A stretch of DNA of 24,667 nucleotides from a virus. Made by a program: the position numbers and the translations under genes. The notes under the pieces are model-generated. The model worked only from the letters and a program-made list of their open reading frames with translations, was not told the DNA's origin and did not search any database. The DNA is taken from positions 1-24,667 of the IMG/VR virus record IMGVR_UViG_3300042472_000487; one strand, given 5' to 3'. Position 1 is the first letter of the stretch; the number at the start of each line of letters is the position of its first letter. Shown piece by piece: positions 1 to 24,667 of the stretch.

Positions 1-792
1 TGGCTTATTAGCAGAAGCATTACGTTGTTCACGCATCTGTTGAACGCCAGCAATAGCCTTTTGTTGTAAATCGGTCAATGGTGGACGAGCAGAGACAGAA
101 GGGGACGCTGGGGTACGGGCTGGGCGATTTGTAGCCATCACTGAGGGGGTGCGTTGCATTGGAGTAAACGCAGGAGTCTGTGCTGGTTGAGAACTAGACG
201 CAGATCGTGCCTTGTTCTGAGACACTCCAGCAACAGCCTGTTGTTGTTTTGGGGTCAATGGTTGGCGGGCAGGGGCAGGAGTTCCTGGCGCTGGGAACGC
301 TTGGTTCTGCGCAGGTGATCCAAATGGCTGTACTCCAGGGGCTGGTGGTGGCATTGCTTTACTAGGCAACGCTGGAGCAGGTGCTGGTTGCAAAGCGGCT
401 TGATATTTCGCTTTGTTAACAAGTCCTACATATTGACTATAAAAGTTCTGACCAGCCCGCTGACTTTGTTGAGCCTGTTGCGCTTGTTGTTGCGCTTGAG
501 CCTGCTGTTGATCACGGTTTTCACCAAGTTGTGATGCTAACTGACCAAACCCTTTTGCCATGTCCTGACTAGCGGTGTGCTGTTTAAGCAGGCTTGGGTG
601 CATCTGCCCGCCCTCCCATGACTGGGTTGCGCCAGAGTTAGGTGCTCTAAAGGTGCCTCCACCTGCCTGCTGTTGCGCTCTAGGTAATCTTCCCTGCATC
701 CATGATGGGGTACGGTTTAGGTAACTTGCATTCATTGACTGCCAACGAGAATTACTTAAGTTGCCAATGTAGTCACTGTCATTGTTAGCCAT
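1..792 (-). CDS. Gln/Pro/Ala-rich protein, C-terminus cut by window edge
   Basis: The frame opens at an ATG (minus strand, base 792) and stays open for 264 codons to the left edge, so the stop lies outside the window. I do not recognise the family. Residues about 85-105 form a Gln/Ala-rich stretch likely to be helical or coiled. After it comes a long Pro/Ala/Gln-rich, probably disordered region. A short motif occurs twice, LTPKQQQAVAGV near residue 175 and LTDLQQKAIAGV at 239-250, each followed by a polar segment, so the tail looks like a repeat protein. The start lies 2 nt after the stop of the upstream gene, so it belongs to the same leftward operon. A virion-associated or scaffolding role is possible, but nothing in the sequence proves it. 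Confidence 0.8.
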   Translation of the reverse strand, partial: MANNDSDYIGNLSNSRWQSMNASYLNRTPSWMQGRLPRAQQQAGGGTFRAPNSGATQSWEGGQMHPSLLKQHTASQDMAKGFGQLASQLGENRDQQQAQAQQQAQQAQQSQRAGQNFYSQYVGLVNKAKYQAALQPAPAPALPSKAMPPPAPGVQPFGSPAQNQAFPAPGTPAPARQPLTPKQQQAVAGVSQNKARSASSSQPAQTPAFTPMQRTPSVMATNRPARTPASPSVSARPPLTDLQQKAIAGVQQMREQRNASANKP

Positions 793-794
793 AA

Positions 795-1112
795 TTACAT
801 CCCCAAACTTTGCATTGAGTAACGACTAGATCCTGAGAAGTTATCTTCCATGAATGTACCATCACGGAACATCACAGGAGCGCCAGAAACCCACGAACGG
901 TTAGAAGCCGCATAACGGTCAATGTTAAGCACATCCATTATTCCCATTGTCTGTTTCTCAAAGCCACGGTTCTGTGGGAATACTTGCTGTGGGTACACAG
1001 GGCGGATCTGGCGAATGGTGTCTGGGTCGGATACGGCGTTCTGCAATGCCATGTCAACGAGCATCTCGGTGTGAGATTGCCACGGTCGTGGGGTAGGCAG
1101 TTGTTGAGCCAT
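795..1112 (-). CDS. Hypothetical protein, 105 aa
   Basis: This is a complete ORF with an ATG start 3 nt after the upstream gene's stop. The protein has no membrane segment and no Cys motif. It holds two Pro/Gln-containing stretches near the N-terminus (QQLPTPRPW, RPVYPQQVFPQNRG) and a Gly/Ser/aromatic C-terminal half. I do not recognise the family. Its place in a close-packed run of small proteins suggests a shared late or accessory role, but the function is unknown. Confidence 0.75.
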   Translation of the reverse strand: MAQQLPTPRPWQSHTEMLVDMALQNAVSDPDTIRQIRPVYPQQVFPQNRGFEKQTMGIMDVLNIDRYAASNRSWVSGAPVMFRDGTFMEDNFSGSSRYSMQSLGM

Positions 1113-1115
1113 TAG

Positions 1116-1526
1116 TTAGTTGTACCAACCGTTTTTGTATTTATCTTCACGGCTTTCACGTGCAGATAACTTAGGGCGTGGCATACCGTATGGGTTTGCA
1201 TCGTCATTACTGCTCTTCTTAGGCTTGTCTTTACCAGCATCACCAGTTTTGGTCTTTGGCTTCTTTGGTGGTTGTTTACCACCATCACCTGCCATGGCTT
1301 TGTAAATGTTGCGTGGGGACAAATCAGAAATACGTGCTTCTTGACCTGTGTACTCAGGGGTGTTTGGGTCATCCAAGTCTGGATTTCCTGGACTGCCCAT
1401 GAGAGCGTTCTTGATGCGACTAGCACCCTTTTGTATACCACCAGAGGCAGGGTGATTACGCATCTTGTATGCGTTCATGTCAACAATGCGTGCACCATTG
1501 CGTGATTCGTCATTACCTCGTGCCAT
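1116..1526 (-). CDS. Hypothetical basic protein, 136 aa
   Basis: The protein starts MARGNDESRNG and is hydrophilic throughout. A Lys/Pro/Asp-rich linker of low complexity spans residues about 83-110, and the C-terminus has several Arg/Glu pairs. The start codon overlaps the stop of the upstream 58-aa gene by one base (TAATG), which indicates coupled translation. No catalytic motif is visible. The N-terminus resembles that of the upstream gene (MARGERSEN), so the two may be diverged relatives or simply share composition. Function unknown. Confidence 0.75.
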   Translation of the reverse strand: MARGNDESRNGARIVDMNAYKMRNHPASGGIQKGASRIKNALMGSPGNPDLDDPNTPEYTGQEARISDLSPRNIYKAMAGDGGKQPPKKPKTKTGDAGKDKPKKSSNDDANPYGMPRPKLSARESREDKYKNGWYN

Positions 1527-1702
1527 TACTTTTTAGGCAATCCCAATTGAGTAATACTCCTCTTTGGAGCCATACGCCCTTCAAGCATCGCTTGAAGGTC
1601 ATCAATAATTGCATCCGTACGATCTGGGGTTGGAGTATTCGTACGTGATTCACGGTCTACTTTACGGCTTGGGTGATTCTCTGAGCGTTCTCCACGTGCC
1701 AT
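1526..1702 (-). CDS. Hypothetical small protein, 58 aa
   Basis: I read this short ORF directly from the minus strand. It starts with ATG at 1702, starts MARGERSENHPSRK and ends in TQLGLPKK before TAA at 1526. The middle (DAIIDDLQAMLEGRM) should form an amphipathic helix, with Arg-rich polar ends on either side. It fills a gap between neighbouring genes exactly, with 2 nt upstream and a one-base overlap downstream, which is the best evidence that it is coding. Function unknown. Confidence 0.65.
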   Translation of the reverse strand: MARGERSENHPSRKVDRESRTNTPTPDRTDAIIDDLQAMLEGRMAPKRSITQLGLPKK

Positions 1703-1704
1703 GA

Positions 1705-1794
1705 TTACTTCTTTTTCTTCTTAGCAGTTGGCTTGCCCTTGCCGTAGCGTGGGTCTTTCTTGTCGCTAATACCGCAACCACATGCTTTACACAT
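1705..1794 (-). CDS. CKxCGC mini-protein, 29 aa (copy 2)
   Basis: A 29-codon ORF that starts MCKACGCGISDKK and ends in a Lys-rich tail (AKKKKK). The three Cys residues form C-x2-C-x-C within the first seven residues, a pattern able to bind a metal ion. The upstream mini-ORF at 1796-1855 begins almost the same way, so the two look like tandem duplicates. The ORF fits between its neighbours with 2 nt gaps on the downstream side and one base upstream. The role is unknown. A metallothionein-like or nucleic-acid-binding peptide is an inference from composition only. Confidence 0.55.
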   Translation of the reverse strand: MCKACGCGISDKKDPRYGKGKPTAKKKKK

Positions 1795-1795
1795 A

Positions 1796-1855
1796 TTACT
1801 TACCTGCCTTTTTCTTTTTATCTTTGCAGTTACAACCACATGATTTACAAGACAT
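1796..1855 (-). CDS. CKxCGC mini-protein, 19 aa (copy 1)
   Basis: A 19-codon ORF: MSCKSCGCNCKDKKKKAGK. It has four Cys residues in the pattern C-x2-C-x-C-x-C followed by a Lys cluster. It starts 2 nt downstream of the 163-aa gene and stops one base before the next mini-ORF. On length alone it would be ignored. It is reported because it fits the gene spacing and closely resembles the following 29-aa peptide in sequence and architecture (Cys head, Lys tail). Confidence 0.5.
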   Translation of the reverse strand: MSCKSCGCNCKDKKKKAGK

Positions 1856-1857
1856 GA

Positions 1858-2349
1858 TTACTTCCAGTTCGGTGCTAGGGATTTAAGTTGGGAACGGCGC
1901 TGGAGGCTAATTTCTGTAGCCTCGTCACGCTTTTGGTCTCGTGAAATACCACGAGGACCGACTTTACCGTCATTAGTAAGTCGCACAGGCTCTGCCCCTG
2001 TAGGAGCAAACTTCAAACCTTGTGCTTGATACTGAAGAGCAGTATAAAGGTTGAACTCATCGGGCCATAGGTAATCGCCCGCATTAATCCGTTCACCTTT
2101 ATGCACACCACGTGAATACTGACGGGCATTCATTCGGCTGAGTGAGCCAAGGATCTTGTCTTGACGGCGGTTAGCCGACATGGTGCCGAGGTATCCGTCT
2201 GGATACTGGGTGTCAGCGCCTGTCTGGTAGCCCGATAGCGCTAGGTCTTTGGCGTTGCGGAATACAGGTGACGGACCGAAGTCGGACTGCGTGCCTACAC
2301 CATTTTGAGCCGCTGGCGTCATCCATGATGTAAAGGTGTTTTTGCTCAT
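1858..2349 (-). CDS. Hypothetical protein, 163 aa
   Basis: A complete ORF whose ATG overlaps the TGA of the upstream 55-aa gene (ATGA). The N-terminal 50 residues are rich in Gly, Ser, Pro and aromatic residues. The middle holds several Arg/Tyr motifs (ARQYSRGVHKGERINAGDYLWPDEFNLYTALQYQ), and the C-terminus is strongly charged. There is no membrane span, Cys pair or nucleotide-binding loop. I do not recognise it. Its composition would fit a virion-associated protein, but that is only an inference from the surroundings. Confidence 0.75.
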   Translation of the reverse strand: MSKNTFTSWMTPAAQNGVGTQSDFGPSPVFRNAKDLALSGYQTGADTQYPDGYLGTMSANRRQDKILGSLSRMNARQYSRGVHKGERINAGDYLWPDEFNLYTALQYQAQGLKFAPTGAEPVRLTNDGKVGPRGISRDQKRDEATEISLQRRSQLKSLAPNWK

Positions 2350-2513
2350 ATGCCCGTTTGACCTTGTCCGCTCGGACTGAGCAGACCACCCATTATACCT
2401 CCACCTAGAGGTGAGATTGGGCGTATTGCATGACGGGCACCGCCACGCTCACCCGTCATAGATGCAGGAGTCCTACCAATAGTAGGTTTGCGAGGCTTCT
2501 TCTTGGAAGCCAT
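2346..2513 (-). CDS. Hypothetical small basic protein, 55 aa
   Basis: A short ORF with ATG at 2513, starting MASKKKPRKPTIGRTPAS and ending in a Gly-rich stretch (SPLGGGIMGGLLSPSG) before TGA. Two nucleotides separate it from the upstream gene, and its stop overlaps the next start as ATGA, so it is almost certainly translated as part of the operon. The Lys/Arg-rich head could bind nucleic acid. Function unknown. Confidence 0.65.
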   Translation of the reverse strand: MASKKKPRKPTIGRTPASMTGERGGARHAIRPISPLGGGIMGGLLSPSGQGQTGI

Positions 2514-2515
2514 AA

Positions 2516-3145
2516 TCACATCTCGTTAGGTTTTTTGGCTTTAGGGTTAGGAATTGTTGCCTTTGGGTAAGTCTTATTGGCTACCGAAGGTGCCTCAATA
2601 CGCTTAGTGCGCTTCCTAGGCTTTTCGTTAGGCAACAATGCTTGTCGCCGTTCACGCTTACCTTTACGATTTGCATTTAGTTTTTCTGAAGCCATTGCTT
2701 TAACAGTTGCATTGCGCTCTTCAACGTACTTGTCTCTGCCAGCCATATACTCATCGTGAGTAGCAGGGGCACCAACAGCCTTACCTAATTGACGAGGGTG
2801 TTGTTTCTTTAGGGCTTCTGGGTCTGTGGTAGTCATCCCACGACCTTCAAGACTTTCAACGGTGCGGGTGTTCGGATCACGCAACGCAATGCGTACGTTT
2901 CCTACATCACCAATCTTGCTTGTCTTAGTGGTGCTGTCACGCTCAATCTTAATACGGTTAGTCCACTTAACTGGGAAACCTGCGTCATCTGGACCGAGTG
3001 TCCCTGCTTCACGGGCAGGAGTGTGAATCATGGGGACAACAATCTCTTTAGCGTCTTCTGAAGACTTACCAGTGTTTGGTTCGTCCCATATTTTAAATGA
3101 AGATGCTGAACCCGCTCCAGATGCGAAGTGATCTTTGCGAGCCAT
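2516..3145 (-). CDS. Hypothetical basic protein, 209 aa
   Basis: The protein is hydrophilic. Residues about 1-110 have a mixed, probably folded composition (KWTNRIKIERDSTTKTSKIGDV). From about residue 140 on it is rich in Arg and Lys (ANRKGKRERRQ, KPRKRTKRIE) and ends in a low-complexity Lys/Pro/Asn tail. The ATG overlaps the previous stop by one base (TAATG). A basic tail of this kind suggests contact with DNA or RNA, but I do not recognise a family and assign no function. Confidence 0.75.
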   Translation of the reverse strand: MARKDHFASGAGSASSFKIWDEPNTGKSSEDAKEIVVPMIHTPAREAGTLGPDDAGFPVKWTNRIKIERDSTTKTSKIGDVGNVRIALRDPNTRTVESLEGRGMTTTDPEALKKQHPRQLGKAVGAPATHDEYMAGRDKYVEERNATVKAMASEKLNANRKGKRERRQALLPNEKPRKRTKRIEAPSVANKTYPKATIPNPKAKKPNEM

Positions 3146-3396
3146 TAACGACCAGACACATCGTATGGTTTGGCATAACCGTTCTTCATACCCCAGTCTT
3201 TATCCATCTCTGACAATCGTGCATCAACTTGTGCAGTTGTCATTGCTGGCTTACCGCCTGATCCCAATTTTCCTTGGGCATCAAGTTGTTTAGGGGAACC
3301 AGTTGGGCGAGTTGTCACCCATGATGGTGGTTCTGGTGGAGCGCTACGTATACCACGATGTGGTTCGTTATTTGCAATACGTCCTAAAATGCTCAT
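3145..3396 (-). CDS. Hypothetical protein, 83 aa
   Basis: I chose the ATG at 3396 (MSILGRIANNEP) rather than the in-frame GTG at 3411. The GTG would overlap the end of the upstream gene, whereas the ATG leaves a 2 nt gap, as seen between most neighbours here. The N-terminus (M-S-I-L-G-R-I) resembles that of the upstream protein (M-G-I-F-N-K-I). The middle is Pro/Gly-rich, and the last third is a likely helix (TTAQVDARLSEMDKDWGMKN). Function unknown. Confidence 0.7.
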   Translation of the reverse strand: MSILGRIANNEPHRGIRSAPPEPPSWVTTRPTGSPKQLDAQGKLGSGGKPAMTTAQVDARLSEMDKDWGMKNGYAKPYDVSGR

Positions 3397-3398
3397 AA

Positions 3399-3872
3399 CT
3401 AGTTCTTCCACTCTCGTGTCATTTTTGCGTTCTCATGGGAAGCGCCAGAAGGAAACTGTTCACCAGTAGCCATATCAAAAGTGTTGCCACCACCAAAACG
3501 AAGTGAACCATTTTCAAATGCTGGTGCTTGGTCTGTCATGAATGAACCAAGTCGTGCTTCACCTTTTGCTGTTTGACCGTAGGTATTAACAGTGTGCATG
3601 TCACCATAACTAGTCACTTCATGACGAAGAGGGCTTGATGAACCTTTAGGGGTGTTGTGGAAGGTCATTCCGCTCTTTGGGGCGCCCAATGATTCAACGT
3701 TTGGCATCTTATTCAAGCCACGTGAATCCTTTTCATAGGAACGTGGTGCAGGTGCCGAAGGTGCAGGTGCAGGTGCCGAAGGGCGAGACATACCACCGTT
3801 ATTGAACTGCGTAGGTTTTGATGGATATCCAGATTGCCCAGCACCACCACGAATCTTGTTAAAGATGCCCAT
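3399..3872 (-). CDS. Hypothetical Pro/Ala/Gly-rich protein, 157 aa
   Basis: It starts MGIFNKIRGGAGQSG. Residues about 30-45 form a low-complexity Pro/Ala/Ser run encoded by a short tandem DNA repeat (3745-3781). The C-terminal half is Gly/Thr/Phe-rich (LRFGGGNTFDMATGEQFPSG), which could form beta structure. There is no membrane span or Cys motif. The gene lies 2 nt after the upstream stop. Function unknown. Confidence 0.72.
   Translation of the reverse strand: MGIFNKIRGGAGQSGYPSKPTQFNNGGMSRPSAPAPAPSAPAPRSYEKDSRGLNKMPNVESLGAPKSGMTFHNTPKGSSSPLRHEVTSYGDMHTVNTYGQTAKGEARLGSFMTDQAPAFENGSLRFGGGNTFDMATGEQFPSGASHENAKMTREWKN
3745..3781. repeat. Short tandem repeat coding a Pro/Ala run
   Basis: A 16-bp unit (ggtgcaggtgccgaag) occurs at 3745-3760 and again at 3766-3781, 21 bp apart. 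The period is a multiple of three, so length changes would keep the frame and only lengthen the Pro/Ala/Ser linker of the 157-aa protein. Confidence 0.7.
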
Positions 3873-3874
3873 AA

Positions 3875-4096
3875 TTAGTCTTCAACTTTCGTAAAGAAGG
3901 ATTTGTTTGGATCATAGTCAGGATGTTTTTCGTAACGAGAAAGCCACTGCTCTTCATCATCTGGCTCAGTTGCTACTGGGGTGGTTGCGCCGTGTGGGTT
4001 GTCTCCACGACCTGCGTTGTACGCACGATGGTGCACCATCTTGGCACGGGCGGCGGCTGGCAGTGTGCCTCGCAATTTTGGGCTAATTTCGTCCAC
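3875..4096 (-). CDS. Hypothetical protein, 73 aa
   Basis: The start is a GTG at 4096 with a GAGG Shine-Dalgarno core about 8 nt upstream, placed over the stop of the SpoVS-like gene. The protein has a basic, His-containing first half (RAKMVHHRAYNAGRGDNPHG) and an acidic second half (EPDDEEQWLSRYEKHPDYDP). I do not recognise it. It is probably co-translated with the SpoVS-like gene just upstream. Confidence 0.68.
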   Translation of the reverse strand: MDEISPKLRGTLPAAARAKMVHHRAYNAGRGDNPHGATTPVATEPDDEEQWLSRYEKHPDYDPNKSFFTKVED

Positions 4097-4098
4097 GA

Positions 4099-4389
4099 CT
4101 ACCTCACAATTGGTTTGAAGGAGATAGCCGAAATGGATTCTCCGTTATCACCAATAATATCATCAAAGCCAATAATGTAAGTAAGATCAACACCACGTGG
4201 GGCAACAAAGCCTCTAGCAATGGCGGCGGCTTTTGCGGCTTGATTTACAGCACTTGCACCGATCGCTCGCATCTTTGGCGCTTGACCTGCGTTCACTGCA
4301 CGGGCAAGAATGGATCCAACGCTCTGTGGGTTACTGGAACCCGATACTTTAAGGACGTCTTCAATTGGGGAATTAAGTTCTTGTGACAT
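4099..4389 (-). CDS. SpoVS-like (stage V sporulation protein S family) protein
   Basis: The 96-residue product matches, from memory, the small Alba-like SpoVS family almost along its full length. LKVSGSSNPQSVGS fits the family's opening (LKVSxxSNPxxVAG), and the central block RAIGASAVNQAAKAAAIARG with following FVAPRGVDL is the signature. Bacillus SpoVS is about 86 aa, so the length is normal with a short N-terminal addition. In Bacillus the protein affects sporulation; its molecular role is poorly known, and an Alba-like fold suggests nucleic-acid binding. The start has a good RBS (AGGAG, 7 nt spacing). It is the first gene after a hairpin-bearing gap and may begin a separate transcription unit. 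A phage role could be host gene regulation or nucleoid remodelling; this is inference. Confidence 0.85.
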   Translation of the reverse strand: MSQELNSPIEDVLKVSGSSNPQSVGSILARAVNAGQAPKMRAIGASAVNQAAKAAAIARGFVAPRGVDLTYIIGFDDIIGDNGESISAISFKPIVR

Positions 4390-4405
4390 GATTGTACTCC
4401 TAGTA

Positions 4406-4426
4406 GAACAATGAATTAAATTGTTC
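4406..4426. repeat. Perfect inverted repeat in the gap upstream of the SpoVS-like gene
   Basis: GAACAAT and ATTGTTC flank a 7-nt AT-rich loop in the 44-bp space between the resolvase stop and the SpoVS-like start. No T-run follows on either strand, so it is not a standard terminator. It could be an operator or an mRNA processing hairpin. Confidence 0.5.
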
Positions 4427-4433
4427 CCAAAGT

Positions 4434-4799
4434 TTAGAAGTACTCTGCCTCTTTCAAGAGTTCTATCAGGTCATCTAGCCTCATCACAGCATATGACTCA
4501 CCCAATGCTTTTTCCCCTTTACCTTTCCTCTTCACAACTAGCGCAGGAACTCCGTCACCTAAACGATCCGCCTGCCCTACAGTATCATTGAGCCAGCCAC
4601 TGATGTTAAACGACTTATCGTTCTTGCACTGGATCGCAACCTCACGTTCGGTTACACGGCGCACAATGCCATTGATGTCACCTGTGTCCATGGCTCCAGC
4701 AAGGGCTGTTCTGCGGGCGTTCTTAAACCCTGCACTGATCAAGTACTCCTTGACCAACGTCTCAAAGGCTGTACCTTTGGCTTTGTGTTTGTTACCCAT
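4434..4799 (-). CDS. PD-(D/E)XK nuclease, Hjc-like Holliday junction resolvase
   Basis: The protein (121 aa from the chosen ATG, MGNKHKAKGTAFE) shows the archaeal Hjc/phage resolvase pattern. E13 sits in KGTAFETLVKEYL, followed by a basic strand (FKNARRTALAG), D41 in the GDI motif, and Q57-x-K59 in AIQCKN. The last motif is normally ExK, so Q57 is a conservative variation. It would cut four-way junctions during replication or packaging. In-frame ATGs at 4838 and 4856 would extend it but overlap the preceding gene more; the ATG at 4799 gives an 8-nt overlap like others here. The gene follows a 66-aa unknown and closes the recombination block. A second PD-(D/E)XK protein lies at 7168-7503. Confidence 0.75.
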   Translation of the reverse strand: MGNKHKAKGTAFETLVKEYLISAGFKNARRTALAGAMDTGDINGIVRRVTEREVAIQCKNDKSFNISGWLNDTVGQADRLGDGVPALVVKRKGKGEKALGESYAVMRLDDLIELLKEAEYF

Positions 4800-4992
4800 T
4801 GTTCTGTAGCCATTTGGTACGAAGGGTTTCGGCTTCATGAAACAACCTAAAGGCATGATGCTTATCTACTGGTTGGTTACACATAAACTCTTTAACAAGA
4901 TCAACTAAATCTTTAATAAGGTAGTGCTCTTGTGGAAGTATTTGTTTTGTTGGACGAACTGGAACATTAATTCCTTCTTTTGAAATAAACAT
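4792..4992 (-). CDS. Hypothetical protein, 66 aa
   Basis: I chose the ATG at 4992 (MFISKEGINVPVR) because an AGGAG Shine-Dalgarno lies 6-7 nt upstream. An in-frame GTG at 4998 has worse spacing. The protein is mostly helical by composition (YLIKDLVDLVKEFM, HHAFRLFHEAETLRTKWLQ) with one Cys. It sits between the dioxygenase and the resolvase and overlaps the latter by 8 nt. Function unknown. Confidence 0.65.
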   Translation of the reverse strand: MFISKEGINVPVRPTKQILPQEHYLIKDLVDLVKEFMCNQPVDKHHAFRLFHEAETLRTKWLQNNG

Positions 4993-4994
4993 GT

Positions 4995-5786
4995 TCACTC
5001 CTTTGTGTATTTAGTAATAACAGGGTAGCCAGTTGTTGGGCACATTTCCAAATCTGGAGATATTGGGCTGGTGTAACTGCGGACAAGTAAACGCTGAACC
5101 CAACGATCGGTCCCGTCATAACTGGCTTGGAATGGCTTACGACCATGGATGGTGTTGGAGTTATCAATGATCAATAAATCACCTCTGCCCAGCGCTATCT
5201 CTTTAGTGTGCTTCTCTACAGCACGACCAAACTCTTCTAGAGCATCTTGGGACGCCACCGTGGTGCCACGCATTACAGACTTGTCGTAACACATGGTTGG
5301 TCGTCCATCTTTAATGCCCAAGACAGTTGTTGTTACAACCGTGTCAGGTTCACCCTTGGTTCTAAAACTGTCGTCAACAGTTGTTTCAAATAAAGGTTGA
5401 GATAACAAAGCAATGCATATGTCATCTAACTCAGGCAGTATGTCCTGTAACTGCGCATACGTTGTAAAGGCTTTAGGATCACCACGCAAGCACAACAGCA
5501 TGATGTAGTCAGGCTTATAGGGGTGAAAGGCTGTCTCAGTATGTAGCGCTAAGTCCGCTTTAGATGACGATGATATTTGTGCGTACTCAGTCTTTGGGTT
5601 GGGCACAACGTTTTGAATCAGTCTGCCGTTTTGTTCTTGTTTGTAACCTACTGGTACGCCAAGGTTCTTTGCGTAATGAAACAAGGTGTCACGAGCAATA
5701 GGACAAGCATCCTCAGAAATGTTTGGTGTGATTGGTGTGATTGGTATTGGACCAATGGGCACATCTTTAAACAGAACAATGGTCAT
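4995..5786 (-). CDS. Fe(II)/2-oxoglutarate dioxygenase, clavaminate synthase-like (TauD superfamily)
   Basis: The 263-residue protein carries the full metal and cosubstrate set of the clavaminate synthase/VioC branch of 2-oxoglutarate oxygenases. These are H82-T-E84 (HTET), distal H214 (NTIHGRKPF) and R228, 14 residues after H214. To my recollection the spacing is the same in clavaminate synthase and VioC. This group hydroxylates or desaturates the side chain of a free amino acid, often arginine, or a derivative; the substrate here cannot be read from sequence. Length is somewhat short of the 320-350 aa of characterised members. The gene sits inside the recombination operon, with ATGA coupling to the upstream 174-aa gene. 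As an auxiliary metabolic gene it might alter a host metabolite or a nucleotide or protein side chain. The substrate and purpose are unknown. Confidence 0.8.
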   Translation of the reverse strand: MTIVLFKDVPIGPIPITPITPNISEDACPIARDTLFHYAKNLGVPVGYKQEQNGRLIQNVVPNPKTEYAQISSSSKADLALHTETAFHPYKPDYIMLLCLRGDPKAFTTYAQLQDILPELDDICIALLSQPLFETTVDDSFRTKGEPDTVVTTTVLGIKDGRPTMCYDKSVMRGTTVASQDALEEFGRAVEKHTKEIALGRGDLLIIDNSNTIHGRKPFQASYDGTDRWVQRLLVRSYTSPISPDLEMCPTTGYPVITKYTKE

Positions 5787-6307
5787 GGGTTGTATCGTGC
5801 TTGTCTACGCTCCTGCGGAGCAATACTGATACGGCGGCTTAGTTCTCGTGACAACACTTGTGCACCACGTTCACAGCGCTCAAACACTGAGTCCACCATC
5901 TTGCGGTACGCACGAGTATTCAAGTGCTCTTCCTGTTGTTCAATAACAGCAGGGTCAACATCTCGGCGGGCTTTAGCCAATGTAACGGTGTCACCTTTAG
6001 CGGTGTCGCTCCATTGACCGATCAAGCACTTAGCCTCAACGATACGACAGTTGTTTGCTTGTCGTTCTTCGCTGATCTCTGCTTCAACTAATTCTGCTTT
6101 GGCATAAGACACCCATGCCATGAACTCTCCGTAGAGAGACATCAGTTCAGCGTCTGATAACTCGTCCAGATACTGGGGTACCTGTGGCATCTCTCCCGCT
6201 GGTCTTGGGGGCATCGTGAACTTCTGATTGAATCTCTCCCTCACTGAGGAGTTGTCCTGTGAAGAGTTTGTCATTGTCATCGGTTCTGGTCGCAGTATTG
6301 TTCGCAT
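5783..6307 (-). CDS. Hypothetical helical protein, 174 aa, overlapping the Cas4-like gene
   Basis: The central part (LSDAELMSLYGEFMAWVSYAKAELVEAEISEERQANN, residues about 50-86) should form long helices or a coiled coil. The rest is Arg/Glu-rich with a basic C-terminus. I recall similar LSDEELMxLY proteins beside Cas4-like genes in actinophages, but no function. I keep the ATG at 6307 because AAGGAAAACGATG before it matches the initiation context of several other genes here. This means the first 54 codons overlap the 3' end of the Cas4-like gene in another frame. Later in-frame ATGs (6280, 6274, 6214) lack such a site. The first 45 residues look disordered. Confidence 0.72.
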   Translation of the reverse strand: MRTILRPEPMTMTNSSQDNSSVRERFNQKFTMPPRPAGEMPQVPQYLDELSDAELMSLYGEFMAWVSYAKAELVEAEISEERQANNCRIVEAKCLIGQWSDTAKGDTVTLAKARRDVDPAVIEQQEEHLNTRAYRKMVDSVFERCERGAQVLSRELSRRISIAPQERRQARYNP

Positions 6308-7175
6308 CGTTTTCCTTCCAGCATGTGTTTTTGAATGGGCATTGCTTACATGTCTTATGTTCTGAATCCGTTACCCACGCTGGGCGCATGGGTGGGACTG
6401 ATGAATCTAGCGCCCGAACTACCGTTTCGCAAGCGCTCAGAATAGGATCAACTAATTCTTGTTGGAACTGAACCACGAACTCTTTTACTTCTTGGGTGGC
6501 TTTCCACTCATAGATAAAGACCATGGTGTCAATGCCTGTGCAGTACATATACAGCATGGCTTGACGGACGTGAGACTGGAATGGCTGGCGGATGCGCTTC
6601 CACATCTCGTCAGGTTTACCTTCAGACTCTTTAAATATGTCGTAACTCTCAAAACGAATTGTGCCAGCGCCAACACTCTTGATCTCAATAAGGAATGGCT
6701 TGTCCTTACCATTATTGACAATACCGTCAGCATGTCCAAGGATATGAAACTGTTCGTTGGTTACAGGTACTTCACGATAGATAGGACCAGGGGTTCCGCA
6801 TGACGGGCACTTTTGTGGACTCAAATCTACCCATTTGTGACTACAAATATCGTTCTTACACTGCCACGTACCGTGGAGAACGCCTGCATCACGAAGCCAC
6901 CCTTGCCACTTGGCATGGATAGCGTGACCTTCTGCAAAGACGTTCAAGCGTTGAAACGCAAACTTCTCGTCTTCTTTCTCGTAGCCCTTGATGGTGTACC
7001 AAGACGAACGAGGGCACCAGTCCTTCTTAGCGATCTCGCTTGGGTGAAGGTGTGCGGTATCTCGTGTGGATGACAAGCGCTCTTTGATTAACTGCGCCTG
7101 CACAATAGGAATGACCTTACCTTTGCTGGTAAGAGCCTTCTTATATTCCTGTAAGTGCCATGGTGTTTCAGTCAT
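6147..7175 (-). CDS. Cas4/RecB-family PD-(D/E)XK exonuclease with Fe-S cluster motif
   Basis: The 342-aa protein has the Cas4/AddB-type arrangement. C54 comes first (KKDWCPRSSW), and C276-x2-C279-x5-C285 stand near the end (TCKQCPFKNTCW); together they could hold a 4Fe-4S cluster. The nuclease core shows EGHAIHAKW (H84 region), D150 in GHADGIV, E164-I-K166 and a Q motif at Q205 (RQAMLYMY). An extra pair of Cys pairs (C106, C111, C123, C126) forms a likely zinc ribbon between C54 and the nuclease core. Phage enzymes of this kind degrade or process DNA ends for recombination. Gene order RecA, resolvase-like, Cas4-like supports that. It is not part of a CRISPR system. The last 53 codons overlap the next gene. 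Confidence 0.85.
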   Translation of the reverse strand: MTETPWHLQEYKKALTSKGKVIPIVQAQLIKERLSSTRDTAHLHPSEIAKKDWCPRSSWYTIKGYEKEDEKFAFQRLNVFAEGHAIHAKWQGWLRDAGVLHGTWQCKNDICSHKWVDLSPQKCPSCGTPGPIYREVPVTNEQFHILGHADGIVNNGKDKPFLIEIKSVGAGTIRFESYDIFKESEGKPDEMWKRIRQPFQSHVRQAMLYMYCTGIDTMVFIYEWKATQEVKEFVVQFQQELVDPILSACETVVRALDSSVPPMRPAWVTDSEHKTCKQCPFKNTCWKENDANNTATRTDDNDKLFTGQLLSEGEIQSEVHDAPKTSGRDATGTPVSGRVIRR

Positions 7176-7503
7176 CGTTTATTCCGCTCATCTCTAGAAA
7201 GTCGTCTTCAGTTAACACTACATACCTACGGTTGTTAAGGTCAAATTGCAGTACAGGAAGACGATCTTCCAATATGGCACGTTCAACTAACTCTGACAGG
7301 TCTTTGTGTTTAATAGTTATTTGTTTGGTATTGGTGGTGAACTTGTTTTCAATCAAGATATCGGCAGTGCGTACGTCATTCTTACGCAACCATCCTGAGC
7401 CTGAGCCAGCGTTCCGACTTCCTTTGTAGGACTTAGCACTTCGCTGTTCCTGTTTCTTGGATGTCTTATTAATGGCTCTGCGGTCATCACCACCAAGGAT
7501 CAT
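7168..7503 (-). CDS. PD-(D/E)XK endonuclease, putative Holliday junction resolvase
   Basis: A 111-aa protein with a basic, Ser/Lys-rich head (residues 1-30), then GSGSGWLRKNDVRTADILIENKF. D48 and E52-x-K54 fit the PD-(D/E)XK core (D43 is an alternative first acid), and the following beta-helix-beta part (ITIKHKDLSELVERAI, LPVLQFDL, RYVVLTEDD) matches the resolvase-like fold. Similar actinophage proteins are annotated as Holliday junction resolvases or endonucleases. It is coupled to recA by ATGA and overlaps the Cas4-like gene by 8 nt. Why one phage needs this and the Hjc-like enzyme at 4434-4799 is not clear; one may act on replication intermediates and the other before packaging. Confidence 0.7.
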   Translation of the reverse strand: MILGGDDRRAINKTSKKQEQRSAKSYKGSRNAGSGSGWLRKNDVRTADILIENKFTTNTKQITIKHKDLSELVERAILEDRLPVLQFDLNNRRYVVLTEDDFLEMSGINDD

Positions 7504-8516
7504 TCAAGACCAAACTTTGCAAACACTTCTTTAGTGATCTTGTCACGCAGGTCAATGTCTTCACGAACTGCTTGGAGCACTCCGTCCTTGCCCTGCCACT
7601 TCTGATCTCCATAGGAGTAGTAAGCACCTGCACGAGTAACCAACTCATATGCAATTGCAATGTTGACAACATCTTTTACAGTGTCGTACTCACCACGAGT
7701 GAAGCCAGTGGTGTCTGCAAAGTAGTAGTCAACTACAGCAACTTGCTGTGGTCGGTACGTCTTGTTCTTCATGGTACGAGCCTTGATGGTTTGACCAACA
7801 GTCTCGTCCTTGGCTTTAATCCATTCGTCACGCTTTACTTCAACACGGCAGAAGTAGTGGAAGTTCTTAGCCTTACCACCTGGGGTAGTGCGGTTGTCTC
7901 CCCACATCACACCGATCTTTTCACGCCACTGGTTGATCATGATGCCTGTGCACTGGCGCTCGTCATGAATCAGTGAGCGCTTCTGTGACTTGGATGACTT
8001 GCGGAAGAATTTACCTGTGAGGCGAGCACCAAGACCTACGGTGAACTCTTCCATCATCTTTTCTGATTCGTCACTAGGTACGAGGGCAGGGAGTGAGTCA
8101 ATCACGATCATGTCAACGGCACGGTTGTCTAGTGCCTTGATGACAAGGTCATAAACCTGTTCCATGATGTTGGACTCAACGACCCACAAACGGTCAAGGT
8201 CTACGCCAATGCTCTTGGCATAATCAGGTACGTACTCTTCAGCCGCAATCCATAGCGCTGTAAAGTCTGGGTCAAGTGCTTGGTTAGCCGCAATTGTCTT
8301 GTACGCAAGTGCAGTCTTACCCGATGACTCTTCACCAATGATTTCGCTCCACTGGTTAGCGGGCCAACCGCCACCAAGCATGAGGTCATAGGCAAGAATG
8401 CCCGTGGTGATGCGGGGCATCAACTCACGAACTGAACTGCCTTTAACGAGCGTGCCGTCTCCGTACTTCTTGTTCATCGCATTGATGATTGAATTGAGTG
8501 ATTCGTAGTCAGTCAT
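7500..8516 (-). CDS. recA: RecA-like recombinase
   Basis: The 338-residue protein is a full-length RecA core. Walker A is GEESSGKT (61-68), the catalytic Glu is in IAAEEY (about 93), and Walker B is MIVID (136-140). Loop 2 and its flanks read NQWREKIGVMWGDNRTTPGG (195-214), close to the bacterial NQIRxKIGVMFGxPETTxGG. It binds single-stranded DNA, pairs homologous strands and supports phage recombination or replication restart. The C-terminal domain is diverged and lacks the acidic tail of cellular RecA. It is flanked by the Zn-ribbon protein upstream and by nucleases downstream, with ATGA coupling to the next gene. Confidence 0.95.
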   Translation of the reverse strand: MTDYESLNSIINAMNKKYGDGTLVKGSSVRELMPRITTGILAYDLMLGGGWPANQWSEIIGEESSGKTALAYKTIAANQALDPDFTALWIAAEEYVPDYAKSIGVDLDRLWVVESNIMEQVYDLVIKALDNRAVDMIVIDSLPALVPSDESEKMMEEFTVGLGARLTGKFFRKSSKSQKRSLIHDERQCTGIMINQWREKIGVMWGDNRTTPGGKAKNFHYFCRVEVKRDEWIKAKDETVGQTIKARTMKNKTYRPQQVAVVDYYFADTTGFTRGEYDTVKDVVNIAIAYELVTRAGAYYSYGDQKWQGKDGVLQAVREDIDLRDKITKEVFAKFGLE

Positions 8517-8906
8517 TTATACTCCCCAACTTGATCCGTCGCCTTGTGAAAACCTTCCGTTCCAACCACACGAATAACAACGTGGGGCTGGCTGTGCTCC
8601 ATTGATCATACTGTTTGATCCTCGTCCTACACGGCTAAATACATAAATACTTCCGCATTCAGGACAAGTTGAGTTTCCTTCTTTACGTGCCGCTTCTCCA
8701 CCTTTCCATAAGCGAATAGCGTCACTCATGTTTAACTGGTCTGTGGGTGCACGATTAGGGTCCAATACTTCTTGGTTACCTTGTTGAACTTGTTGTTGTG
8801 GTTGCGCAACAGGGAAATTTAGAACAGGAGAAGTCGGAGGAGTTGCGTAAGTACGAGGCGCTGTTGGCTTCTCTCCTGCAATCTTTTTACTCCACCAATC
8901 ACTCAT
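8517..8906 (-). CDS. Zn-ribbon protein, 129 aa
   Basis: The first 60 residues are Pro/Gln/Thr-rich and probably disordered (PVAQPQQQVQQGNQ). A likely helix follows (MSDAIRLWKGGEAARKEG). The C-terminal part is a zinc ribbon: C81-x2-C84 (TCPECGSIY) and C109-x2-C112 (RCYSCGW). Similar proteins with a disordered head and Zn ribbon are common next to recA-like genes in actinophages. A role in binding nucleic acid or a replisome partner is plausible but not shown. It overlaps the upstream gene by 8 nt (ATGAGTGA). Confidence 0.75.
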   Translation of the reverse strand: MSDWWSKKIAGEKPTAPRTYATPPTSPVLNFPVAQPQQQVQQGNQEVLDPNRAPTDQLNMSDAIRLWKGGEAARKEGNSTCPECGSIYVFSRVGRGSNSMINGAQPAPRCYSCGWNGRFSQGDGSSWGV

Positions 8907-9252
8907 CGTCTTCTTCCTCCATCAAGTTGTCTAACATTATTAAAATTCTCTCTGAGTCCGCCAGTTTGTTAACCATCGCCATACCGAATACTGTCAATAT
9001 GGCAACAATCTCATCTTTAGGGGATACTAGTTTATCCGATTTCTCTAGTAAATCAGCAAACCAATTACCGCCTTCTATGATCTCGTTGTATATGTCAGTA
9101 GCAATAAAGACGCCCCAACGAGACAGGACATCTGCGTACTCCACTTCTCTTACATCTTCTGATGGTCTGGAGAAGCCCATAGTGCTGGCGTAATCCTGTC
9201 CATCAGGGACCGACAACATGAGATAGAAGTTACGTTGCTCTATATCTTGCAT
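8899..9252 (-). CDS. Hypothetical acidic protein, 117 aa
   Basis: Its sequence suggests a mainly helical protein with a hydrophobic helix pair (IVAILTVFGMAMVNKLADSERILIMLDNLM) and a very acidic end (EEEDDE). There are no Cys residues and no catalytic motif. The ATG overlaps the polymerase stop by one base (TAATG), so synthesis is likely coupled to the polymerase. An acidic partner protein would fit, but no family is recognised. Confidence 0.72.
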   Translation of the reverse strand: MQDIEQRNFYLMLSVPDGQDYASTMGFSRPSEDVREVEYADVLSRWGVFIATDIYNEIIEGGNWFADLLEKSDKLVSPKDEIVAILTVFGMAMVNKLADSERILIMLDNLMEEEDDE

Positions 9253-11333
9253 TACTTAGCGTCTGCCCAGTTATGTGCAACATTGCAGGACACCTTGAGA
9301 GGGACGCCACGCAGGATGACACCGTCACCCATGGCTTGAATAAAACGTGGCATGATTTCCTCCCAGGAATTCTCTGGTACTGCGGTCACGATTTCGTCAT
9401 GAACCTGCACCAGCATCCTAGTATCAGTTCCTTGTAGGGCTTTTTCAATGTCAATCATGGCAATCTTGCAGATGTCAGCCGCACTGCCCTGAACTACGGC
9501 GTTAATCGCCTGTCTCTCTGCTCTGGAGCGCTTCTCATCGTCTGGGGACTTGATATCGGGCAAACGGCGCCTGCGACCAGTCAGGGTAGTTACATAGCCT
9601 TTGGCACGGGCTTGGGACACGATATGTCGCTTCCACTGGGTCAGTCCTGCGAACTGCTCGTAGTAGCGGTTGATCATGTACTTGGCACGCTCTTCAGGGA
9701 TCCCTGTGGTGCGAGCCAGTTTCATATAACCACCGCCGTAGGCAGTAAGGAAGTTCACGCCTTTACCAATCTGACGCTCGTCACTGGTCACCTCTGATAC
9801 ATCTTTACCAAAGAGCAAGGCGGCAGCACCTGCGTGAATGTCAATGTCATTGTTAAAGATGTGGATCAACTCAGGATCTTTGGAGAACATCGCCATCACT
9901 CGTAGTTCAATTTGGTCGTAGTCAGCCACCATCAGGGTGTAACCCTTTGGAGCAATGAAAAGGCTACGGATACTGGACTCACGTGGGATGTTCTGTAGGT
10001 TCGGATTAGATGCAGACAAGCGACCTGTAGCAGTTCGGTGCAGGTTGTATGACGGGTGCAAACGACCTTTAGACAACTTAGGTAGTAACCCATCAACATA
10101 AGTTGATTTAAGTTTCTGAGTTTCGGACCACTGCAGGAGCAAAGTAAGCGCTGGGTGCTTGGACTCTAATCGCCTCAATGACTCTTCGTCTACTGATGGT
10201 GCGCCACCTTTAGTTTCTTTAAATGGTTTTAGTCCCAATCCACCTTCACGCTTCTTGTTGAACAAGAATGCTTGCTTATGCTTTGTGGAGTCAGGGTTGA
10301 AACCAACTGGTGCGTACTTAGCCAACTCCAACAGAGTGTCTCGCATCTTCCCGTCTAGTTCTGTACCCAGGATCTTCAACTGACGGTGGTCTACTGGGAT
10401 GCCTTCGTTCTCCATCTGCATGAGGACACGTAACACTGCGGAGTCTTGTTCAACCACTCGTGTTAGGTCATCATGGTGTTTCAGATAACTAGACAGGCGC
10501 TCGTAGAGCATCCATGTCCAACGGGCATCAAGGTGCACATAGCGAGCCGCAGAATCAAATGGAACTAAGTCAATGATCTTGCCCAACTTACCTTCACGGG
10601 AGTAGGCGTTGTGCTTGTCATAGTTGTGTTGAATCAAACTCTCAAGTGAGTAAGACATCAGGTTCTCATTAATGGCGTGCTGTAGAAGCATGGTGTCCCT
10701 AAACGGATTGGATGGGACTTCGTTGTAGTACTTGCTTAATGAGCGAGCGTCAAACTTGACGTTGTGCCCAACTTTAATCAAATCACTAAAAAACAATGGA
10801 CGCAGTTCCTCAAGTACGACAGAGCGAGACAGTTGCTCAGGTACAGGTAAGTATTGCGCTGGGATGTGGTAACGAGCCTTAGCGGTGGACTCTTGACCAC
10901 TCTTGAGAACTTTTCGGTAACCCTCAGGAGGGACAGTAGTACCGTCACCAATCTCTTCGGGAACCAAGATGGAGCCTCGGCTGTGCCCCATAGGGATTGC
11001 CCATGAATGACCTTTAGTAGCAATACCTAGCCAAAAGACTTCGTTACGCAAAGGATCAAGCGCAAGCATCTTGCGGTAATCGTCTTCTATTTTCTCCCGT
11101 GCTTTACGAGTGATGTCGGGAGATGGGTTCTTGAGTTTTGCGACATGCGCTTTCCATTCCTTCTCAATGTGTTCAAGAAGGTCGGGATGGCGATCAAGGA
11201 TTCCACGGGACTCAATGTCAAACGCAAAAGCCCCAACGTTTTGGATAACTGCGATGATCTCATGTAGTTCTGCGATGGTAGACACAACATGGGGCGCTGG
11301 GCGCCCCATGTCATTGTCTTTAAGTGTGATCAC
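9252..11333 (-). CDS. polA: Family A DNA polymerase with 3'-5' exonuclease
   Basis: The 693-aa enzyme copies the phage genome. The proofreading domain shows Exo I FDIES (D39, E41), Exo II HNVKFDARSL (D195) and Exo III YVHLDARW (D269). The polymerase domain shows motif A VADYDQIELRVM (D471), motif B RQIGKGVNFLTAYG (R520, K524, F528, Y532) and motif C VQVHDEIV (H645-D646-E647). The 5' nuclease domain of cellular Pol I is absent, as is usual in phage. F528 sits where E. coli Pol I has F762. An insertion of about 60 residues after Exo I (46-105) is rich in charged residues. The start is a GTG at 11333, 3 nt after the previous stop; an ATG at 11309 is an alternative and neither has a clear RBS. 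Confidence 0.95.
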   Translation of the reverse strand: MITLKDNDMGRPAPHVVSTIAELHEIIAVIQNVGAFAFDIESRGILDRHPDLLEHIEKEWKAHVAKLKNPSPDITRKAREKIEDDYRKMLALDPLRNEVFWLGIATKGHSWAIPMGHSRGSILVPEEIGDGTTVPPEGYRKVLKSGQESTAKARYHIPAQYLPVPEQLSRSVVLEELRPLFFSDLIKVGHNVKFDARSLSKYYNEVPSNPFRDTMLLQHAINENLMSYSLESLIQHNYDKHNAYSREGKLGKIIDLVPFDSAARYVHLDARWTWMLYERLSSYLKHHDDLTRVVEQDSAVLRVLMQMENEGIPVDHRQLKILGTELDGKMRDTLLELAKYAPVGFNPDSTKHKQAFLFNKKREGGLGLKPFKETKGGAPSVDEESLRRLESKHPALTLLLQWSETQKLKSTYVDGLLPKLSKGRLHPSYNLHRTATGRLSASNPNLQNIPRESSIRSLFIAPKGYTLMVADYDQIELRVMAMFSKDPELIHIFNNDIDIHAGAAALLFGKDVSEVTSDERQIGKGVNFLTAYGGGYMKLARTTGIPEERAKYMINRYYEQFAGLTQWKRHIVSQARAKGYVTTLTGRRRRLPDIKSPDDEKRSRAERQAINAVVQGSAADICKIAMIDIEKALQGTDTRMLVQVHDEIVTAVPENSWEEIMPRFIQAMGDGVILRGVPLKVSCNVAHNWADAK

Positions 11334-11336
11334 GGC

Positions 11337-12059
11337 TTATTTGTCAAAGCCGAGTTCTTCTGATGCAATTTGCATCAAGTCACGCTTAGAAGGAACCTGA
11401 ATGATTTCTTCTGTGTATGCGTTCTCCTCAAGTTCAGTGAGTTGATCGCTGGTAATCGCTGCAAGACCCCACTCTTCAAGGTCAGCCGCTTTGACCATCT
11501 GAAGCAAGGTGGACGATGTTGCGCCCTTACCTGTGCGTGAGATAGCCCAGTAGTGCTTATCAAGAGGACCTGTACGGTCGCTGTTGTGGAAGTTCTTCAA
11601 CTGGTCAATTACTCGTGGACCAATTTCCAATGAACGGAGCGCTGGCTCTTCACCTTCGGTGAGAAGTGCAACGTTGAAGTTGTGACGCTTGGACGGACGG
11701 CTACCTGCTTTGCAGAGTGGGCAGTCTTCGCCAATGCATACGAATGACTTCTGACCAGAACGCTCAAGCCAGTGCTGACCATACGAAGCGTATGGAGCAT
11801 CACCAATGAAGCGAATGATCTGAGTGTCTTCGGTCAACTTAAGACGGACGGCGTAGTTGCTGTCGCCTGTCTTTACGGAGTCAACACCGCTCCAACCACT
11901 GCGGACAACACGGCGTGCCTTTGGAGCATCGTCTTCGTCTGCAACACGGGCTGGTCGTGGCTTGGCTGTGATTTCATCGTCATCTTTTGAGATGGCTGGC
12001 TTCTTACGAACGACAGGTTGGAATTCCTGCTCGTCATCTTCAAATTCATTAAATGGCAT
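11337..12059 (-). CDS. Single-stranded DNA-binding protein
   Basis: The 240-residue protein resembles the ssDNA-binding proteins of actinophages by memory. A charged, disordered head of about 60 residues leads into a predicted OB-like part (NYAVRLKLTEDTQIIRFIGDAPYASYGQHWL). A Cys cluster follows (FVCIGEDCPLCKAG; C108, C113, C116), then a second conserved block (LRSLEIGPRVIDQLKNF, DKHYWAISRTGKG). It would coat ssDNA at the fork and during recombination. The gene sits directly before the polymerase in the operon. Its initiation site AAAGAAAAACGATG belongs to the context shared by several genes here. Unlike T4 gp32, the acidic residues lie at the N-terminus rather than the C-terminus. Confidence 0.75.
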   Translation of the reverse strand: MPFNEFEDDEQEFQPVVRKKPAISKDDDEITAKPRPARVADEDDAPKARRVVRSGWSGVDSVKTGDSNYAVRLKLTEDTQIIRFIGDAPYASYGQHWLERSGQKSFVCIGEDCPLCKAGSRPSKRHNFNVALLTEGEEPALRSLEIGPRVIDQLKNFHNSDRTGPLDKHYWAISRTGKGATSSTLLQMVKAADLEEWGLAAITSDQLTELEENAYTEEIIQVPSKRDLMQIASEELGFDK

Positions 12060-12077
12060 CGTTTTTCTTTCTGTGAG

Positions 12078-12512
12078 TTACTTTGGATAGTTTTTTGATG
12101 TGTGATTTGCAAACCCCGACCAGTCTGCTTGCGCAGTATCTAGTTTGAAGGTTTGTATTGCTTCAAGTAGAAACTCTACCTGTGTCCTGCTGTAAAGCCT
12201 CCGTCCTTTTACAGATTTGTTAGGAATCTGTGCAGTCTTCGGAGCGGGAGTACGGTAGGTGGCTTTAGGTACCCACCCTCGTGCTTCCCACATACGAATT
12301 GTTACGGGCTTTCGGTTTACAGCAATTGCTAACTGACCAATGGTAAACATTTGCATGTCTTCTCCATTGATCCGATAGACCTTGTAGCGAGCGCCGTTAA
12401 AGCGATCACTTAAATATGAATCTTGTTTCTTAGTTGATGGGCGATTCTTAGGCGCACGGGAACCTGGAAAGTCAGGCAGGTCGCCAAACATTTCAAGTGC
12501 TTTGTCGCTCAC
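12078..12512 (-). CDS. MerR-like helix-turn-helix DNA-binding protein
   Basis: A 144-aa protein with a MerR/excisionase-type winged HTH. MFTIGQLAIAVNRKPVTIRMWEARGWVPKATYRTP (about 55-89) gives the HTH and start of the wing. KGRRLYSRTQVEFLLEAIQTF (about 102-122) is the typical arginine-tyrosine wing strand and helix. The N-terminal 50 residues are polar. It starts with GTG, overlapping the upstream TGA as GTGA. Embedded between replication genes, it could regulate the operon or help the origin. It is a candidate to bind the palindrome at 18949-18982, but there is no direct evidence. Confidence 0.75.
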   Translation of the reverse strand: MSDKALEMFGDLPDFPGSRAPKNRPSTKKQDSYLSDRFNGARYKVYRINGEDMQMFTIGQLAIAVNRKPVTIRMWEARGWVPKATYRTPAPKTAQIPNKSVKGRRLYSRTQVEFLLEAIQTFKLDTAQADWSGFANHTSKNYPK

Positions 12513-12943
12513 GCTTTAAATGCCCACGTTTCTTTTTCAACATAGAACGAAGTAATGGTTTCTTCATGGTCTTTGTGTTCCCATGCAAACTTAACGAGGT
12601 TGTCCTCGTCCACAACTTCAACAACTTTCTTAATGGTGTCCCAATGACCGTTAGAGCGTGCCCACTGTTCTACAGCCATGGTGTCCAATGAACGAGAGAT
12701 ACGGCGCTCACGCTTTAATTCAAATGAGCCAACCTTCAACCACTGGTGTCCCTTGTCGTCTGTGTAACCAAACACAGTTACAGCCTCGGCAAGTTGTTTC
12801 TTCATGTCGCCTAAGCGCTTCTCAAGAATGTCAACAGTCTCTTTGGACTTCTTGAACTCTTCGGCAAGGCGCTCTAAGTGGACTTCATCAAAGTCTTTGA
12901 TGATTGATTCTTCTGCTGGTTTTTCTCGTTTTACTGATGCCAT
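12509..12943 (-). CDS. Hypothetical coiled-coil protein, 144 aa
   Basis: Residues about 18-55 form a probable coiled coil (DEVHLERLAEEFKKSKETVDILEKRLGDMKKQLAEAV). The second half holds a compact domain with many Trp residues (HQWLKVGSFELKRERRISRSL, HWDTIKKVVEVVDED, KETWAFKA). The layout of a coiled coil followed by a small beta-rich domain recalls Gam or Gp157-like phage proteins, but I see no decisive motif. The ATG has a strong site (AAGGAAAAACGATG). It lies between the SNF2-like helicase and the MerR-like gene. Confidence 0.7.
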   Translation of the reverse strand: MASVKREKPAEESIIKDFDEVHLERLAEEFKKSKETVDILEKRLGDMKKQLAEAVTVFGYTDDKGHQWLKVGSFELKRERRISRSLDTMAVEQWARSNGHWDTIKKVVEVVDEDNLVKFAWEHKDHEETITSFYVEKETWAFKA

Positions 12944-12952
12944 CGTTTTTCC

Positions 12953-14500
12953 TTACAGTTGTGATGTTGATATGAAGTCAGACAGGGTACCGATTGTTAA
13001 TTCAAACTTACCCTGACTGTCGTAATTTCCGTCAATAAAAGCCTCATTGATGCCACGCTTCTGTTGAAGCATTTCATACTGGCGTTCCTCAATTGAACCT
13101 TTCATAACGAAGGATGCAACTGTAACGTGGGGGTGTAACGAAGACAACCTGATAATGCGAGCCTCTCGCTGATCCAGTTTCCCAGCGCTCCATGGCAGGT
13201 CATAGGAGATCAGATAGTTGGCATTTGGCAAGTCCACGCCGTATCCACCAGCGTCTGAGGACAGGAATATACGGGTATGTGGGTCTGTAGCAAACTGTTG
13301 TTTGGCGGCGTCTCGTTCTTCAGCAGACATACCACCCATAAAAAGAACACTATTAGTCTGAGGTTTGAAAGCCTCTTGCAACAGTCGTAAATTCTGTTTA
13401 AAGAATGAAAAAAGAACAACTTTACTGTCAGGGTCACCCGACAGAATGTCCGTTACATACTCAATGACCGATGCCATCTTTGGCGATTTGGCAGTCTCTG
13501 ATAGCCAACCAGCCTTAAGTATCTTGTCCGCATACTGGCTTCCGTCTTTGCCTTGTGTCTCTCGGAACTTACGAGCAGAGTCGTACACAAGGGCTGGGTT
13601 GTCACACAGCATGCGCAGGATAGTTAGACGAGACATGATCTGTCCTTGTGCTTCTCCGCCACCGTCCCCGCCGTTGTAGTGGGACCACAAGTCAAAACCA
13701 CGTCCATGTGTTGCAATGGCGTTTGCTATTTCTTTAAGAAGATCTTTAGCAATTGACTCATAGGCAACTGCGCCAGCGTTATCAAAAGATACAGGTATTA
13801 CCTGATGTATAACTTTTGGCAATTGGTCTGCGATGTCTGCTCGTGTCTTACGGACCATTGACTCAGTGAGACTGTCTTGTAGTTGCTTAAGGTTTCGGTA
13901 ACGGACTGGTTTACCGTAGTGGTCACGAACAATGAATGTGCGGTCAAAGATGTCAAAACGACCTAGCACTCCCTTATCTACGAACTCCATAATAGAGAAC
14001 AATTCTTCTGGTTTGTTCTCAATAGGTTGACCTGTTAGCGCAAAGCGGTAATGGCACTTAGCACCAAGGCGCTTAAGTAACTTAGAACGCTTTGCTCTAG
14101 GGGACTTAATAATGGTTGCTTCATCTATAACCATGGCGTCAAACTTAAGTGCAAGAAACTCTTTCTCATCTTTTACCAACATCTCAGGGTTGACAATGAC
14201 ATAACGACAACGCATAGCGTTACGCCATAGTGGTGCACGGGCAGTCTTAGTACCATCAATCACAATTGCTTTTGAGTTAGTGAACTTTTTGATTTCACGA
14301 AGCCATTGAAACTTAAGTGATGAGGGAACCACTACCGCTACACGATCAATCTCTCCATCATCAAACAGGCGTTCAATGGCGGCAAGTGTTGTTGGGGTCT
14401 TACCAGCGCCCATGACCATAGCAAGCATCATCTGTCCACGATCAACCATGCGCTCCATGGCTTCCTGTTGAAACGGATAAAGGGTGCCATTAAAGGTCAT
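12953..14500 (-). CDS. SF2 helicase, SNF2/Rad54-like DNA translocase
   Basis: The 515-aa protein has the helicase motifs of the SNF2/RapA branch. Motif I is GAGKT (31-35), motif Ia VVVPSSLKFQW, motif II DEAT (126-129) followed by KSPRAKRSK, and motif III LTGQPIEN (155-162). In the C-terminal lobe are SSDAGGYGVDLPNANYLI and motif VI QREARIIR. SNF2-type enzymes track along double-stranded DNA; phage versions are thought to act in replication restart or recombination. I start at the ATG at 14500, which overlaps the upstream TGA as ATGA and has GAGG 7 nt upstream. An in-frame start at 14542 would overlap the small Cys gene by 46 nt. Confidence 0.85.
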   Translation of the reverse strand: MTFNGTLYPFQQEAMERMVDRGQMMLAMVMGAGKTPTTLAAIERLFDDGEIDRVAVVVPSSLKFQWLREIKKFTNSKAIVIDGTKTARAPLWRNAMRCRYVIVNPEMLVKDEKEFLALKFDAMVIDEATIIKSPRAKRSKLLKRLGAKCHYRFALTGQPIENKPEELFSIMEFVDKGVLGRFDIFDRTFIVRDHYGKPVRYRNLKQLQDSLTESMVRKTRADIADQLPKVIHQVIPVSFDNAGAVAYESIAKDLLKEIANAIATHGRGFDLWSHYNGGDGGGEAQGQIMSRLTILRMLCDNPALVYDSARKFRETQGKDGSQYADKILKAGWLSETAKSPKMASVIEYVTDILSGDPDSKVVLFSFFKQNLRLLQEAFKPQTNSVLFMGGMSAEERDAAKQQFATDPHTRIFLSSDAGGYGVDLPNANYLISYDLPWSAGKLDQREARIIRLSSLHPHVTVASFVMKGSIEERQYEMLQQKRGINEAFIDGNYDSQGKFELTIGTLSDFISTSQL

Positions 14501-14706
14501 GTAGAAACCTCTTGTGCTTCTATCCAAACACGAGCACCACAACGATCAGGTGTGTCGGATTGGACAACTGTGGCTGATGTGGTTCCACAGTTTGGGCATT
14601 GAATGTCTAACGAACGGTGATGTGTAGACCCTTTGTAGGTTCTATCAATAATGGCGTTAATACCTTTTTTAATGTTTTGCTGGTGGACGTGAATGATGTG
14701 TTTCAT
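14497..14706 (-). CDS. Conserved actinophage-type small Cys protein, 69 aa
   Basis: The protein starts MKHIIHVHQQNIKKG and ends with PDRCGARVWIEAQEVST. I recognise this as a small family seen in many actinophage replication operons: an MKxxIHVNQ-like head and a CGARVWIE tail. Here there is also a C-x2-C pair (QCPNCG), so three Cys may bind zinc. No function is known to me. The ATG at 14706 overlaps the primase stop (TAATG), which decides against the in-frame TTG upstream. Confidence 0.75.
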   Translation of the reverse strand: MKHIIHVHQQNIKKGINAIIDRTYKGSTHHRSLDIQCPNCGTTSATVVQSDTPDRCGARVWIEAQEVST

Positions 14707-15626
14707 TACATCCACCAAGGAATAACAGACGCTTGCTTAATTGCGTAGTCCACTTCTTCGTCTGTCATGTCACCAATGTCTTTGGCGTCAGTCTTGCTGT
14801 AGTCCAGGAAGAAGATACCGTCACGAAAACGTGGCAACGCTTTTAACAAAGTCTTAGCCGACTCAATACCTGCTTTGTCATTGTCCATTGCAATGATCAC
14901 ACGCTCTGCTGACTCAGAGAGCAATGTCATTTGCTCGTGGCTTACATGAGCACCAAATGTGGCGAGTGCTTGCATACCCCCGAATGATGATGCAAACCTC
15001 ACCACATCTAGTGGTGATTCAACGAGCACAGCAGTCCTTGACTGAAAGCGTTCAATACCAAAAAGTGTCTTGCTCTTCTTTACACCAACTGGATTGTTGT
15101 TGAAGTACTCAGGACCTTTCTCTTGCCATCCCATTAGTTCACCTAACGGGGACACGATAGGAATTACCCATGCTTTTTTCATCATGTTCCATTTGATGCC
15201 GTGCACTAACGCAACGTCTGCATCAAGGTGTCGTTTTACCAACTCTTTGTGTGGCACTTGTTCAAAGCGACTGTACGAAACCCAATCAACTTCTGGTTGG
15301 TACTCAACACGCTCTGGAGCAGTAAGTCGGTTGATACCTGTCTCAATGAGTAACTGATTAACAGCCGAGACACTGTCGGGGTTTCCTGTCAACTCTGAGA
15401 CAAGTCCAGCAAGTGTTCCACGGGCGCCACATGAGTGACAGATCCATAGACCGCTCTCTGAGTTCATGGACCATGATGGAGAACCATCTGCACGACCCGT
15501 GCGCTTCTCGTGTACTGGACAGCACCCTGAAATCTCACGACCACTTGTTCGCCGTACATCTACGCCGAGTTCTAGAAGAACATTAGAAAGATCAGTAGTA
15601 CCAGTTGTCTGTGTCGCCGTTGTCAT
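14706..15626 (-). CDS. DnaG-type primase (CHC2 zinc finger + Toprim)
   Basis: The protein makes RNA primers for lagging-strand synthesis. The zinc-binding domain shows GCCPVHEKRTG and WICHSCGA (Cys-x2-His then Cys-x2-Cys, about residues 36-66). The Toprim domain shows the catalytic Glu in VLVESPLDVVRF and the DxD in IIAMDNDKAG. At about 306 aa it is shorter than cellular DnaG and has no clear helicase-interaction domain. I chose the ATG at 15626: a perfect GGAGGT lies 8 nt upstream, inside the helicase gene, while the ATG at 15632 is only 2 nt from it. The start overlaps the end of the DnaB-like gene by 35 nt. Confidence 0.88.
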   Translation of the reverse strand: MTTATQTTGTTDLSNVLLELGVDVRRTSGREISGCCPVHEKRTGRADGSPSWSMNSESGLWICHSCGARGTLAGLVSELTGNPDSVSAVNQLLIETGINRLTAPERVEYQPEVDWVSYSRFEQVPHKELVKRHLDADVALVHGIKWNMMKKAWVIPIVSPLGELMGWQEKGPEYFNNNPVGVKKSKTLFGIERFQSRTAVLVESPLDVVRFASSFGGMQALATFGAHVSHEQMTLLSESAERVIIAMDNDKAGIESAKTLLKALPRFRDGIFFLDYSKTDAKDIGDMTDEEVDYAIKQASVIPWWM

Positions 15627-16848
15627 TTTCATCCACCTCCGTAAAGTTCATATTTTCCCAATCCCATTTAATTCTTACTTCACCCTTAGGTGATGACCGA
15701 GACAAGATAACTCTGATGATTGCTTGGTTATCTACGTCAGGATCTGATTCCACACCGAGCACAAGGTCTGAGTCCTGTGCGAATGACGATGTGTAACCAA
15801 TTGCTTCCGCCGTAATCTGCCGTGACTTCTTGTTCCCAAGTTTCCACGACAATACTTGTGTTGTCCCGATGATAGGGATATCAAAACGCTGTGCCAACCT
15901 CTTGAGCGAGCGTGTGATATTTGTCAATGCTTGTGGCGAACCCTTTGGCTCTCCCTGCTCATCGTCCATGAGATACACACCATCAACAATTAACAAGCGT
16001 GGGCGGTGTTGTTGCACCTTCCCAGCAAGAGCACTCACTGTTGTTAACGAGTGGGTGTCTTCAGTCATGATGAACGGGTGCATGTTCTTGCGAAGTTTCA
16101 ATGCTTTTGAAATGCGTTCCATGTCTTGGGCAGTTAAGTCACCACGAATAATGCGTGTATGTGGCACTCCTGAAATAATGGCGTCATAACGAGCCGCTTG
16201 CTCTTCAATACTCATTTCAAATGAAACATACATTGGCGTGATGCCGTGGCTGTGAGCCGCATCAGCCATGATCAAGGTCATTAATGATTTACCCTTTTTC
16301 GCTTCACCAACGAATGTAACCAACTGCTGAGGCCGAAGACCAGCAGTGATCCGATCAAGACCAAGAAAGCCTGTCGGAATTCCACGAAGACCGTTCGGAG
16401 TGTTGCGCATCTCTTCATACTTTGCTAACCGTCCTTCCCATGATTCCATGAGGTCAATGTCTCGGAGGCGTGCAACTTCTACTGATGCTTTTTGTAAGCC
16501 TTCGGAGAGTTTGTTAAATGCTTCTTCGGTCTCGTTGTTGTTAAGCGATGGTAGAGCCGATGTAATTGCGCTGACCAAGTGCTGGTGCTTGTATGCAACA
16601 TAGATCTCGTCAATGAGCGCTTGGAATGGTTCGTTCTCTGCATTGAGCAAACGAAGGTCTGCGTACTGTTGTTTGAAGACACGGGCACTTGGCACCACGC
16701 TGTACTCACGCCAGTAATCAAGAACCCATAGCCAGATGTCAGACCACTCGCCACTGAAGTGATCGGGACGAAGTCCACCGTCAATGATTTCGCTGAGGTC
16801 AGCAGTCTGAATAACCTTGCTGATTAAGAGATGTTCAGTTGATGCCAT
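15592..16848 (-). CDS. dnaB: DnaB-like replicative helicase
   Basis: The 418-aa protein resembles the DnaB family. A helical N-terminal domain (about 1-115) is followed by a linker helix and a RecA-like motor. Walker A is GEAKKGKS (181-188), the catalytic Glu is in YVSFEMS (about 211), and Walker B is LLIVDG (about 285-290). The Gln/Arg-rich C-terminal part (IGTTQVLSWKLG, DSDLVLGVESD) matches DnaB motifs H3 and H4. It should encircle and unwind the phage fork after loading by the DnaC-like protein. The ATG at 16848 overlaps the upstream stop (TAATG), so I prefer it to the in-frame start at 16860. Walker A has AKK where cellular DnaB usually has RPS or similar. Confidence 0.88.
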   Translation of the reverse strand: MASTEHLLISKVIQTADLSEIIDGGLRPDHFSGEWSDIWLWVLDYWREYSVVPSARVFKQQYADLRLLNAENEPFQALIDEIYVAYKHQHLVSAITSALPSLNNNETEEAFNKLSEGLQKASVEVARLRDIDLMESWEGRLAKYEEMRNTPNGLRGIPTGFLGLDRITAGLRPQQLVTFVGEAKKGKSLMTLIMADAAHSHGITPMYVSFEMSIEEQAARYDAIISGVPHTRIIRGDLTAQDMERISKALKLRKNMHPFIMTEDTHSLTTVSALAGKVQQHRPRLLIVDGVYLMDDEQGEPKGSPQALTNITRSLKRLAQRFDIPIIGTTQVLSWKLGNKKSRQITAEAIGYTSSFAQDSDLVLGVESDPDVDNQAIIRVILSRSSPKGEVRIKWDWENMNFTEVDENDNGDTDNWYY

Positions 16849-17288
16849 TAGAAAACCCAAGCGCTTGTAGGAGATGAAACTGTCGCACGAAGTCCGAGCG
16901 CAAATGCTTGTTCTTGGTGTGGAACGAAGATTGTACGGACAGATCTCTTGAATCGCAAGTCGTATTCAAGTTCTCCCACATTTTTATAGTAGAGAACTGG
17001 AAGGGACATTCCTTTACGTTGTAGCCAGTTGTCTACTGCTTCAACTGCATCTATTGACAAGAAAGTGTAAACCTCTGCGCCGATACCTAAACGATGAGTT
17101 GTGTCGTAAAGAGACTTCAACGGAAGGTCATTTGATTCCCACAAGTTAAGAACACGGTCCCAGTTGTTTCGTGCTTTATACAACGAACTACCAATACCTT
17201 TGATACCCCCAGGAGGTGAAGCAAGTAGTTCTTCAAAGACAACTCCGTATCCAACGTCCTCGTATGATTGAATGTCATTACCGAACAT
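16848..17288 (-). CDS. Hypothetical protein of the primosome operon, 146 aa
   Basis: It lies between the loader and the helicase, with one-base overlaps on both sides (stop/start at 17288 and 16848). From about residue 60 on (LYDTTHRLGIGAEVYTFLSIDAVEAVDNWLQRKGMS, then VRTIFVPHQEQAFALGLRA) the order of secondary structures recalls the C-terminal half of a HAD-like fold. The usual catalytic DxD and the motif-IV acids are missing, so a catalytically dead HAD-like protein is only a weak guess. Position suggests a role in helicase loading or priming. Confidence 0.7.
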   Translation of the reverse strand: MFGNDIQSYEDVGYGVVFEELLASPPGGIKGIGSSLYKARNNWDRVLNLWESNDLPLKSLYDTTHRLGIGAEVYTFLSIDAVEAVDNWLQRKGMSLPVLYYKNVGELEYDLRFKRSVRTIFVPHQEQAFALGLRATVSSPTSAWVF

Positions 17289-17920
17289 TAGTGCTCCAAC
17301 CTGTAATCAGAACCAGTTACTCCCATAATGAAACATGATTGTTTGATAATGGAATGCACTCGTGGACTGTACAGAGTTGGCAACTTGTCGGGGTTAATTT
17401 CTGTTGTAAAGATTGTTGGCAGTTGCATGTCATAACGAGATTCAATCATGCTTGAGACTGTCTTTGACATGTACTCGGTCAAGCGATCTGCATTCAAGTT
17501 GTCAACAACAACAATGTCGTAAACACGGCGCATGTACTTGAGCAAGTTTGGATCGCCGTACATTTCAGGAAGTTCACCATCGTTGTTGCGAGAGTCGTGA
17601 ACCATTTCAACAAAGATGTCGTAAGAGATAAACAAACCACTGAGTTCGTTCTTTGAAACAACTTCACGCAAAGCGGCTACAGCCATGTGTGTTTTACCAA
17701 GACCTGTCTTGCCATGGATATACAAACCCATACCGTCTTCCATGCGCTTCTCAATATTGTTTGTCCACTTGATGACAGCATCTTTGAATGCAGGCGAACC
17801 TTCGTTCTCGTCATAGTTTGCAAACGTGCTGTTCTTGTAGCGAGGTGGTACACGCAGATTACGAACCCGTTCTTCAACGGGGCGGTTGCGCCAGTATTTT
17901 GAACTCTTCCAGTCAGTCAT
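17288..17920 (-). CDS. DnaC/IstB-like AAA+ ATPase, helicase loader
   Basis: The 210-aa protein is a AAA+ ATPase of the DnaC/IstB group. Walker A is GKTGLGKT (70-77), Walker B lies in YDIVVVDNLNADR, and a sensor-like stretch follows (LPTIFTTEINPDKL). The N-terminal 35 residues are polar and may bind the helicase. It likely opens or escorts the DnaB-like ring encoded two genes downstream. I prefer the ATG at 17920 (GGAAAAGC upstream); a GTG at 17959 is an in-frame alternative. The Walker B ends VVVDN rather than the usual DE, so the Glu is not where expected. It is preceded by a 68-bp gap with repeats (from 17960). Confidence 0.85.
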   Translation of the reverse strand: MTDWKSSKYWRNRPVEERVRNLRVPPRYKNSTFANYDENEGSPAFKDAVIKWTNNIEKRMEDGMGLYIHGKTGLGKTHMAVAALREVVSKNELSGLFISYDIFVEMVHDSRNNDGELPEMYGDPNLLKYMRRVYDIVVVDNLNADRLTEYMSKTVSSMIESRYDMQLPTIFTTEINPDKLPTLYSPRVHSIIKQSCFIMGVTGSDYRLEH

Positions 17921-17965
17921 GCTTTTCCATTTTGTGAGGGGGTAACGATGATACCGCACACCTAT

Positions 17966-17994
17966 GGTCTAAAAACGTAACTGGGTCTAAAAAA
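17966..17994 (-). repeat. Direct repeat upstream of the loader gene
   Basis: GGTCTAAAAA occurs at 17966-17975 and again at 17984-17993, 18 bp apart. Read on the minus strand this is TTTTTAGACC twice, just before the GTG/ATG region of the loader gene. It could be an operator for a regulator or part of a promoter. Confidence 0.5.
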
Positions 17995-18029
17995 TAAAGA
18001 TCGCAACAAATGCAGTGTATAAACGATCT
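17984..18029 (-). terminator. Possible weak terminator after the 133-aa gene
   Basis: On the minus strand AGATCG and CGATCT form a 6-bp stem with a 20-nt loop, followed by TTATTTTTT. The stem begins inside the stop codon of the 133-aa gene. Stem GC is only 50% and the loop is large, so termination would be partial at best. Confidence 0.3.
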
Positions 18030-18429
18030 ATTCTTCGGTAAGTCTTGGGTCAATTGAGATTGAGGTCGGCTGATCGTCTTCTTTGACATAATTCTCCTTT
18101 GCGTATTTATCTAAGTTCGCTAGAAAGGCTCTCCACGGTGCCACCTCCACTGGTAACGGTCTCCGTGTTATTTCTTTTACGAACGCCATGATCATGGCAC
18201 GAATCTGATCGGTTGTAAAGCCCTTGTCGGTAAGTTTCTTGAAACCCTTCATCAGGGCAGGACCATTCACTGGGGAGGTGATCCTGTCCATGGTCTCGGT
18301 CGGGAGGCTGGCTCGGAAGAAGTACACCAAGTTCCCACGGGAGTCTTGGCGGGTCTGTTTTGGGGCGGGTTCTTTTTTGTCAGGGTCTTCACCTAAGCCG
18401 ACGCCCCAGTCGTCAGAAAGTTTCTTCAT
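18028..18429 (-). CDS. Hypothetical replication protein, 133 aa
   Basis: The protein has a polar, Lys/Asp-rich head (about 1-35) and then a compact helical region. This includes GFTTDQIRAMIMAFVKEITRRPLP and EVAPWRAFLANLDKYAKENY, which looks like a small protein-interaction domain. I do not recognise a family. It lies directly after the initiator gene, the place held by the helicase-loading partner in lambda-like phages, and just before the DnaC-like gene, so it may bridge initiator and loader. The ATG at 18429 is chosen because GAGG lies 8 nt upstream; the in-frame TTG at 18435 is less likely. It overlaps the initiator gene by 17 nt. Confidence 0.7.
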   Translation of the reverse strand: MKKLSDDWGVGLGEDPDKKEPAPKQTRQDSRGNLVYFFRASLPTETMDRITSPVNGPALMKGFKKLTDKGFTTDQIRAMIMAFVKEITRRPLPVEVAPWRAFLANLDKYAKENYVKEDDQPTSISIDPRLTEE

Positions 18430-18898
18430 CTTCAAGCCTCTGATCTACTTGTATTGAAATTTTCCCTTTCTTGTTATTTTTACTCTTGTTATATACTCTT
18501 GATTGGGTGTCACCCGTGACACTACTAGTGGTGTCTCCCGTGACACTACCTAGTGTCTCCATGGACACTACTAGGGGTGACTCGTGTGACACTACTGGGT
18601 TGTTAAAATTGACGTAATAGCGATTCGTCAAGTTCTTGTTACTGCGGGTCACACGGTGCTGTTTGACAATCAGACCGATCTCTTCTAGGCGCTTCATAGA
18701 GCGAATTACGGTTCGGCGGTCACAGCCCAACTGGTCAGCAATGTGCTGGTAGGAGGTTGTCAGTTCCTGCGTTTCTGGGTGCAGGTACTGGAGCATGTGG
18801 TTCAGTACTGCGTGTGAGATGTAGTCCGTAGAGATGTACGGAAGGACCCACCTTGGGACTGGTAAAAAAGGTCCACTCAACTTGTTGTTTCGTGCCAT
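18413..18898 (-). CDS. Winged-helix replication initiator with the origin inside its gene
   Basis: The N-terminal 100 residues form a winged HTH (FLPVPRWVLPYIS, helix ELTTSYQHIADQLGCDRRTVIRSMKRLEEIGLI, wing NLTNRYYVNF). The pattern matches initiators of the lambda O / DnaD-N type. The next part is encoded by four palindromic iterons (18507-18592) and has low complexity (SVTGDTTSSVTGDT). A short basic tail ends it. This is the same plan as lambda O, where the gene for the initiator carries its own origin. The ATG at 18898 has GAGGAG 4-6 nt upstream; an ATG at 18931 would add 11 residues but lacks an RBS. It is the first gene of the replication operon. Confidence 0.8.
   Translation of the reverse strand: MARNNKLSGPFLPVPRWVLPYISTDYISHAVLNHMLQYLHPETQELTTSYQHIADQLGCDRRTVIRSMKRLEEIGLIVKQHRVTRSNKNLTNRYYVNFNNPVVSHESPLVVSMETLGSVTGDTTSSVTGDTQSRVYNKSKNNKKGKISIQVDQRLEDEETF
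18451..18505. other. AT-rich element next to the iterons, probable DNA unwinding element
   Basis: This 55-bp stretch is much richer in A+T than its surroundings. It holds three spaced copies of TCTTG(A/T)T (starting at 18469, 18484 and 18497), the first two within TCTTGTTAT, about 13-15 bp apart. This recalls the 13-mers of oriC and the AT-rich flank of lambda ori. It lies at one end of the iterons only. Confidence 0.6.
18507..18592. repeat. Four palindromic iterons, probable replication origin
   Basis: A 16-bp palindrome, GTGTCACCCGTGACAC, stands at 18507-18522. Related copies are at 18531-18546 (one change), 18553-18568 and 18577-18592 (more diverged). They repeat every 24, 22 and 24 bp and are joined by TACTAG-like linkers. 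The 22-bp step changes the reading frame of the host gene, so selection for the DNA rather than the peptide is likely. The layout (four inverted-repeat iterons inside an initiator gene, AT-rich flank) matches lambda ori. Confidence 0.75.
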
Positions 18899-18948
18899 AT
18901 TGCTCCTCAGGTTGTTATCTAGGGTCGCCATGCTACACTCTCGCTAGT

Positions 18949-18982
18949 CACTTTGGCACTTCCCTGATCGGGTGCTAAAGTG
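18949..18982. promoter_or_regulatory. Near-perfect palindrome over the rightward promoter, operator candidate
   Basis: CACTTTGGCAC (18949-18959) and GTGCTAAAGTG (18972-18982) are inverted repeats matching at 10 of 11 positions, with a 12-bp centre. The arms contain the -35 and -10 of the rightward promoter. Read on the minus strand, the same arms give TTAGCA, 17 bp, CAAAGT, a weaker promoter-like pair facing the replication operon. A dimeric repressor or activator could control both directions. Confidence 0.65.
18953..18981 (+). promoter_or_regulatory. Rightward sigma70-type promoter
   Basis: TTGGCA (18953-18958, 5 of 6 to consensus) and TAAAGT (18976-18981, 4 of 6) are separated by exactly 17 bp. 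Transcription would begin near 18988, a few bases before the folded RNA at 18992, and read into the two small rightward genes. Confidence 0.6.
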
Positions 18983-18991
18983 TGCAATAGT

Positions 18992-19082
18992 GTTGAGGGG
19001 AGGGCGACCTCCTCAGGAACTACAGAGCAAGGGTATTTCCCTCCTTTCTTCCCTTGCCCTTGTTAACGGCCCTCCCTTCAAC
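18992..19082 (+). ncRNA. Strongly folded leader or small RNA with anti-Shine-Dalgarno loops
   Basis: The ends GTTGAGGGGAGGGC (18992-19005) and GCCCTCCCTTCAAC (19069-19082) pair over 14 positions with one G-U pair. Inside, GCAAGGG (19027-19033) and CCCTTGC (19051-19057) form a 7-bp hairpin with a 17-nt pyrimidine loop. That loop contains CCTCCTTTCT (19040-19049), which equals the usual 3' end of 16S rRNA in many Actinobacteria and Firmicutes. A second anti-SD-like run, ACCTCCTC, is at 19007-19014, just inside the closing stem. It lies just behind the promoter and ends 15 nt before the ATG at 19098. No T-run follows, so it is probably a leader or a processed RNA. Confidence 0.5.
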
Positions 19083-19097
19083 CGCTAAACTTGTTTG

Positions 19098-19262
19098 ATG
19101 GCATCTAAAAAAGAAGTATGGGATAAACCCAATCCTAAAAAGAAATCCAGCAAGTTGACCTCTGACCAAAAGTCAGAAGCAAAGGCTCGTGCAAAAGCCG
19201 CTGGTCGTCCGTACCCAAACCTTGTTGACAACATGGCTGTCAGTAAAAAAGGTAAAAAGTAA
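19098..19262 (+). CDS. Small basic protein, 54 aa, of aquatic phage type
   Basis: I read this ORF from the plus strand. It starts MASKKEVWDKPNPKK and contains KLTSDQKSEAKARAKAAGRPYPNLVDNMAV, a motif I recall in small phage proteins of unknown function. No Shine-Dalgarno lies in the 14 nt before the ATG, which follows the folded RNA; translation may depend on that structure. The stop overlaps the next start (TAATG). The protein is rich in Lys and may bind nucleic acid, but this is inference. Confidence 0.72.
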   Translation: MASKKEVWDKPNPKKKSSKLTSDQKSEAKARAKAAGRPYPNLVDNMAVSKKGKK

Positions 19263-19534
19263 TGGCAACTAAGAAATCAGAAGCATGGCAACGCAAAGAA
19301 GGTAAGAACGAAAAGGGTGGACTTAACGAAAAAGGTCGTAAGTCTTATGAGAAGGCAAACCCTGGTTCAGACCTCAAGCCACCTGTGTCTAAAGAACAGG
19401 CTAGTAAATCTCCAAAGTCTGCGGCTCGCCGTAAGTCTTTTTGCGCTCGTATGAGTGGCATGGAAGGTCCAATGAAGAAGCCAAACGGTGAACCTACTCG
19501 TAAGGCTTTAGCATTACGAAAATGGGATTGTTAA
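19262..19534 (+). CDS. Small basic conserved phage protein, 90 aa
   Basis: The protein starts MATKKSEAWQRKEGKNEKGGLNEKGRKSYEKANPG and ends in SFCARMSGMEGPMKKPNGEPTRKALALRKWDC. This GGLNxKGRxxYE ... FCARMxGMxGPM ... KALALRKWxC pattern is widespread in aquatic phages as a family of unknown function. It has two Cys residues (in SFCAR and the last residue). It is the second of only two rightward genes and ends 8 bp from the oppositely directed Rossmann-like gene. Function unknown. Confidence 0.8.
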   Translation: MATKKSEAWQRKEGKNEKGGLNEKGRKSYEKANPGSDLKPPVSKEQASKSPKSAARRKSFCARMSGMEGPMKKPNGEPTRKALALRKWDC

Positions 19535-19542
19535 GGCATCAA

Positions 19543-20352
19543 TTAAATAGTTGACCCAAAGCCAAACAACTGTTTGACTTCTTCCACATTTGCAGGACGG
19601 CTCATAATCACTCCGCTAGGGAATGTTGCCGTAAGCATGCATGTGTTATAAGAACTAGTAATTGCTCGGTCGTTTTGAGCACTGCTTACAACGTGGAATG
19701 TACCTAGGTCAATTGGTGGAAGAATCTCTTCCTCTTCTTCAATGACTGGTTCTGGCATCGGAACGTCATTGAGTATTGCATCAACGATTTGTTCTTTTGT
19801 CATAGTGGTACCAACATGGATACCTTGAGCCTTTGCGTTCTTGCGCAAAACACCAATAGACATTGACAACATTTCAGCACGGCTGAATGGTTCAATCTCA
19901 ACTTCTTCAGTTGGTATTGGGGCAGTCTTTTCTTCGTGCGTGATGTCCACAACAATTGGTACAAGGCCATTAGTCAAGTCAAGGATTGGGACGCCAGCAT
20001 CAGCGGCATCAAAACAAATCTCTTCCATCTCAGGTATCAATGCGTCATCCCAAAGAAGCAAAAGAGTTCCCTTAGTCTTTGACAGATAATGAATCATGTC
20101 TCTTGCTGGGTTTGCATCTAGTCGCTCAACTGAAGCCTTCTCAATAAACTCCGCAGGAGCCTTTCCATTGTGAGTAAGCATGAAATTAACTTCCATGTCA
20201 ATCAGCCAGTTGATTACTCGTGACTCTGAATCAGATGGTTTGGCACCACAGGTAACAATAAAATCGTTGTCTACACCTAGTTCATTAAGGGCATCTTCAA
20301 TGATGTTCTTGCTGGTTCTACCTGTTCCTAATACACCGTACTTTTTTAGCAT
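19543..20352 (-). CDS. Rossmann/SLOG-like protein with a HeH/SAP-like segment, 269 aa
   Basis: The N-terminus (MLKKYGVLGTGRTSKNIIEDAL) is a beta strand, Gly loop and helix as in nucleotide-binding Rossmann or SLOG folds. The order of strands then continues (FIVTCGAK, LLLLWDDALIPEMEEICFDAADAG, VPILDLTNGLVPI). Residues about 158-193 (FSRAEMLSMSIGVLRKNAKAQGIHVGTTMTKEQIVDAILN) look like a HeH/SAP or Rho-N type helix-turn-helix that often binds nucleic acid. An acidic linker and a C-terminal beta-rich part follow. I recall similar LDLTNGL proteins in actinophages but no known function. The start is good (AGGAGAAAACGATG). The gene follows the membrane protein and tail genes. Confidence 0.7.
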   Translation of the reverse strand: MLKKYGVLGTGRTSKNIIEDALNELGVDNDFIVTCGAKPSDSESRVINWLIDMEVNFMLTHNGKAPAEFIEKASVERLDANPARDMIHYLSKTKGTLLLLWDDALIPEMEEICFDAADAGVPILDLTNGLVPIVVDITHEEKTAPIPTEEVEIEPFSRAEMLSMSIGVLRKNAKAQGIHVGTTMTKEQIVDAILNDVPMPEPVIEEEEEILPPIDLGTFHVVSSAQNDRAITSSYNTCMLTATFPSGVIMSRPANVEEVKQLFGFGSTI

Positions 20353-20361
20353 CGTTTTCTC

Positions 20362-20619
20362 CTATTTTAGTGATTTGCGTTGTGCCATGTCTCCCACAAG
20401 CGTAATCATTCGGAGTACACCGTGGCAGGCGCCTGCCAGTGTAGCGACTACAAGACCCGATGTCCATATGTCCTGAACATTTAAAATAAAAGATGCACCA
20501 TAGCCAAAGACAATTCCTGCAAGGATCTTCACCCAAGGCATTGCTTCCCGTGGCGTTAATATGTTGAGTAGTTGAACCAATTTGTAAACGGCTAAACCTG
20601 CCACGAGATATGTCATCAT
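20362..20619 (-). CDS. Small membrane protein, 85 aa, holin candidate
   Basis: The protein has three hydrophobic stretches (TYLVAGLAVYKLVQLL, VKILAGIVFGYGASFIL, IWTSGLVVATLAGAC) and a basic C-terminus (AQRKSLK). Three short membrane spans and position after the tail genes would fit a holin, but no endolysin lies in this window, so other membrane roles are equally possible. The ATG at 20619 overlaps the tail gene's TGA (ATGA) and has AGGA 5 nt upstream; the longer in-frame start at 20637 is less likely. Confidence 0.72.
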   Translation of the reverse strand: MMTYLVAGLAVYKLVQLLNILTPREAMPWVKILAGIVFGYGASFILNVQDIWTSGLVVATLAGACHGVLRMITLVGDMAQRKSLK

Positions 20620-23600
20620 GTCTTTCCTGGAATCCAATCAAACTGCATAAGGTACTTAGCGTTTCCGCCTGAGGTACCCATTAGCGTAACAGGTAAGATC
20701 TTTGGCATCAAACGTGACAAAGCGTCTTGAGTCTTCTTTCGGTTCGTTGTGTACAGCGAGTACGAGGCGTACTTAGTCCCAGACCATGTGTGGTCAGAAG
20801 TAAAGCCTTGATAAAGGAATCCGCTGAATACGGTGTCACCATCAAAGAACTGCCCAGCACCGTTAGGCTCAACCATCCATTTAGACAAAGTAATTGATTG
20901 TCCTGCGCTGAGGCTCAATAGGAATGCGGGGTACTTGGTTCCCGAAGTGGTTGCGTTCATTTGGTAGGTGTACCTACCATCAACACCTACAGAGATAGAG
21001 TCAGCGGCTGTGGCGTCTGTCCAGTCTGTCCAAGTTGAACTGGTTCCCCATGACCCACCATAAACAACTTGTGGGAGGGCAGAGAAGTCAGCAGAAATAT
21101 AATATGCATTGTTTGCTGACACAGGTACGGCTACGTTAGAAACAACCGCAATCTTGTTGCCCGAAGCACCAGCCGTAATTTGAATACCTTCTGCTGGTGC
21201 CGTACTAATGGTTGGAAGAAGATTGGTGGTGTACCAAGATGTTGTAGAAGTGCTGGCGTTAGCGGTTCCATTCCATGCTTGGGTATTTAGAGTAAATCCA
21301 TTGTAATCTTGGTTGGTAGATGTTCCATCAAAGTATGAACGAAGTGCTGAACCTGCTTCAACTAGAACAGCATCCAATTGCCAAGTATCTCCGACAGTAC
21401 CAGTACCTAAACCATAAACACTTACTAAAGCATGCACGGCTCCAACTGGTGCAGTTCCCGTAACACTTATACGTTGTGAACTGGTCGTAAGGGTGCTGTT
21501 AGTAGTACTAGTACTTATACCAGTTCCTGCTGCGTTATACCAGTTAATTCCTATTTGTACTTGACGTAACGTTCCAGAAATTGACTTAACATAACCACTC
21601 GCTGTGTATGCTTGTCCTTCAGTAACTGGGAATGAGGCAAAATCAGAAAAGGTACCAGATAACCCTGTGCCAGTAGCGACTATTTGGTATGCCCAAGAAC
21701 CTGAACCCCACGTTCCAGCAACTCTAGTGTTAGTTGATCCGTTAGCATTCCAACCTGTCGTATTTGTTTCAAAACTAGGGTTTGGTAATAAGTTCTGACG
21801 TTTTGCAGTAAACGCTCCATCAAAGTATGGAAGTAGTACAGAACCTGTTTCTAACAGAATTCCATCTACTAATGCTGTTTCTGCTGTTTCTGTGTTAGCA
21901 CTATCAGAAGTAACTATATAAAGATTCGCTGTTGAACCATTAGGCGCTGTCCCAGTTACGGATATACGAAGCCAGTTGTTCATACCTATAGGAACTGAAA
22001 TAATGTTACTGGTTGAAAAAGTACCACCACCCCAACCTATTTGTGCATACATATTACGGGTAGCACCAGCAATGTTCTTTACATAAAAACTAAACGTATA
22101 TGAAGTTCCACTAACGGGAGTAAACGTTGTTGATGCGCCAGCAGACCCAGTACTTGGATCTGTAATTAACATTGAAGCAGTTCCAATAAAAGCACTTGCT
22201 GTACTTCTAGATAATGTGGCACTACCAAGACCAGCCCAACCTGTGGTATCTACTTCAAAGTTTGGATTAGTGATTAGGTTTGTACGGGTATTGCCAGTAA
22301 ACCAAGAAGCCGTAGAAGTAGAGGCGTTAACCGTTCCAGACCACCCCTTACTTATGATTCCGTATCCTTGGTAATCATTAACATATGTTCCATCAAAGTA
22401 TGGGAGAACAGATGCAGATTGTTCAATCATAACTGAATCAAGTTGTGCCGTGTCACCGATAGCACCAGCACTTGCGTTGAAAGTGATAGTTGCGCTCACT
22501 GCACCTGCTGGCGCAACACCAGTTGCAGATAATATTGTTGCAGTCGCACAAGTTTGCGAAGTTCCGCTTGATGAACTCACATATCCTGCACTGTTGTACC
22601 AGTCAATCACAATCGCATAAGTCCTAGAGCCAACTGTCCTGAGCACCGTTCCAGTAACAGTGTAAGACTGATTTGGTATCGGTATGAAAGTTCTGTTTGC
22701 GCCACCAGTCAATGTTGATGTTGCAACAAACTGCCCAACCCATGATCCTGTGCCGAATGTTCCAGCAACACGGCTGATAGTAGAACGAAACGCACCCCAA
22801 GTTGCTGTATCAATTTCAAATGATGGGTTAGTCACAAGGTTGGTGCGTGTAACCGCAGGTTGTTGCGCCACGTTCCATGACACACCTGAATTAGTAAGGA
22901 ACCGTGGGTCAGCCACAAGGTTGGCACGTTGTGCGTGAACATTGAAGGTATAGAACGGAGCAGAAGCGCCTGTAGTTATCGTTACGTCAGAACCGCTAAC
23001 TGCGGTGATGTAGTCACGAACTGAGTCAAGGGTTCCTTTAGTACGGCGTAGGTATCCAATGTCATGGAGCAACGCACGGGTACGGGACACACCAATGTCA
23101 TTGACATTAAGTTCCAATCCAAGCATGCTTGCAAGTTGTTCAATACCTTCTGCTTCTGCAAGTAGAGGGTCATGCTGGGTCATGATGGAATCAATAAGAG
23201 TACGACTACGGTCTAGTTCAAATCCAAAAGTATCAATAAAACGCTCTAATTGAGTGTTGCCTCTATCAGCGTCACGATAATACTTAGGTACACGTTTCCA
23301 CATAGCATCTTTGGATCCGTAATCTTTTGGTACAAGTATTTCAATTGAAGCAAGTCGTTCATAGAAATATGAATTGCTGTCTTTAACGTAGTAGTAAGCA
23401 AACAAAGTGTAATAAGCCCATTTACCACTTACTGGCTTTTGTATTGCTAGTGGGCCAGCGTCAGTGGTAATTGTTATTGTCTCTTGGTGTAAGTATGTGT
23501 CAACTACACCACTGAACAACAACTGACCGTCAACAACTGTTTGAGGGAATCCCGAATCTGAATAGACAAGCGCCACGTTAATAAGTCCAGTAGCGCCTGC

Positions 23601-23891
23601 AACAACACTGCTCTCAACTGTAAAGCCATCAGTTAAAGACCAGTTTAAAACAACAGCGTTGTACTCAATTGCTTGTGCTTCAAATACATATTCATTTTCA
23701 TCAACGGCGGTAGTAGTTACACTTGATGGAAGTGTTGTGACTATTCCAGTAGATCGGATAGCGGCGTCAACGTCAGTTACGCTTGCACCAGCAGTTATCT
23801 GTAGGGCATCAGTACCACGAATAAATGAACCGACACCAGTTACGTCACCAGCACCTGTATACCGCCTGAGTCTGAACGATTCTCTTGCCAT
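20616..23891 (-). CDS. Large tail protein: gpI-like region plus carbohydrate-binding-like repeats
   Basis: The 1091-aa protein has an N-terminal beta-rich part (about 1-190). A helical part (about 195-300: MWKRVPKYYRDADRG, QLERFIDTFGFELDRSRTLIDSI, GIEQLASMLGLELN, RRTKGTLDSVRDYI) resembles tail protein I (P2 gpI) and joins the baseplate. From about 347 come repeated modules beginning TNLVTNPSFE, TNLITNPNFE or QNLLPNPSFE, with Trp/Gly/Ser-rich strands, and ending YFDG (about 347-532, 535-692, 697-889). A diverged fourth module runs at 889-1049. The fold is likely like the CBM4/9 jelly roll that binds sugars. It probably recognises host cell-wall polysaccharide. RBS GGAG lies 7 nt before the ATG. 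Confidence 0.85.
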   Translation of the reverse strand: MARESFRLRRYTGAGDVTGVGSFIRGTDALQITAGASVTDVDAAIRSTGIVTTLPSSVTTTAVDENEYVFEAQAIEYNAVVLNWSLTDGFTVESSVVAGATGLINVALVYSDSGFPQTVVDGQLLFSGVVDTYLHQETITITTDAGPLAIQKPVSGKWAYYTLFAYYYVKDSNSYFYERLASIEILVPKDYGSKDAMWKRVPKYYRDADRGNTQLERFIDTFGFELDRSRTLIDSIMTQHDPLLAEAEGIEQLASMLGLELNVNDIGVSRTRALLHDIGYLRRTKGTLDSVRDYITAVSGSDVTITTGASAPFYTFNVHAQRANLVADPRFLTNSGVSWNVAQQPAVTRTNLVTNPSFEIDTATWGAFRSTISRVAGTFGTGSWVGQFVATSTLTGGANRTFIPIPNQSYTVTGTVLRTVGSRTYAIVIDWYNSAGYVSSSSGTSQTCATATILSATGVAPAGAVSATITFNASAGAIGDTAQLDSVMIEQSASVLPYFDGTYVNDYQGYGIISKGWSGTVNASTSTASWFTGNTRTNLITNPNFEVDTTGWAGLGSATLSRSTASAFIGTASMLITDPSTGSAGASTTFTPVSGTSYTFSFYVKNIAGATRNMYAQIGWGGGTFSTSNIISVPIGMNNWLRISVTGTAPNGSTANLYIVTSDSANTETAETALVDGILLETGSVLLPYFDGAFTAKRQNLLPNPSFETNTTGWNANGSTNTRVAGTWGSGSWAYQIVATGTGLSGTFSDFASFPVTEGQAYTASGYVKSISGTLRQVQIGINWYNAAGTGISTSTTNSTLTTSSQRISVTGTAPVGAVHALVSVYGLGTGTVGDTWQLDAVLVEAGSALRSYFDGTSTNQDYNGFTLNTQAWNGTANASTSTTSWYTTNLLPTISTAPAEGIQITAGASGNKIAVVSNVAVPVSANNAYYISADFSALPQVVYGGSWGTSSTWTDWTDATAADSISVGVDGRYTYQMNATTSGTKYPAFLLSLSAGQSITLSKWMVEPNGAGQFFDGDTVFSGFLYQGFTSDHTWSGTKYASYSLYTTNRKKTQDALSRLMPKILPVTLMGTSGGNAKYLMQFDWIPGKT

Positions 23892-23893
23892 TG

Positions 23894-24667
23894 TTAGGCT
23901 CCAGCCACAATTCCGCCACTAGCCACCATTGTGTAGGTAGACGATGTAGCAAGTGCTAATAAAGATGTAGACGATGCTTGTACTCCAGTGAACCCACCAC
24001 TGCTGTCAATCACGTTGTTGACAGTCGTTGTAAATCGTGTGATTACTGCGTAGTCAACTCCGTTAACGTCAAGTATTGCTCGGTAAAGATCTCCCAAAGA
24101 AACCTTTCCTGCAAAGTCCATATTCTCAAATGAGAAGAGGTCTTGAATAGAGGTAAGGACGTTTGCAGAAACTGTTTGCTGTACAAAACCATCTTGTACT
24201 CGTATTGTCCCAACAATGTTTACTGGTGTGACAGTTACTGATGCCCCTACGTTTGATGTCACATAAGTGATTTCACGAGTAGACAAATAACTTTGTATTG
24301 TAGAAATGGTAGTTGCGTCTAGCACTAATGTGTTCGTAGACCCATAATTTGATTGAGGAGTGACTGCTCGTATTTGAACCACGTTACTTCCGTCAACATA
24401 TGCTGTTGCTTTTGTAATTCCTGGAATACGTAACAAGATATCTTCGTAGTCCTGTAGAGATACAGCACGGTCTTGAGTTCTAAACGATAGAGGAATATTT
24501 GTCTTCAATGAACTAATTGATTCAATATCCACACCTCCAGCAGCCCTAATAGTATTAGGGGTTATCTGAATACCATCTAGTGGTGGCTTATTGACAACAG
24601 TGGTGCTTTCAAGTGCCTTAATGGCGCCCACTAAAACGTTTCCTGCTGAACCACGACTACGTCGGTA
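23894..24667 (-). CDS. Baseplate J-like protein, N-terminus outside the window
   Basis: The frame stays open to the right edge, so the gene starts beyond 24667; the GTG at 24631 is an internal valine codon. Its visible part has the gpJ signature near the start (PLDGIQITPNTIRAAGG, then RAVSLQDYEDILLRIPGITKATAYVDG), followed by a beta-rich C-terminal half. In P2-like phages gpJ forms the baseplate wedge together with gpI, which is encoded next. The gene pair J-I therefore marks a baseplate module. The stop is 2 nt before the tail protein's start. Confidence 0.85.
   Translation of the reverse strand, partial: YRRSRGSAGNVLVGAIKALESTTVVNKPPLDGIQITPNTIRAAGGVDIESISSLKTNIPLSFRTQDRAVSLQDYEDILLRIPGITKATAYVDGSNVVQIRAVTPQSNYGSTNTLVLDATTISTIQSYLSTREITYVTSNVGASVTVTPVNIVGTIRVQDGFVQQTVSANVLTSIQDLFSFENMDFAGKVSLGDLYRAILDVNGVDYAVITRFTTTVNNVIDSSGGFTGVQASSTSLLALATSSTYTMVASGGIVAGA

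Follow-up and report, generated by a model that had tools for sequence, protein, structure and literature searches.

A predicted replication origin of palindromic iterons within the initiator gene of an uncultured group of actinobacteriophages

In this study, we analysed a 24,667-base IMG/VR virus record (IMGVR_UViG_3300042472_000487; the window), whose minus strand carries a replication operon beginning at 18931. The first gene, P1 (18413–18931), encodes a 172-aa initiator made up of a winged helix, a disordered linker encoded by the predicted origin, and a C-terminal tag. It is followed on the same strand by P2 (18028–18429), a 133-aa protein (135 aa from the TTG at 18435) that overlaps P1 and is its proposed recruiting partner; P3 (17288–17959), a DnaC-like AAA+ helicase loader (PHROG 50, E = 1.2e-33); P4 (16848–17288), an operon protein of no assigned function, which is kept in relatives and matched no family in Pfam or PHROG profile searches; P5 (15592–16860), a DnaB-like replicative helicase (DnaB_C, E = 7.4e-30; PHROG 19, E = 1.2e-59); and P6 (14706–15632), a DnaG-type primase with a zinc ribbon and a Toprim domain according to Pfam and PHROG profiles. 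An SNF2-type helicase and a family A DNA polymerase come after P6. The order P1 initiator, P2 (135 aa), DnaC-like protein, P4, DnaB-like helicase and primase is kept in relatives, and this conservation, together with the profile matches, bears out the initial annotation's view that a winged-helix gene opens a replication operon. Elsewhere in the window, a UvsX-like recombinase and a Cas4-type exonuclease are encoded near the replication genes (6147–8516), genes for a minor tail protein and baseplate-wedge-like proteins (20616–24631) suggest a contractile-tailed phage, and the intergenic region upstream of the operon (18932–19094) contains an inverted repeat, GTTGAGGGGAGGGC / GCCCTCCCTTCAAC (18992–19005 and 19069–19082).

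The initiator gene was originally placed at 18413–18898. That start is usable, being the second in-frame methionine (MARNN), at which several relatives begin, but the full open reading frame (ORF) runs to 18931. The best PHROG matches of P1 are 'replication initiation' groups 270, 391 and 8102 (E = 2.6e-14 to 1.7e-11), which include O-like groups (group 391, 4.7e-12), and P1 also matches Pfam HTH_36 (E = 2.2e-7). Phage_rep_O was absent from its 24 Pfam matches at E up to 0.05, and the Pfam search gave no RepA_N profile match. Profiles, AlphaFold and fold comparison all predict a winged-helix DNA-binding domain encoded at 18596–18874 on the minus strand. In the AlphaFold model (22 sequences), P1 is ordered over approximately residues 20–110, and residues 114–159, which are encoded by the palindrome array and the AT-rich stretch described below, have a pLDDT of <50 and are predicted to be disordered. 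Beyond this linker there is only a short tail, without a C-terminal loader-binding domain of its own. The winged helix resembles those of many proteins, the best structural matches including CRP and CodY; the RepA_N initiator domain (4pql/4pt7) reached a Z score of 8.8 over 83 residues (4pql), level with CRP and others. Comparing the DNA of the window with that of cultured phages gave no match, and protein searches returned no more than partial winged-helix matches for P1 and none for P2.

Four imperfect 16-bp palindromes (iterons) lie inside the P1 gene, separated by steps of 24, 22 and 24 bp. In gene order these are copy 1 (18577–18592; GTGTCACACGAGTCAC on the minus strand), copy 2 (18553–18568; GTGTCCATGGAGACAC on the minus strand), which is the most degenerate, copy 3 (18531–18546; GTGTCACGGGAGACAC), which lies 22 bp from copy 2 in the other reading frame, and copy 4 (18507–18522; GTGTCACGGGTGACAC), which adjoins the AT-rich stretch. 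Three copies match GTGWCWCnnGWGWCAC exactly, and the copy at 18553 has two mismatches. The 22-bp step changes the frame, so that the copies are translated as VSHES/VSMET and as SVTGDT. The near-repeat statistic of the P1 gene is 33, compared with a mean of 2 and a maximum of 14 in synonymous-codon permutations (n = 300); it is the highest in the window, where nothing else comes near it. Counting matches to the loose two-mismatch pattern is less discriminating, since four copies were reached in 10 of 100 shuffles; the case for the array rests on clustering, spacing and conservation rather than on that count. Next to copy 4, a 50-bp stretch (18457–18506) is 74% AT, compared with 53% for the P1 gene, and contains three CAAGA/TCTTG repeats (18469–18473, 18484–18488 and 18497–18501) spaced 13 and 15 bp apart; it is the proposed unwinding element. 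In the relatives examined, an AT-rich stretch with CAAGA-type repeats also follows the array, mostly at 58–78% AT. The initial annotation had described the four palindromes with their steps, the two reading frames and the flanking AT-rich block with three TCTTG repeats, and all of these features were recovered.

It had also proposed that the DNA rather than the peptide is conserved, and that the palindromes should persist in relatives while the peptide changes. We gathered relatives from IMG/VR by scans with P1, P2 and P5; the final scan yielded 54 distinct initiator genes, each located ahead of the same helicase gene. Palindromes persisted while the peptide changed in 52 of the 54, each with at least four iteron copies, and in all 52 arrays the copies occupy more than one reading frame. 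The exact 22-bp step is kept in 46 arrays; the other six (L291, L292, L296, L298, L301 and L304) have steps of 30, 23 and 25, and the first step of the array differs between lineages. Three kinds of site were found according to lineage, GTGWCWCnnGWGWCAC, GGGTAGYn6RCTACCC and GTATCn6GATAC (the last in L297). An identical 16-mer is even read in two ways within one gene: GTGTCACCCATGACAC is translated as VSPMT and as GVTHDT in L161, and GTAGCACCCGTGACAC as VAPVT and as SSTRDT in L164. Among ten close relatives, four-fold-degenerate sites differ at 10% in the array codons and at 45% in the winged-helix codons, and synonymous differences amount to 7.7% and 38.1%, respectively, whereas amino acid differences affect 13.6% of the codons in the array and 6.5% of those in the winged-helix part. 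Because four-fold sites differ less and amino acids more than in the winged-helix part, selection acts on the DNA of the array, as had been proposed. The region past the array is constrained too (15% difference at four-fold sites), partly because P2 starts there. Other clustered repeats in the relatives resemble, in the examples judged by eye, low-complexity or in-frame coding repeats rather than palindromic arrays.

The sites and the protein diverge between lineages while the layout stays. GGGTAG-type sites are paired with the recognition stretch YHRTTVI, and GTGWC-type sites with DRRTVI, NKRTVI or SRSTV. This change of site class with the recognition stretch is consistent with binding of the array by P1, although it is no proof. 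The outer positions of the sites are nearly invariant, and the A/T positions vary independently between the two halves; neither paired cells nor covariation between palindrome halves rose above shuffles. With this pattern, each palindrome resembles two half-sites for a dimeric protein.

In seven contigs of 75–97 kb with GTGWC-class sites, the exact consensus occurs only in the initiator gene, and one-mismatch matches are single and scattered. GC and AT skew in seven relatives of 94.5–97.3 kb showed no consistent extreme at the array; GC skew, which singled out the array as an origin in none of the seven, speaks neither for nor against it. Contigs of much the same length carry the array at widely differing positions, in keeping with circular permutation of the genomes. 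The 94.5–97.3-kb contigs behind L006, L009, L017, L021, L112, L173 and L178 each carry two WhiB genes, as does each of the 9 large relatives examined (9/9), in support of the earlier description of the gene as actinophage-type. Because of these genes the hosts are very likely Actinobacteria; a scan of GTDB genomes with P2 gave no relative, so the host is taken from WhiB alone. The phage of the window probably infects aquatic Actinobacteria.

P2 is predicted to have a helical middle (residues 30–114) and disordered ends. Foldseek gave no significant match for its fold; its best VIA-align hits, at a Z score of 6.7, which is under the trusted level, were AAA+ C-terminal helical domains, and G39P gave no sequence match to P2 and was absent among the fold matches listed. 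P1 and P2 share the C-terminal tag [IV]DxRL. In P1 the tag is VDQRL (codons at 18434–18448, minus strand), of which D163, R165 and L166 are invariant in A1, and in P2 it is IDPRL (18040–18054, minus strand). Across the first 14 relatives, both P1 and P2 have an invariant D-x-R-L close to the C-terminus, and the tag is found on both proteins in 35 of 54 loci by a loose pattern. In the seven genomes that are nearly complete, [IVLT]DxRL stands at the C-terminus of P1, P2 and one other small ORF only, and a control motif of reversed order occurs once. The tails also match by locus, as in L165 (YDDLEVDGRLK in P1 with YDDLQVDIRLLPD in P2) and L173 (GKIDPRLMS with GPKIDPRLMSNNE). The mean similarity score of P1 and P2 tails was 32.7 within the same locus and 24.0 between different loci, a difference reached in 0 of 10,000 permutations; the test disregards kinship of the loci, and as these are related, with effective lineages far below 21, the matching reflects fewer independent events than is apparent. 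The P2 tag is lost in L281–L289, where the protein ends in D-V-x-E-W-K, and P1 has no tag in the L291–L304 group. Within the P1 tag codons lies AGAGG (18437–18441, minus strand), which, judged from its sequence, probably serves as ribosome-binding site for P2. It coincides with the R and L codons and leaves the preceding hydrophobic-D pair free. The overlap may add to the conservation of the R-L codons in P1. In the window, the P2 tag comes before a gap of roughly 70 or more bases. At its other end, in a disordered segment, P2 carries a DDWG motif (18403–18414, minus strand); the start DDWG..(L/I)G.D is near-invariant, no other ORF begins in this way in seven genomes, and it is possibly a second docking motif.

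Some relatives depart from this arrangement. L183/L184, a GC-rich relative with the same operon, encodes the winged helix and P2 together in a single 218-residue ORF; this fused gene has no linker, no iterons and no tag. The fusion suggests that P1 and P2 each correspond to one half of an O-type initiator and that, in the window's group, the putative origin sits exactly where the two halves join. Since the fused gene is without iterons, the embedded array belongs to the window's group and not to all relatives. The initial annotation held that relatives keeping the initiator and lacking the palindromes would speak against its reading; such a case was found in part, in the distant L183/L184, and 52 of the 54 genes keep the palindromes. 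The fused ORF (L183:3719–4375) contains an internal in-frame ATG at 3989 after GGAAGGG, from which P2 could also be made alone. The contig of L184 (G011) carries WhiB genes. Some 27 kb away from its fused initiator it also has a tandem set of four palindromes, CGAACATACGTTCG / CGAACACCTGTTCG (L222:8003–8075); these resemble the SOS (LexA) boxes of actinobacteria, or they could form the origin array of that phage. In L295, the initiator ORF (2433–2780; 115 aa) ends just past a single recognisable iteron and P2 lies about 107 bp downstream; the putative origin is broken or relocated in this contig. L263 has an initiator ORF of 96 aa and no iteron copy.

We consider it very probable that the array and the AT-rich stretch are a replication origin embedded in the initiator gene, in the style of lambda O, pSK41 and SPP1. 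By analogy with these three systems, P1 dimers would use the winged helix to occupy the four iterons, the AT-rich side of the array would then melt, and replication would start here. P2 would be the half of the initiator that recruits and, with the DnaC-like P3, would bring the DnaB-like helicase P5 to be loaded onto the melted strands. P1 and P2 may dock on a common partner through the same [IV]DxRL tag, most likely the loader P3 or the helicase P5; this role of the tag is far less certain than the origin itself.

Palindromes within a winged-helix gene might instead be operators, at which P1 would repress or activate operon transcription, with replication starting elsewhere. Winged-helix folds are indeed common among regulators, as the structural matches to CRP and CodY illustrate. 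However, the sites lie about 340 bp into the P1 gene, past any promoter for it, and are followed by AT-rich repeats; moreover, the PHROG matches of P1 are replication initiators and its gene heads a primosome operon. We therefore regard a purely regulatory array as unlikely, although dual use as operator and origin is possible. Clustered palindromes are also known at partition, packaging and recombination sites, and such a site could have come to lie within the gene by chance. This is less probable still, given that the site class varies with the adjacent protein, that the neighbours are replication genes and that the layout is that of the lambda, pSK41 and SPP1 origins.

Two further explanations were rejected. 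Every copy is an inverted repeat and hairpins are used by some plasmid origins, so the palindromes could function by folding into hairpins, in RNA or in single-stranded DNA, and serve for instance as an attenuator, pause or nick site. Yet partner positions vary independently, without compensatory change between the halves, as expected for dimer half-sites and not for a base-paired stem, which makes hairpins very improbable. As the palindromes sit in a coding region, they might also encode a repetitive peptide that is itself selected. Here the frame switching, which yields different peptides from the two frames in a segment predicted to be disordered, and the synonymous constraint, with amino acids of the array differing more and synonymous sites less than elsewhere in the gene, leave next to no likelihood.

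Origins inside initiator genes are already known from lambda, SPP1 and pSK41. Lambda-type origins lie within O and consist of four iterons and an AT tract (PMC7466680). The embedded origin proposed here resembles those of lambda and the Stx phages in its position midway in the initiator gene, in the adjoining AT-rich tract and in the helicase-loading gene that comes next. Lambda and the window phage both have four imperfect inverted repeats, compared with six in Stx phages, although the iteron sequence differs between the two. The O protein of lambda has a C-terminal domain that binds the loader P; P1, in contrast, has just a short terminal tag, and the half that recruits seems to be encoded by the following gene, P2. 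Unlike lambda, the window phage also encodes its own helicase and primase. Because Phage_rep_O is unmatched and the C-terminal domain is missing, we did not class P1 in the lambda O family. In the RepA_N plasmid pSK41, four Rep boxes lie inside rep, and the linker encoded by the origin is dispensable (PMC5703833). The winged-helix N-terminus of its Rep binds the four boxes in its own gene, a layout like that of P1, and the RepA_N plasmid pPR9 has an HTH_36 N-terminus, as does P1; however, the C-terminal part of the pSK41 protein recruits the replisome and binds DnaG primase, and P1 has no such domain. The oriL of SPP1 lies inside gene 38 (PMC6316719). SPP1 (G38P-G39P-G40P) likewise has repeats and an AT-rich unwinding element within the initiator gene, and both phages encode a small helper protein and a DnaB-type helicase. 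The SPP1 sites are direct repeats and there is a second origin, oriR, whereas the sites in the window are palindromes; the window phage has an additional DnaC-like ATPase, and no relation between P2 and G39P was detected. For mycobacteriophage RepA prophages, an origin has been suspected upstream of or within repA, with no repeats found (PMC7157519); these too are actinobacteriophages, but their RepA is plasmid-like and serves prophage maintenance (PMC7157519). In line with the initial annotation, no well-described embedded origin in phages of this kind was found in the open-access papers searched. What appears to be new is that a tag on the initiator replaces the recruiting domain and that P2 ends in the same tag, matched by lineage.

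This points to a further idea, which we offer tentatively, as a possibility rather than an expectation: a split O, in which the DNA-binding and recruiting halves are separate proteins bearing the same interchangeable C-terminal docking peptide. Origin-bound P1 and P2 would then take or exchange the same sites on the ring-shaped loader or helicase. If so, helicase loading would proceed by a peptide-based hand-off, of which we found no description for lambda, SPP1 or pSK41.

In summary, our analysis predicts an origin, with a precise location, for a group of uncultured actinobacteriophages. The approximately 50 natural initiators, with their varied sites and recognition helices, offer a test of initiator–origin coevolution, and an origin that is translated in two frames clearly illustrates how a signal in the DNA can override the sequence of a protein. 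The shared tag provides a simple, testable idea of how the helicase may be brought to the origin by an initiator that lacks a recruiting domain.

Follow-up and report, generated by a model that had tools for sequence, protein, structure and literature searches.

A conserved phage RNA with a looped antisense copy of a start-associated Shine-Dalgarno hairpin, a candidate repressor of tagged phage genes

Mycobacteriophages of Cluster K carry 11–19 copies of a Start Associated Sequence (SAS), GGGATAGGAGCCC, upstream of non-structural genes. The available text of the original description also records that Anaya, Adephagia, Angelica and CrimD each have one SAS that points the other way and is not tied to a gene start (PMC3203893). 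In that text, from 2011, the authors did not decide between an RNA and a protein as the SAS partner (PMC3203893), and a 2024 paper still called the role of the SAS unknown. For Microbacterium phages of Cluster EF, the accessible part of the report describes an SAS as a repeated Shine-Dalgarno (SD) element with GGG...CCC flanks, found before about ten genes (PMC7302621). Among bacterial small RNAs, the mycobacterial B11/6C sRNA represses several genes by pairing two open C-rich loops with their ribosome binding sites (RBSs), as described in PMC10470900.

Here we describe a structured element in a virus record of 24,667 bases from IMG/VR, hereafter the window. It displays two anti-SD motifs, the first of which is complementary to SD hairpins at gene starts of related phages.

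The RNA element and its conservation

The element sits between a leftward gene for a replication-initiation protein (rep) and two small rightward genes (Table 1). Direct reading and a repeat search both recovered the 14-bp closing stem, with 13 Watson-Crick pairs and one G-U, and the inner 7-bp hairpin that a first-pass annotation of this DNA had drawn. The octamer ACCTCCTC is found at 19007–19014, immediately within the closing stem. The loop of the inner hairpin contains CCTCCTTTCT (19040–19049), which we take to be identical to the usual 3' end of 16S rRNA. The minimum free energy (MFE) of the plus strand was -40.3 kcal/mol (z -3.8, with 1 of 200 shuffles equally good), and that of the minus strand -39.8 kcal/mol (z -3.1). 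In an alternative fold, the 5' arm and motif 1 could form a GNRA-capped 7-bp hairpin of about -13 kcal/mol, paired in 74/77 cells and showing no covariation. On the folding model, this hairpin is a possible early folding intermediate. In Rfam, no family reached the gathering score anywhere in the window, and nothing relevant appeared at E up to 10 for six loci, in agreement with the earlier statement that the RNA belongs to no known class. No intrinsic terminator (stem plus U run) was found within 18850–19150.

Table 1 Features of the RNA locus, in window coordinates.
Feature	Position	Strand	Evidence or remark
rep, replication-initiation (O-like) protein, divergent	18413–18898	-	phrog_270, phrog_391
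rep SD CCUGAGGAGC	18902–18911	-	9-nt complement of motif 1
Putative RNA promoter, TTGGCA-17-TAAAGT	18953–18981	+	sigma-70-like; 9/12 matches, shuffles 0.2
Structured RNA core	18992–19082	+	fold, covariation
Closing stem, 5' arm	18992–19005	+	covariation; alternative partner is motif 1
Motif 1, ACCUCCUCAGG	19007–19017	+	antisense to start-associated SD hairpin; 9 nt to rep SD
ACAGAG, invariant	19022–19027	+	ACA able to pair with invariant UGU downstream
Inner hairpin	19027–19057	+	7-bp stem 19027–19033/19051–19057
Motif 2, CCUCCUUUCU	19040–19049	+	16S 3' tail copy; wholly unpaired in model
Closing stem, 3' arm	19069–19082	+	covariation, repeat search
TAAACT, -10 box of probable second promoter	19086–19091	+	6 nt upstream of the next gene's ATG
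Small gene phrog_34011, probably leaderless	19098–19262	+	profile match, -10 box spacing

Searching IMG/VR with the rep protein alone gave 26 loci. Both motifs were present in all 20 close rep relatives (83–100% identity) and absent from the five distant ones, and one locus was cut by the contig edge. A pattern scan found the element in 22 contigs, or 23 with the window; these comprise 14 distinct sequences, one of which is a deletion variant. In alignment A1 (14 sequences, 12 of them distinct), all 252 of 252 cells were paired over the two helices, and 10 of the 21 pairs had changed on both sides. Its covariation score was matched by 0/500 shuffles, and when the partner was slid along as a control, pairing fell to 50–66%. 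Alignment A4, with 11 distinct sequences and, like A3, without duplicates, was paired in 275/275 cells over 25 pairs. The structure proposed in the first pass thus passed a check by covariation. One-sided changes in the stems were all G-U on the plus strand, equivalent to A-C mismatches on the minus strand, and therefore it is the plus-strand RNA that is under selection.

In the 13 rows ascertained through rep, every column was invariant in motif 1 (11/11), in ACAGAG (6/6) and in the motif 2 core CCUCCUUUC (9/9), compared with 20/42 columns in the stems and 40/93 upstream. The loops are therefore kept more strictly than the stems. A loss of the CCTCC loops with the stems kept, which the first pass had named as evidence against its reading, was not seen; the motifs stayed constant in these rows while the stems varied. 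This count excludes L002, which came via another gene, as well as the deletion variant L093, which was also kept out of A1–A4. In L093 (2804–2906, minus strand), a natural deletion has taken away the 3' arm as well as the -10 box that follows it, and both anti-SD motifs are retained. Judged by conservation and covariation, positions 18992–19082 (+) of the window encode a real, conserved RNA.

A covariance model run against 170 sources found no distant homologues. A weak match, L259 (E 0.058), falls within a long ORF and was discarded. Thirteen additional stretches from a relaxed pattern scan had folds that look like background, and the genome contigs gave 0 matches.

Motif 1 and the start-associated SD hairpins

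We compared four long relatives, three with the RNA (G001, G003 and G004) and one without it (G005). Among gene starts, motif 1 formed its strongest duplexes in a gene cluster with SDs like GACCTGAGGAGGTC, TACCTGAGGAGGTA and TGCCTGAGGAGGCA; the exact complement of motif 1, over 11 nt, is CCUGAGGAGGU. The start-associated SD hairpin has the form xxCCU-GAGG-AGGxx with GAGG as its loop, consists of a tag core CTGAGGAGG with covarying flanks, and precedes 5–11 genes in related genomes. Start-associated hairpins with ORFs numbered 10 in G001, 5 in G003 and 11 in G004. Over the 39 start-associated sites of the four genomes, the fourth pair was formed in 39/39 and the fifth in 33/39. The same SD-hairpin arrays were seen in other environmental phages (L198, L201, L245, L253, L268, L271 and others), whose 65 sites in eleven loci had the fourth pair in 65/65 and the fifth in 53/65. 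In each of the four tests, 0/5000 shuffles equalled this pairing, so that covariation across the 104 sites supports the hairpin. On this pairing evidence, the start-associated SD hairpin is a finding in its own right.

An inverted copy of the tag occurs exactly once in each of G001, G002, G003, G004 and G006, and it is always the RNA. G002 has 4 tagged sites and G006 has 11; one additional tag site in G003 lies within a gene. The window contains the inverted copy only, being a fragment outside of which tagged genes may lie. G005 has 13 start hairpins and lacks both the RNA and an inverted copy, and therefore the hairpins do not need the RNA. A search of G005 for a different antisense RNA turned up only a strong hairpin of 18 bp, located between two tagged genes (2140–2275, locus L152) and with CCUCCU as part of the loop; it may be a weak counterpart of the RNA but was not convincing.

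Of the nine tagged genes tested in G001, one encodes a SNF2/DEAD-type helicase and two others encode proteins with DUF2786 and DUF6011, respectively; the remainder belonged to unknown families or had no match. From their kind and their clustering, we infer that the tagged genes are early genes. An element GCGTTTAAAC..CCTGAGGCAT, common to G004 (around 35501) and G005 (around 89921), is found 600–700 bases upstream of the first tagged gene. In G004, positions 70–111 equal 97038–97079, near both contig ends, which suggests that the genome is complete and carries a terminal repeat.

When the RNA was scanned in 10-mers, only motif 1 peaked, with 8, 5 and 9 further complementary sites in G001, G003 and G004, respectively, nearly all of them ≤14 nt upstream of a start codon. 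For motif 2, the same scan found no complementary target sites in the phage genomes. In an accessibility model, the median energies of motif 1 on tagged starts were -11.5, -10.0 and -10.1 kcal/mol (G001, G003, G004), compared with -3.5, -3.4 and -2.5 kcal/mol on other strong SDs (p 1e-5 to 1e-4 for the difference). The free 16S tail reached -5.4, -4.3 and -5.1 kcal/mol on the tagged starts. The rep start ranked 11/145, 12/132 and 2/146 for motif 1 in the same genomes. Opening motif 2 cost 0.0, and on other strong SDs it did no better than the free 16S tail. RNAcofold of the RNA against start regions showed no preference for tagged starts, because contacts of a loop enclosed by a stem are impossible in its nested model; the accessibility model was used for this reason.

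The first-pass annotation had taken both loops for copies of the 16S 3' tail. This stands for motif 2, with the 16S end as we assume it: in the scan it is the 16S-tail copy, without a phage-specific target. It does not stand for motif 1, an 11-nt complement of the phage SD hairpin, which by its matches is a specific antisense of the phage start tag and not a generic 16S copy. The suggestion that the RNA could mask SD sites is borne out in the model, in which the exposed anti-SD loops and their complementarity to phage starts would permit such masking.

A lone inverted SAS was also observed in Cluster K, where the first five of 15 genomes had one inverted SAS and 15–19 forward copies. In Anaya, the inverted SAS lies in a gene-free gap and is the loop CCUCCUAUCC of a stable hairpin; this exact loop was present in 8 of 17 Cluster K loci and absent from the other 9. 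The inverted SAS of Adephagia, at 58684, falls in the gap between gene 92 (ending at 58446) and gene 93 (starting at 58879). Late transcription is reported to begin in this gap, with no exact start given in the available text, which would place the antisense copy within the late-transcript leader or close to it. For the K1 hairpin, covariation is weak, with 158/160 cells paired and 43/500 shuffles reaching the score, in an alignment that includes Amgine and DarthP, both without the exact loop.

AnnaSerena (Microbacterium EF) has 10 SAS and no inverted copy at up to 2 mismatches. Eleven SAS-array contigs outside the RNA family (of 16 queried), all of them fragments, contained no inverted copy. 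The proposition that an inverted copy accompanies the SAS in all phages thus fails in AnnaSerena, G005 and several K subclusters, and across the genomes compared the pairing of SAS and antisense copy is not universal. Since G005, AnnaSerena and 9/17 Cluster K loci are without an exact copy, tagged starts must be useful without the RNA, perhaps via a protein or their own folding.

Neighbouring genes and rival explanations

The promoter claimed directly upstream of the RNA was predicted here as well, and relatives keep a TA(A/T)AGT or TAGGGT box at its position. From this promoter, we infer an RNA start near 18988. Across the promoter, at 18950–18981, runs an inverted repeat, CTTTGGCAC..GTGCTAAAG, and at the equivalent place L099 has another sequence with a longer palindrome; these palindromes are possibly an operator. 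Two iteron-like repeats lie within rep at 18507–18595. They are 43-nt copies, 81% alike, and each has two GTGTC..GACACTAC-like units. The arrangement resembles that of lambda, whose origin lies within the initiator gene. The rep protein had no match in the phage collection. For the polymerase of the window, the best coverage among the matches listed came from Streptomyces phages, at ~34% identity.

It had also been proposed that the RNA could regulate the two following genes in cis, and that the first of these lacks an RBS. The missing RBS is correct, as phrog_34011 has no SD, and this fits a leaderless mRNA. In leaderless mRNAs, the -10 box is expected ~6 nt before the start codon, and relatives with the phrog_34011 gene have a TAAACT-like box exactly 6 nt upstream of the ATG. 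The mRNA is thus probably leaderless, which would explain the absent RBS. A 5' leader controlling the two small genes would suit the shared strand, the end of the closing stem 15 nt upstream of the ATG and the lack of a terminator between them. However, a -10 box of its own precedes the gene, and another gene with an SD takes its place in L096, L099 and L100 while the RNA is retained. The RNA is therefore unlikely to act on the gene that follows it, and the constant association with a downstream gene that marks riboswitches and cis-acting leaders was not found. The cis proposal is not supported, and we give a leader function very little weight.

Could the RNA mainly regulate the divergent rep, like the copy-number antisense RNAs of plasmids, its other matches coming from similar SDs? 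The RNA adjoins rep in all 20 close loci, which were found through rep, the rep SD with its 9-nt pairing is kept in 20/20, and rep ranks 2 to 12 among 132–146 starts. The tagged hairpins, however, are matched over 10–11 nt, exceeding rep, and the first two invariant letters of motif 1, AC, are useless for rep; we consider this explanation improbable. Somewhat less credible is the first-pass idea of an unspecific anti-SD RNA whose 16S-tail copy would cover host (and phage) SDs. It would agree with motif 2 being fully open and invariant, and with the near absence of its complement from the phage genomes, as if the phage spared itself, but it does not predict UCAGG, the half of motif 1 that suits phage start hairpins only, nor does it gain from a motif 2 that matches the free 16S tail at best. 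A function in the DNA or the minus strand, as an origin structure or as a decoy with sense SD copies, appears the least plausible of these explanations. Although the minus strand folds too and displays AAAGGAGG and CCTGAGGAGG, and an O-like rep gene adjoins, the one-sided stem changes favour the plus strand, some outer pairs of the SD hairpin are missing from the minus strand of the element, and the iteron-like repeats inside rep are a likelier origin.

Proposed mechanism and comparison with known systems

We favour, with a probability of about 0.6, an antisense RNA that masks the tagged phage start sites and, more weakly, the rep SD; its transcription, pairing in the cell, repression and timing are presumed. 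This antisense reading builds on the conservation, the covariation, the strand, the exact complementarity and the census of sites. As in antisense RNAs, extended complementarity to target mRNAs beyond chance was found, both by the scan and in the accessibility model.

A small regulatory phage RNA would be transcribed from its own promoter, and its long stem would present motif 1 almost open. Motif 1 would pair with the SD hairpins of a gene set (a SNF2-type helicase, proteins with DUF2786 or DUF6011, and further genes without an assigned function), and also with the SD of the divergent rep. By this pairing, ribosome entry would be blocked and translation of the whole gene set lowered together, for example in closing an early phase. 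Motif 2, as the 16S-tail copy, may provide a second, unspecific SD contact. B11/6C offers a precedent for this reading and the inverted SAS of Cluster K1 a parallel. Against the antisense reading stand G005, AnnaSerena and the Cluster K loci that have no exact antisense copy, the RNAcofold outcome, the loss of the 3' arm in L093, the absence of a terminator behind the stem, and motif 2, which is conserved equally, yet unaccounted for. On the sequence evidence, the RNA is most likely a repressor of the tagged gene set and rep.

More tentatively, unrelated actinophage families may have SD-hairpin-tagged genes that are silenced by one phage RNA with a looped antisense copy, the SAS partner in Cluster K1 then being the late-leader hairpin. 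We see this wider scheme as possible rather than probable. An antisense RNA would be a concrete candidate partner for the SAS in two unrelated phage groups. If true, a post-transcriptional switch of a whole gene set would be added to phage gene control, and the SD hairpin tag with its matching RNA would be a pair open to testing in laboratory strains.

C-rich or kissing loops and the masking of SDs are features of staphylococcal RNAIII and of plasmid antisense RNAs such as CopA and RNA I. These differ from the phage RNA in their genomes and targets, their sequence relation to it having been compared through Rfam only. The masking of SDs by RNA loops is thus already known, and what is new is the target and the possible link to the SAS. 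No earlier mention of such an RNA was found in the literature searched, which lay outside the subscription journals.

With B11/6C, as far as the available text describes it, the phage RNA shares C-rich loops complementary to ribosome binding sites, in this case with CCUCC and not C runs. B11/6C differs in being host-encoded, with C-run loops and host targets, whereas motif 1 is fitted to a start element of phage genes. The Rfam covariance model of 6C/B11 did not match the phage RNA, either at the gathering score in the window or in the six loci scanned up to E 10.

The likeness to the SAS of Microbacterium Cluster EF, on the accessible part of its description, is a repeated, flanked SD element; the difference is that AnnaSerena is without an inverted copy. 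Compared with the Cluster K SAS as given in the available text, the consensus is GGGATAGGAGCCC there and the core CTGAGGAGG here, and the phages are unrelated. Both systems have an SD-containing repeat before many non-structural genes and a lone inverted copy, which in K1 is the loop of a hairpin.
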